Shown here one piece after another: positions 1 through 64,000 of a DNA stretch of 64,000 nucleotides (the stretch's first letter is position 1; every line of letters begins with the position of its first letter). Location: NCBI RefSeq assembly GCF_019059575.1, contig NW_024881560.1, positions 1 to 64,000 of the forward strand, given 5' to 3'. Below the pieces are notes generated by a model. The model had not been told where the DNA came from and did no database searches. It was given only the letters and a program-made list of their open reading frames with translations. Source of the stretch: Amphibalanus amphitrite (taxonomy: Eukaryota > Arthropoda > Thecostraca > Balanomorpha > Balanidae). The translations under genes and the position numbers were made by a program.

Positions 1-571
1 GATGAGTTCAGGGTCGAGGCCAGGTCAAGGTCAGGTCAAGTGAGGTCAAATTTCGAAGTTGATTGTTTTATACCTACTTACAAATTCCTAACCTAAGACC
101 TTCAAATTGAGTAAAAGCGGCTTCCTCTCGAAACGGGCAATACGCTACTTTTCCCGCAAAACTCCATGTAGATCAACGTTCGAACGATTAGGGGGTCCAA
201 TCAGGGGGATACACCATTGGCCTTAGATAAAATCAGAGAAAACTGTTCAGAAAGAGGTTTAGAAGAGCTATCAAAGGCGTTTTCCGGCGTTATAGCTCTG
301 TTCGTTCCAGATTTATGCGTTAATTGGTCAAAGTGTTGAAAAAGGCGAAATTGATCTTGGGTGACCTCTAGTGACCTGACTTTAAGTTTGACACCGAAGT
401 ATTTTCGTCGTAATTTCTATTTTATTTTTGTCTTTCCCATGCCGCCCTCCGCGTGTCGCTACGTGGCCCGGGAGCCGAGCTAAGCGGGTGACGTTGAAGC
501 ACTCCTCGGTCAGACGAAGGTGGTGACGAGCAACGTCTCGGCGAGGGCTTAGGGCTATCTGCTATTCTAAG
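1..571 (-). repeat. Truncated AGGTCA-rich interspersed repeat, cut by window edge
   Basis: This stretch is an inverted relative of 18127-19520. Both share the segment from the 'caccaaagtattttcg'-like motif to the 'ctctcgaaacgggcaatac' motif. It contains several AGGTCA half-sites in tandem (1-60). It also contains a single TTAA at 382-385, which corresponds to the point where the relative at 18.3 kb carries an extra 0.9-kb element, so this copy is the unoccupied site. No coding potential is seen. Confidence 0.6.
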
Positions 572-1735
572 TTAAACCCGCGCCCTGGTGGGGTCTGCTT
601 ATAACGCGACCTGGTGGGGGGGAGGGGGGGCTATTCCCCCCCTTCTCGTATCTCCGAAACTAGTGGACGGATCTGCAAAATGCAAACGCCGTTCGAATGC
701 CCTATCAAATTTGTCGTGCGAAATCAATCTGTCGAGGGAAATCTAACTTTATTGACCTCGGGTCACCGATGACGTCACAGGTCAGGTCAAAGATAAAATG
801 TTGTGCCGTTCACGGGTCTGCTAGGGAATGCGCTATAACATCGAGTACAACGCATTTTATCGAAAATCAGCGATTAGGCATTAGCTGCCTAGTACCTACA
901 GATGTTGCTATGAGAGGTCACTGGTAATACCAGGTCAGGTCACCAAGGGTCAGCATATGAACCGAATTTTACTAGGGCTGTTCGACGCATGTTTTATGGC
1001 CAATTTTTCACTTTCAGCTCAATGGTGTTGGTTATAAACCATCAGGTACGGTTTAGGTCACTTCCAGGTTGAGGTCAGGTCAATGTCAGGTCAAGAAAGG
1101 TCAAATTTCAAAGTTGATTTTTTACATAATAGGTATGGGTACTGATTGGATGCAGCTCGTCACGGCGAGTCTAATGGTGGTCTTTGTTTTGCGCTACATG
1201 GTCTAGAATTGCTAAAAATTGAGTTTGAAAATTTGACGTCATCAATTTTGAACAGTTTTTTCGCTATAACTTGGCCAAAAAAGAGGTATCGATGTAAAAA
1301 TTGGTATGTGAATTGAAGTCAGTAAGGGATATCACGTATTTTCTTTTTTCGAAACTCGAAAAACGTTTTTGATTTTTTGCTATTATATTCAAAACTAGTT
1401 TTATTTTATTTTTGGAGGTAAAAATTCAAAAATTTCAAAAGTTTGAGATGGTAAGTTTGAAGCCCTAGTAATTCTACACCTTGTATGTCTTGAACGTTTT
1501 TCTGTATTTTCAAAGCTATAGGCCTGACAGCTCTTCCCACGAAACCTTTTTTCGGGTCGAAAACGGCCGAACATGACGTCACTCTGACATCATTTGCGGC
1601 CAATCTATCACAGCCTTTGGAAAAGTTTTGGTCACAATGTGTAAAATTGATGCCCCGGAGGGTACTGAAAGTTTGGTGACGATTGGCGCAGCAGTTCTGG
1701 AGATATATCGAAAAGTCTGGAGTCTGGTTTATATT
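572..1735 (+). mobile_element. TTAA-type non-autonomous element, subfamily D, right end lost
   Basis: It begins with TTAA followed by ACCCGCGCCCTGGTGGGG and a G-run/C-run pair at 615-643. The same arrangement is found at 4533, and the interiors of the two copies align through the AGGTCA clusters and the 'gctataacttggcc' segment. The right terminus is not recognisable near 1735, so this copy looks truncated. There is no intact gene, only short chance open frames. Assignment to the piggyBac-like TTAA group rests on the family, not on this copy alone. Confidence 0.5.
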
Positions 1736-1984
1736 TCGCCGAACCTATCGGTTTCCTACATACGACCCACCTGAAGAAATGACGACCGCACTGTTTCGTC
1801 CCTAATTAAGCTAAAATTCGCAGGAAAAAAGGTGCGTACGTCACTACGAGCCACAGCGACTGGTATATGATTTTAGCACTCGCACGTATAGGAAGGGATC
1901 GAACGGATTTAGCCCCCGCTCGGTTTTTTACTTATAACTCGCGCAAAAAAACGGCTATCTCTACAAAACTTTCGGTATCCTCGT

Positions 1985-3007
1985 GTTGATCAATTTCAGG
2001 TCACAGGGCACTTCAAGTGACCTAACCTCATAAAAAATTCAATGCCTGCCATAGCTACACCGAGAAACCGATCACTTTGAAACTTTCAGTGATTGATGAG
2101 AGCATCACTATATACAAAAATTTCATCTCGAAATTTATATATCGGGCACCTAAGGTCATGTCAATTTTGCGACCTCCACATTGTAAGTCAATGGAGAAAA
2201 TTGAAAGGCGCCTCTTTTGGACGAACGTCACTAATCACTCTAAAGCACTAAATTGATTAACATTAAAATGACACCCGTGACCCCAGTTTATGCCCTAAGG
2301 TCATTTCAGGTCACGTATGTCGCATGGTACTCAACGGTTTTTAACGAATAACTTTTGATAGAGGCATGCTAGAGCAATGAAAACGCCGTCAATGATACGG
2401 ACCAACTGATATGCAGCATGACACCTTCCGGTCAGGTCATGACCTCGACCTGAGGTCAGATTTTAAATTTGACCTTCCAAGGTCAACTTGTAGTTCATTC
2501 GATGGGTCTTAACGAGGGCAACACGAATCACGATGCCAGCAAAAGTAAGCTCGAGCAAGATTTGAGTCAAAAATTATTGCAGACAAACTGTTCCCGCAAA
2601 AATCGTCTATTCAGGCAGTTTGTGCCCGCTGCAGGCAAAACCGTTGACCTTAGGTTAAATCTTAGAGACGTACCTATTCTGAAGGAGCGCTAATAGGGCT
2701 ATCAAATGCGCTCTTCAGGAGCGCTGTAGCTCTATTGGTTTCAGAGTTAGGCGTCAGCTTCTTGAAAGTTATCGACATTCGACCTGAAAATCGGCGAAAT
2801 TTGGCATTCAATTACCTCTGGCGACCTGACCTTTGACCTGACCAAAAATGTGACCGAAGTAATTTTGTCATTATTTTTGACGCTCTTTCGAACGTCGCCT
2901 TCCCCGTATCGTTACGCGGCCCAGCAGCCGAGGTAAAAAGGGGGTGTTCTAACCCCCCCCCCCCCCAGGGCGTGGAAATCCAGGACCCCCAGCGGGGCAC
3001 GGGTTAA
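1985..3007 (-). mobile_element. TTAA-type element, family A, 5'-truncated inverted copy
   Basis: Its sequence follows 60340-61428 closely, including the stretch 'gacgctctttcgaac', a G-run/C-run hairpin at 2938-2967 and the terminal GGGTTAA at 3001-3007. The opposite end is missing. It is one of four family A copies in the window (others at 6676, 12250 and 60233). AGGTCA and TGACCT half-sites are frequent. It is not protein coding. Confidence 0.6.
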
Positions 3008-3152
3008 GTGAAGGCTAGTAGGGCCACCAAAGTTTGCAGTTCGCACGCTTCTCATTATATCAATTTTTGCGCATCCTGACGAATAAAAAGGGTGGAGACC
3101 CCAACAGAAAAGCCGAAAATAACAAGTGACGTCATGCCCGGTATTCCTATCA

Positions 3153-4354
3153 TTAACCCGGCCGGGCCCGGGGGGGGGGGGTAATCCCAACCACCGCAGC
3201 CCGGGGGGGGGCGTTTTTCGCCCCCCCCCCTGTCTAACTCCGTAAATAAGGGAGCTACGGAAACAAAAGCGATACCAAACGAAAGGTCCCTACGAGACGA
3301 TTCTAATGCACCTAAAATTTTTGACCTCAGGTCAATTTTCAAGGTCAGAGGTCAAGGTCAAAGGCCAAAACCGGCACATGTGTAGTGATCTCAAAGTAAG
3401 CCTTCTAGAGGACGGCAGGCTGCATCAAACCGGCAAAATTGGGTGTCAAACGAAAGAAGAGAATCTGAGAATTCTGAAAATGTGCTCCAAATCAAAGGTC
3501 AAGGTCAAGGTCACGCTCAAAATTGACCTCAAACTTGGCACTTTTTCGCACATCTTGCGTGCTAACTTCCAAGATGTTTTGAAATGTTTTGAGGCTTATC
3601 AGTTCCCTATTTGTGGTTCATCTTACGATACAAGGCTGCTCAAAGGTCAAGGTCACAGAAGAGTATCCCTGCTAGAGGCTATTTCACTGATTCAAGTTAG
3701 TAATAATAAATAAGACAATTTTGCCATCCGGAAGCTCTAAATGAAGGCTTAGAGGAAAATAGATGCCAGATTCGTGATCAGCGGGTACAAATCCATCATA
3801 GACGACCTTTCATGTGTCAAGGTCAACCAGAGGTCATTCGAGGTCACATGAGGTCAACATGAAACTTGACCTTTTCCGACCAAAATATATATCATTCGAC
3901 GCGGCTTGACAAGGCGAATGCGATGGTACCACTGCCGTAGCTCTAGGACCATTTTTGTCGAAGTTATTTGCGAAAAACTAAAACCACATTTCGGGGTCGT
4001 TGACCTGACCTCTGACCTCAGGTCACCAAAACTATTTTTTCTATTTTTCTCTAGGTCAAACGCTACACAGCCGTGCTCGTAATTTGTCTTTATCTCTAAA
4101 ACTCTATTTTAGTAGCTATTTGAAGTTTGCGTCTGTGACGCCGAAGTTTGCCGTGCAGGGGTCTAGAAAAATGGACCTTGTGACATCATCAAGGGGGTTA
4201 GGTCCAAATTTTTTACTTCAGAAGATGTCAAATTGATGGGAGAAAAGGTACTGAAAGTTTCGCCTTCCTATCCCTAAGCGTTCGGGAGTTATCGCAAATA
4301 TTCGCCAGGGGGGGGGCGAAAAACGCCCCCCCCCCCCGGGCCCGCGAGGGTTAA
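3153..4354. mobile_element. TTAA-flanked non-autonomous element (family L)
   Basis: It opens with TTAACCCGGCCGGGCCCGGG (3153-3172) and closes with CCCGGGCCCGCGAGGGTTAA (4335-4354), giving inverted ends inside TTAA. Runs of G and C at 3170-3232 and 4311-4338 can fold back. The interior carries many AGGTCA half-sites, including 3348-3376 and 3495-3512. It encodes no recognisable protein and would depend on a transposase made elsewhere. Its right TTAA is shared with the next element. Confidence 0.65.
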
Positions 4355-4532
4355 CCCGCGCCCCGCTGGGGGGTGGCAAATATGCCCCCCCCCCCATTCT
4401 CCTTCAATATCTTTTAAGCACGGTAGGCCAGCAACGTCAAATTTCAGTAGGTACCTTATCATACATCAATTTGACATGTTTCCTGAAAATTTTAGCGAAA
4501 TCTGTCGGATTTTTTTTTTGCGAAAATGTCGT
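4351..4532 (-). mobile_element. Left part of an inverted family I element, split by a later insertion
   Basis: The sequence from TTAACCCGCGCCCCGCTGGG is the reverse complement of the right end of the element that finishes at 11302. The match continues up to 'gcgaaaatg' near 4529. It resumes after 6359 with 'tgacgtcat' and runs to about 6650. The intervening 1.8 kb is therefore a later insertion. Confidence 0.55.
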
Positions 4533-6359
4533 AACCCGCGCCCCTCTGGGGTCTGTGTATAACACGCCCCACTGGGGGGGGGGGGCTATTCATAGCCCCC
4601 CTCCTAACTCCGAAACTACTAGGCCGATCGTCAACATTCAAACGGCATTTGATAGCTCCGGAAAAACTGTCGAACTCGAGACCTCGAGGTCACCGATGAC
4701 GTCACAGGTCAGGTCAAAGTAAACATTATCGATATTTGGCTTGTTCACTTTTTGGGCTCTGCCTGCCGTCTTACAAATCAGATCAGGCTGATTTTTGGTT
4801 TACACACTCGTGAACAGATGCTTTAGGTACCCTGAGGGTATGAAACTTGTACTTTGGTTTTCAGGTCAGGGTCAGGTCATCATAGGTCACGGAAATCTTA
4901 TGTCATAAGTCGGTCACGTGACACATGTTTTATGGTCCATTTAGGCCATAGATTTCGAATTCGGTGTCGCATGTGTCATTTGAGGCCATTTTCATCTGAA
5001 TATAGCTGAGGTCAGGTCACTTCCAGGTAAAAAAGGTCAAATTTCAAAGTTGAAATTTTTCAACCAAAAACATTTCTATCGAATGCAGTTTGAGCTCAGG
5101 AACACGATGGTGCTATTTATATTGGTGTACAATGTCAAATTCGTACAGAAAATTGATTTGAAGAAATTAAAATTGTGAAATTTTTACGGAGCGAGCGAAG
5201 CGAGCGTAGTCTTTGTTTAACGGAAATTTCTGAGTATGAGCGGCCGGCCGGCCGTGCGGACGCTTTTGCGAGGTTTATATCTCAGCAATTACTTGACCGA
5301 TTTACACGCAGTAATTTTTGTAGGGTAGCTTCATTCCTTCTACCAAGTATTGGACTATTCCCGATGCATGTATGTGACCCCTTATGCACGTGCCACGTGC
5401 AAAACGAAGAGGTGTCCGTTTTGTAATTGTTGCAATATCTCGGTAACTACTTGGCTGATTGCGCTGAAAGTTGGCATGTAGGTAGGCACCCACTAGGCAC
5501 TGCATATCCATGTGCCAGAGTTGGGGTGCTGCTGCACGTGCAGGGGTCGTTTCCAGATGTCGAGAATGGCTGGACCGATGGCGCTCAAATTTGGTACACG
5601 GTTAGGGACCAGTTAGTAGGGTTCCGTGCACAAGTAGTTGGGACCCATTTTGCACGTGCGCACGTGCAGGATGCCGCTCCTAGATCTCGAGGACGGCTGG
5701 GCCGATTGTGCTCAAATTTGGCACATCGCTAGAAACCGGTCAGTTGGGTGCCGTGCACAAGTGAGTTGGAGGTACCCCCTCGAAATTTCGCACGTGCAAG
5801 ACTCACCCCCTCGCTCGCTCCGTTAGTCGCCCCAAAAGGCGCTATACCTACTGGTGACTACAATGCGTATAACTTGGCCATTTTTGAAGATATCTGGCTA
5901 AAACTTGCTAGAGTAAGTTATAAGCATACCTATGTTCTATCATAAATATTCCTTTTTTTCAAAAGTCAATTTTTTTAAAGATAATACAAATTTTGAATTT
6001 TATTGTAAACAATTTTCAAAATATTCAAAATTTTGAAAATTAAAGATAGCAGTTTGATAGCTCAGTCCATTCTGAGTCCTATCATGCAAAGAAATTTGAT
6101 CTAGCTTAAAAACAGCTCTTGGGAGCGATTCCCGTGGTTCCATGTTTTGCGTCGAAATCAGCCGAACATGACGTTATCTGACGTCATTTCCGGCCGGCCT
6201 ATTATAGATACGAAGCTCAAATTTTGACACAAGGTGTCAAATTGATGCAGCCGAAGGTACTGAAAGTTTGGCGGCGATACGTCAAGCGGTTTAGAAGTTA
6301 TTGCAGAAAAACGGAGGGCGGCTATGAATAGCCCCCCCCCCCCCGTGGGCGCGGGTTAA
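4533..6359 (+). mobile_element. TTAA-type element, subfamily D, nested insertion
   Basis: The left end is TAACCCGCGCCCCTCTGGGG and the right end is GTGGGCGCGGGTTAA (6345-6359). It interrupts a family I copy. Its interior contains AGGTCA clusters (4700-4716, 4860-4890, 5015-5045), and it is itself interrupted by an E-box-rich repeat at 5189-5852. This gives three nesting levels. There is no transposase gene. Confidence 0.55.
5189..5852 (+). repeat. E-box-rich interspersed repeat (family C), copy 1
   Basis: It starts with GAGCGAGCGAAGCGAGCG and ends with a CGCTCGCTCC segment followed by 'gccccaaaaggcgc'. The interior holds degenerate tandem units of roughly 110-120 bp, each with an 'acggctgggccgattg'-like core and a CACGTG hexamer, in places doubled as GCACGTGCGCACGTGC (5655-5670). 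It is related to 13711-15559 and 40880-41770. No gene is present; open frames through it are by-products of the repeat. Confidence 0.6.
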
Positions 6360-6675
6360 TGACGTCATATTACATTTTCGCTTCAACAACTGAAAAACTT
6401 CAAACGCCTCTAAGTTCCTCAGTTTTTAAGGAATTGTGACGTTACAAAGAAACCATGAACGTGATTCCACCTTGTTTTTAAAATTAATTTTATTTTTATT
6501 TGGATTTTGGCCCACTGTTTGTTGGCACCCACTAAACTGTTTGGGGAAAATCATTAGGTATAAAATCCCAAAATTTGCAATTATTGAAAAACGTCATGCA
6601 TGTTAGATACCTAAATAGTATCTGTGCACCTTAATTCTAATTAAAAAAAAAACTGTTCAAAAATTAAGGAGTTAG
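6360..6675 (-). mobile_element. Right part of the split family I element
   Basis: This continues the inverted family I copy begun at 4351. It is the reverse complement of about 10980-11100, including the 'gttacgtcttgattcc' region. It decays before the next TTAA element at 6676. Confidence 0.45.
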
Positions 6676-8771
6676 TTAACTCGCGCCGGGCTGGTGCTCC
6701 GCGACTTCCACGCCGGGCCGGGGGGGGGTGTCTGAACACCCCCGTCTAACTCGGCTCCTGGGTAATGCAGCGACACGCGGTAAGCGGCATTCGATAGAGC
6801 GTCAAAAATATAGGCGGATTTTTGGGTCAGGTCAAAGGTCAGGCCGCCAGAGATCATCAAAGGTCAAATGTAGTCCATTTAAACAGTTTTGGAAACTGCC
6901 AACGGCTAACTCGGGAACCAATAGAGCTACAGCGCCGCGGAAAAGCGCATTCGAAAGCCCTTTTACAGACCTTTCTGAGAATTGTTCTCAGATTTGACCT
7001 CAGGTCAACGGTTTAGCCTCCAGAGGGCAAAAACAGTAAAAATAGCAGTTTTTCACGAAAATGGTTTTTCGTCAATAACTTTTGACTCTGGAGAGCCACG
7101 ACATTACTTTTGGCAGCATCGTGTTTCTCTCGTCGAGACGCGTCGAATGAAGTATTTGTTGACCTTGAAAGGTCATTTTGAAAATTTGACCTCAGGTCAA
7201 GGTCATGACCTGACCGAAAAGGGTCATGTTGCATATCAGTCGATCCATATCGTCGACCTGAACACATCTGACGTGTTGTCACCGCTCTAGCGCGTCTCTA
7301 TCAAAAGTTATAGCAAAAGAAACTGCTGGTGACCGTTAACATGACCTCAGGGGCACACACAGGGGTCACAGATGCATTTTTCCGATTCAGTGTGTCATGT
7401 TTACCTATGAATCGATGTTTCAGAGGGTCTTGAACATCATTCGTCCAAAAGAGGCGCATTTCAATTTTCTCCCATTGACTTATGGGTAATGGAGAGGTCG
7501 CAAAATCGACCTGACCTTATGTCACCGACATCAAAATTCTGAGATATACATTTTCATGGTGTGTCAAAAGTGGAAATAGCCGCCCGGCTTTAGTTCGCCA
7601 GCCTTGTCAATAGATGGCAGTACCACAATATGGGCAGCGGATCGTGCAATTGACGTCAAATTTTCGTTATCTGCTAAGAATTGAATGGCGGATCTTTTCA
7701 TGCAAGAATCAAGTAAATCGGTCCACGACTTTTCTAGCAACAGAGATATGAAGTCAAACACCCTGCCAGAGCGGCGGCGCGGCGGCCGGCGGCAGCCGTT
7801 ACGCGCCGCCTGGGAGACTGGCGGCGCTGAACGGTTCCGAATTCGCACTGCACTAAAACCTGTTAACTGCTTGGAATAGTTATTATAGCAAAATTTTCAT
7901 TCAAGTGAGGAATAACCAAGGGCAGGAAGTATGTATGCTTGTGTGCGTACTATGTAAGCCAAGAAACTGCATTAGCAGATACTCGCTAAAATTAGATCCA
8001 GCCAAGTCCAAACGCATTCCAGGTGATGTGCTTCTGATGGGTCAACAATATTTATCGTTCGAGGGCGGATACAGTTTTAAAAATACAAAAAATATTTTTG
8101 CACAGCTCTATTCCTTGAATAATTCTATTCAACGCCTCATTCCTAGTTAAGCGAATTAGCCCACCCTGGTTGAATAAATAAGGCGATTTCGCCACAAGGT
8201 CGGGGAAAACCGACCAAAAACGGCCGCGCTCAACGTTAATTTGGGCATGCAGACTCTTAAAAACTCGCATTGGGCGGGTAGGGTTTCCCAGGTATTGACT
8301 CCAAAACACCGTATTCGGCTCCCGAATATGTCCAAGTGACCCGCCTCGTTCCTAGTTAAGGTCTAATTAGATCAAGTGACTCATAGGGAGCGAAAAGGCG
8401 ACAAAAAGCATGAATTTCCCTATGGCGGCGGGCTGCCGGGTTGCCAGACGGCGCACCGGCTATTTCCACTTTTGACACACCATGTGTACCTACATATTGT
8501 TTCTCTTATCAATCGCTGAAAGTTTCAAGACGATCGTTCAGTCGGTGTAGCTATGACGAGGATTGAAACTTTTTTTCTGAGGTGAGGTCACTTGACCTGA
8601 GCTGGTGACCTGACCTTGAGAGCCCTGGGCTGAAATTTTCACAACATGTGCGGAAAAGATGCATTAACGAATGTGCCAAAAACGGCGGCGCGAGCGCCGC
8701 CGTTTTTGAGATATCTGCGAAAAACCGCAGGGAGGGGGGTGTTCAAGCACCCCCGGCCCGGCGCGGGTTAA
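6676..8771 (+). mobile_element. TTAA-flanked family A element carrying an internal insertion
   Basis: The left end is TTAACTCGCGCCGGGCTGG and the right end is CCGGCCCGGCGCGGGTTAA, so the inverted ends lie inside TTAA. Without the 7559-8480 insertion the copy would be about 1.17 kb, the same size as the intact family A copies at 12250 and 60233. The interior has paired AGGTCA half-sites at 6826-6866, 7170-7216 and 8580-8620. It is non-coding. Confidence 0.65.
7559..8480. mobile_element. Unclassified DNA transposon with GTGTGTCAAAAG ends
   Basis: The left terminus GTGTGTCAAAAGTGGAAATA is matched in reverse at 8457-8480. CATG lies on both outer sides, as either a 4-bp duplication or an extension of the inverted ends. 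Other family A copies lack this block, which shows it is a later insertion. The interior is unlike its surroundings: it has almost no AGGTCA and includes a GC-rich stretch near 7770-7830. It has no recognisable transposase. The superfamily is undetermined. Confidence 0.6.
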
Positions 8772-9418
8772 ATTCTTATTACGTTACAACACAAGAAATT
8801 TTCAAAATAATTGGAATTTCTAGACCTCGTACGGGAACAAAAACGGAACCAATCGATTCGTCGTGAAAATTGCAGCAGATTGACACCTTTTTAGGTCTTA
8901 ACAAGCAACCTTAAATTTGAACTCACTTCACCTGACCTTGGCCAAATATCGACCTGGCATTAATCCAAATGTGGTCCATATAACTAATTGAGTGTGCCCA
9001 TTGAATTCTATGAAAAAATTACCTACAAAACAAGTATCAGACATGTCCTATTCTATATTTTACTTTCGGTGACCTGACCTGACCTAACCTTGACCTTTGA
9101 ATGACATTGTATGCAACAAATCTTGTCTTGGTAGCCTAAGGACAAGTTATGGGTAATCAATCTCAGTCCATTCATCGTCAAATGCGCTCCAAAGTCGATA
9201 ATGTAGATGCTTACATTTTGTACTCTTGACCTGACCTTGACATGACCTCGGAATTACTTAAGCAAAAATTATTTGACCCCAAACTCCAAAGGTCTGCCTT
9301 GTTGAGATCTTTCGAGTGCCACTTTCCCCGTCTTTCTACGACCTTGTTTCGGAAGTTATACCGAGGGTAAGCAGAATATGCCCCTTCCCCCTAGCTGGGC
9401 GCGTACATGGCTGCGGGT
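8772..9418 (-). repeat. Inverted partial copy of family I
   Basis: This block is the reverse complement of parts of 9500-9900. For example, the 'ggtagcctaagg' and 'tgagtgtgcccattgaattc' segments recur inverted there. Together they make an imperfect long inverted repeat around 9.45 kb. It ends with GCGGGTTA near 9413-9420. No coding region is seen. Confidence 0.5.
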
Positions 9419-10064
9419 TATTTTTGTGGCCGTATTCACATTCGAAGTTTACTCCTGATGCTCGCCCGGCGCCACGCAGACGGCGCCACGGCCACAGAGG
9501 TCAGGTCAAGGTCAGGTCAAGGGTACAAAATGCAAGTTTCTACAGTATCGGCGTTGCACCGTGGCGTAGTTGCCGAAGAATGGACGGAGACTGATTGCCT
9601 AAAACGTGTTCTTAGGCTACCAAGACAATATTCGTTGCATACAATATCATTCAAAGGTCAAGGTCAAGGTCAGGTCAGGTCAGGTCACCAAAAACAAAAT
9701 ATAGAAAAGGGCATGTGCGACACATGTTTTATGGGTCATTTTATTCATAGAATTCAATAGGCACACTCAATAAGTGATATGGACCACCTCTGGATGAATT
9801 TCTGGTCGAGGTCAGGTCAAAGTCAGGTCAAGTGTGGTCAAATTTTGAAGTTGGTTGTTTAGGCCTAAATAGTGTCTATCTGGTGTAGTTTTTCACGGCA
9901 AATCGAATGGTGCTATTTTTGTTTTCGTACGAGGTCTAGGACTTAAAAAAAAGTTTCAAAAAATATGTGTCGTGACGTCATAAAATTTTGAATAACTCCC
10001 ACATTTTCAACCGATTCTTCTGAAAATTGGTATGTAGGTGCACATAGACCACTTCTCAGACATA

Positions 10065-10868
10065 CAGGGTGATCCAAAAAATTTGGAACCCCTAACTTAA
10101 AATGTCCATAAGTCCGAAAGTGTTCACTTTATTGACAAATTGCGAACACCACTAGAAAAGCCATTAAATCCTCTAAAAATCACGTCAAATTGGTGCATGT
10201 ATGTTGTAAAGCATTGGCACACTATTGGCTTTTGGAATGAGCGTCAGAAAACTGAGTGAAACGAAATCGCCAAATGTTAACAATGCGCTGAAATCCGTTA
10301 GCACTCTATCTGTTGTCTTTTTGCGAATAACACCACATCCAAATTCAATTTTATTACATAAAAGTTTACACAGAAGCACAGAGTAGAACAGATACACGCG
10401 TTCTAGCTTCCGCTGTTCATCCCTGCCATGTGCTCAACGCGAGCTCCGTGGGCCGTCACGCAGGCCTGCAGTTGCTTGGGGACAGCTCCGACTGCGCGGA
10501 CCAGCAGTCTCTGGGACAACTGGTCCCAGCAGGTCGTCAGCCTCGGTCAGCCTTTCCTTTCCTTACAATAGCACGTGAATGAACTACTTTTATTCATGAA
10601 CCTCCAACAAGCGACATGGTCAGAATAGCAAACCGTCAATCACTGATTTGCGCATAATGTTCAAAACCGTTTCACTGAGTTTCGTGACACAAATTTTATA
10701 GGCATATGTCTAGGGTAATATTTATATTAATAATCAAGTCCAATCAACTTGGTTTTATAGAAAATTGAACGCTCTTTCTAATGGTGCTTGGAATTTGTCA
10801 ATAAAGTGAAAATTTTCTGACTTACAGACATTTTAAGTTAGGGGTTCCAATTTTTTTGGATCACCCTG
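10065..10868. mobile_element. Short Tc1/mariner-superfamily element with TA duplication
   Basis: The ends are CAGGGTGATCCAAAAAATTT and its reverse complement (mismatched at a few bases), and the inverted match extends for about 45 bp. TA flanks both sides. The uninterrupted relative at 62.37 kb has a single TA at the equivalent place, so the filled and empty sites are both present in the window. At 804 bp it is too short for a full transposase and keeps only a C-terminal remnant. Confidence 0.8.
10403..10530 (-). pseudogene. Transposase C-terminal remnant (Tc1/mariner type)
   Basis: Reading the minus strand gives a frame with WDQLSQRLLVRAVGAVPKQL followed by QACVTAHGARVEH and a stop at 10403-10405. 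This resembles the usual end of Tc1/mariner transposases, where a short helix around 'P-K-R/Q-L' precedes an 'A-x-G-G/A' motif and the stop. No upstream catalytic domain is present. The fragment is non-functional but confirms the class of the surrounding element. Confidence 0.5.
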
Positions 10869-11298
10869 TATATTCCGTTTTTTCGATACACTCAAAATTT
10901 TGGATTTTATAATTATTTTCCCAAAAAAGTCAGTTTTTGAAGAAGAAATTGGGACATAATCCAAAATTTTCAAAAAACCGAGATAGCCATTTGAAAGACA
11001 AAGTAGAATCACGTATAACCTTTTTTGTTACGTCTTGATTCCTTTAAAAATGAAGATGTTAGCGGCGTTTGAAATTTTGCCGTTTTTTAAGGCGAAAATG
11101 GCGAACATGACGTCACTAAAACGTCATTTTCTCAAAAAAAAATTCCGACGGATTTCGCTCAAATTTTCAGGGAACGTGTCAAATGCATGTATGATAAGGT
11201 ACTGAACGTTTGACGTTGCTGGCGTAACGCTTTTAGAAGTTATTGGCGAAAAACGGGAAGGGGGCAGATTTTGCCCCCCCCCCCCAGCGGGGTGCGGG

Positions 11299-12201
11299 TT
11301 AACCCGGCAGTTGCTGGGGTATTTCGCCACCCACCGTTTGCTGGGGGGGGGGGGCGTTAAACGCCCCCAGCCGATAACTCGAGAACCAATAGGCGCAGCG
11401 AAACGCACGAGGCGGCAAACGAAAGAACGCGACGAGACGCTTCAGATGAGTACTTTAAAGTTGAATTTTGAGGTCACAGGTCGGGTCAAGGTCAGGTCAA
11501 ACACCTGAAATCGGGCTTTCAGTAGCATGGACTTCAGGACTTCGCAATGGACGCCTCTCGTCAGAAACTCTGTCAAAACGGTGCACAATCCATCATATAA
11601 GGCCTACAAGAGTGTCAGTTTCATGTAGGGGTCAGTCAAGCATAGGTCAGGGTCAAGGTCAGGTCAACCGAGTAGGCACATATCCCCGAAAATCAAAACT
11701 GTTATTCGCGGCCTATGATACATGTTTTATGGGTAATTTGGGCCGTAGAACACGATGGTGACATTCATTTTATCATATGTGTACGTGTTTGGCTCAAAAA
11801 GTTCAATTTAAGAAATTCATGTATCATGGTCGTGAAGTAGTCACGAGAACTTGTCAAGATTCAGTTCAAGATTTTGGAAAATGCGGAACGATAATCAATA
11901 ATCGAAGATAGCCATTTGATTGTTCATGGTATTGGCATTCGAATGGCGTTTACTGCATGTCTGTATGTCTATTCTGTGATTTTATATGATTTTTTGAACA
12001 TATGCCGTTTTTGGTCGAAAACTCAGAAATCATGACGTCACTAAAACCTCGATATCTCAAAAATTTTCCGACCGATTTTTTTGAAACTTTGTCACAATAA
12101 ACTTCAATCAATTCCCTACAGGTGCCCAAAATTTGGCGCGCCCTATGGCCCGGCGAAAAAAGTGGGGGCGTTTAACGCCCCCCCAGCAACTCGCGGGTTA
12201 A
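11299..12201 (+). mobile_element. TTAA-flanked element, family B, copy 1
   Basis: The ends are TTAACCCGGCAGTTGCTGG and CCCCAGCAACTCGCGGGTTAA. It is an almost full-length inverted match to 23387-24328. Shared interior landmarks are the AGGTCA clusters at 11471-11498 and 11636-11668 and the 'gaagatagccatttgattgttcatgg' region. It is about 0.9 kb with no gene, so it is non-autonomous. Confidence 0.7.
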
Positions 12202-12249
12202 ATGTCGTGCCTTTCTTCAGTCAAAAGTGATTAAAAAAAAAACACCTTG

Positions 12250-13412
12250 TTAACCCGCGCCCGGCTGGGAGTCCTGGATTTCCACGCCCTGCTGGGGGGG
12301 GATGTTTGAACCCCCCCTTCTAACTCGGCTCCTGGGCCACGTAGCGATACGCGGAAGGCGGCGTTCGAAAGAGCGTCAAAAATAATGAGGAAATCACTTC
12401 GGTCAATTTTTTGGTCAGGTCAAAGGTCAGGTCACCAGAGGCCATTGAAGGCAAAATTTCGCCGATTTTCAGGTCGAATGTCGACAATTTCCAAGAAGCC
12501 AACGCATAACTCGGGAACCAATAGAGCTACAGCGCCGCGAAAAAGCACATTCGATAGCCCTATTAACGCCCTTTCTGAGCAATTTTCTCAGATTTGCCCT
12601 AACGTCAACGGTTTTGCCTGCAGGGGGCAAAAACTGCAAAAATAGCCGATTTTTCGGAAACAGTTTTTCTGCAATAACTTTTGACCCAAGCCTTGTACGA
12701 GCTTATTTTTACCGGCATCGTGTTCCTCTCGTCAAGACGCATCGAATGAACTATAACTTGACCTTGAAAGGTCAACTTGAAAAATTTGACCTCAGGTCAA
12801 GGTTATGACCTGACCGGAAAGGGTCTATTGCATATCAGTATCGTCGAGCTAAACACATCTAAGGCGTTTTCATCGCTCTAGCATGCCTCTATCAAAAGTT
12901 ATTTGCGAAAAACTGTTAGATACCATTCGTGACCTAAGATGACCTCAGGGCATAATCAGGGGTCACGGACACCATTTTCATGTTCAGTGTGTCTAAACCA
13001 CTTGTAATTCAGTGTTTGGGAGTGTTTATAATGTCTTTCGTCCAAAAGAGGCGCATTTCAATTTTCTCCCATTGACTTATAATGGGGAGGTCGCAAAATT
13101 GACCTGACCTTAGGCCATCGATATCAAAATTCTGAGATATACATTTTGTACATGCTATTGCTCTTAGCAATCGCTGAAAGTTTCAAAGCGATCGGTCACT
13201 CGGTGTACTTATGACAGACATTGAAACTTTTATGAGGTGAGGTCACTTCAAGTGACCTGGTGACCTGACCTTGAATGACCTTGGTCTGAAATTTTTACAA
13301 CATGTGTAGAATTGATGTATGATAAGGTGTACTAAAAAAATCGCGAAAAACCACAAGGGGAGGGGGTGTTCAAACACCCCCCCCCCCCCCCCCCCAGCAG
13401 GGCGCGGGTTAA
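12250..13412 (+). mobile_element. TTAA-flanked element, family A, intact copy
   Basis: It runs from TTAACCCGCGCCCGGCTGGG to CAGCAGGGCGCGGGTTAA, and G and C runs follow each end (12293-12316, 13356-13395). It matches 60233-61428 in reverse over its whole length. Half-sites AGGTCA/TGACCT occur in clusters at 12415-12434, 12761-12813 and 13235-13285. Around 1.16 kb and non-coding, it is a good reference copy for the family. Confidence 0.7.
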
Positions 13413-13710
13413 TAAAACGGCTATTTTTTAGTTTTTACCCTCTGGAGGCTGAACCATTGATCTTAGGTTAAATTTGAGGACATGTGATCACATGTCAGCG
13501 AAAGAGCGTTAGAACTGCCATCGAATGCGGTTCCCAAAAGCGCTGTTAGCTGCAGCTCTATTGGTTCCTGAGTCATACGCCGGTTCGTCACAAAAGGTTG
13601 AAATAGGCACTTCTGGTGACCTGACCTTTGACTCGACCTAAAAATGACTGAATTTTTTTCTCTTCATCTTTGACGCTCTTTCGATTGCCGCTTACCGCAA
13701 CATGTTATTA

Positions 13711-15559
13711 CGAGCGAGCGAGCGCAGCGAGCGAAGCGAGTCTTTTCAATATAACGGAAAAAATCTCAGTATGAGCGGCCCGGCCCGGCCCGGCCTGTAA
13801 CGCTTTTGAGAGGCTTAAATCTCAGCAACCGCTGGACCGATTGGCCTGCGGTCTTTTTTGCTGGGTAGTCCCATCCCTTCTACCCCGTAATTGACTACTT
13901 TTGCTACATCTCAGTGACCGTAGTGGCACGTGCCACGTGAAAAGTCGAGGGTGTTCAAGCTGTTTTGCAAAAGTAATGATTTTGAGAGGCTCATATCTCA
14001 GCAGCCGCTTGGGCGATTGACTTGCGGTAATTTTTATAGGGTAGCAGCATCCCTTCTACCAAAAATAGGATACTCTCGATGCATGTGGTTCACCCCCAGT
14101 GCACGTGCAAAATACAACAATAAGAGGTGTCAAATTTGTTCCCATTTTAACCCGCGCACCGACGGGGGGGGCGGATATCCGCCCCCCCCTGAGGTTTTTC
14201 GCGGATAGCGGGAAAACCGCGCCGCGAAATTTGGTATGACTATTCTCTCATCAATTTTACACATGGTGTGCAAGTTTGAACCTCCTAACTTTTAAGGCCA
14301 GGTCACCAGGTCACTTTGAATGACCCAACCTCAAGTCACTTTTTTGCAACTTTGTCACCGTGCCAGAGCTACAGTAGATGTCGGAGGCCTTTGAAAGTCG
14401 CAGGATGTTATTAGGTCATTAGTAGCTACAATTTGTTTATCTCGGAATTTTGATGTCGGTGACCTAAGGTCAGGTCAATTTCGCGACCTCCCCATTATAA
14501 GTCAATGGGGGAAAATCAACTCCCTGTTTTTACCACTAAAACGGGTCGGAATGGCCCCATATACCATACATGACTTCACATACGATCAACCTTCACTACC
14601 TTGAGGTCTGTTTTGCTGTTGGGCAGCTGTAAGGTCATGTGACGTCATCAAAGGTCACCAAAGGTTTTTTGCCAATAACTCCTTACAGGAACAAGATACA
14701 GCCGCGCAGATGGTCTCATTGTGTTCAGCTCGTCAAGACGCATCGAATGATATACATGATGACCTCGAGGTCACGTGACCTGAGGTCAACCTTTGACCTT
14801 GACCTTTCGAGGTCAACATATATATCATTCGATGCGGATTGACAAGAGGATCACGATGATGCCCTTAGTTTGTTCCTATCTTGACTACTTCGAAAGTTAT
14901 TCGAGAAAAACCCTCTCCATATCTAGCGCCGCCATTTTGACTTTTTCGACCCTTGTGACGTCATCTTTGACCTGACCTGAAAATGACCTTAGTAAAAATT
15001 GTAGACCTTGTCCGTGCGTATCCGATGCCGTTTACCGCTTGTCGCTATCTTGCTTCGTTCTCGAGATCTCAGGGGGGGGCGGTCATCCGCCCCCCCCCCC
15101 CGTCGGTACTAAGTTGGCGCAGACCCCCGTCGGTGCGCGGGTTAATAACTCGGTAATTACTGGGGTGATTTCGCTGAGACTTGGCATACAGGTAGGCACC
15201 CACCAGGCAATGCATTCCCATGTGTTGCGGTTAAGGTGCTACTGCACGTGCGCACGTGCAGGGGGCGCTTCCGGATCTCGAGAACGGCTGTGCCGATTGC
15301 ACTCAAATTTGGTACACGGTTGGATACCAGTTAGTAGGGTGCCGTGCAAAAGTCAGTTTGGACCCCGTTTGCACGTGCGCACGTGCAGAATGCCGCTTCC
15401 AGATCTCAGGAACGGCTGGGCCGATTGCGTTCAAATTTGGTACACCGCTAGCGACCGGTTAGAAGGGTGCTTGTCGGAAGCCCGTCCTACCCTCGCGCCC
15501 TTCCGCACGTGCAGGGCTCACTATCTCGCTCGCTCGTTCTTCGCCCAAAAGGCGTTTTA
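13711..15559 (+). repeat. E-box-rich repeat (family C), copy 2, split by a TTAA element
   Basis: It starts with a GAGCGAGCGAGCGCAGCGAG motif, followed by a short GGCCC tandem (13778-13797). It ends in CTCGCTCGCTCG and the 'gcccaaaaggcg' signature. CACGTG hexamers occur at 13925, 13932, 14100 and in the doubled palindromes near 15246 and 15374. The block 14147-15145 is a later insertion that is absent from the copy at 40880-41770. Confidence 0.65.
14147..15145 (+). mobile_element. TTAA-flanked element (family E) nested in family C
   Basis: Its inverted ends are nearly perfect: TTAACCCGCGCACCGACGGG at the left and the reverse of it at 15126-15145. The related family C copy on the minus strand at about 41307-41315 reads straight across the insertion point. 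The interior has the usual G/C hairpins (14163-14186, 15071-15103) and AGGTCA half-sites, including 14284-14312 and 14761-14812. It carries no gene. Confidence 0.75.
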
Positions 15560-16276
15560 CTGGTACATTATAACTCAAAAACTACTCATCTGATTAGCCT
15601 GAAATTGTCACAGGAGGATTCAGACCCCTGATCACCCCTTATACCAATTATCGTTAAAATCCGAGAGATAAGGGCGTCAGATTGGAAAAAAGTGGTACGA
15701 TCTATCGTGGAATGCCCCAGCTGTATCTTTATTATGTGACAAGTTATTGGCACAAACATCATTTGACCTCAGTTGACCTCATTTGACCGGACCCATGGAT
15801 AAGTACACCAAACAAAGAAGCACCAAGTGACATATAATGTTAAGTACTAAAGTTTCAAAGCACAAAAGTGATAGAACGAAGCGGATATCTCCAGTATTTT
15901 CCGAATTGAATATTTTTCCCATAGGCTTAACATTACGACGTAATGACCTCTAACTGACCTCAGATCAGTGACATAAAAAACTAACTATATGTTATACAAC
16001 TCGGTGAACTTAGCACATCCTGAAAGTTTGAAGGAAATCAGTCCAAAACTGTGAGGTGGACAGATGCATAAAAAATTGAAATTTGACCATGACCTCGTAC
16101 CGGTTTTTCTGACCTGGTGACCTGACCCAAGGTCACCCGGACCTGAAATTTTCAGGTCATATGTAAAAAGGTTGCCCTATAGGCTGTGCCAAACTGCGCC
16201 GCTGTTTTTACGCTATCTTCGAAAAACCTTAGGGGGGGGGGGGTCGCATCGACCCCCCTGCCAGAGCGAGGGTTAA
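15560..16276. repeat. AGGTCA-family repeat remnant ending at TTAA
   Basis: It has TGACCT half-sites at 15765-15790 and 15944-15970, and a terminal hairpin of G and C runs at 16232-16258. It closes with GAGCGAGGGTTAA at 16276. The left end is not identifiable. Nothing in it looks coding. Confidence 0.4.
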
Positions 16277-18126
16277 TCAATTTCGAACAGTTTTTCGCTA
16301 TAACTTCGCCAATGAAAGAGGTATCGATCTCAAATTTGTTATGTGGTTGAAAGGCCATAGGGACTACACATATATTCCGTGTTTTTCGAAATTATTAATT
16401 TTTTGATTTTTCGGCTTTTATATTCAAAAATATATTTTTTTGATTTTTGGGAGTCACAATTCAAAAAGGGGAATATTTGTTTCTGGTCCCTAAAAAGCTG
16501 TTTCTGGCACCTAATTGCTGATCAGCCCCAAAATGCTTATTCGACCCTAATATCTGAATCTGGCACCTAATTGCTTCCACACAGCCTAAAGTTGCCAGAT
16601 CGTCTAGTTGAACTCCGTATTTGCTGTTTGCTGATTCAGCACCAAAACCAAAACATTCAGCACCTATTTTATTCCACGTTTGCCTACCTAATTCGCGTAA
16701 TCTTCCTGATTTTATGTATCCTAACAACATGAACGTTGCATTCGGTGATGTCAAGTGCCATTTTCGCCAGTGGAGATAATGGTTAATGCCATTTCTAGCC
16801 AAAAGAGAATCACTAGCCAGCTATGGTGCAGCATAGCAAGACGCTCCTATACCAGCCAGCTATGTAGAGACTAGAGATTATTGCACCCTCAGCCATTTTA
16901 ACGTGAAAAGTTTGGATCCGTCACTTCCAGCCAGGCTCTCAGGTCATAAACTGGAGTGAAGCAAAATCTCAACTCTGAACAGACATGCCACGCAACCGGC
17001 CCTCTTTTCAGTATTATTAGCTTTCTGCAGTCATCGTCTGACTCCATCTGGATCAAACGCAGCATCCGGTTTCTACAGGGGCGTTTGACTGACCGGCCAC
17101 ACAATAACCAAAAACAAAATCAAAGCTTCATGCACACATATGACATAAGTAAGAAACGGATGAAAAAGGCACAACCACGGCACAACTCTGCGCGGCAAAC
17201 AACGGATAATGTCCCACGCAAGATCCCGCGTTTCTTCAGCGGCCTTGAACGGAATGAAAACATTACATTTCTTTTTTGGAGCTATTTGATGACGTCAAAA
17301 AAATACAATACCCGTTTTAATGGTCAAAATGGAGACAATTACTCACAAAAATGTTTCCCTTTAAGCATTACAAATAAATACTTTTAAATATTTAAATGAC
17401 ATTGTTTTTTCAAACAAATCAATATTATTTGCTTACTTAAACGTCATATACAATGCTGAAATCACTTCGGGGCTGTCTTAGAGTGTAGCTGCACTGGCAA
17501 CCTTTAGGCTAGACTCCAGGAGTCATTATACCAGAACAACATGATTCTACCAGCCAGTAGTTCATTTTTCGACTAGATTGGTGCTACGCTCAGCATTTAG
17601 GTGCCAGATTCAGAAAAAAAGAGTAAGGCGTACCGATGAATAGGTGCCAGAAACAGCTAATTAAGGTCATTTTCCATGATTGGTGCTGGTATCCACCAAA
17701 TAGGTGCTGAGGACCAATTTTGGGGCGAGTCAGCTTTTAGGTGCCAGAAATAGCTTTCCTGGGACGCAATTAAATGGCGTCCATTCAAAAATATCAAACA
17801 TCGGAGATAGCAGTTTTACAGCGCTGTGAATTCTACACCTTTTATATCTAAACATTTTTCTGTATCTCTAAAGCTGTAGGCCTGACAGCTCTTCCCGCGA
17901 AACCTTTTTTGGGGTCGAAAATGGCTGAATTGACGTCACTCCGACGTCATTAGCGGCCAACCTATCATAGCCTTTGGAAAAATTTTGGTCACAATATTTA
18001 AAAGCTATTCACGGGAGGATACTGAAACTTTTGTGACGATCGACGCAGCGGTTCTGGAGAAATATCGAAAAAAACTAAAGGGGGAGGGTAAAAAAATACC
18101 CCCCCCCCCACCGCCTGGAAGGTTAA
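16273..18126 (+). mobile_element. TTAA-delimited repeat related to subfamily D, with an internal insertion
   Basis: From 'caatttcgaacagtttttcgc' the sequence aligns with 1240-1730. The alignment is broken at about 16480 and resumes near 17780, so a 1.3-kb block is inserted. It ends with a G-run/C-run hairpin and GGAAGGTTAA at 18126. No intact coding sequence. Confidence 0.45.
16480..17765. mobile_element. Insertion with TTTCTGGCACCTAA inverted ends
   Basis: Subterminal 'tttctggcacctaa' motifs at about 16500-16513 recur inverted near 17739-17752, together with 'gccccaaaat'. Further direct and inverted copies of 'ggtgccag' lie in between. The neighbouring subfamily D copy at 1.4 kb lacks the block. 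The interior is AT-rich and free of AGGTCA, so it is foreign to its host repeat. The superfamily is not identified. Confidence 0.45.
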
Positions 18127-20216
18127 ACGTAGAATAACAGCCCTAAGCCCTCGCCAAAACGGTGCTCGTTACCACCTTCGTCTTCACATGTTACCGAGGA
18201 GTGCTTCAACGTCACCCGCTTAGCTCGGCTCCCGGGTCACGTAGCGACACGCGGAGGGCGGCATTAGAAAGTCGAAAAAATAACGACGAAAATACTTCGG
18301 TGTCAAACTTAACCCTCGCCCGTATCGGTGTTTCTTTTTCAGCCACGAAAGTATAAGGGGGAGGGTCCGTTGGACCTCCCTTGCCGTTTCGCCCCTGATC
18401 GAGCTAGAGCTTCGCGGAAAAAAACGAGCGTGTTGCCCGTGACGAGAGGAAGCCGATGATACCCAATTTTAAGGTCCTAGGTCATCGGTTGACCTTCCAG
18501 GTCAGGTCAGTGACCCAAAAGTCGGGAAAACCGGAACCTGTTAGAACGTTGTAAAACGTGGCTGCTATGGGGGTTTTCGGGGTGCTGATCACGAATATCA
18601 TGTTAGTTATGATCATAGATGATGTCTTCATGCATTTAGGCCAGATCGGGTCAGGTCAGGTCAGGTCAACTAGTAAGGGTTTTGCCGGGATTCGTAGTAG
18701 GTGACAACCGCCTCTGACAGCTTCGTAACATGTTACGAAGGCACCAAAAACTACTTCATAAATGTTCAGATGGTTGCTAAATTCGAATTCAGCTCCAAAA
18801 ACTAGTCTAGAAACATGTAAAGATCGAAAAAGTAAACCGAGGTCATCAAAGGTCAATGACCTGACCTGACCTTCCGGTGACTTTGACACCCACCCTTATG
18901 CATGGGAGCAGCATCATACCACATGTTTGAACGCTTGAAACCACGAAAAGACTGCAAACGCGCAGCTTATGCGAGCCGACGTACGCCGATTCACGATTCC
19001 GGCCAAGCATGGTCTCAAAAAGCAGGTCATAGGTCAAAGGTCATTATGGTCAGGGTCATGAAATTTTCAGGGTAGGTGTAAAATTGATAACGCGAGGGTA
19101 CTGAATGTTTCGTTGCGATCGGCTGCTTTATACGCGAGTTATTCGCGAAAATCTAGGGGGGTCCGTTCGAACCCCCCACCCCCCTATACGAGCGAGTGTT
19201 AAGGTCAGGTCACCAGAGGTCATCCAAGGTCAAATTTCGCCTGTTTCAACACTTTGAAAAATTAACGCATAGATCTGAAACGAACAGAGCTACAACGACT
19301 CGAAAACTCCTTTGATAGCTCTTCTAAAGCTCTTTCTGAACGGTTTTCTCTGATTTTATCTAAGGCCAATGGTGTAGCCCAAGTGTAGCCCCCTGATTGG
19401 ACCCCGCCCCCTAATTGTTCGAACGTTGATCTACATGGAGTTTTGCGGGAAAAGTAACGTATTGCCCGTTTCGAGAGATAGCTGCTTTTACTCAATTTGA
19501 AGGTCTTAGGTAAGGAATTTGTAGGTATCACCCAGGCTAGGTCGGTGACCCAAAAGCCAGGAACATTTGGACCAGTGAGAGTTTTTTTATTAGGTTTTGC
19601 GATATTTTACTTTTTTTATTTCAAAGTTTGCATGCGTTTCGTCAATACCTAATGATACAGTTATGCAATATCCAATATGCATTCTAGATAAGTCAGGTCA
19701 GGTCAAATCAACCATTAGGCATCATGCCGGCTATTTTTATTAGATGTTTATGTCACCACGGAAAGCTTTGCACCATTTGACATGGGCTCAAAATCGTTTT
19801 CCCTAATGCTCCGCTGCAAATTAATGCTTAGCCTTAATCAGTTCCAAAACTACCCAAATAAGCTGCAAAAACAAAAAGACAACCTAGGTCATCATAGATC
19901 AATGACCTTGACCTGACTTTAACGTGACTCGTTTCTGTTCACAAAATAGTTTGATAATGCACATAGGATGTGGGCTGGCGCGTCGAATCGACATTATGAA
20001 TAGACATTCTGACATCATGACTAAGCCTCGACCAGAGAAAGAGGTCACAAGTGGAAGGGTCAACGGCCATTTGGGTGAAGCCAAAGGCAACAAAATGCGG
20101 TTTTTCCACAAGGTTCCAGCCAAATAAGATGTGAACCGGTGAGGGATGCGTTCCACTCGTACCCCTCCCCCAGCCGGGGCGCATGTAGAAAACCGATAGG
20201 TCCAGCGCGGGCTAGA
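18127..20216 (+). repeat. Interspersed repeat hosting a TTAA element
   Basis: The left part is the inverted relative of 1-571. The right end (20160-20216) contains 'gcatgtagaaaaccgatagg' and closely resembles the end of the TTAA element at 36083-36125. It is interrupted at 18309-19202. Half-sites are scattered (18644-18668, 19201-19232, 19690-19706). Non-coding. Confidence 0.5.
18309..19202 (+). mobile_element. TTAA-flanked element (family K), with empty site elsewhere in window
   Basis: It has TTAA on both sides and ends CCCTCGCCCGTATCGG against an inverted ACTCGCTCGTATAGG. The related sequence at 360-400 (inverted) has one TTAA where this copy has two with 0.9 kb between them. That is the strongest evidence in the window that this group duplicates TTAA on insertion, as piggyBac-type transposases do. 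It has no gene. Confidence 0.75.
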
Positions 20217-20407
20217 GTATAAACTTTGCTTCAAACTACCTTTTTGTAGCAGAAATTCGGTTTGTAAGAAATTAATGAAGTAGGTAAAATTTCACCTTTG
20301 ATGAATGCCAGTGAAATCGAAAGTGGAGCGGGAACGACTTGTGGCCCCCTTTCTACCTATCTCTTCCTCTATCTGTGCTCTGACAGCCTTGGATGCCTCG
20401 TTTCAGG

Positions 20408-22949
20408 CAGTGGCGGCGGAATAGGGGGTGCAGGGGGTGCAGCTGCACCCCCATCGAAAAACATGGGGGTGCAAACATATCTTTTTGCACCCCCAAAATC
20501 CGTACAAGGGGCCCGTCGCACCATCCAATACATTTTCTCCTGAAAACCAGTGATCGAGAAATGAACATTGATGTGGCATCATCCGGGATGTCCAATTATG
20601 GTCAGGGGCGCCCCATGCTAGTCTTTGGGGCCCCCACACCGACTAGAAGTGTTCCGAGCCGCGTTTGGTGCTCCATGCGGCATCTGAGGGCCCCCACGAC
20701 GGCCTCAGAGAGCCCTTTTATGACGATCTCTGAGGGGCGAGGGCTCCCACGACGACCCCTGTCCCCTGGGCCCTACAACGGCCACTAAGGGCCCTCATGA
20801 CGACCGCTGAGGGTCTCACAGAGACTCTAGGGCCCCAAGGAGACTCCAGAGGTCACACTGGCTTCTGAGGGCCCTATGACGGCCTCTGAGGGCCCTATGA
20901 CGGCACGGCCTCTGAAGGCCCTTACGATCTCTGAGGGCTCTCACGACGACCTCTGTCCCCTGGGGCCCTATAACGACCACTAAGGGCCCTCATGACGACC
21001 GCTGAGGGTGCTACAGGACTCTAGGGGCCCTGCTGGCCTCTGAGGGCTCTCGTGACGGCCCTAGACCCAACTTAAGTCTGAAGGCCCATTTGGCTTCAGA
21101 CGGCCTAGCGACGGCCTCTGAGGGCCCCAACACAACCAGGCTGCAGGGGCTATGCTGGCATCTGAGGGCCCTGCAACGGTCTATTGAGGGCCCTAACGAT
21201 GGCCTCTAGTGGTCTTACCAAGGCCTCTGAGAGCCCTGCAAATGTATCTGGGGGCCCATGAAAACCCTCACTATGGCCAAGGACCCTCATGACGACCTCT
21301 GATGATTCTCTCGAAGGCTTTTAAGGGCCCTCACAACAACTTCTGAGGACCCAAGGATGGTCCCTGAGGGTCAGAGGGCCCTGACGACGACCTCTCTGGG
21401 CCCTCACAATGGTCTCTAAGACCCAACGCAAGTTCCAAAGGCCCACGCTGGCGTCTGAGGGTTCCACGACGGCCTCTGAAGGCCTCGACGCAGGCAGGCT
21501 CCAGGGGCCATGCTGACCTCTGAGGGCCCTCTTGACGGCTTCTAGGGCCTAACGAAGGCTTCAAGGGCCAACGCTGGCCTCAAGAACCCTACGACGGCCT
21601 CGGAGGGTCTCACCTCAACGCAGGCAGGTGCCAGGAGACATGCTGGCCTCTGAGGGCCCCGCAGAATTCAGATTCAGAGGACCCAACGACCTTTGTGGAC
21701 CTTACGAAATACGAAGGTCTCCGAGAGCTCACGCAGGCTCCTGGAATTCCACACTGATTCTCAGGCCCCATGCCGGCTTATTGCGGCACTTTATCTGCTC
21801 TTGGTGCCCCGTCGCTGGCCTCTGAGAGTCTCAATGTCGGAACTTATAGGGCCATGGGCCCTATACCGGCTTTTATGGCCCCTACATCGACTCTCGGGAC
21901 TCATGACCCATGAAATGTGGGACTAGCGGCTTCTAAGTCCTCAGAATCCCCATGCTGGTTCTAGTAGCCGCCAGCCGAATATTTGGGCACCCACGCGAGC
22001 TCCTGGGACCCCGTGCATATCCCAGGGGTCTACCTGCCTCTAAGACCCCACACATACTTTTGGGGCTCAAACGCTTGCCCCTGAAGGCCCCACTGAGACC
22101 CCTTTCCTCTATTCAGTCCTCCATACAGGCTCCTTAGGCTAAACATCGGCTCCTGTGGCCTCCATCCCGGCTTTGGAGGGCCTCTATACAGTTTTTTTTG
22201 GGGGGGGGGGGGCCCGATGCCGGTTTCTGAGAGCCCTCAAAAGACTTTCGAGCCTATAATGCCTTCTGAAACCTTTCAGCAACTTTCAAGGGACCGACCC
22301 TGATCGGAGGGCTCATTCAGTCTGGGGAGTCATGTAGGTCTCTGGAGGAGTCTCTATGTGGTCGGTTTCCAAGGGGCTTCTAAACACGGTCTTCTTGGAA
22401 CGGTCTCGTAGGGCCCTCAATGGTCCACTGCGTATCCAGAAAAGTGGTTTGAGACGCTGCGGGTGGTGGCTAGACTCAAAGATAAGCCGATAAAAAACTA
22501 TCTGCATTTGCTTCTTTATGCTTTCATTATTTGAGATAGGTATGTACGGCCCTCCAGGTATTAAGTGGTTGGTTGCCAACATCACAATAATCGCTCTGCA
22601 TTGATGAATACGTTTTATGGCTGTTGAAACCCACTGCCGAAATGTGTGCACGAACCCTCTTCTCATTTCTATTAAGTCATTTTACAGGAGTGTCTCCGCC
22701 ATTTAAGTTATTACACCAAAAGCACATAGGCTAACCAGTAACCAACCACTCTTTTGCTGGAGGGCCGTACGTACACTGCAATTTCAAACCTTTTACAGAA
22801 CTTGTGTGTATGGGGATAATTTTCCAAAATCTTCGTTTTTCATCAATCAATGATAAACACTCAAAAAATGAAGGGGGGCCCAAAAATTCCGGAGGGGCCC
22901 CTTGAGAAAACTTTGCACCCCCATCCAAAATTACCTTCCGCCGCCACTG
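20408..22949. mobile_element. hAT-like element with 8-bp target duplication and satellite cargo
   Basis: The termini are CAGTGGCGGCGGAA and the exact reverse complement TTCCGCCGCCACTG. The 8-bp sequence GTTTCAGG is repeated on each side (20400-20407 and 22950-22957). Terminal CA...TG sequence and an 8-bp duplication are hallmarks of hAT transposons. The subterminal zones hold GGGGGTGCA repeats. There is no transposase; instead about 1.7 kb of degenerate satellite fills the interior. It is a non-autonomous element of 2542 bp. Confidence 0.85.
20610..22290. repeat. Degenerate tandem satellite (GGGCCCT / ACGACGGCCTCTGA)
   Basis: The phrase 'ggcctctgagggccct' followed by 'acgacgg' recurs every 30-36 bp or so with many substitutions and small indels, so unit boundaries drift. 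It is purely internal to the hAT-like element. Related stretches occur at 42230-42830, 60080-60232 and 61429-61600, each inside a different transposon. Open frames across it are artefacts. Confidence 0.75.
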
Positions 22950-22957
22950 GTTTCAGG

Positions 22958-23386
22958 CCGAGACTAGTCGCTGACGAATGACGATGTTCGACGCCGCTGG
23001 CACCCCAGGACTCGTCTACTTTCCAATGACAAGAGCACAACAGTCCGACCTCTTCACAGGTGAGCAGATCTCTGAACAGTTAGCTCTTCTGGTATGCATC
23101 ACGGTTTTTATATTTTTATATGTTTTAACTATCCATCTTTGCTCTCCGCCTCCAATGCCTCTGCAAGATTCTTTGATTCTTCGATTCTTTTGATCCTTCG
23201 TTTGATCCTTCTCGTTTCGGTGAAATACCTTCCAAAATACGAGCATCAGCTTTTCTCTGATCTTTCTCCTCTTCCTTGATCTTGTCTATTGTTACCGCCT
23301 CCGTGGTGTCACCCTTCAACTATCGCTGCCATAGAGGAATCCCTCTTACGTAACGTTTACGGCGCGTGCGGTTGTGTAACGTGACG
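22958..23386. other. Unassigned spacer between two transposons
   Basis: This is host-like sequence flanking the hAT element. It includes a C/T-rich run at 23140-23290 with repeated 'tctgatc/tcttttgatcc' motifs. I see no conserved coding region or RNA gene. Confidence 0.4.
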
Positions 23387-24328
23387 TTAACCCGCGAGTT
23401 GCTGGGGGGGGGGGGGGCGTTAAACGCCTCCACTTTTTTCGCCGGGTCATAGCATGGCGCGCCAAATTTTGGGTACCTGTAGGGAATTGATTGAAATTTA
23501 TTGGGACAAAGTTTCAAAAAAATCGGTCGGCAAATTTTTGAGATATCGAGGTTTTAGTGACGTCATGATTTTGATTTTTAGTGACGTCATGATTTTCGTT
23601 GGGTTTTCGACCAAAAACGGCGTATGTTCAAAAAATCATATAAAATCACAGAATAGACATACAGACATGCCGTAAGCGTCTTTAGCTTGCCAATACCATG
23701 AACAATCAAATGGCTATCTTCGATTATTGATTATCGTTCCGCATTTTCCAAAATCTTGAACTGAATCTTGGCAATTTCTCGTGACTACTTCACGACCATG
23801 ATGCATGCATTTCTTAAATTGAACTTTTTGAGCCAAACACGTACACATATGATAAAATGAATGTCACCATCGTGTTCTACGCCCTAAATTACCCTTAAAA
23901 CATGTGTCACAGGCTGCGAATATCAGTTTTGATTTTCGGGGATATGTGCCTACCCGGTTGACCTGACCTTGACCCTGACCTATGCTTGACTGACCCCTAC
24001 ATGGAGCTGACACTCTTGTAGGCCTTATATGATGGATTGTGCACCGTTTTGACAGAGTTTATGACGAGAGGCGCCCATTGTGAAGTCCTGAAGTCCATGC
24101 TACTGAAAGCCCGATTTCAGGTGTTTGACCTGACCTTGACCCGACCTGTGACCTCAAAATTCAACTTTAAAGTACTCATCTGAAGCGTCTCGACGCGTTC
24201 TTTCGTTTGCTGCCTGTTGCGTTTCGCTGCGCCTATTGGTTCTCGAGTTATCGGCTGGGGGCGTTTAACGCCCCCCCCCCCCCCAGCAAACGGCGGGTGG
24301 CGAAATACGCCAGCAACTGCCGGGTTAA
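23387..24328 (-). mobile_element. TTAA-flanked element, family B, copy 2 (inverted)
   Basis: TTAACCCGCGAGTTGCTGGG at 23387 and CAGCAACTGCCGGGTTAA at 24328 bound a 0.94-kb block that is the inverted equivalent of 11299-12201. A G-run (23405-23417) and a C-run (24270-24283) sit just inside the ends. A direct doubling of 'gattttnagtgacgtcat' is present at 23551-23595. No gene. Confidence 0.7.
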
Positions 24329-26912
24329 ACAGAGCGCAGATAAATTGATTCATCGTATCCTAAAATGATTCCCATAAACGCACACGCCTAATCTACTTTA
24401 GCCCATGTGGTGGCGTGTGTTAGCAGTTCAGTTGCGTTTGATCAAAGAAATGAACAAAGCTAATGATTCCAGTGCACACACTGGCTTACCAACACCCTTT
24501 TCACGTCGGTGAAGGCTGTTGTGGGAACTCTTCCCGCCTCGTCCTTGGAGTGCTTTGATGTTAGTTGGGCGTGGAGCAGACGCTTGCTGCATCATTCGAC
24601 AGAACGAACACTTTACGTAAACAATACCAGATGATTCAAAGCCGAGTCCGTTCAGTCATCAGGCTGGTGCAGTTTATGCATATGTAGGTATACTATACTA
24701 CTCGTATACCAGCTAATAGACGCAATTGCTTTGCAAGGAAATTCGTAGTGCGAACAGTTACTTATGTAGTTCATAAGTAATGTTTCTGCCATTTTGTTTC
24801 TAAGACCCACCAGTATTCTGTTTAGCGTGATGTGCTTATTATCCGCCCATACATTTACTTGAGAGCGCTACCCAAAGCCAAGTCCAAGTCTGTCTGTGTA
24901 TTTGGTTGCACTGTTTTTCTCTGTCAGTTGGGTGGATTATGAACGTATTACGCTAAACAGATGTATATCGGTGTATGATTATGTCGGTGCTTGTTTCTTT
25001 CCGTCCCTGTTCCCGTCACTTTCCTTCTCCTCCCCTCTCCTTCCTCTCCTTCTCCCTCTTCCTCTTCCTTTCCCTCTCCTTTGCTCCTTTTCTTTCTTCC
25101 TTTATTCCTCAGGTTCCTTGATTTGTCCCATCTCTAACTATCCATCCTAGTTGATCCCATGATGAGACGGGAGGATTTTCGCAACACATGCACAATGTGG
25201 GTACACGCCAGGAATTACACACGCACAATGGCAGCAGGAAGACGTCAGGTTACCTCCGGTCCCCATCGGTCCTATCGTGATCAGCCGGCGCCGTTGTTGA
25301 TAGGTCGGCGGGTCGGGTCACACCTGTTGGTGAGATATATTTAGTGTCGTTGTCAGATCGGGTCACGGTAGTGTATAGTGTCGGTAGGCGGTGTGGTATA
25401 GTGCCGGTACTATATGGTTATACTGCCGGCAGTGCTGTGTGGTTTTGGTGACAGTGGTTGGCGCTGCGGCACGGTGACGGCGGTGTGTCGGTGCGCGGCC
25501 GACCTGTTGCGCACCCGGCCCGCCGGCCGTCGGCCAGTGAGCGTCGCGCCGCCGGCCGGCACAGTTCCGGTGGTCGGGCAGGCGCCGAACCGGGCAGGTG
25601 CCGCTGGTCAGTCGGTAGCACGGGTCGGGGCGTTACAGGACACCCAAGCAGGTGAGCTGTGGGCGACAAGCTTGGTAGGCGGGCTTTGCGCATAGGGTTG
25701 GTCTCCACATGTCACTTTTTAGCTTCATTGTTTTACTGAACGTCATTTTTGCACGACTGTCCGTTGAGCCTAACATAGATATCAGGGTCATACAAGGTGG
25801 TACCAGCATAAAGGGTATACAGAGATTGTTTTATACGATTTTTGTCGTTACTTTTTATGTTAGCCTTATTGAGTCTGGAGATAATATTTTGAAGTAAAAT
25901 GAATACCGGATATTTGAGATAACCTTGACATTGTGCTCTTACAAATAATCACGGATCTACTTCTCAAAGGTGCCGGTATTTTTTTTTTCTGTTCGGTCAT
26001 TTTCCTGAAGTTTTGACTAAGCTTTTCTTACTGGTTCTCGTCGTTGGCAGAAGTATTTGGTAATTGCAAGTCATTTTGTCTCGGCGTTTCGTGATAGGAC
26101 TCAGGTGTTCATTTGTCTCGTTGGTCAGTGTACAGAAGATCCCCTCCGTCCGGTGACAGCTGGGTTGTCACACCGGTCTGTGACCAGTTTCTCCGTACTG
26201 CACTGTCGATAACTGTCCACCAGGAGCTTATCCGACCACGAAGGTCACCTAACTATGTGCTGAAACGTGTTGAATCGCCTCGCGCGGGGCGGTTTCATCC
26301 ACGGCAATGCATCCTTGCGTTTCCTAGGACAACAATATCCATTGATTGATGCACTACTTCTTTTGACTACTTCGACGTCCAGGCTTGCCAGCATTCGGCT
26401 AAGTAAGGTAGCCGAGTTTGAATCCTCAAATCCCATTGAGACGTCCGTGAAACGACAGTAATTTTGAAGCACTAACTAGACTCTCATTTGGAGTAAAGTG
26501 TCTGTCGTATTTTTGCTTGGAAATATTGTTTTATAGTTAATGCATTCGCATTATTCATGCTTGAATATCAGTATGCTAAGCTATGAGACTTTATCGAAGA
26601 CTCTTTATCGATGACCACCGCGGGGTCTAAAGCGCTTACAGCAGAATATCGCCGAGATGCAGCCGGCTGTTTACGGCGGCGCATTGCGATCCGATTGGCC
26701 CCGCTGGCTCATTGGGTCAATATATGACGATCCGACGGCTTTGGCCGGTGTGGAACCCTCTGTGGTGGTACGGCCGCGGCCCCTGCGTCACATCCCGACC
26801 TTCGGGAGGGACGAGGTTCACTCCCGGGTCAGGAAGGTCCGCCCGCGCGGCGGTCACACAGTCGGCGGTGATTTGAATTGATGCATATTAGGTATATGCA
26901 TGGATGGATAGC
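24329..26912. other. Low-repeat intergenic stretch, no gene recognised
   Basis: This 2.6-kb stretch lacks the AGGTCA repeats that fill the first 24 kb. It includes a pyrimidine-rich tract at 25016-25110 and a GC-rich zone at 25400-25640. I found no open frame with a recognisable protein family, no tRNA and no clear promoter. Confidence 0.5.
25016..25110 (+). repeat. Polypyrimidine (C/T) tract
   Basis: About 95 bp consist almost only of C and T on the plus strand, mostly as TCC, CTT and CCT. It is a simple low-complexity tract that could form triplex DNA, but no function is implied. Confidence 0.7.
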
Positions 26913-26914
26913 TA

Positions 26915-28272
26915 CAGGGTGTAACGAAATTATCCGGACATCTATTTTTTCGCCATATCTGCTCGCACAGTTTCTCTTTTAATGTCAGAAGCTGGAAAAT
27001 TGGATGAATGCATACCTCTGGTATCTGCTCTCAACTCAGCAGTGACCTGACCTTGCGAAATGACTCTTGCTCTGAGTAAGAGTCGAGTCGCCGACGGGTT
27101 CATTTGATAGTTTTCGTTTAAGGCAGTGGAGAGAAAGGAGTACAGTCTCTCGTTTCGTAGTAAGGATACGTGTTGGTGGCATGGTGGCATGAGCCAGAAG
27201 CTGGTCTGTCAGCAGCTGGACATCAGCAGCAGCCAGTAGCACATCTGCCTGAGGCGTAATAAGCTGGGACTTGGTGGCAGACTCAGCCCGGCCTCGATCG
27301 CAAAAGGCGCCCTTTGCCAAGTGGTGAGGAGAGTTGTCAAGATAGCGACAAGGAAACGGCACCAATTAATCCGCATACTGACTCGAATTCTTACCAAGGT
27401 AGATAATAAGAGGTCCCACATCATGATTCACCGTTACCCGCCCTTTAGCTTGGTTTTACTGCCCTTCAAACTGGAAAAGACAATGAAATTGACGGGAAAA
27501 CAACCAGTCCACCACCTTTGGCTTCAGGCCAGGGCGTGTCCACTGGTCGAAGGAAGACACGAATGAGGTGACCTGGTCGGATGGGAAGCTGTTCGAGCTG
27601 CGATACCCGTTGAACCGTCAAATCGGCCATGTGTGGGCTGCCAGCAACTCGAATATGCCGGCCGTCGCCGGCGTCAAACATCCGGCCAAAATCCAGACCT
27701 GGAGCATATTCAGCTGCTGTGTAATATTCAAGCTGTTCATGACGACACAGAAAACCACTATCAGTGACGAGTATTACCGGCGCAACATCCTGGCTAGCGA
27801 TTGGTTGGAGCCACTCAACCAGACGGCACAGGATGGCTCGGTTTCTGAACGTGTACCGATACCTGATTCAAGCCGCGCAGTCTTCATACGGGGCGGCGCA
27901 CCACCTTCAAGTCCCTAGCAGAATGAGAAGTGATGCCGAGAGGACCTTTTTGTTCTTCTGGGCTAAAGGGCTATGGCTTGGAAATAGTTCCCATGCAATT
28001 CCGTCGATATGTTATGGACTATTGTCCATCAGGAGATGAATGAGGGGACACCCGCCACCAGCGCCGCCCAACTGCGGGCACAGGTTAGTAAGGCGCTACT
28101 CTATATGAAACCCACTGTGCTGGAAAATCCAGTGGCTCGAATGCTCCAAAAATGTGTACCTGCGCTCTTATGAAAGGTGGCTATATAATAATTCAAAAGG
28201 GAAAATATCAGAATGTCTTGCTTCTTAATTACAGCGCGAAGAAAGATGTCCGGATAATTTCGTTACACCCTG
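26915..28272 (+). mobile_element. Tc1/mariner-type transposon, decayed, 1358 bp
   Basis: Perfect 29-bp inverted ends begin CAGGGTGTAACGAAATTATC, and each is flanked by TA (26913-26914, 28273-28274). The size is that of a full-length Tc1/mariner element with a single transposase gene. Traces of that gene on the plus strand are still readable but broken. The ends are intact even though the gene is dead. Confidence 0.85.
27050..28200 (+). pseudogene. Broken Tc1/mariner transposase
   Basis: The plus strand encodes successive family-like segments. There is a helix-turn-helix-like region with SHIMIHRYPP near 27415-27445. A catalytic block from 27565 contains 'TWSDGKLFEL', then 'VKHPAKIQTWSIFS' and 'DEYYRRNIL'. 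A C-terminal stretch 'LWTIVHQEMNEGTP' lies around 28012-28052. These match the usual order in Tc1/mariner enzymes, which cut and paste DNA with three acidic residues. The first aspartate is present. The second motif, normally QDGAPPH, reads RGGAPPS, and the third acidic site lies in a frame-shifted stretch. Stops and frame changes separate the pieces, so it is inactive. Confidence 0.7.
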
Positions 28273-28274
28273 TA

Positions 28275-29339
28275 GACGAATATTGATTGATTGCTAGATG
28301 AATTTGTTGAGCGGGCTGTCAGCCCTAGCTAATTTCGCTTGCAATTTCTTGATTTATTGCTTGAAAAAGTTTGATGTAAAATGCAAATTCTGCATGCAAA
28401 TACACAAGAATCTGCAAAGCTCCAAATAGATGTAATTTACAAGACGATATATAGTATTTATATCGTCTATTTGAACTTAATGCTACACCTTCATCGGAGG
28501 CGGGCAGACGATCCCGTCTTGTTCTGGAGACTGACGTCCTCAGTTTTTGTGTGGGAGACAGCTCTGTTTAAATCTATCAAGCACTGTTGACGCTCGCCTG
28601 TCCGACCTGTGGCGTCAACGGATCTTTGATGATATTGTCTGTCGGTATGCCGCGGCATGGTGCATAACTCCCGGGTAACAGACCGCAGCGAAAGCCGTGC
28701 CACCACTGCACGGGCTCGCGATGATCAAATGCGTCATCATGGGCACCGGGTTCGCTTACATGACTGGTTAGGCACTTCAATGTGATTGGAATCGGACATT
28801 AGTTGCCATGGCAGCGGTCACCGTCATTCTGTTCAGCACATTGGCAGTTGAAAGTAATAATTTGATTTTATACCAGCCGTCAACCTGCAGCTGCTGTAAC
28901 GCTGGCCAACCGCTGTTGGACCGAAGCCGGCCAAATCTGGCCGACTGGAACCGACTGCCTACATCTGACTCGAAACACGGCCCTCCCTGGCGACACCAGA
29001 ATCGGGCTGCCACGTCTTGCCACGTCTCCGTCCAGGGTCTTGCTGAACGCTATTTCATTTTCTTTATTGATTAATTCCCTTCCTTTTTCTTTCTTTTGTG
29101 TTTTGTCTCTTCTCTCTTCTCCTTTCACTCTCTCCATTATCAGTTCTGTCTTCTTCTTTTTCTTGTGTCGGTAGGCATTTGCTATAGGGTAAGGTGTTAT
29201 TTTTGCATGCCACCAGGTCAAGCCCCAGGGATAAAACAAATGCACCTATAACAAGGAGGCAAAAGCCTGGGCATGGCCATGCTACAATAACCAGATATTT
29301 ATATGACTGAGCTGCTAAAGGTCAGCTGAGCGTCTGAGA
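28275..29339. other. Spacer, no gene recognised
   Basis: This is unique-looking sequence with a short AT-rich palindrome at 28443-28469 and a pyrimidine-rich stretch around 29080-29165. No convincing exon, RNA gene or mobile element was seen. Confidence 0.4.
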
Positions 29340-29454
29340 AGTACCATGAGAGTACAGTCGTGTACAGGTTGATGGTCCGCCACTCTTTATCCACCGGGTT
29401 CCTATGGCTCAGCATTGGCAGCAGCCGCCTGGTACCGGTAAGCTGTGCCGCATG

Positions 29455-29550
29455 ACCCGAGAGTGAAGCGGCACAGCCTACCCACACTGTATGACACCGA
29501 CTCGGGTCGCCTGGTAGAGCGATTTGACCGGACGCTGCGTTACACCGGCT
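29455..29550 (+). pseudogene. Integrase-like retrotransposon fragment, left arm
   Basis: One plus-strand frame reads RHSLPTLYDTDSGRLVERFD followed by RTLRYTG. Retrotransposon integrases of the Ty3/gypsy type have a similar string, ending in 'VERFNRTL', just before their last catalytic glutamate region. Only this short piece is visible, and the frame closes soon after. The identification rests on one motif, so confidence is moderate. Confidence 0.4.
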
Positions 29551-29869
29551 GGGGGGGAGGGGGGGGGGGGGGGTAAGGGTCAGGCCTGTCTATTTGGCTC
29601 GGCTCGGTGGATGAGGCGGGCTGGAGTGTGGTGTGGAGCGGGGGTGATGTGGGGAGTGAGTGAGCGGACCTAAGGCTGGGTGTGTGTGGTCACTTGTCGC
29701 ATAGAACCGATCGTAATCCACCCTCCAAAAATTCGCTTTAGAGATATTCACAAAACCCAGGGGGGTTCAAACACCCATCTCCCAAGTGGAGTGCGGAAGG
29801 ACAAGTAAGGGTCCATACGGTCTCCCCATGAATTGCAGCAAAGAAAGAAAACAGACCTGTCACCAAATA

Positions 29870-30004
29870 ATCTTTCTGAAAAGTGGACTAATCGCGTAGC
29901 CTCGGACACAGAAATAAACACCCAGCACGCGAAGCATCTCGAACCGGGCCTCTCACTACCGGTCAGTTTCACAGTCTAGCACTCCTACGCTGAGCTACAC
30001 CGGA
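29870..30004 (-). mobile_element. tRNA-derived SINE head (minus strand)
   Basis: The minus strand reads like a tRNA. An A-box-like TAGCTCAGCGTAGGAGTGC lies near 29980-29998 and a B-box-like GGTTCGAGATG near 29936-29947. These are internal RNA polymerase III promoter elements. The acceptor stem does not close as in a functional tRNA, and the sequence runs on into a non-tRNA body, so a SINE is more likely than a tRNA gene. Confidence 0.45.
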
Positions 30005-30092
30005 TGGTGGCCACGGCCGGGGCAAAGTCTGGCCGGGCGGGCGGCGGGGCCGGGAGGTCGGCAACAAAGTCAATGAATGTTTTTGTGGTTTC

Positions 30093-30190
30093 GGGTGCCG
30101 GTCGCCCTAGCTCGGTGGAATGATGATGGATCATTGGCAAAACTTTCAACGTGGAGTCCCGGTTCGAGCCTCATCGGGGCTCCGGCTACT
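30093..30190 (+). mobile_element. tRNA-derived SINE head (plus strand)
   Basis: An A-box-like TAGCTCGGTGG lies at 30108-30118 and a B-box-like GGTTCGAGCCTC at 30161-30172, spaced about as in a tRNA. The middle region is A-rich and poorly paired. This suggests a Pol III-transcribed SINE or tRNA pseudogene rather than a working tRNA. Confidence 0.45.
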
Positions 30191-30654
30191 TTTCCGAGTT
30201 AGGATCTGGTTCGGTTTTAGTGGTTGCGAGACATTTATACGGTTTTATATCTACATGTCGATTGTCGATTGATTGATTGATTCATTCATTCGTTCATTTA
30301 ATACATGTCGACATTTAACATACGAATTGACATCCAGGATCAATCCGATCAATCTACCATTTTCATAAGCGTATTGCCTAAATATCATGCATATATGCGG
30401 CACAAGACCTATGGTTGCCTCGATACCGTGCCAAATCACGTTTTGCACAATGCACAAGTAAATTATATTCGCTGGGTCTTCCGTGCATTTTGCTTAGCAA
30501 AAACAGGAATGCAATTGTTAAGCGACGCAAAATGTGCAATGCAGCAAGTGACCACACACACCCGCCCAGCCCCCATGGTCCACCAACACGCCCCACACCA
30601 CTCGCCAGCCCACACCAACCACCGAGACGAGCCCCTCCCCCCGCGCTGGTCTGA

Positions 30655-30745
30655 CGCGACAGCTGGTCTACAAAGCGCTCCACCCGGCGACCCGAGCCGA
30701 TGTCAAACGGCGTGGGTAGACTGTGCCGCTTCACTCTCGGGTCAT
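30655..30745 (-). pseudogene. Integrase-like retrotransposon fragment, right arm
   Basis: The minus strand reads RHSLPTPFDIGSGRRVERFV and continues DQLSRQTS. It is a diverged inverted partner of the piece at 29455-29550. The differences between the two arms mean the duplication is old or that two related elements inserted separately. Confidence 0.4.
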
Positions 30746-30860
30746 GCGGCACAGCCTACCGGTACCAGGCGGCTGCTGCCAATGCTGAGCCATAGGAACC
30801 CGGTGGATAAAGAGTAGGGGACCATCAACCTGTACACGACTGTACCACACAGTACCGCGG

Positions 30861-32868
30861 ACTTCTGTGAAGTACCGAGGTGTACCACGTCCACGCAGTA
30901 CCGTGGAGTGCCTGAGAGTGCCACGGAGTACCACGGAGCACTGTGAAGTACCATGAGGAGCGCCAGTCCAGTGTACTCTCCCCGCACCGGTCTGTCACGG
31001 ACGTCGGACGCTGTCGCCGTCACCCTTCACGGCCGCGCTGACGGGACACGATTCTGACGCCACTCGTGCGGACCGGACGTGCCGGGCCTCTCGGGCCTCC
31101 CGAACGGCGGCTGTGGGCGCTGTGGGCAGCCATAAGTCCGGGTCAGGCTCCCAGACAGGCCGATATTCCCTCTCCGAGCCGTGTCTTGAGGCGGTGGTAG
31201 AAATAACATAATTAGAGACACTGATTTCGATATTTGATAAGGCACTGAACTAGACGGAGACCTCGCTATGTGCAATAAATATAATAAAATACCGCGCATA
31301 GATGGTCGTCCAATGGCAGATGAAATCGGTCAATAATATGTCGGGGAAAGCTCTCTGTAGAAAGTTCACTTCACGCCCGCGTGTTTAACTTCATCTCCGT
31401 GCAGCAATGGCTGTTCAGAGCATCTTCCTGATTGTAGCGTGCTCTGAGATTGTGACATTGTCGAGTTTCGTACCAAAGTTCCGCTGCTTATTGCTATTGT
31501 TCGCTCGCACGCGCTGGTTTGGTGAGTGCCAGTGCAGCTGATCACTCGACGAGACTCGCAGCATTTCCAGAAGCGAACCGGATATGGAGGCTGACCTGTG
31601 TTTTCAGAATTAAACCCGGATACCAAAGCCGACCTGTGTTTCGAGAACTAGACCCGGAGGCCTGACGAGCTGCTAACTAGGGTTTCAGTCCCAATCTTAG
31701 GTGGCAGAGAGGCGGCCTATTCTGTACAGTCGTGGAAATGCGTCTTAGCTGTTATCTCATGCCGGAAGCCTCTGCTAGCCGTTATGTGTAAAATCCGTTT
31801 TGGTTTAGCAGTGTCCCTCGCGAGTCGGCCGATTCTGCCTGGCAGTTAGGCTGTGCCACTGAACCGCAGTGTATTGCGGTACAGCATACCTACGCAGCGG
31901 CTCTGCTGCGAGCTCCCATTCCATCGGAGAGAATCCGTCTGGGTATTTCTCCTTTCATGCACAGATAGTGCTCTATAGGGATCTATGGCCTGCCCATATC
32001 TCGCCAACTGTCGCACACAGATGTTGTTTCCTTTGACGCAATAACACAGCCCAGAGCTGCTGTATTGAGCGGCCCATGCATGCGGATCCCGGATTAGGTC
32101 ATCGGTCTATATCTGCGCCAGCGGTGTCGATGCCGTCCGGGCGGCGGATCAGGACCGGCTGCTCAGAGGGTGGACAGGTATCCGCGACAGGCCACCCGCC
32201 GGCCCCATTGACCCCAGTCGGCCGGCAGATACCGGCCCGGAGCTTCCGGTACGTCGCGTGGACCAATACGCGACCCCACTGTCTAATGCGGTGCGGTCGA
32301 TTTGATATTGGCTGTGACTTGCATTAACGACCTAATGGACGGTCGCAATTAGACCTGTTGGTCTCGGACTCTCGGTGATCAGGCTTATGGAAGGACTGCC
32401 CGAGCATATTCCGGTGCATATTACGGTCTGCCGGGAACCAATAATTATGGGTCAAGGTGAATGGTCTGATATCAGGGCAGCCACGGGGCTATAAACTGGG
32501 GAGGGTGTCTTAGCCGTGTGATGGATTGGTGCTATTAACCGCCTGCCACGGCCTGCTGCGCTGCGTGCGCTATATCGCGGAGGCTGCAGCCGACGCAGGC
32601 GTTCATTACGAGCCGCTTGTCTGACCCTCACCCCCTACCCCATCCCATCTATTCAGCCGACCGGTGACACGTTTCTTCCTCACCCTGCTGTTTGAAGGTA
32701 CTGACCGGCCAGGACGCCAGACCCGGCCCGGCGCTGGTGTCTTCTGTGGACTGAGGAGCCGCCATCTCGCACGCCGGGTGTATGCGGGACGGCGTACCGG
32801 CCGGCCGGTGACCCAGCCCGGCCTATAGCGCCCAGTGGCTCCGCGTGAACAGCGACCGCCGCTCCATG
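30861..32868. other. Upstream region of the Shaw gene
   Basis: The first 100 bp (30840-30965) is a degenerate roughly 10-bp tandem of 'gtaccacgga'-like units. The rest is unique-looking and becomes GC-rich toward 32600-32870. Any 5' untranslated exon or core promoter of the channel gene should lie here or further left, but I cannot point to a TATA box or initiator with confidence. Confidence 0.4.
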
Positions 32869-32895
32869 TGACGTCACAGACGGCCGGTGACGTCA
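32869..32895 (+). promoter_or_regulatory. Pair of CRE palindromes (TGACGTCA) before the Shaw start codon
   Basis: Two perfect TGACGTCA sites lie at 32869-32876 and 32888-32895, only 3 bp before the ATG. This is the consensus for CREB/ATF factors and would be a plausible activity-responsive input for a neuronal channel gene. However, the same octamer is frequent in the transposons of this window, and the sites would lie in transcribed leader sequence. The regulatory role is inference. Confidence 0.4.
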
Positions 32896-32898
32896 TCC

Positions 32899-33092
32899 AT
32901 GGACGGCGAGAACCGAATCCTGCTCAATGTGGGCGGCATCCGGTTCGAGACGTACAAGGCCACGCTGAAGAAGATCCCGGCCACGCGGTTGTCCCGGCTG
33001 ACCGAGGCGCTCGCCAACTTCGACCCCGTGCTCAACGAGTTCTTCTTCGACCGGCACCCGGGCGTGTTCGCGCAGATCCTCAACTATTACCG
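32899..33092 (+). CDS. Shaw: Shaw exon 1: start codon and N-terminal T1 domain
   Basis: The exon encodes residues 1-64 plus two bases of Arg65, and the donor GTGAGT follows at 33093. The peptide opens [20 protein letters not shown] and continues through [11 protein letters not shown] to LNYY, the first half of the Kv T1 domain, which selects partner subunits of the same subfamily. The ATG at 32899 was chosen because it lies directly before the conserved 'ENR-I/V-L-L-N-V-G-G' start. The upstream in-frame codons are not conserved and begin with a GTG. Confidence 0.93.
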
Positions 33093-36000
33093 GTGAGTGC
33101 CGGTCCACTGCGGCCACTGGACGCGCTCACAGCTCGTTAGAGAGCCGTCAGAGTGGCCCGCGCCGGGGTGACTGGGCGCTCTGAGCTGACAGACACTGCC
33201 ACCGCACAGCTACGAGCCGTGCGCTGGTGAAAATGGTGGGACTGCGATTTGACTATCTGACTACGGAGTACGGACAAAGGGAAACGAGTTTGAACTCTTA
33301 AATGCGTTTCATAACCTAATACTAATTATTATTAATGGACCAATAAATAATTGTTTGCTCTAGAATCGAGTGTGGCCATTCACGCACTTAAATTTTCATT
33401 TGACACCTATGGCGCGACCACAAGCAAGAATAACGATTCTTTGCGTTTCCCGGCACAATATTCAGAGTTGTGTCTTGCATGTATGTATTCAGTGTTCTAC
33501 ATAAACGAGCAGCTCATCAATATCCAGCGCCAATCAGCGTCTGGGTAGTTATAACTACATTAGTCAGTGGCCAGCGCACCCATACGTGACGGTCCTCGCG
33601 ATGTGCGTTTGCAGGACGGGGAAGCTGCACTACCCGACCAACGTGTGCGGCCCACTGTTCGAGGAAGAGCTGGAGTTCTGGGGCCTCGACTCGAACCAGG
33701 TGGAGCCCTGCTGCTGGATGACCTACACCAAACACAGGGACACACAGGTACGGATGACCTGCACCAAACACAGGGACACACAGGTACGGATGACTAACAC
33801 CAAACACAGGGACACTCAGGTACGGATGACCTACACCAAACACAGGGACACTCAGGTACGGATGACTAACACCAAACACAGGGACACTCAGGTACGGATG
33901 ACCTACACCAAACACAGGGACACTCAGGTACGGATGACCTACACCAAGCACAGGGACACACAGGTAATGATGACCTACACCAAACACAGGGACACTCTGG
34001 TACGGATGACCTACACCAAACACAGGGACACTCAGGTACGGATGACCTACACCAAACACAGGGACACTCAGGTACGGATGACCTACACCAAACACAGGGA
34101 CACACAGGTAATGATGACCTACACCAAACACAGGGACACTCAGGTACGGATGACCTACACCAAACACAGGGACACTCAGGTACGGACTACGGATGGCCTG
34201 CACCGAACACAGGAACACAGGGTACAAGTAACCTACACCAAACACAGGGACACACAGGTACGGATGACCTACACCAAACACAGGGACACTCAGGTACGGA
34301 TGACCTACACCAAACACAGGGACACTCAGGTACGGATGACCTACACCAAACACAGGGACACTCAGGTACGAATGACCTACACCAAACACAGGGACACTCA
34401 GGTACGGATGACCTACACCAAACACAGGGACACACAGGTACGGATGACCTACACCAAACACAGGGACACTCAGGTACGGATGACCTACACCAAACACAGG
34501 GACACTCAGGTACGAATGACCTACACCAAACACAGGGACACTCAGGTAATGATGACCTACACCAAACACAGGGACACTCAGGTACGGATGACCTACACCA
34601 AGCACAGGAACACACAGATATGCTGCCACTGAAGTGTTATCTACAGCAAACACAGTCATTTAGGGGCTGATTTGTTGATGGTTCTCGAATGCTGCGAACA
34701 ATCTGGTCCGCACACATTGTTACGTAAGCGCACAAAGCGCCGTCATTTGTACATAAAGCGCAATTGCTTTTACCATGCACGACTTCCATAGAAGGCGCTC
34801 GGGATCAGTAGGGCTTAGCTGCCTGGAAACCTGGAAAAGGAGGCCGAAAAGCATACCTAATGCGCTTTGTGCACATACCTACCAATTATAAATACGGTGT
34901 TTCGTCATATATGTACCAATGCAGAAAGTATTTAATCTATTTGCGACTTTATTTGCCTTTTCTTTGTCACTACTCACCAAAAAGGCGCTCAACCACAAAC
35001 AGTACAATCAACAATGTCAAGTAAGTCGGACAGAGACGCATTCCATCTCTCAGGGTTTATGGAAGCAGCCTCGCCGGGCGAAGCCTTAACCCTCGCCGGC
35101 CGAGGGGGGGGGGGGGCGGGTGCCGCCCCCCATAGGGTTTTTTCGCGATAGCTCCGAACACGCTGGCGATAGAGAGCTGAAACTTGGCATACCTGACCTT
35201 TGATCCAAGCCGGATCTTTTGACACCAACCGCATTTTTGGGTCAGGTCAGGTCACTGACCTATGACGTCATAAGTGAACCTCTGCACGGTCTTCAGATGT
35301 CGCAACTTCGCAACGCCCTCACTGCCAGAGGAGATGTCACAGGGAAATGAAACTTGCAGGATCTAGTATCCATTATAAGTCTCACAACTTGTATATCTCG
35401 GATTTTTCCTAAAGGTCATATGAGGTCAGGTCATTTTCGTGACCTCACCATTATAAGTCAATGGGGAAAAATGAAAACTGCTATTCTGGCGCCGGGAACG
35501 ATCTCCAACTATCTCAAGCACACAGAATCGTGATTTTATGCACTCCTTGCAAGGTTAGATGCGTCACTTTTGCAATGTTGACCTTGTGTGACGTCATTTA
35601 TGACGTCATCAAGGTCATATTCGTTTTTCGTCAATAACTCTTGATCAAATTGAGCTAGCGAGTCGGGAAAGCCATCAATGGACTCAGGAAGACCTGCCGA
35701 ATCGAATGATATGCGACATGACCTCTTTCGACCTACTTCGTGACCTTAGGGTGCTGACCTGACCTTGACCTGAGGTCAACACCCCAAGTTGACCTGACCC
35801 GAACACAAAGTACATCATTCGACGCGCCTGAGCGAGGCGAACACGATGCTGCCAAAATCGCGGCTCTGCGGCCGTTTTTTGCGAAGTTATTCACCAAAAA
35901 CTGAACCGTACCCTGGGGCACTTGACCTGACCTCAGAGGTCACCGGTTGACCTAGGACCTTAAAATCGGGTACCAATCTCTGCGTCTCGTAACGGCGCAC

Positions 36001-39000
36001 ACGCTCGTTTTTTCCGCGATGCGCTAGTTCCACCAGGGGCGAAACGGCGAGGGGGGGGTCGTACCCGCCCCCCCCCCCCTCGGCCGGCGCGTATGTAGAA
36101 AACCAATAGGTCCGGCGAGGGTTAAGTCTTTGCGAAAACGTTCAATCTTCATTGGTAGTATATCCGCATTGTCTCGGGGAAAATCAATCAGACTCAAGCC
36201 GTCTTTGTTCCGTTGATATTGCTCTCAGGAATACAAACAAACGACCCACCGCTCCAATATAAATGGTCTTTCAGGGGCCCTGGCACCTGGAAAGCATTTA
36301 TCGGTCAGCCGTGCGGCAACGTAGTACAGTGCGATATATATTAACCGTACCGTAAAGTAAAATACTACCGTACCGGAGACAGGCGTAGTTGGCGCATGCG
36401 CCGTACGAGCGCATCGCCTAGCCGCCATTGTCGCTTCAGAGCTTAACCGCAGCGGACACGAGTGGTTTCTGCGAGTGATTTCTTCTGTCGTGAGTACACA
36501 TTACGGGCGTTATGAGCCCCGCTTGCGAGCACAAGCAGCTATAGCCCGGTGAATTCCCTGTGTTGGGTGCCTGTCCAGGCTGCGGCAGTAAAAAGTCAAG
36601 TCTCCCGTACGTCTTCTCGCGGTTCGGTGGGGGTATGGGCGTGGTCACCTCACCAAAAAACCAGATGGACGTGAATACAGTCCCATTGTCACACTGCATC
36701 TGGTTTTGTTGCAAGCGCGAGCTCGACGGATAAATGGTCTTTCAGGGGCCCTGGCACCTGGAAAGCATTTATCGGTCAGCCGTGCGGCAACGTAGTACAG
36801 TGCGATATATATTAACCGTACCGTAAAGTAAAATACTACCGTACCGGAGACAGGCATAGTTGGCGCATGCGCCGTACGAGCGCATCGCCTAGCCGCCATT
36901 GTCGCTTCAGAGCTTAACCGCAGCGGACACGAGTGGTTTCTCCCACCACCGGCCCCATGCGCCCTGCCGTTAATTAAGGTGTTAGGTATTGAGTGTTTAG
37001 TATGCGTCGCCTACCGGATTGTATTCCTGTGTGCCATGTGGTCACCTCACCAAAAAACCAGATGGACGTGAATACAGTCCCATTGTCACACTGCATCTGG
37101 TTTTGTTGCAAGCGCGAGCTCGACGGATAAATACAATCAGAGTGTCGTATCCACCGTACATATGAAGGCGCTGTGCACGCTGCAGCCGGTCGCCACCGAT
37201 TAGGTCCAGTGCAGCTAATCGGCAGTCTCCCTGTGGGCTGTATCCTCGGGCGGGCTCTGACTCTGTGGCGAGCTGCTCGCTCGGACGTGATCAGGATGAC
37301 GCCGCCAGCGCTGCGACTCGGGCCGAGCGGCGCGGTGCGGTGCCGCCGGCCGAGCTGCCGGCTCCGCGCCCCGGGCGCGGGGTCGTGGGGCGTAGGGCAT
37401 ACGCCACCGAACTAAATCGTCAACTAAATATTTTTCTTTTATATAGCAGGCATGATTTTTAAACTCTGCTCTTAACCATTTAGAAAGGGCTGGCTATTTG
37501 AAAGGATGCTCGGCTATAAATACTTACCATCTACACCTTAGTCAAATGTCACACCAACGGCCAACCAATCATTTAAGGGCTTTATCCAAGGTGTTCTATG
37601 GTGGGGTGTTCCCACGGTTCTTTACCGCTGTCCTAAATTGTCACCGAATGTAGACGGCTTGCCGGGAGGATCTTCCCTCTGCGATTGGTGCCGCCATTCA
37701 TTGAGGAGAGGGTCGTTTGGCGGCCGGGGCTGGCACCCGGCTCAGCAGTGGAGCATCGGCCGCCGCTGGGTGGGCTGTTACCAGGCAGGGACAGAGAGGG
37801 GAGGGGAGAGGTGTGCGTGCTGCTGGGAACAGAGCTCAGCTCGACTGTCGGATTATACGGCTTGTCGGAGACTTTAGGTCTAAAATATCCGCAGCCGGAG
37901 GTTTTTCTGTTGGTGGTGAGCTGGATCTCGCCCTCAAAATTAAATAGAGGGGAGGTGTGCGGCCGCTGTTTCCTGGCTGTTTAAATATTTAAAGCTTTCA
38001 GCTATGCAGCATATGTATTTCCATCGCGTGACTGCGGTATATTCAAAAAGTTGCCCACTGCAGCGCTGACCACTCCAGTCTGGGGGCCGCCATTTGATGC
38101 TGACACTGCCCTGTCTGTACCCGAAGACGACGCTGGCCATCCTGGACAAGCTGGACCTGGACTCTGAGCGTCCCTCCGAGGAGGAGGTGGCCAGGAAGTT
38201 CGGCTTCGAGGAGGACTACCTCAGCGGCAACCTCTCCTGCTGGCAGAAGGTCAAGCCGAAAATATGGAGTCTCTTCGACGAGCCCTACTCCTGCTCCGCT
38301 GCCAAGGTGGGCCGATCTGTTACTGCTTTTAACAATTTAGGGGTCACTACAAACCAGGTTGACTAGATTGAGCGGATAGGAGTCTATGCAATTGGTATCA
38401 CTGCTGTGCTATTGCTCTATGTCGCTCATTAAAACCCCATTTTGTCATCTGGAAATAATAAAACTAAAACGCTAAGCTCTTAAGTCCGCTCTTTACTGTC
38501 ACGTTGGCCATTTGAGACTCGTTAAATTCGGACCGTACTCGGCGCCTCCTGTTGAAGAGCAGCCGTTCTAATTGCGCGGATGCTTGGCTTTCCACTGGAT
38601 CTGTGCAGTTAGCACTCGGCTCTCGCGGGATTCTCCGGCTAACGTGGTGCTGCGCAAAACGGGAGATTGGCCGTTAAATATGCCGGGGAAAGCAATGCCC
38701 GCTGTCAGTTACCTCCTGTTCTGTGATCGACAAGTGTTCATCCAGTTTTCATGGTGTTCAATTCGAGCGGTGGAAAGTAGCGGAAAGTCGGAATTTATAT
38801 GTGTATTGAGCGTTGAAATTCCAATGTGGCTCACCTGCGCTATATTTTGCCACCCTGCTTATTTAGATCGACATTTAACAATTGTGTAAATAAGCATTAT
38901 GGAGTACCGGTAAATACTTTTACTTTTTCAAATTATGCCTCAATCCCACAAACATTTTGCATTTTCATGTTGCAAAACGTACGACTGCCATACTACATAA

Positions 39001-39911
39001 AACATTCGGTATCAATTCTACGGCCACAGGGGCGGTAATTTTATTCCTTCGTAAATCATGATAATTCATGAATATCTGAAATTGGCCGGCCCCTGGGTGC
39101 CACCGAGCCAGAGCTATCGACTCTTTCGGGGGCTGCCGTCGGGTGGATTTGTCTGTAGTGCGAGGTCACCGTAGGAAGTGTGTGGTGTTGGTCACTGGCT
39201 GCTTTTCTTCCCTGTGCTGCTAGTGCTTTCCTATATTTACTTGAACTATTGGGTTGATTATTTGGGGTTCTACTTCGAGAGGTGCTTTACTGAGCAGATT
39301 CGTTGTGTCGGCAGGTGGTGGCTGTGATATCGGTGTTTTTCATTGTGGTCTCCATCTTGTCGTTCTGCCTGAAGACGCACCCCAACATGCGCGTGCCCGT
39401 GATCCGTAACGTCACCACCATGGACGGCAACCGGAGCGCTGTCTGGACGCTGGACAAGAGCCGCACCGACCCGCACCGCGCCTTCCTCTACGTCGAGCTC
39501 GCCTGCAACGTCTGGTTCACATTCGAGATCATCATCCGCTTCATCGTCAGTCCCGTCAAGCTCGACTTCATCAAGTCGCCGGTCAACATCATCGACTTCA
39601 TCGCCACGCTCAGCTTCTACACGGACATGCTGACTGACTACCTGCTGGTGAAGTTCCGCAGGGACCTCACCAACGCCGACATCCTAGAGTTTTTCAGCAT
39701 CATCCGCATCCTGCGGCTCTTCAAGCTGACCCGGCACTCGCCCGGCCTGAAAATCCTCATCCACACGTTCAAAGCCAGTGCCAAAGAGCTCACCCTCCTC
39801 GTCTTCTTCCTCATACTCGGCATCGTCATCTTCGCGTCGCTGGTCTACTACGCCGAGCGGCTGCAGGCCAACCCGTACAATGACTTCAAGAGCATCCCGG
39901 AGGGCCTATGG

Positions 39912-39952
<41 letters not shown>

Positions 39953-42900
39953 GGTGCCCAAGACGTACGTGGGGATGCTGGTGGGCGCGCTGTGCGCCAT
40001 CGCCGGCGTGCTCACCATCTCGCTGCCCGTGCCCGTCATCGTCTCCAACTTCTCCAACGTCTACTCCCACACGCAGGTGAGCACGAGGCGGGCGATTCTC
40101 CTCAGCTTAACGACGAGTGTAGGACGTAGGTCCAGGGTGGGGGATCCCGGGGAACTAACGAGCGGTGGTCTAATATTTGTTGATGTTGCCGTCAAAGGTC
40201 AGACATTTGTGTCGGTTTCATCTGATGCTGATCAGCTTGGTGTATTTCGAGAAACTGTTGCGTCTCGGGTTCGTCTGCCACACCGTCAGCTGGTAGTTAA
40301 AACTCTTCTGACTTTTCCTCTTGACCTGAACATTCATCTACGTAACATAAGCGGCAAAATTAGCCAGCCTCTGAAAGCGGACGCTAATTGTGGGTTAGCT
40401 CTCGGAACACGTGCGGTAAACGTCCGTGGCCATTCTTTCCCGTCGGGTGGTCGGCTAATGGATTCCGACAACGGAGGCAGCCGGCGCGCTCTCAGACTAT
40501 GTTTATCACCGGAGATGCTGCTGAGCGCTCACGGCTCCAACTGGTGTCCGTCCCCTCTCCACCCACCCTGCCCCTCCACCGCTCTGCTGCTCCGTTTACG
40601 TAGCGCTAACCGTTCGCAAAACACAGCCGTCCGCGGACAGATGCCGTACACACCTCACACGCACCCAATTCGACTCGGGAGTCACAGAAGTCGACTCGAA
40701 AGTCGCAGAGGCTGACTCGTGGCGGCAGGGTCGACTCTGAGTCGCGGATGTCGCCGAGATGGATAGTGCGTTCCGGCTGATCGGATCAGTCGCAGTGCCG
40801 CTGTCAATATCGTAGCTTTGATTTTAGCTAGGCAATCGCCAGCCGCTTGAGTGCTCCGAGGCTATTTGTACTTACTACAAACCAGTAAAACGCCTTTTGG
40901 GCGAAGAACGAGCGAGCGAGATAGTGAGCCCTGCACGTGCAGAAGGGCGAGAGGGTACTTCCAACGGGCTTGTGCAAAGCACCCTTCTAGCCGGTCGCTA
41001 GCGGTGTGCCAAATTTGAACGCAATCGGCCCAGCCGTTCCTGAGATCTGGAAGCGGCATTCTGCACGTGCGCACGTGCAAACGGGGTCCAAAATGACTTT
41101 TGCACGGCACCCTACTAACCGGTCCCCAACCGTGCACCAAATTTGAGCGCAATCAGCCCAGCCGTTCTCGAGATCTGGAAACGCCCCTTGCACGTGCGCA
41201 CGTGCAGTAGCACCCTAACCGCAACACATGGGAATGCATTGCCTGGTGGGTGCCTACCTGTATGCCAAGTTTCAGCGAAATCGCCCCAGTAATTACCGAG
41301 TTACTGAAATGGGAACAAATTTGGCACCTCTTATTGTTGTATTTTGCACGTGCAGTGGGGGTCACTCACATAGATGAAGAGTATCCGACCTTTGGTAGAA
41401 GGGATGCAGCTACCCTATAAAAATGACCGCAAGACAATCGCTCAAGCCGCTGCTGAGATATGGGCCTCTCAAAATCATTACTTTTGCAAAACTGCTTGAA
41501 CACCCTTGACTTTTCACGTGGCACGTGCCACGGCGGTCACTGAGATGTATCAAAAGTAGTCAATTACGGGGTAGAAGGGATGGGGCTACCCAGCAAAAAA
41601 GACCGCAGGCCAATCGGTCCAGCGGTTGCTGAGATATAAGCCTCTCAAAAGCGTTACAGGCCGGGCCGGGCCGGGCCGGGCCGGGCCGGGCCGGGCCGGG
41701 CCGCTCATACTGAGATTTTTCCCTTATATTGAAAAGACTCGCTTCGCTCGCTGCGCTCGCTCGCTCGTAATTACAACCGGTGTATCTCAATATTTGTTCC
41801 TTTTAGACGTGCAAGCATTAGCGTCGCCACGGGGGGCAAGCGGGGCAGCTTGCCCCCCCAACCTCGGACCGGGCACCCCCTGAGATCGATACAGATCCGA
41901 TGAGATTTTGGAGTCGGGAAAAAATGGGGGTACCTTTCTGAGAATGCCTGTGAGGTCAGACTCGTTCAAGCCAGAGTCGGAGTCGCAGTCGCCAACATCG
42001 TCAAAACACCGACTCCAGACTCGGAAGTGTCAATACTGTGATTCATTTCATGTTCCTCGTTGGTTTTTTATTACATTTTATAGCTGATTTTCATAAGTTT
42101 TGAAGTGCTGATACAAAATTTGCGTTCAAAGCGTGACACTGAATCTTCGGGCCTTTCTCAACTCTCGTCAAATGTCTGCGACAGACTCAAGTACCGTTCA
42201 AGTGCCACAGGGCTCATGACTGCTTGCTTTTCACACAGGCTCCGAAGGAGCTCCACTGAGCTCTAAGAAGCCTTCAGAGGGCACAAACCGGCCTCTGAGA
42301 GTCCCACTGGTGTTCATATTCTCTGAGGGCCCATACAGGAATCTTTGAGGACCTTACACATGCGTAGACCTCTGAAGGGCCACACGGATCTTTGAGGATA
42401 CTTTTAAATATTTCTGAGAACCTTAGGCCTCTGATAGCTCAGCCGAGCTTTTGAGGCGACAGATTTTGCTGAGCCTAAGCCTGCAGTTTAGGGGTCACGA
42501 CTCGGGTGTGCCTCTGAGGGTCCCAGCACATGTTTCTTATGTCCCTATGTAGGGTCCTTAGGGATTCGACACAGACCTCCAGGGTTCACACTGCTATTTG
42601 AGGGCTCCCTGCTCACCCTGGGCCTGGTCTCTTAGCGCCCGCCGCCGGCGCCGCCCACACTGGCTTCTGAGGGTCCCACCTTGGGCTCGGAAAGCCCTAA
42701 AGCACCACATATGTACACGTAACTATTTGGGGTGACCAGCGCCGATTTTCAGGATCCTAAGCAGGCTTCTGAGAGCCCACACTGACCCTGAGTGGCCTAA
42801 AATGGCCTGGAAGTCCCAAGCCTATCGCTAAAGGATCCCTTGTCGCTATGCCGTGCGAAATTTTGGTTCCGTTAAACGTCTTTTCTTCGCGTTTGCAGCG

Positions 42901-45900
42901 CTTCCCTACACACGAAAAACGAGAAACTTTTTGTTCACACTACACCTCCTCTCACTGGAGCAAAGATGAATTACTTCCGATTCACACTTCCGACATTCAC
43001 TCTCCGCTGAAAGCCCTACTTAGCTTCAATCGGCGGCTGGGATAAGCCCTATGCATTTTACGTAGAACCTCTGCATACATGCGTGAATGAAAGTTTCAGC
43101 AAGGTGATTCGCTTAAGCTGAGCGTTTAACCTTTTTATGATCATGAGCGACGAGCGTCTGCACAGGGGCTCTCCAGAGTGCGTCGGCAAGCGCAGCCATT
43201 GTGATTCTACCGGTCGTTTTTTGTTCAAAAATTTAAAAAAATTAAATTTTCTGTAAAAAAAAATGGCAAGTCATAGCTACAAGGAAAACCTTGTCACCAT
43301 CGTATTCCTCGCACCATTGCGCGTTGAATGATATGTAAAATGAATGAGTAACGACTGGAGGAAGGCAAGATTTAACACAAAAGTTGATTTTGCCCCCCCA
43401 ACCGAAAATCTCTGGCGACGCCTATGCGTGCAAGAAGCCATCGGTCTTTTGCTATAGAGAAACCTTACCTTTGCCATATATTTTTCCAGTCTCTCAAAGT
43501 CTAAAAAAAATAGTTGCTTCACGCTCAATTGGCCCATTTTATATTCATAGATATACAGATCGCATGAATGTTTGACGTGAAACGTCACGCATCGACCTTT
43601 ATCTCCAAAGTCGTCCAGCGCATATCTGCAATTTACGCGTATTTTTTCTAATTCTGGCTCGCCGCAATCCCCGAAAAACATCGCGCCTGGAGCACCAAAC
43701 GGCAACAGAGCACAGTGGTGCCACGGTGGAAAGCCCCCCCCCCCACCCCCTCCTAAGGCTGCCGGGGGAGGGGACGGGAATCGATCAGTCGGCCGGGTGA
43801 CGAAACCCCATTTGTTTCAGAGAAAGTTTTCCCATTCAGAAGTAACTTCTTAATTGGGTGCGCGTGTGACGCCGGTAGCAGTCGAACCGGACTGTTCAAA
43901 ATGCATCATGAATGAGTTTATTCATTGTCCCCAAATTTAGAACAATAAGATATCGGTGATTGGCATCTGCTGTGCCTCTCACCGAACTTAAAAAAGAAAA
44001 GATTTGCCGAAAGAAAACAGCAATCATTACCCAGTACCTATATTAACCCGCGCCCCAGTGGCGGTCTCCGCCAACTTCGCCCTAGTGGGGGAGGGGGGGG
44101 GGCATATGTTACCACCCAGTACCCACCTCTAACTCAAAAACTAAGAGGGCTAGAAAGACGCGGTAAAAAGCAGTCGATAGCTCTTGATGCGTACGTTTGA
44201 AAGTATTTCGGTCTTTTTTCATCTTAGAGCAATATTGGGGTCACCAGAGGTCATCAAAGGTCAAAATTTGCGAATTGTCATTATATTTTTCAGAAAACAT
44301 GCCATTATCTCAGGAACTATGATAGCTAGAAAAACGCTGGGAAAAGCAATCGATAGCTTTTGAACTCTTCTTTTGATAAGGTCATCATCAAAAATGACCT
44401 CAGGTCAACAGTTTAGCTTCCAGAGGGCAAAAACTCCAAAAATAGTTGTTTTTAAGAAAAGTGTTTTTCGACAATAACTTTTGACTAAAAAAAAGTTAGG
44501 TCATTTCTAATGCCAGAATCGTGTTCCTCTCGCCAAGACGCGTCGAATGAACTATAATTTGACCTTGAAAGGTCAACTTCAAAGTTTGACCTCAGGTCAA
44601 GGTCATGACCTGACCGGAAAAGGTCATGTTGCATATCAGTCGATGCGTCTCGGCAAGACAAACACAATGAGGCCAACCCCAGCGTTCTATCTCTTTCCAA
44701 TCGAGAGTTATTGGCAAAAAAACTGTTTGTAGCCTCAAATGACCTCGGATGACCTTTCAAGAGGCTATCAGCAAAAAAAGACACCTTGGTCGTCACCGGT
44801 GGTCCAAATCATTGTTATCCTGAAATATTTGGACTGTTCCTATGCGTACACACGGATCTAGAGGCATTTTCGTTTTTCTCCATTGACTTATAATGGAAAG
44901 GTCACGCCACTGTCCTGACCTTAGGTCACGCATATCAAAAATCCGAGATATACAAATTGTAGGCACCCATAACATCATGTAATCCACCAAGTTTGAAACC
45001 TCTCTGACAAACACTGCAGGCTGGACATGATTGCAAACTTTTTTTAGGCTTGGTCAGTTAACTTGACCTAGTGACCTGACCTGACATGACCTGGGGTAAA
45101 AATTTCACACATTGTCCAAAATTGATGTACCAAAAGCTACCCCAAGCGGCGCAGCGCTACGCGCCGCGGTTTTTTTATTTATACGAAAAAAAACGCGACA
45201 GGGTGGTAACATATGCCCCCCCCCCCCACTGGGGCGAAGGTTAAAAGCAAAAGAAGCATCGATGATTTCCACTGCGTGACTACCTAGGTAAAGTAAAACA
45301 TAAAAACTTATGTTTTACTTTTGTGACTTTGCTTAGCAACTCCTATATCCGTGGCTGGAATCATTTCAAACACCTCTGACCTCTGCGCTGGCTTATGTTG
45401 CCAAAGCCGTGGTCGTTTTAGCGCTGCGACACGCCTCCCCCTTCCCTGTCTACCGACCAAAGCCCCAGGACCAAAGCGATGTTAAAGTTTTGCGAGGATA
45501 ATGCACCTAAAGATCTCAGTAGCTACATTTAGATATATGAAAATAACAGAGATTTCCCGCGCAACAACATGTGCTGTCGGCCATCAAATAATGACCTGCT
45601 GCCTGCCAACTCGCTTAGCAACTTCTCGGTGATGAGTTTGCGCCCCAATCACAGGACAGGGTCCGCCTTGGTCGTCGGTCACCTTGGGTGACTGTCTCTT
45701 ACCGCTGGTAACCCTCCCTGACCACCGGTAGGTAACCGTCGCTGACCGACGGTAACCTTGGTGACCATCGCTAACCTTGCTAGCCGTCGGCAACCTTGAG
45801 CGATCATTGCTGACCGTCACTGGCTAATGTTGACGGTCGGTGACCGCTGCTGACTCGCTGACCATCGCCGACCGTCAGTTACCTTGAGTGACCGTCTCTG

Positions 45901-48900
45901 ACCGTCGCCGACCGTCGGTAACCTTGAGTAATCGTCGCTGACCGTCTCTAACCTTGAGTGACCGTCGCTGACCGCCGTTGCACGGCCGTCGGTGCCGGCA
46001 CCGTGGGCCGACGATCTGTCTCCATCTGCGCTGCACGGCAGACAGTCCGGGCTACCTTACCGTCGGCCTGCGCCACCGGCCGGCGGCCCCAGCCCGGCCC
46101 TGCCCGGCCTGGCTGAGAGTACACCGTCTCCCCGTGCAGAGGTCGATGGTTGGAGGACCGCGACATTACGAACTTATATGGTAGAGCGGTACGATTGGGC
46201 CAGTATTGGGGATTCGAGAGTCGGTGAACTGTGTGAGATGCACATACTTTCAGACAGAGCTGAAATCGGAGGATGTATGAGGATTCTGTGAACGACCCAG
46301 TCTCTGATGTACACATTTACGGTTCCCACCAATATCAATGATCATACAAGTGCTGTTTCTAGGGTTTACAGGAGAAGCACAAGGCATTTCAGGCGCCTAT
46401 GACGCATAATATCACTTAGGGTATTCTTACACTTGATATATCAGCCCAGGGTCAGCAGCTAGCGGCGGGGATGCCGGTGTTGTAGCCTCCTAAACGGGTC
46501 GTCGAGCTGAGTCGACTGACATACAAAGCTCAGTTTCGATAAATTTGATAGTGGGGATGTTCATGCTGCGAGCCCTTGACATGTGTACCTACGTGGGGGA
46601 GTTTCATGAAGTTATTACACTAGGTTGTGGTTTTGTAATGCAGTCTCGCAGGGTGCGGTCAGTCGTGTGAGAGTATCCAGAAATGAGAATGACCATTGAC
46701 TGCTTTTGAATCAGTTGCAGTGTAGTTTCCCCTTGTCTGACTTATAATTGCTGCGATTTATGCCGCCTGACCTCAGGCCACTGCGTCTCGTGTCTTCCAT
46801 AGCTCTTTTGTGACCCCTGTTTCACCACGCTCCGTCTGCCCCAGGCCCGCTCCAAGCTGCCCAAGAAGCGGCGGCGCGTCCTGCCCGTGGAGAACACGAG
46901 GCGCGGCCTGCGCCGGGACCAGCCGGGCATCCAGCGGCGCATGAACGTCATCAAACACCACCCGCCGCCGCCGCCAGTAGCCGCCAAGGCCGCCCACGAG
47001 CTGCACACCTGTGAGGGCGCGCTCTTATCACCTCGTAACTGTCCTGCCTCATGCTCTGTGTTCCTTACCACGTTGCTGATTCCTGTCCTGCGGCCCTTGT
47101 CTCTGTTCTCTCCTATCCCGTCATCCGTCTCTAACTAGCTACCCTTCTTTGAATATGCGAATTCTTTGCTGCAAATCAGCGCAGGTCACTGGTATCAGTA
47201 TTCCATATTCATCGTCAGTTATGCAGTTTTGAGTATGTGGCCTGTTCTTAGCACAAATAACTGTTATTTGTAGTATTTTCGTATGTTACTCTGCTTAGTA
47301 TCTATGACGCTAACATACTCTGGAGTCGGGGAGGAACCCACGCCTACGCGAAGTGCGACCTTTCCCCGGACTGTATCGATCCAGGGCTCTGATAGGCCCT
47401 CACGCCGGTCTCCGTATCCCGTGGCTCGGCAGAGGGGTCATTAGCACGGGCCGAACACGGGTGTGGTGAGACCCGGTCCGGTTACCATTACCGACAGGTA
47501 CGGGATGACGGACAGGTACGGACTGACGGACAGTGCGGTCTGTCTGGGCGAACGGAGTGGCGGACAGACGGACGGGTGTGCGGACGGACAGACGAGCCGA
47601 CGGACAGACTGTTGACTGTCGAACTTTTGGCTGAAACAGCGATCCTGGACGAGCGAGAGTTAAGCACCGGTAAATGTGCCATCTGACTCGTGTGACCCGC
47701 AGCTCCGGTGAACACGCTGACCTCTGACCTGACCCGTGTGCCCCGCAGCGCCGGTGAACGGTGCTCCCGGGGTGTCGGTGCCGTGCCGCGGACTCGGCGG
47801 CGGCCTCCGGTCCCCTCCGGTCCTCCAGGCGCGCCCTCCAGCCGGTGTCGATCTCATCCTGGCGGCCAACAAGCCAGGTGGGTCCGGCTGCTCTGTCATC
47901 TCCCAAACCAAATAGGTTGGATTGGTGTGTGACTGATCTTATCATCTACCGATAGCGATATCTACCGATATTCCGTGGACTGGAGTTCTGTGCGGCGTTG
48001 GAATTTACTTCAAGTTGTCTGTCTTATTATCATATCCAATATCCATATTTCACCAACAGTTCTTCGTTCAATGTTTATAGATAACAAAAGTACGGCTCCA
48101 TCTACTACATTCTTCTAACATTACCTCAACTTTCCGGTTCCGGTCCGGTCTCTTTGTGGCGGCCTCAGGTCGTCTGACATCTGTAATTTCTCAGGAGACT
48201 CTCTGCTCGGACGATCGCAGCAACAGGCACCGCAATAAATTGTCCTGTCCGTTGTAGCGCGGGCGCCGTTGCCGGTCGACCGGCCGCGGCGGCTCGGTTA
48301 CAGCGCGACGTATGACAGATGGAGCCCGGCCGGTCGTAAACGGGAATCGTCAGCCGCCAAACGGAGCGACAACCAGCTGCCGGCCGAGCGGCGGTCGAAT
48401 TGACCACCTGTTGGCGAAAACTAAAAGGGGACGGTGTTTGTGGTGATACTCGGTGGAGCTGACGTCAGTCGACAGAGATATTTTCGTCAATGTGATATTT
48501 TCGGCGATGAAAACGTTTCTTCTCGAGTCGAGAAGAAATAAGCATTAAGCGGCGTTAGGCCGCGTTAGTTCTCATCTGGATAGTAACCCAAATCAACACA
48601 TTTGTGTACGAAGCGATTTTAGTTTGGGATTACACTATTATTGACCGTCCCAGCCGAGACCCCGTGGCGTTTGTTTGTCTGGTCCGGCTCCGTCGCCCCA
48701 GCTGTTTGTCCCGTGGCGGCCGCGCGGTGCTTCTGACGGTCACCCCGTCTCCCTTGTCTGGGGAGCGGGTAGTCAAGAGTCGGCTCCGCCCGAACCCTGT
48801 AACTAACCGACGGCCTCTCCGCAGTCGGGTCACAGACCGGCGTCGGCGCGCTCATTTTTAACGGCACGTGGGGGCGATAGGCACGTGGCTGGGAACGATA

Positions 48901-51900
48901 CCTAACTCTGAGTGAGCTAACATAGCAGTGGCAATGGCGAAATTTGGCGGCGTATTAGCGGATATTGATAGTGAAGTCTGCCAGCATCTGTTATGGATAC
49001 AGCAAATATGATTACTCGGTCAATTGAATGTTTGGCTCGGTTTTTCGGTATTTGCGTGTACCATTGACGGCTCGCTCTGCTCAGCTGCGGACATTCTGCA
49101 GCGGCTAATCTAATGGCCTGCAGGGCCCATTGTCTGACGCTTTGGTCGATGGTTCTCTTTTTTTAGGAACGATGGGCACCGGTGTGCGGCTGCTGGAGCG
49201 AGGGCCCACGGTAACAGTGGGGTCACAGACACTCCCCCCGGGGACGGTCGGTATCACACTGGGGGAGACGAGCTCAGCGCTCCTCACGGCACCGGTCGAA
49301 CTGCAGTCCGCTCTCCTGGCAATGGTCAGTGTCACTGCCTCTGTCCGTGTCGTCCGTCCGCGGCCGATGGAGGGATGGATTTGGGATGTTTATTGGTGGT
49401 ATGGGTGTTCGGCTGGGCGGATAATTACTAATTAGACATACCACAAACCGCTTCCCTGTCTATTGGATGACGTGCATCACTGCTAAAGCCAATTAACTGA
49501 TATAGGGACTCAAATTAGGAAGTCATCAATATTCATTACCCGCACATTTGTTGACGTAAACATCGTAATGGGATCACAGAAGCCCATCACTGCCTCATCC
49601 GTTTGCCGGTTTAGCAAAACTATTACTGACAGCTGCAAAATGGCTTCACAGCTCAGAGCTTCGTCGAAAAGAAACTACGACAAAGTTAAGATGGAACTTT
49701 TCAGGGTACGTCAGGTCTTGTAGGCTGGCGATGAACCGAAGTGAAAACGGACATGACCCCTGAGAAAGACGCAGAAGTTATACTGACAGTCAGTTTTATT
49801 GTCGAATCGGCACTGGATAACAGAATGCATTGAACACGACACGACAGTCATGCCCCGATGGGCGTTACAGCGACTGGAAGTGTGAGCGAGGATCCGGAAA
49901 GCTTGCACGGGCGAAGGGGAGCACATACCTACTGGTGATACAGTAGATGAGTGGGGTGGTGGGAACTGATGAGGCGAACCGGAGATGATGAGTTTAAAGG
50001 GAGGTTATGGGATGTCGTGTAGATTATCCCAGTGTCGAAGAATGCGTAGGACAATGGAAAGATGATGGGATGACGGAAAGATGCTATAGGTTATTGGAGA
50101 GCTGATGACCCTGGTCTTGGGGGATGATCTCGGTGTCGGGGAGGTGATAAGAATGTCGGGGAGATGACCCCGTTGTCTAGGGAATGTGTGTGTGAGTGTT
50201 GGAGGATGGGGTGACGGGGATATTATTTCTGTGCCGGGTAGCCGGGTGATATAACTGGGAGCCGAGTGGTATAACTAGGGGCCCGAGCGGCGGCCGGCGT
50301 CGGTCGATATTACCGGGCGCCGGCCGCCGACCGTCCAGATGGCGGCCGGCATTTTTCAATAGTGTCCGACGTGCCGGGCCGGACCGATGGCCGCGAGGCG
50401 TGACCGGCCGCTGATGAGGCCGACGGCGCCATGGCCGGCCGTGCAGAGCTGCGGACGGTGCGGGGCGGTGGTAGGGGAGGCCGACGGCGCCATGGCCGGC
50501 CGTGCAGGGCGCCGGGCGGTGCAGGGCGCCGGGGCGGTGGTAGGGAGAGGCTGGGCGCCATGGCCGGCCGTGCAGGGCGCCGGGCGGTGCAGGGTGGTGG
50601 TAGGGAGAGGCCGACGGCGCCATGGCCGGCCGTGCAGGGCGCCGGGCGGTGGCAGGGAGAGGCTCGGCGCCATGGCTGGCCGTACAGGGCAGTCGGAGCT
50701 GGTGGGGAGCGGTGGTGGACGGGGCGCCGTGGGTGCAGAGCACCGGGCGGTGGTAGGGAGAGAGGCCGGGACTGGTGGGGAGCGGTGATGGTGGACGGGA
50801 TGCCATGGGTGCAGGGCGCCGGGAGGTGGTAGGGAGAGGCCGGGCGCCGTGGCCGGCCGTGCAGGGCGGCCGGGGCTGGTGGGGAGCGGTGGTGGACGGG
50901 GCGCGGGGCTGATGGGAGCGGCTGGGCGCCATGGCCGGCCGTGCAGAGCGGCCGGAGTGGCGGTGGAGGGGAGCGGTATTGGCCGGAGGTGGACGGTGTT
51001 CGGTCCTACCGCCCACCGCCAGATTTATCCGCTGGGTGAGACCTGTCAGCTGTCCGCCCAATAAGGCCATGGGAGTGAAGTAGGTAACGTTGTCCCCAAA
51101 GTTCACATCAGGTATGCCTGATTTTGTTTGCTCCAGTCATCAATTCTAACTTTGAAATAAGTTGCAAAACTTGTGGCGCGCTAAGCCACGTGGCACAGCG
51201 TTATCTTCCGCTGCAACTTATATTTTGTAGCTGCGGAAATTTGTTTGAAGTGAAAGGATGCTTGAAAAATTGTAATCATTGTTACATAAATGCGGCGCAC
51301 CAATTCTCTGCCACCGGGAAAGCACGCGTTGCGACATTCCCTTCCGTTCGTATGCCGATCAATGCGCAGGCACAGGTGAACAATTGTTGCATAGTGCTTA
51401 GTGCAGATTAGGCCACTGTTGAGGTATTCCGGTACATTTGATACGCTTATCTCTCGGAGCGCCCTACAGCACCTGGGGCAGGCTGTTGAAGAGCTTAGCC
51501 CTATTCTGGGAACCCTCCACTCGGGGTCTGACGGTCACCAACTGATCGCCAGGCCGCCGGAAGCGGGCCTCCCGCTGCCGCTGCCACTGCGGACTCGGCG
51601 GCCGGGACCAGCTCGGGGACGGCTGATGCTGCTGTCGGCTGCCGACGACCGTCTGTCAGCAGCGGCAGCAGTACGAGCAGCAGTACCACCACCAGCAGCA
51701 GTGGCAGTACTAGCAGCAGCAGCAGCAGGGGCAGCGGCAGCAGCAGCACGGGGAGCGGCAGCGCAGCCGGTGGCGCCGGCAGCAGCATCAGAAACGAACG
51801 AGCAGGCAACGAACAAGGTACTGTTGAACTAGGATCACAGTCGTGGTGAAAGAAGCACGATATTAGAATGTGGACATCTTATGATTCTAACATCACATTG

Positions 51901-52148
51901 AAGGATAACTTATTTTTATTTCTCTCGTAATACAGTTCGGTCTTAATCGTATCAAGAAACCATGCGAATAGTCAAGCACCAACATGCCATTATAATTCGC
52001 TTCTGCCACTGACCTATCTCTGTCTCTGCCGGCAGCGGCCGCCGGCACGGACACCTCCTATATGCTGCTGACCGCTGCGGACGAGCCCAGCCTGTCGCGT
52101 CACCAGCTGGACCGGGCCATCGCCTCGCTGCCCAGCGTGGCGCTATGA
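32899..52148 (+). CDS. Shaw: Shaw-type (Kv3) voltage-gated potassium channel, nine coding exons
   Basis: Spliced exons 32899-33092, 33615-33747, 38127-38306, 39315-40076, 46845-47010, 47749-47877, 49167-49324, 51553-51817 and 52036-52148 total 2100 nt, giving 699 residues. All introns are GT-AG and every phase agrees. Order: T1 tetramerisation domain (about 8-105) with HX5CX20CC zinc ligands (H70, C76, C97, C98), S1 (170-190), S2, S3, arginine-bearing S4 (291-318), S5, selectivity filter TVGYGD (376-381), S6 with PVP (407-409), then a basic segment [13 protein letters not shown] and a long low-complexity tail. Family knowledge: Shaw subunits form tetrameric plasma-membrane channels carrying delayed or leak-like K+ current in neurons. 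The tail appears longer than in the Drosophila protein. Exons 1-5 are secure; 6-9 rest on phase, frame and coding character. Confidence 0.9.
33615..33747 (+). CDS. Shaw: Shaw exon 2: zinc-binding half of T1 domain (shortest form)
   Basis: After acceptor GTTTGCAG the exon completes Arg65 and reads [20 protein letters not shown] through [14 protein letters not shown] (residues 66-109). It contains the HX5CX20CC motif in which non-Shaker Kv channels bind interfacial zinc. The first donor is CAG|GTACGG at 33748. Joining here to exon 3 reproduces the family length exactly. The 3' 30 nt plus the donor are the founding unit of a 36-bp array, so later donors could extend the exon in frame by multiples of 12 codons (plus 3 extra at one irregular copy). 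Which donor is used cannot be told from sequence. Confidence 0.9.
33718..34623 (+). repeat. 36-bp minisatellite made of the exon 2 end plus its 5' splice site
   Basis: There are about 25 tandem units, each encoding [12 protein letters not shown] if translated. Twenty-four are exactly 36 bp apart or nearly so. The fourteenth (34186-34230) is a rearranged 45-bp version, and the fifteenth lacks its first three bases. In 19 copies the junction is CAG|GTACGG or CAG|GTACGA. Three read CAG|GTAATG, one CTG|GTACGG, and the last (34588-34623) has lost the GT. Because 36 is divisible by three and the unit lacks stops, several frames on both strands stay open for about 1 kb. Those long frames are not evidence of separate proteins. 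Confidence 0.95.
34633..35085. other. Intron 2 sequence, unremarkable
   Basis: AT-richer intronic sequence follows the array. It contains three scattered 'gcgctttg/aaagcgc' motifs, with no exon or mobile element ends recognised before the TTAA at 35086. Confidence 0.4.
35086..36125. mobile_element. TTAA-flanked element in Shaw intron 2 (family G)
   Basis: TTAACCCTCGCCGGCCGAGG at the left is mirrored at the right by CCTCGGCCGGCGCG and, after a short spacer, GGCGAGGGTTAA. G-run and C-run hairpins lie at 35104-35131 and 36050-36080. Half-sites cluster at 35240-35254, 35415-35434 and 35750-35805. It is non-coding. The related right end at 20160-20216 shows that the spacer with 'tgtagaaaacc' belongs to the element. 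Confidence 0.65.
36259..37132 (+). repeat. Recent cassette duplication in Shaw intron 2
   Basis: Cassette A (36259-36470) recurs at 36730-36941 with one visible base change in 212. Cassette C (36641-36735) recurs at 37038-37132, essentially identical. The sequences between A and C differ completely (170 bp at 36471-36640, 96 bp at 36942-37037). Cassette A includes an AT-rich 'gcgatatatattaaccgtac' stretch. No protein or RNA gene is recognised. The near identity points to a recent event. Confidence 0.8.
38127..38306 (+). CDS. Shaw: Shaw exon 3: T1-S1 linker
   Basis: This 180-nt phase-0 exon encodes residues 110-169: [20 protein letters not shown], then [12 protein letters not shown] and [13 protein letters not shown] up to SCSAAK. 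This is the conserved linker between the T1 domain and the first membrane segment in Shaw channels. It contacts the gating machinery and ends just before S1. The acceptor is CCCGAAG|, a relatively weak match; the donor is AAG|GTGGGC at 38307. The family glutamate after HRDTQ is a threonine here. Confidence 0.92.
38307..39314 (+). other. Shaw intron 3
   Basis: The 1.0-kb intron is bounded by GTGGGC and TCGGCAG. Its sequence is unique-looking, with no mobile element ends seen. Confidence 0.8.
39315..40076 (+). CDS. Shaw: Shaw exon 4: S1-S6 membrane core and pore
   Basis: This 762-nt phase-0 exon encodes residues 170-423, the whole ion-conducting unit. S1 is [21 protein letters not shown]2 contains [21 protein letters not shown]3 lies around [13 protein letters not shown]. 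The voltage sensor is [21 protein letters not shown]5 is [20 protein letters not shown]. The pore helix and filter are [15 protein letters not shown]6 has the [12 protein letters not shown] gate hinge. The voltage sensor has fewer basic residues than Shaker, as usual for Shaw. GC content at third positions is very high. Donor CAG|GTGAGC at 40077; the reading frame stays open about 640 nt into intron 4, which is probably chance in GC-rich DNA. Confidence 0.96.
40880..41770 (-). repeat. E-box-rich repeat (family C), copy 3, uninterrupted
   Basis: This inverted copy starts at 'gccttttgggcgaag' and ends with GCTCGCTGCGCTCGCTCGCT. It carries CACGTG at several spots, with doubled GCACGTGCGCACGTGC palindromes near 41063-41078 and 41191-41206. 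It is the empty-site counterpart of the copy at 13711-15559. It includes an expanded GGCCG-type pentamer run at 41658-41702. Confidence 0.65.
41658..41702 (+). repeat. (GGGCC)n pentanucleotide tract
   Basis: About eight to nine pentamers of GGGCC sit in tandem. The equivalent position in the two other family C copies has only three or so units (13778-13797) or a short GGCCGGCC run (5242-5253). This shows a locus-specific expansion. Confidence 0.85.
41816..43426. mobile_element. hAT-like element in Shaw intron 4 with 8-bp duplication
   Basis: The ends are CATTAGCGTCGCCA and, inverted, CATAGGCGTCGCCA. The 8-bp CGTGCAAG lies on both sides (41808-41815 and 43427-43434). This is the hAT signature. 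At 1611 bp it is non-autonomous. About 600 bp of its interior (42230-42830) is the same degenerate GGGCCCT-type satellite found in the hAT-like element at 20.4 kb. No transposase domain was recognised. Confidence 0.8.
43427..44042. other. Intron 4 spacer, no gene recognised
   Basis: A minus-strand frame of about 140 codons spans 43277-43705, but it crosses the hAT boundary at 43426 and shows no family I know, so I do not call it. A poly-C/G patch lies at 43733-43749. Confidence 0.35.
44043..45244. mobile_element. TTAA-flanked element in Shaw intron 4 (family H)
   Basis: It opens TTAACCCGCGCCCCAGTGGC and closes CACTGGGGCGAAGGTTAA, again inverted ends inside TTAA. The interior shows AGGTCA pairs at 44236-44263, 44564-44616 and 45063-45094 and a G/C hairpin at each end. 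The central part resembles family A. It is about 1.2 kb and non-coding. Confidence 0.65.
45690..46010 (+). repeat. Degenerate tandem of 'accgtcgctgaccgtcggtaaccttgag'
   Basis: The words GACCGTC, GGTAACC and CTTGAGTGACC alternate at irregular spacing of about 12-36 bp. Unit length varies, which suggests an old, decayed minisatellite within intron 4. Confidence 0.65.
46845..47010 (+). CDS. Shaw: Shaw exon 5: proximal cytoplasmic C-terminus
   Basis: This exon encodes residues 424-478 plus one base. It opens [20 protein letters not shown], which matches the segment that follows 'YSHTQ' in arthropod Shaw channels and so anchors the gene model downstream of the 6.8-kb intron. It then runs through an arginine-rich stretch to [18 protein letters not shown]. 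The acceptor is TGCCCCAG and the donor is ACCT|GTGAGG at 47011 (phase 1). Confidence 0.88.
47665..47760 (+). repeat. 46-bp tandem duplication carrying the exon 6 acceptor
   Basis: The string ending in GTGTG-C/A-CCCGCAG followed by 'c-t/g-ccggtgaac' occurs with AG at 47701-47702 and again with AG at 47747-47748, 46 bp later. A third, partial start ('caccggtaaatg') lies before them. Only the downstream acceptor gives the frame that continues into exon 7; the upstream one would shift the frame because 46 is not a multiple of three. Confidence 0.75.
47749..47877 (+). CDS. Shaw: Shaw exon 6: C-terminal tail
   Basis: This exon completes Ser479 and encodes [20 protein letters not shown] then [22 protein letters not shown], ending with one base of Gly522. 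It is low in complexity and rich in Gly and Pro, so family comparison is weak. The call rests on its acceptor, donor CAG|GTGGGT, matching phases on both sides, and an open frame only in the predicted phase. The acceptor is one of a duplicated pair. Confidence 0.65.
49167..49324 (+). CDS. Shaw: Shaw exon 7: C-terminal tail
   Basis: After a strong TTTTTTTAG acceptor the exon finishes Gly522 and reads [20 protein letters not shown] then [20 protein letters not shown] and [12 protein letters not shown] (residues 523-574). The donor is ATG|GTCAGT at 49325. No membrane segment or known domain is present. It is probably a regulatory or scaffold-binding part of the cytoplasmic tail. Phase agreement with exons 6 and 8 supports it. 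Confidence 0.7.
49325..51552 (+). other. Shaw intron 7
   Basis: This 2.2-kb intron has a GC-rich minisatellite (50420-50960) in the middle and unique-looking sequence on both sides. Short 'gatgatggg/gtgtcgggga' repeats appear at 50060-50215. Confidence 0.6.
50420..50960 (+). repeat. GC-rich minisatellite, units around 60-75 bp
   Basis: Core phrases 'gcgccatggccggccgtgca' and 'gggcgccgggcggtg' followed by 'ggtagggagaggc' recur at least seven times, with variable internal deletions. Long frames on both strands are a by-product of the composition. It lies wholly in Shaw intron 7. Confidence 0.75.
51553..51817 (+). CDS. Shaw: Shaw exon 8: serine-rich C-terminal tail
   Basis: This exon encodes residues 575-662 plus one base. 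The predicted frame begins [20 protein letters not shown] and becomes a serine-rich, glycine/threonine-studded run ([20 protein letters not shown] region) over an AGC repeat. It ends RNERAGNEQ and donor AAG|GTACTG. The alternative frame would give poly-alanine. The serine frame is chosen because only it joins exon 7 (phase 0) and exon 9 (phase 1) without a stop. Disordered, probably phosphorylatable tail; length likely varies between individuals. Confidence 0.6.
51655..51790 (+). repeat. Interrupted AGC trinucleotide repeat inside exon 8
   Basis: AGC and AGT/GGC triplets dominate, with the longest pure run of AGC at about 51711-51728. In the coding frame it gives Ser with scattered Gly and Thr. 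In the neighbouring frames it would give Ala or Gln. Confidence 0.75.
52036..52148 (+). CDS. Shaw: Shaw exon 9: C-terminus and stop
   Basis: After acceptor CCGGCAG the exon completes Ala663 and reads [20 protein letters not shown] then [16 protein letters not shown] before TGA (52146-52148). The conserved-looking, non-repetitive composition and phase fit support it as the true end. The last three residues (V-A-L) have the hydrophobic pattern of class II PDZ ligands, so scaffold binding is possible but unproven. Confidence 0.72.
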
Positions 52149-53340
52149 CACGCCGAGACCTGTGAACTGTGAGCGTACGGCGAGACTCCGCCGAGACCCT
52201 TCCACCGCGCGTCCCTACGGCCGGGCGCCCCCGAACCCCACTCGGCCGGCGCGGCCCTGTGACAATGTCCTCCGAACCAGTGTCGTATCCGCGTGTGACG
52301 GCAGCGGGTGGGTCACTCTAACCCGGTCAGCGCTGTTCACTGGCTGGTTATGGCTGGTGTCGACGCGACCTCTCTGACGCTCGGCAAATGTCACCCGAGG
52401 CCGGTGACTCTCTGCGCTGTGACCTTCTCCGTGAGCTGGGGTAACTCACTTACCGTGGTGATTGCGGACGCCCACTCAAACTATACCAGCCAGGAGTGCA
52501 CCATGTCGCACAAATGGTATATTGAAATAATAAAGTATATCGTGTACAGGGTAGTCGGTTTTTCTGCTGTCGTCGTGCGCTGATACGAGATAGGAAATGT
52601 CACTCGTTGCGAGTTTTTTACGTCGTCTGTACAGGAGGTCGATGTACAGTGGGTCTATTTAAGATCTCCAGAGCCACCACGTGGCGCTACGGTCGGGGTA
52701 GGGCGAGTCCAAATCCCGAGGGAAGTGAGGTCACCGGTCATTGTGGGGGAAGGAGGGAGGGGGAGTGGCGCGGTATCACGGCGCATGGGGCGTGCGTAGC
52801 GCCGGGAGTGGGCCGCCCAGGGCCGCCCGCCACTGCGCCGAGGTTGAGGGGAGGGGATGATGGTTGCGGGTGCGTTCACTCCGGTATGGTGGTATTCTGT
52901 TCATGTGGAACCAGCAAGAATGCGACTGAAGGGAATCATTATCTCAAACAAACGGACAAGCGAGAGGCAGCGCCAGTTCCAGCCAAAATCTTGAGCAATG
53001 ATAATTGAAGTCTAGGACGTATTAAAATCATGCAACTATTCAGTCGATAGTTGCATGATGGCAGTCTTAGGCTTTTCTAAAATGTTATTTGAGTTGGGTA
53101 TTTTTTCATTTGGCACGTTCAGTTTTGACGAGTTTATCGGGTCGAAAAGAATCCGAAAAGAAAGAGTTAAAATAGCTCCAGAAAAATGACCAAAAAAATA
53201 TTTTCTTTAAAAATGAAACTAAGCTAGACATTTATAAGCGAAAATTTTGACTTTTTTGAGAGGATTTTGAGGAAAGATGTTGGCGAAAGATGTCATCGTG
53301 CTTGTCTGTGTTGCAGTAGTAGAAAAGGTTTTGGTTCGTG
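52149..53340 (+). other. Probable 3' untranslated region and downstream flank of Shaw
   Basis: This is non-repetitive sequence after the stop codon. The first clear AATAAA is at 52529-52534. No further coding region is recognised up to the SINE at 53345. Confidence 0.45.
52529..52534 (+). promoter_or_regulatory. Candidate polyadenylation signal AATAAA
   Basis: This is the first canonical hexamer downstream of the Shaw stop codon, 380 bp away. A GT-rich stretch follows at 52545-52580. Use is not demonstrated. Confidence 0.4.
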
Positions 53341-53344
53341 TCCA

Positions 53345-53430
53345 GATAAAACCAGACCCGGGAGTGGGGCTCGAACTCACGACATCACGTTCAGCTCACA
53401 GGTTACCCAACCTAAACGCTACGAGCACCT
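53345..53430 (-). mobile_element. tRNA-derived SINE head (minus strand)
   Basis: On the minus strand an A-box-like TAGCGTTTAGGTTGGG (near 53405-53421) and a B-box-like AGTTCGAGCCCC (near 53366-53377) are spaced as in tRNA genes, and part of the acceptor-like region pairs. It is more probably a SINE or tRNA pseudogene than a working tRNA because the stems are imperfect and a second head lies 100 bp away. Confidence 0.45.
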
Positions 53431-53525
53431 ATCGCCCTGCGCAGCTTGCTCAGTGCTACGGCTATAGTTCGGCCAAAGTGTCTGACGTCTGTCAATGTCA
53501 CGAGGCGAAGCCCCTAGGTAAATGT

Positions 53526-53640
53526 CCGTCCCGGGAGCTCGGTCGGTAGGGCTTTGGACTCCGTGTGGTGAGAGCGCACGTCCCGGTTGCAAAAGTCCGG
53601 GTTCGAAACGCGACGTGTGCTTGACGTTTTTGAGCTCCTG
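53526..53640 (+). mobile_element. tRNA-derived SINE head (plus strand)
   Basis: A-box-like GAGCTCGGTCGGTAGGG lies at 53535-53551 and B-box-like GGGTTCGAAACG at about 53600-53611. Sequence beyond (to about 53760) looks like the SINE body. The two heads at 53.4 and 53.5 kb point in opposite directions. Confidence 0.5.
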
Positions 53641-53759
53641 ACGGGTATGGTTGTGGTTGGTGGCAGGCCGCTGCCAGGCGAAGTCAGTGAGGGGATCGGC
53701 CGTGCGCGGCTATGTGCGCACGTTAAACTTTGGACTCTGAATTCTGCCATAGACCAGGA

Positions 53760-55433
53760 ATTGCTGAAGGGTAGAGGGTATGGTCAACGCAACAAGCTCA
53801 GCTTAGCGGGGACTCTTTCCTTATGATTCCTTTCATTCAAAAGGTTCGGGCCAAATATATATTAAAAAAGGGGGAGCCGAACCATGTTGGGTCGGGTTGA
53901 ACCCGGAATCGTACCTGTGTCTTGCAATCATGGTCAGAGAAAACAGAGGCCAATTTCGGGTCAAATATTTTTATTAACTGATCTTATTGTTTTTTAGCTT
54001 ACACGTATAATAACTTTAAGCTTTTTTTAATCGAGACTTTATGCACAAAAATGTGGCATTCGTCCGCTTTTCCTCATCTCCTCTCAGCGACTTGATTTGA
54101 CCTTAAATCTTACCAGCAAAAAATAAATCACCTGCGTGATAATTATTTGCCCAAGGGCGCTCTACGGAAGAAACGCCAGCCGGTCAAAAAATTGGCGAAC
54201 GATACGATATTTCTAGTGCTTGAATTATATTGAATGAAAATTTCAGGAGACATAAATAATATTAATCCTTCGGGCGCTCGGAGCATTCGCTAGCATTCCA
54301 TTGCCAGCTGCATTACCAACATCACATTTGCATTACTTTGGGTTCATCATAGTTGACAGTAGATGAACCGGCCACAGCAAACCCATGCCTCATTATCCTT
54401 TCCTCCAAGCAGCCAAGCTAACCGGCCGCCCCGGCCCGGCCCACCACCGCGATATGGAACAACACTGGAGTGCGCCATTTGCCTGCGGCAGTGCCCAACC
54501 GCGCCGGGGCTGTTTGACAGGTCACTCGCACCGTGACCTCGCCAACCGCCCCCCCCCCCGCCCACCTCCCCATCGGGCCCAGCTCGGTACTGACCTCCCC
54601 TTGAATTTGACATGGACTCGACTGAGGCTCAACGCCATCTAGTAACGTCTGGAGATCCTTACTAGATCCACTGTACGAGTAATTATTCGGGCTCTTGGTA
54701 TATGCTTTTGGAATCGGCGAATCATCCCCATTTTAGAATAGTTTCGTATCAAGCTTCTATATAAGACGAACATTCATAGCAATGAGTTTTGTCGTTGGCA
54801 TGAGCCATCGGAAAACTGAGCTCATCAGCTCAGGCTTCGTACTTTTTGTGTAACGTCTTACGCTTCATAGAACATTTGACATACGGGATTTCAACATTAA
54901 GTTGTTGCGTACACACATTGGGCGCATGCAGCTAAATGTTTGCGACTGAAACGGAAGAGCTTATAGACGTTTTCTAGGGGAAAGTAGAATTGTGTTGGCC
55001 TGTTGGCACTTTTGATGCTGAAAAGAATCAAAGCAGTTCCATCGTATCCTCTTGTCTCTGAGTTTAGGTACCGAGGCCACGACAGTTTGACGTGCGGCTT
55101 TATAGTGCTCTCCGTCCGCCTTGCTTTCATCGCCGATCGTTGAGGAGCCGATGGACTTCACACAGCTCCAGCAAAAAGCGCCCGGTGCCGACAGGCTGGA
55201 TGTGCAGTGGAGGAGACGGGCGGGCACTGAGTGGGCGCCTGGACGGGCGTTATCTGAGTGGAAACGGGTGGTCTGGGTGGCAACGGGTGGTTTTCTTCCC
55301 TTGCTGGAGGATATGATTATCACCACTGATAAATATGACAGGCTGTCTGTTGACATCGTCTCGTCCTTTGTGGACATTGGACCGATACAAGTTGAATATG
55401 ATCAGTAAACAGAATTTGGTGGCATGTAGTGTC
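53760..55433. other. Downstream intergenic sequence, no gene recognised
   Basis: Mixed AT-rich and GC-rich unique-looking sequence. Short runs of C occur at 54549-54558. No conserved coding region, tRNA or transposon ends were identified. Confidence 0.4.
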
Positions 55434-55691
<258 letters not shown>

Positions 55692-55796
55692 CACTCGCTG
55701 ATGAGGGCGAAGAAGAGCGTGGGAGCAGAGCCTTGGATGAAGTCGGCGAGGGTGCGTTGATCACATATTTTGTCTCAAAGTGTCTTGCCTGAGTCA

Positions 55797-56040
55797 CGGC
55801 TCAGTTGTTAACTCGTTAGCCCTCGCTGGAGTCACGGATTGGTCGCTAATCCTTACTGGAGTAACGATCTGTCGCTAATCTTCACTGGAGTAATGATCTT
55901 ATATCGCGACGCTCATCCTCGCTGGAGTCACGGATCGGTCAGAACTCCAACTATCCTCACGGATTGGTCTTTAATCATCACTGGGATCATGGATTGGCTG
56001 TGAGTCTTAACTGGGGCCACCGCTGGCTCGTTCGTTATCA
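55797..56040 (+). repeat. Degenerate tandem, about 37-bp unit
   Basis: The phrase 'ctggagtcacggattggtcgctaatc' recurs about six times with substitutions. It is an old short minisatellite. Confidence 0.65.
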
Positions 56041-56109
56041 GGGTAGGTATATAAAGTGAAGGTTGTTATCGCCTCTCGGTATCCAGGCACTGGATCAGAG
56101 GCACTTGGT

Positions 56110-56160
56110 ACCTCTCAGGGCTCAGCACCTCTCAACTAGAGAGGTTCTGAGCCCTGAGGT
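56110..56160. other. Strong hairpin (near-perfect inverted repeat)
   Basis: ACCTCTCAGGGCTCAG-c-ACCTCT and its inverted partner flank a 5-base loop, with one unpaired base on each arm. The transcript could form a stem of about 22 bp. It resembles a microRNA-sized stem, but no flanking evidence for processing exists. Confidence 0.6.
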
Positions 56161-58189
56161 CAGCTCGAGCTGGCCCCACCTGAGCAGACGTCCACTTGAG
56201 CTGGGCAAAGGCCACTTGACCGTCGACTGCGCGACAGAGGTAAGCCGCAATTCCTAATGCAAGCTCGTCAAGGGGAAGACGGGGGAACACCGCCCTTTGG
56301 GGAACACCGCTCACCCTGATATCGGAAATATGAAAAGGTCTAGGGCGACAGCTGACTGTCTTTTGGCAGCGTGACGTCAGCAGAAGTGCAGACTGCAGGT
56401 ATGGGCAGTGGACCGCATTGTTTTAGGTGATTTGCGAGGAATACCGAATTTTACGTTTCGTGAAAACGTTTGTACTTTTTCTAGCATAATTAGCGGAAGA
56501 AAACTTGTCTTATTTGGCAGACCGTAGTCCTGAAGTAGTATTTTTTGCCATACCTAAGAAGGACTCACCCAAGCATTTCGTGCTTCTGCTCGGGCGCCAT
56601 TTTTGTCGTGTTGCCATATTGAAGGATTTTATTATCTTTTCTAAATGCAGACCCTTGGGTAACACCACCCACTTGGGCAAGTTGGTATTTAAGAGCTCAG
56701 TGTGATACCTGATCAGGAGTGATGCATTTTAAATTAAGAAAGAACGTTGTCGCCATGTTTTCTTTTTAGAGGATAATGAGAAATTTCGAGAAAAATGAAA
56801 TTTTGGGACTTAAAGTTGTCTAGTTGTATAAATGAGTACTACATTGTACCAGGGATATAGTAAAATTGTTCCCACTGCATTTTATGAATGTGCTAAAACG
56901 CCTCGAAATTTACGATAAGAAGAAAATCTTGATAGTTCAGCAGCCCGCAAATTTCGTTGCCTGATGAGCTAAATGTGGAATAATGGAATTATGAATGAAA
57001 CTACAAGAAAACAATTTGTTGATAGGTATGTATGTAAAATTATTGCGACAATTCAATGAAACTGAGAGATTAACCATGTGGCCAAAAATTACGTGGCTGG
57101 GCCCTGAAAGGTTAAGGGGGTCGGTGTTCCCCGTCTTCCCCTAATTGTGGCAAGGAGCATATGCTCGTGTTTTTGCACTTTGTGCGGCGTTTCAGTTTGA
57201 AGTGTTCTGAATAATTGACTCTTCTGCGGCGGTGCGCTGCAAGTGCAGTGAGGCGAAACGGTCCCACTGGCTATCGTCGTTATCACTTGAATTTGACGGT
57301 ATGTTCGGGCTTAATGCTTACGAAGTAGCGTCAAACATTTTCCACGGTGAGTCATGGGACTCTAACCCAGAGCCTTTGAAGTAACACAAAACGAAAAAGG
57401 CCCTGGACTGACTTATCCGGCTCGTTTGAAAGCCCAAGGTTCGCCACTGGCAAAATGTTTGAAGTGTTTGCCCCAGCGGTATTCTCTTTTTTCATCCCGT
57501 TCGACTTTCAAACATCCCGTCCCCGCCGTGTCACCAGAAGCGACTGCTCTGGCGCCGACGGGATACCCAGCCCTCAAACACACGCTGCCCGGGGGACAGG
57601 CCGGGCCGGGACAGTGCTGGGCCGCCGCGCTGTCCTCACGTCAGCCCGCGGCGTAATGGAGAAGGTAGACTGCGCCGCAGTACACAGATGCATTGCGGGA
57701 CAGCATCTGCCACGAAACGGCCTGCATTGATATGCTGTAACGCAACGCACTGAAAATAAAGCAATAAGCCGTGCGGGCCGTGCCTGTATAGAGGAAGTTC
57801 TGGATATGTTCGTTGTGTAGGTATTACATAGATATGTATGCGATTCTATTGTTCTTTTTTATCCTACCTACTCATTCTCAGGAAAATATTCATCCACTTT
57901 ATCTAAATAGATATTCAATGCGCTGAAACTTGGTCAGTCCTCTCTAGTCCCTCTTTCCCTCCCTGCCCTTCTCGCTCTTTATGTGACGGTCAGCCTTCCT
58001 CCATCGGTATCCGACCACCACCCGATAGCGAATGCCGCCATGCCTGTCTGGCCGCCTCATTTATCGTCGTTCGTGCTCGTACACTACGATAGCAGACGCC
58101 GCTGCCGGCCGAGCAGCCGAGGCAGTTAATCAGTCGCGACTTGGCCCGGTAATCTCGCGACTGCCGGAGCGCCCTGTGCCTGTTTCTCG
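56161..58189. other. Intergenic sequence, no gene recognised
   Basis: I see no recognisable coding exon, RNA gene or mobile element ends. The left part is AT-rich and the right part moderately GC-rich. Confidence 0.4.
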
Positions 58190-58770
58190 AAGTCTGTGAG
58201 CCGGTCTTCTCGTCTCATAGTCTGTACCCCGGCCCTCTCTTCCTATAGTCTGTGAGCCGGCCCTTTCGTCCATAGTCTGTACGTACGCCGGCCCTCTTTT
58301 CCTGTAGACTGTGAGCCGGTCCTCTCGTCCTATAGTCTGTACCTAAGCCGGTCCTCTCGTCCTATAGACTGTGAGCCGGCCCTCTCGTCCTATAGTCTGT
58401 GAGCCGGTCCTCTCGTCCTATATTCTGTGAGCCGGTTCTCTCGTCTTATAGACTGTGAGCCGGTCCTCTCATCCTATAGACTGTGAGCCGGTCCTCTCGT
58501 CCTATAGACTGTGAGCCGGTCCTCTCGCCCTATAGACTGTGAGCCGGTCCTCTCGTCCTATAGACTGTGAGCCGTTCCTCTCATCCTATAGACTGTTAGC
58601 CGGTCCTCTCGTCTTATAGACTGTGAGCCGGTCCTCTCGTCCTATAGACTGTGAGCCGGTCCTCACAGTCACGTTCTATAGACTGTGGTCTGTGATCCAG
58701 CCCTCGCCCCTCTCACCATATAGACTGTGAGCCGGTCCTCTCGTCCTATATTCTGTAAGCCCTCTCGTCC
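58190..58770 (+). repeat. 28-bp minisatellite (about 20 copies)
   Basis: The unit CTGTGAGCCGGTCCTCTCGT plus CCTATAGA repeats head to tail. The central copies (58450-58660) are nearly identical, and the outer ones have drifted or carry insertions such as 'acctaagc'. No function is implied. Confidence 0.9.
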
Positions 58771-59521
58771 TGTGGTCTGAGCCAGCCGGTCGGGGATGTA
58801 TCCAGACTCCATGCGGCTGTAATACGGGCAGCTCCACTCGGTAGCAGCTGTGGAGGATGAACCACATTAAACACACGCGACGTTAATGTTCGAACTGATT
58901 CGGCGGCCGCCGCTCGGTTAGTCCAGCGGTCGGCCGTTCGTATGCGGCTGAAGCAGCAATTACGCGTCGCGATTGGTTTGGCGGACCGCCGACCGTGAAG
59001 TGTCTGGCAGCGAAATTGGATTGCAGAGCAGCTACAATGGTCGGCGTATTCATTGAACGATTTAATTAGAGGGGAGGAAGAATGGTATTTAAGGCATGCT
59101 TATTATCTATCTCACATCTGTGAATGGAAAGCACCATTGCTTGCAACAATTTTATCACTATAAAATCCCTTCCACTGTCTGTTGGAACTGGAAACTTTCC
59201 AATGTTCCAAGTGTCTTATGATGCCACAAAGCTGAAAAAAATCGTAGAGGGACCATGGATGAGATAATAATTATCCATTATGACCATTATGACCATTATG
59301 AGATAATAATTGTGTTATCTCATCCATAGAGGGACTTTTTACCATGGTAAGCTGGTGTCCGATGATGAGCCAGGCACGTCAATTTACATAGGCATTTGTT
59401 ACGAATGAATTCCATTCCATTTCAAACCTGTGCAAATAAAACTTTATATAAAACTTCATTCAGCTTAGGTCATGCAAATTGCAAATCGGAGAACATCAAG
59501 CTATGATTCCCTAGGCCATAC
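58771..59521. other. Intergenic sequence with a small AT-rich palindromic cluster
   Basis: Around 59255-59330 'gagataataatt' and 'ttatctcatcca' occur in both orientations with a short 'cattatgac' triplication between them. Nothing coding is seen. Confidence 0.4.
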
Positions 59522-60079
59522 GTAGGGGAGAGTGGGGTAAGATGCCCAGGGTGGGAAAGACGCCCCACCCCCTCTAGCGGGAAAACAAAGAATCGAACCT
59601 GGAAATTAATGTTCTTAGCGTAAAGCGGAAGCCTGTCTTGTTAACCGCACAAAAATTTGCGAAGCTCAGTTGGGCAACGGCTGGCTGGTGATTGTATGTT
59701 TTTATTTGCTGCTTTCAAAAAAAAATATTTCGGTGTCAAAACATTGTAAATATCAAAGAAGGTAGATAATTTTTGCGTCCCTTGCTATAGTCGTGATACA
59801 TTAACATGCATGTACTGTGTCCCAAACAGTTTGTTTCAGGGTGTAGTTTTATGGCTAACAAATTGTACTGATTTAATGTTACTTCGGTACCTTGGGGTAA
59901 GATGCCCCCTGTCCTGATGGGGAAAGACGCCCCCCTAAATCCGTAGGCTGTCCTTCAAGCAGCCCGTCAAATCATTTATTACATACTTGTGGTGAGAGAC
60001 AAAAGCCGATCTGGGACTATTGAGAGTCCAGTACGGTCGGGTGCTCCTCATGCCGGTCTCTCGGCCCACACAGCGACTT

Positions 60080-60232
60080 TTTGGGCGGCATCTGACTCTG
60101 AGAGCCCTCACGACGGCCTCTGTGGGCCCCATTATTGGCTCCAGGGCCCCTCACGACATCCTTTGAGGGCTCCCACGTTGGCTCCACGGGCCGCGCTGGC
60201 ATCTGAGGTCCCCACGATGGGCTCGGGGGCCC
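60080..60232 (+). repeat. GGGCCCT-type degenerate satellite, left of insertion
   Basis: These are units of 'tctgagagccctcacgacgg' type, the same as at 20.6-22.3 kb. They run up to the TTAA where a family A element has inserted. Confidence 0.6.
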
Positions 60233-61428
60233 TTAACCCGCGCCCTGCTGGGGGGGTGTTTGAACACCCCCCCCCTTGTGGTTTTTCGCGAATATCTCAA
60301 AAACGGCGGCGCGGAGCGCCGCCGTTTTTGGTACACCTTATCGTACATCAATTCTACACATGTTGTGAAAATTTCAGACCAAGGTCATTCAAGGTCAGGT
60401 CACCAGGTCACTTGAAGTGACCTCACCTCATAAAAAGTTTCAATGTCTGTCATAGCTACACCGAGTGACCGATCGCTTTGAAACTTTCAGCGATTGCTAA
60501 GAGCAATAGCATGTACAAAATGTATATCTCAGAAATTTGATATCGATGACCTAAGGTCAGGTCAATTTTGCGACCTCCCCATTATAAGTCAATGGGAGAA
60601 AATTGAAATGCGCCTCTTTCGGACAAAAGACATTATAAACACTCCCAAACACCGAATTACAAGTGTTTTAGACACACTGAACATGAAAATGGTGTCCGTG
60701 ACCCTTGTTTGTGCCCTGAGGTCATCTTAGGTCACGAATGGTATCTAACAGTTTTTCGCAAATAACTTTTGATAGAGGCATGCTAGAGCGATGAAAACGC
60801 CTTAGATGTGTTCAGCTCGACGATACGGATCGACTGATATGCAACATGACCCTTTTCGGTCAGGTCATGACCTTGACCTGAGGTCAAATTTTCAAGTTGA
60901 CCTTTCAAGGTCAAGTTATAGTTCATTCGATGCGTCTTGACGAGAGGAACACGATGCCGGTAAAAGTAAGCTCGTACAAGGCTTGGGTCAAAAGTTATTG
61001 CAGAAAAACTGTTTTCGAAAAAATCGGCTATTTTTGCAGTTTTTGCCCCCTGCAGGCAAAACCGTTGACGTTAGGTCAAATCTGAGAGAATTACTCAGAA
61101 AGGGCTTTAATAGGGCTATCGAATGCGCTTTTCTGCGGCGCTGTAGCTCTATTGGTTCTCGAGTTATGCGTTGGCTTCTTGGAAATTTTCGACATTCGAC
61201 CTGAAAATCGGCGAAATTTTGCCTTCAATGACCTCTGGTAACCTGACCTTTGACCTGACCAAAAAATTGACCGAAGTGATTTCGTCATTATTTTTGACGC
61301 TCTTTCGAACGCCGCCTTCCGCGTATCGCTACGTGGCCCAGGAGCCGAGTTACAAGGGGGGGGGGTGTTCAAACACCCCCCCCCAGCAGGGCGTGGAAAT
61401 CCAGGACCCCCAACCGGGCGCGGGTTAA
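60233..61428 (-). mobile_element. TTAA-flanked family A element inserted in satellite
   Basis: TTAACCCGCGCCCTGCTGGG at 60233 and CCGGGCGCGGGTTAA at 61428 bound an inverted, full-length match to 12250-13412. The satellite continues on both outer sides, so the insertion is cleanly datable as later. AGGTCA clusters occur at 60381-60404, 60552-60564 and 60859-60913. A GC hairpin reading 'aaacggcggcgcgg' and its inverse lies at 60301-60330. Confidence 0.75.
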
Positions 61429-61641
61429 GAATCATGAAGACCTATAAGGGCCCCACAGTGGTCTCCGAACGCCACCACGGAGGCTTGTTTGGTCGCGCTG
61501 GACTATGCTGGCCCTAACGATGACCTCTGAAGCCCCTTACGACTACTTTTGAGGGCCCTTACGATGACATTTGGTGTCTACTGCAGGCTCGAAGGGACTA
61601 CTGATTCGTTCAGGCGATGCACGTGCCCATTTGTCACCTAT
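61429..61641 (+). repeat. GGGCCCT-type degenerate satellite, right of insertion
   Basis: This continues the tandem from 60080-60232 after the family A insertion, fading by about 61600. Confidence 0.55.
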
Positions 61642-62789
61642 CCCGCGCGGGGCTGGGGTCTCCAGCCGAACGCGCGGGGCTGGGGGGGGAGGTAAATTTT
61701 ACCCCCCCCCCCCCCTGTTATCTCCCGAACTAATGGTCCGATTTGGAAAAATCAAACGCCAATCGAAAGATCTCATCACGAACTACAAAAAAAATGTACT
61801 TAATTTAAAGTTTGAGGTCAAGGTCAAGGTCAGGTCAAGGGTACAAATTGCAAATTTCTACAGTATCGGCCTTGCACCGTAGTTGCCGAAGAATGGAGTC
61901 ATCGACTGAGACTGATTGCCCAAAACGTGTTCTTAGGCTACCAAGATAACATTCGTTGCATACAATATCATTCAGAGGTCAAGGCCAAGGTCAGGTTTTA
62001 TGTTTTATGTTATGTTACACATGTTTTATGGGTCATTTTACTTATGAAATTCAATAGGCACACTCAATAAGTGATATGGACCACCTCTGGATGAATTTCA
62101 GGTCGAGGTCAGGTCAAGGTCAGGTCAAGTGAGGTCAAATTTTGAAGTTGGTTGTTAAGGCCTAAAAAGGTGTCTATCTGATGCAGTTTTTCACGGCGAA
62201 TCGAATGGTGCTATTTTTGTTTCCGTACGAGGTCTAGAACTTCAAAAAAATCATTTTTCAAAATTTTTGTGTGTCGTGACGTCATAAAATCTTGAATAAC
62301 TCCCACATTTTTGAACCGATTCTTCTAAAATTTGGTATGTAGGTGCACATAGACCACTTCTCTGACATATATTCCGGTTTTGTCGATACACTTAAGATTT
62401 TGGATTTTATAATTATTTTCCAAAAAAAGTCAGTTTTTTGAAAAAATTTGGGCCAAAACCAATATTTTTTAAAAAGCCGAGATAGCCATTTGATAGACAA
62501 AGTAGAATTACGTATAAAATTTTTTGTTACGTCTTGATTCCTTTAAAAATGAAGATGTTAGCGGCGTTTGAAATTTTGCCGTTTTTGAGGCGAAAATGGC
62601 GAACACGTCGTCACTAAAACGTCAATTTCTCAAAAATTTCACACGGATTTCGCTCAAATTTTCAGGCAACGTGTCAAATTGATGTAAGAAAAGGTACTGA
62701 AAGTTTGGCGGCGCTGCGCGCCGCCGTTTTTGAGATATTGCAAAAATTCGCGAGGGGGGGTAAAATTTACCCCCCCAGCCCCGCGCGGG
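61642..62789 (+). mobile_element. TTAA-type family I element, uninterrupted
   Basis: The ends are CCCGCGCGGGGCTGG and CCAGCCCCGCGCGGG, perfectly inverted. The flanking duplication has decayed to TAT and TTAT. It aligns with 9500-11302 and lacks the Tc1/mariner insertion of that copy. AGGTCA clusters lie at 61814-61837 and 62100-62137. A GC hairpin 'ggcggcgctgcgcgccgcc' lies near 62708. Confidence 0.65.
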
Positions 62790-63047
62790 TTATAGTGCAG
62801 GGGACATCTTCCCCAATCCCAGGGGGCGTCTTTCCCACCCTGTGGGGTAAGATGCCCCCTTTCACTTCTTCAGGAAAATGCTTAATAGCAAAAAACGTTA
62901 TCATATTTTAGGCACGAAAGTGTGATATTTTTCGAGAAAAATGATGTCGGCTTCCTTTGAAACTCCAAGTTTTTGCTTTCCGATCGTCATTTTCGAATAA
63001 TATATGACCTAGCAAAACCCTGGGCATCTTTCCCCACTCTCCCCTAC

Positions 63048-63849
63048 CCCTAAATGCCAGGTAATCTGATTGGGTCAGTCCTTCATTTCGGTTTATTTCG
63101 ATGATTGAGGGCCGAGGGATGAGAGAATAAGGGAGATACTGGGATGATTTTTGGTTACCGTCTAGTGCGCCAAAACAGCTGAGCCTGTTCCGTTGGAATT
63201 GGTGATCATCGGCGGATCAGTACAGTACCTAAACCACGTCGCCTGGAACTGCAGGAGCTCGGCCGACGCTACTTTGTCCTGACTGGCCTCTGGTGGCGAA
63301 CGAATAAGCCACACCTGAATGCAGAGGGCGCTGCAGAGATCTGCTTTCTGGTTTCATTTATCTCATTCATTTCGTGCTGCGCCGGAAACCTTGGCGGATG
63401 TAGAAATGTGGCACTGAACTAACTGTATGGAGGGGGGGGGGGAAGGGGACAAAGTAAACAATGAGCTTTCAAACAACCGGCACAGACGTGGCATATGTTT
63501 CTAATTCATTCATCAAAGTTAAAACATGTTCAATTGACCTTTCTCAGACCATCTGCATTCTGGAAGACATCTGCGCCATTTGAAGTGTAAGAAAGTTCAG
63601 ACACTGAAGTTTTTGAAGAGAGCACAAAACATATGCTAGAGCAGGAACATTTCCAACATTTCACTATCGCAAAAGCTGCAACGCTACTCTTTTACATATT
63701 CTAGTTGCAGCGAGTTGCCACACTTACCACGGATTTGCACTGATTTGTCGGCCATTATGGGTCATTGCTGCTGGGCTGCAAAAAGCCGTCTTCCTCAGCT
63801 GGGTGCTAATTCGTTCTCCTCGCGAGCATCTGCTGCCCCGGGCGGTCAC
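63048..63849. other. Right-edge flank, no gene recognised
   Basis: This is unique-looking sequence with a G-run at 63432-63442. It leads into a GC-rich segment with a TATA-like motif. Confidence 0.35.
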
Positions 63850-63900
63850 TATAAAAACCGGACGCGGCCGACGGCCTTGGAGTCTCTCTTCCTCACCTCG
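63850..63900 (+). promoter_or_regulatory. Candidate TATA-containing core promoter at the window edge
   Basis: TATAAAAA at 63850-63857 sits in an otherwise GC-rich context, and a pyrimidine-rich segment with TCTCTCTTCCTCACC follows about 30 bp downstream where transcription could begin. The downstream 100 bp up to the window end is GC-rich and might be a first exon. The evidence is motif-level only. Confidence 0.3.
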
Positions 63901-64000
63901 CCCGAGGCTCGTCACACGCTACATTCCTGCCACCGTTCCAGCTACCAGCGCGGCATTTACGGTCTCTAAACCTCGGCCTGTGCTCGGCCAGACGACAGTG

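Follow-up and report, generated by a model that had tools for sequence, protein, structure and literature searches.

A 5' splice site amplified into a length-polymorphic 36-bp minisatellite in a Shaw/Kv3-type potassium channel gene

The end of exon 2 and the 5' splice site of intron 2 of a Shaw/Kv3-type voltage-gated K+ channel gene are amplified into a 36-bp minisatellite of about 25 units. All 24 GT donors of this array lie in the same phase. A collinear second haplotype carries its own version of the array with 20 GT donors. The reading that we favour, with moderate confidence, is a length-polymorphic duplication of the donor that the gene tolerates: the first donor dominates, and later donors see leaky in-frame use. 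We base this on the anatomy of the array, its phase, the two haplotypes, the pairing with U1 and the finding that no exon-like constraint is shown by the repeats, and from these we infer the dominance of the first donor and the leak. The window is the whole stretch of 64,000 nucleotides that was analysed. It forms the beginning of contig C63 in the assembly used for all genome searches (807.6 Mb, 2644 contigs).

Results

Gene structure

The gene in the window is a Shaw/Kv3-type voltage-gated K+ channel. Its joined exons 1–4 give Pfam matches to BTB_2 (PF02214, E 1.4e-29) and Ion_trans (PF00520, E 1.2e-49). The closest solved structure is Kv3.1 (7pqt, E 1.5e-131), and the Shaw T1 structure 3kvt aligns to residues 1–115. 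The T1 domain contains the histidine and cysteine residues at HX5CX20CC spacing, a zinc-type motif of Shaw/Kv3 channels. Exon 1 ends at the donor CCG|GTGAGT, with an R codon split between exons 1 and 2. The parts of the gene are as follows.

32899..33092, + strand: first coding exon of the Shaw/Kv3-type gene (translation, paralogue match)
33615..33747, + strand: exon 2, end of the T1 domain (paralogue match, BTB_2 match)
33748..38126, + strand: intron 2, 4379 nt from the first donor
38127..38306, + strand: exon 3, TTLAILD...SAAK, phase 0 (protein match, paralogue exon 3 in the same phase)
39315..40076, + strand: exon 4, membrane domain, Ion_trans (translation, Pfam match)

The donor minisatellite

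The array starts within the last 30 nt of exon 2 and extends about 0.9 kb into intron 2. Tandem Repeats Finder reports it at 33716–34617 with period 36, 24.9 copies and a score of 1503. Together with the donor count this bears out the preliminary description of this DNA, which had proposed that the exon 2 end and its GT donor were amplified as a 36-bp minisatellite. The motif CAGGTACGGATGACC, allowing at most 3 mismatches, matches 24 times in the window and 23 of these matches lie inside the array; 1.20 matches are expected on average, and 24 were reached in 0 of 100 shuffles. The elements of the array are listed below.

33716..34617, + strand: 36-bp minisatellite of exon 2 end plus donor, about 25 units (Tandem Repeats Finder, unit table)
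33748..33753, + strand: first donor, GTACGG, taken to be the main splice donor of intron 2 (sequence comparison)
33784..34587, + strand: 23 further GT donors, all phase 0, at offsets of 36 to 834 nt from the first
34180..34257, + strand: odd stretch, in which two successive donor steps span 78 nt; the donor AGG|GTACAA lies at 34222
34618..34623, + strand: end of the 25th and last unit, GT lost, CAG|ATATGC (unit table)

GT is found at 24 of the 25 unit ends and CAG|GT at 22 of those 24. The donors comprise 17 CAG|GTACGG, 2 CAG|GTACGA, 3 CAG|GTAATG, 1 CTG|GTACGG and 1 AGG|GTACAA, so that the earlier count of 24 junctions, 19 of them CAG|GTACGG or CAG|GTACGA, is exact. Donors 1–6 are identical 9-mers. 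As the preliminary description also stated, every donor is in phase 0 (24/24). Reading on from exon 2, no stop interrupts the frame before any of them. This constant phase is caused by the unit length of 36 bp, to which the odd unit near 34180–34258 adds 6 bp, and is no independent evidence of function.

Each unit encodes about 12 residues of basic character (1 Lys, 2 Arg, 1 His, 1 Asp). The insertion point lies 11 residues past the last cysteine of HX5CX20CC, and the BTB_2 match ends 12 residues before it, in agreement with its earlier placement right after the zinc-binding end of T1. The T1–S1 linker of Kv3.1 joins the T1 domain of each subunit to the voltage sensor of that subunit (PMC12184066). 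Folding the array as RNA gave nothing useful; its length precluded shuffles. The window contains a second sizeable minisatellite at 58194–58664, with a 28-bp unit and 16.6 copies.

The second haplotype

A genome search with exon 2 returned 14 matches, forming 7 pairs with long matches at 91–95% identity. We read these pairs as the two haplotypes of one individual. The partner of the window is C695, which is collinear with it, with several gaps and with main pieces at 81.5–95.4% identity outside the array. Intron 2 measures 4379 nt in the window and 2256 nt in C695. The first 16 of the 20 GT donors in C695 follow at 36-nt spacing, donors 5 and 8 being CAG|GTAAGG, and the end of the array is rearranged with spacings of 19, 38, 36 and 33. 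One donor is out of phase and 19 of 20 are in phase; the frame is open to all 20.

A unit number that differs between chromosomes is a general trait of minisatellites. At this locus the two collinear haplotypes differ with 24 and 20 GT donors, as anticipated by the proposal that array length varies. Regular units number 23 in the window and 16 in C695, and the 10 and 8 kinds of unit found in them have 2 kinds in common. Number and content of the units thus both differ. An assembly artefact is unlikely, because the collinear haplotype carries its own version of the array.

Paralogues of the gene

A paralogue on contigs C17 and C80 carries 2.3 units of the 36-bp repeat and has a short intron 2 of 225 nt (C17) or 227 nt (C80). 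The only evident donor of this intron is CAG|GTACGG in C17, with the same GTACGG as the first donor of the window, and CAG|GTAATG in C80; exon 3 then follows in phase 0. The paralogue represents a natural control, and because each of the two donor types is the only evident one in its copy, it suggests that both are competent.

Exon 2 of the window (33616–33747) differs from exon 2 of C17 at 0 of 132 positions. Its own allele C695, by contrast, shows 5 differences over these 132 positions, and the paralogues are unlike at 44 of 180 positions of exon 3. We read this combination as recent gene conversion between the paralogues, confined to exon 2 and its surroundings. The exon 3 acceptor (38111–38126) is AAG in both haplotypes of the window gene and CAG in the C17/C80 paralogue.

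In a third Shaw paralogue (C1012/C111) exon 2 ends 15 nt earlier at MTYTQ|, and HRDTQE starts the next exon. The intron between exons 2 and 3 is thus placed 5 codons (15 nt) upstream relative to C63 and C17.

Donor strength

Donor strength was computed as pairing with the 5' end of U1. The U1 5' end used here was afterwards checked against the U1 matches of the genome. Of 33 such matches, 20 U1-like genes were read, and 16 of these 20 begin ATACTTACCTG. Three of the 20 have a diverged 5' end (ATACATCAGGC) and one is altered at the extreme 5' end (GCTGTTACCTG). No variant U1 that fits GTACGG was found among the 20 of 33 matches read.

The pairing energies are −7.3 kcal/mol for GTACGG, −8.1 kcal/mol for GTAATG and −11.5 kcal/mol for GTAAGG. 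The other donors of the window gene reach −8.9 (exon 1) and −8.8 kcal/mol (exon 3), and by this comparison the exon 2 donor is rather weak.

Constraint on the repeats

A comparison of the four exons between the window and C695 finds 17 synonymous changes and no nonsynonymous one in 423 codons. Among the distinct single-base variants of the array we count 6 synonymous and 14 nonsynonymous changes in 39 regular units from both haplotypes, a count that excludes the odd unit (34222), the last unit of the array and the units of the rearranged C695 end. The synonymous share fits the expectation of 0.225 for no constraint, which lies between the unweighted and the transition-weighted expectation (binomial p 0.42). 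Comparison of array with exon variants gives a Fisher p of 6.5e-6, which serves as a guide only because units of one array are not independent. In contrast to the exons, the array variants look unconstrained.

Net insertions and deletions within the array keep the frame, with +6 in C63 and with −17 followed by +2, and −3, in C695. Of the indels in the aligned flanking introns, 8 of 35 are multiples of 3 and 27 of 35 are not. We regard the frame-keeping array indels as a faint hint of selection on the frame, as three events weigh little.

Two further potential signs of selection were set aside. Invariance of the donor core G|GTA is of little weight with 16 of the 36 unit columns varying, the chance of four invariant columns being about 0.08. 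The absence of in-frame stops is uninformative, since just 4 of the 108 possible single changes create a stop. Retrocopies that would record donor choice were looked for among the genome matches, and 0 of 10 span the junction of exons 2 and 3.

Donor arrays at other loci

The third Shaw paralogue contains a donor array in one haplotype. C111 carries its exon 2 donor six times in a 20-bp unit (one of 19), and C1012 carries it once. Two further arrays, on C20 and C667, were picked by eye from two scans for paired strong donors, from 64 places in one scan and from about 100 listed of 258 in the other. The array on C20 lies directly 3' of an exon of a 7tm_1 (rhodopsin-family) receptor (Pfam E 2.5e-11), and the array on C667 follows a receptor-like exon that has no Pfam match. 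The genome search revealed no second haplotype of the C20 exon: 1 match had 100% identity and the other 11 of 12 had at most 49%.

10563–10681 in the concatenated reverse complement: C111 donor array of the third Shaw paralogue
C20:1829300–1830900, segment positions about 505–875: C20 array, 13 GT donors, 32- and 20-bp units
about 198975–199115, − strand, in segment C667:198300–199900: C667 array, 4 x CAG|GTAAGT, 26-bp unit

In these arrays most of the extra GT donors are out of frame, with 4 of 5 in C111, 8 of 12 in C20 and 2 of 3 in C667 (14 of 20 in total). If the C20 and C667 genes are intact, this points to the first donor as the one mainly used.

Genome-wide, pairs of AGGTAAGT occur 64 times compared to 209 for the reversed control, and pairs of CAGGTGAGT occur 258 times compared to 21. 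We do not claim an enrichment of donor arrays, because most places listed are dispersed short motifs. Many scattered sites carry the short motif CAGGTGAGTTRAACAGGTGAGT, in which two donor-like 9-mers lie at a distance of 13 bp.

Across the six Shaw haplotypes, 26 donor positions were checked, and 5 of them fall in a tandem array or no more than 30 bp from it; all 5 belong to exon 2. For the exon 1 donors of C1012 and C111, approximate tblastn ends stand in for the positions. A position falls in the first 40 bp of an array at a base rate of 1.5–3.1%. For two independent origins among 13 donors this yields p 0.016–0.060, and p 0.135 at a rate of 5%. Given these values, the donor arrays may be little more than the product of a minisatellite-rich genome where selection permits.

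Discussion

The layout of a donor array is not unprecedented, as the human IFI6 gene (6-16, G1P3) shows. Its minisatellite with multiple splice donors was reportedly described by Turri, Cuin and Porter in 1995 (NAR 23:1854), and is said to comprise 26 units of 12 nt and to begin near the end of exon 2. Similar to IFI6, the window array begins within the last stretch of a coding exon (33716, with exon 2 ending at 33747), enters the intron and has a donor-like sequence in each unit, GT being retained at all unit ends except the last. In contrast to the reportedly 12-nt unit of IFI6, the window unit of 36 nt places neighbouring donors further apart, and the gene is an ion channel rather than an interferon-induced gene. 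Donor use is shown for IFI6, whereas use of the later donors of the window array is putative. PMC4526556 reports two downstream repeat units as used donors, giving three mRNA species. The preliminary description knew of no case with this layout in a Kv channel. This stands in so far as no donor array in a K+ channel was found in the open-licence literature searched, which is a weak negative, and it does not extend to the layout itself, for which IFI6 is the precedent.

Other known systems share single aspects. At DOK7 intron 4, closely placed donors compete as well. There the intron-proximal of two tandem donors is preferred and is also the stronger one, and which donor is taken is governed by donor strength and by factors that bind beside it (PMC5585400). 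DOK7 is described with two donors and no repeat polymorphism, in contrast to the twenty or more donors of the window array. Repeated or length-variable intronic DNA is tied to splicing also at TERT VNTR6-1, which has a 38-bp unit in 24–66.5 copies and is linked to splice choice via G-quadruplexes (PMC11830802), and at C. elegans CeRep25B, repeated intronic DNA linked to splice choice (PMC4039745). Unlike the window array, neither repeat is described in the parts of these sources available to us as carrying the donor itself. TERT INS1 was considered as a second precedent and rejected, as it extends exon 4 into intron 4 and does not involve the VNTR of intron 6 (PMC11830802).

In the model that we favour, the junction of exon 2 and intron 2 would have been duplicated in tandem into a length-polymorphic 36-bp minisatellite, each copy retaining a donor and the 30 exonic nucleotides preceding it. 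The donor at 33748 would end exon 2 in most transcripts, and the remaining array would be removed with the intron. This division of roles between the first copy and the others would be why the array is tolerated. Leaky use of one or a few later units would lengthen the T1–S1 linker by multiples of about 12 basic residues. Such a leak is likely because the later donors are in frame and about match the first in U1 pairing, and the identical 9-mers at donors 1–6 of the window allele make some leak likely in particular. The C695 allele is expected to leak more than the window allele, because it has two strong CAG|GTAAGG donors, at +48 and +84 residues.

The preliminary description left two outcomes: either the first donor is always chosen and the rest is intron, or the array creates a ladder of isoforms. 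The first is the likelier of the two, because the array variants look unconstrained and the donor arrays elsewhere are mostly out of frame. The favoured reading is also supported by a gene that is intact in both haplotypes, by the differences in unit number and content between these and by the paralogue, in which donor types of the array are the only evident donors. Against a dominant first donor, the identity of donors 1–6 means that pairing gives the first no advantage, and the exon 2 donor is weak compared to those of exons 1 and 3 and to GTAAGG in C695. An intron-proximal preference as in DOK7 would push the choice downstream. The IFI6 transcripts that use two downstream units are counted in favour of leaky donor use.

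A real ladder of isoforms, with later donors in at least 10% of transcripts and the allele setting the length of the T1–S1 linker, is a lesser though serious possibility. It draws on the open frame and the phase of the donors in both haplotypes, on near-equal U1 pairing across the array with two much stronger donors in C695, on array indels that keep the net frame in both haplotypes and on the use of downstream units in IFI6. However, the encoded repeats lack constraint, the in-frame spacing is a consequence of the unit length, and none of the 10 matches searched for retrocopies has such a junction. The wider proposal that donors repeatedly grow into minisatellites in this genome and that the allele sets graded in-frame channel isoforms, both being required together, is in our view unlikely. 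If it were true, the window allele would give mostly the short form, C695 would add 48 or 84 residues to the linker, and repeat turnover would tune a K+ channel within the population.

It is very improbable that the whole array is coding, with the last usable donor constitutive and the linker always about 220–280 residues longer. In its favour, no stop closes the frame before the last donor of either haplotype, but unit number and residues drift freely and the paralogue with an intron of 225–227 nt has no such insert. That the assembly has falsely expanded one or a few units into this array is hardly credible. Assemblies can mis-size tandem arrays, and the sequence here is known from assembled contigs; however, two contigs carry different units in different order, with just 2 unit types shared, and the C17/C80 paralogue has its own 2.3 units.

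The locus is a natural experiment on how the spliceosome picks among many near-identical 5' splice sites. If the later donors are used, the minisatellite would act as a fast-mutating dial on the length of a channel linker. If they are unused, the locus would show how strongly position may override sequence. Donor number, position and strength differ between two natural alleles in a nearly constant surrounding context, and the in-frame array of the Shaw gene can be compared in one genome with the mostly out-of-frame arrays of C111, C20 and C667.
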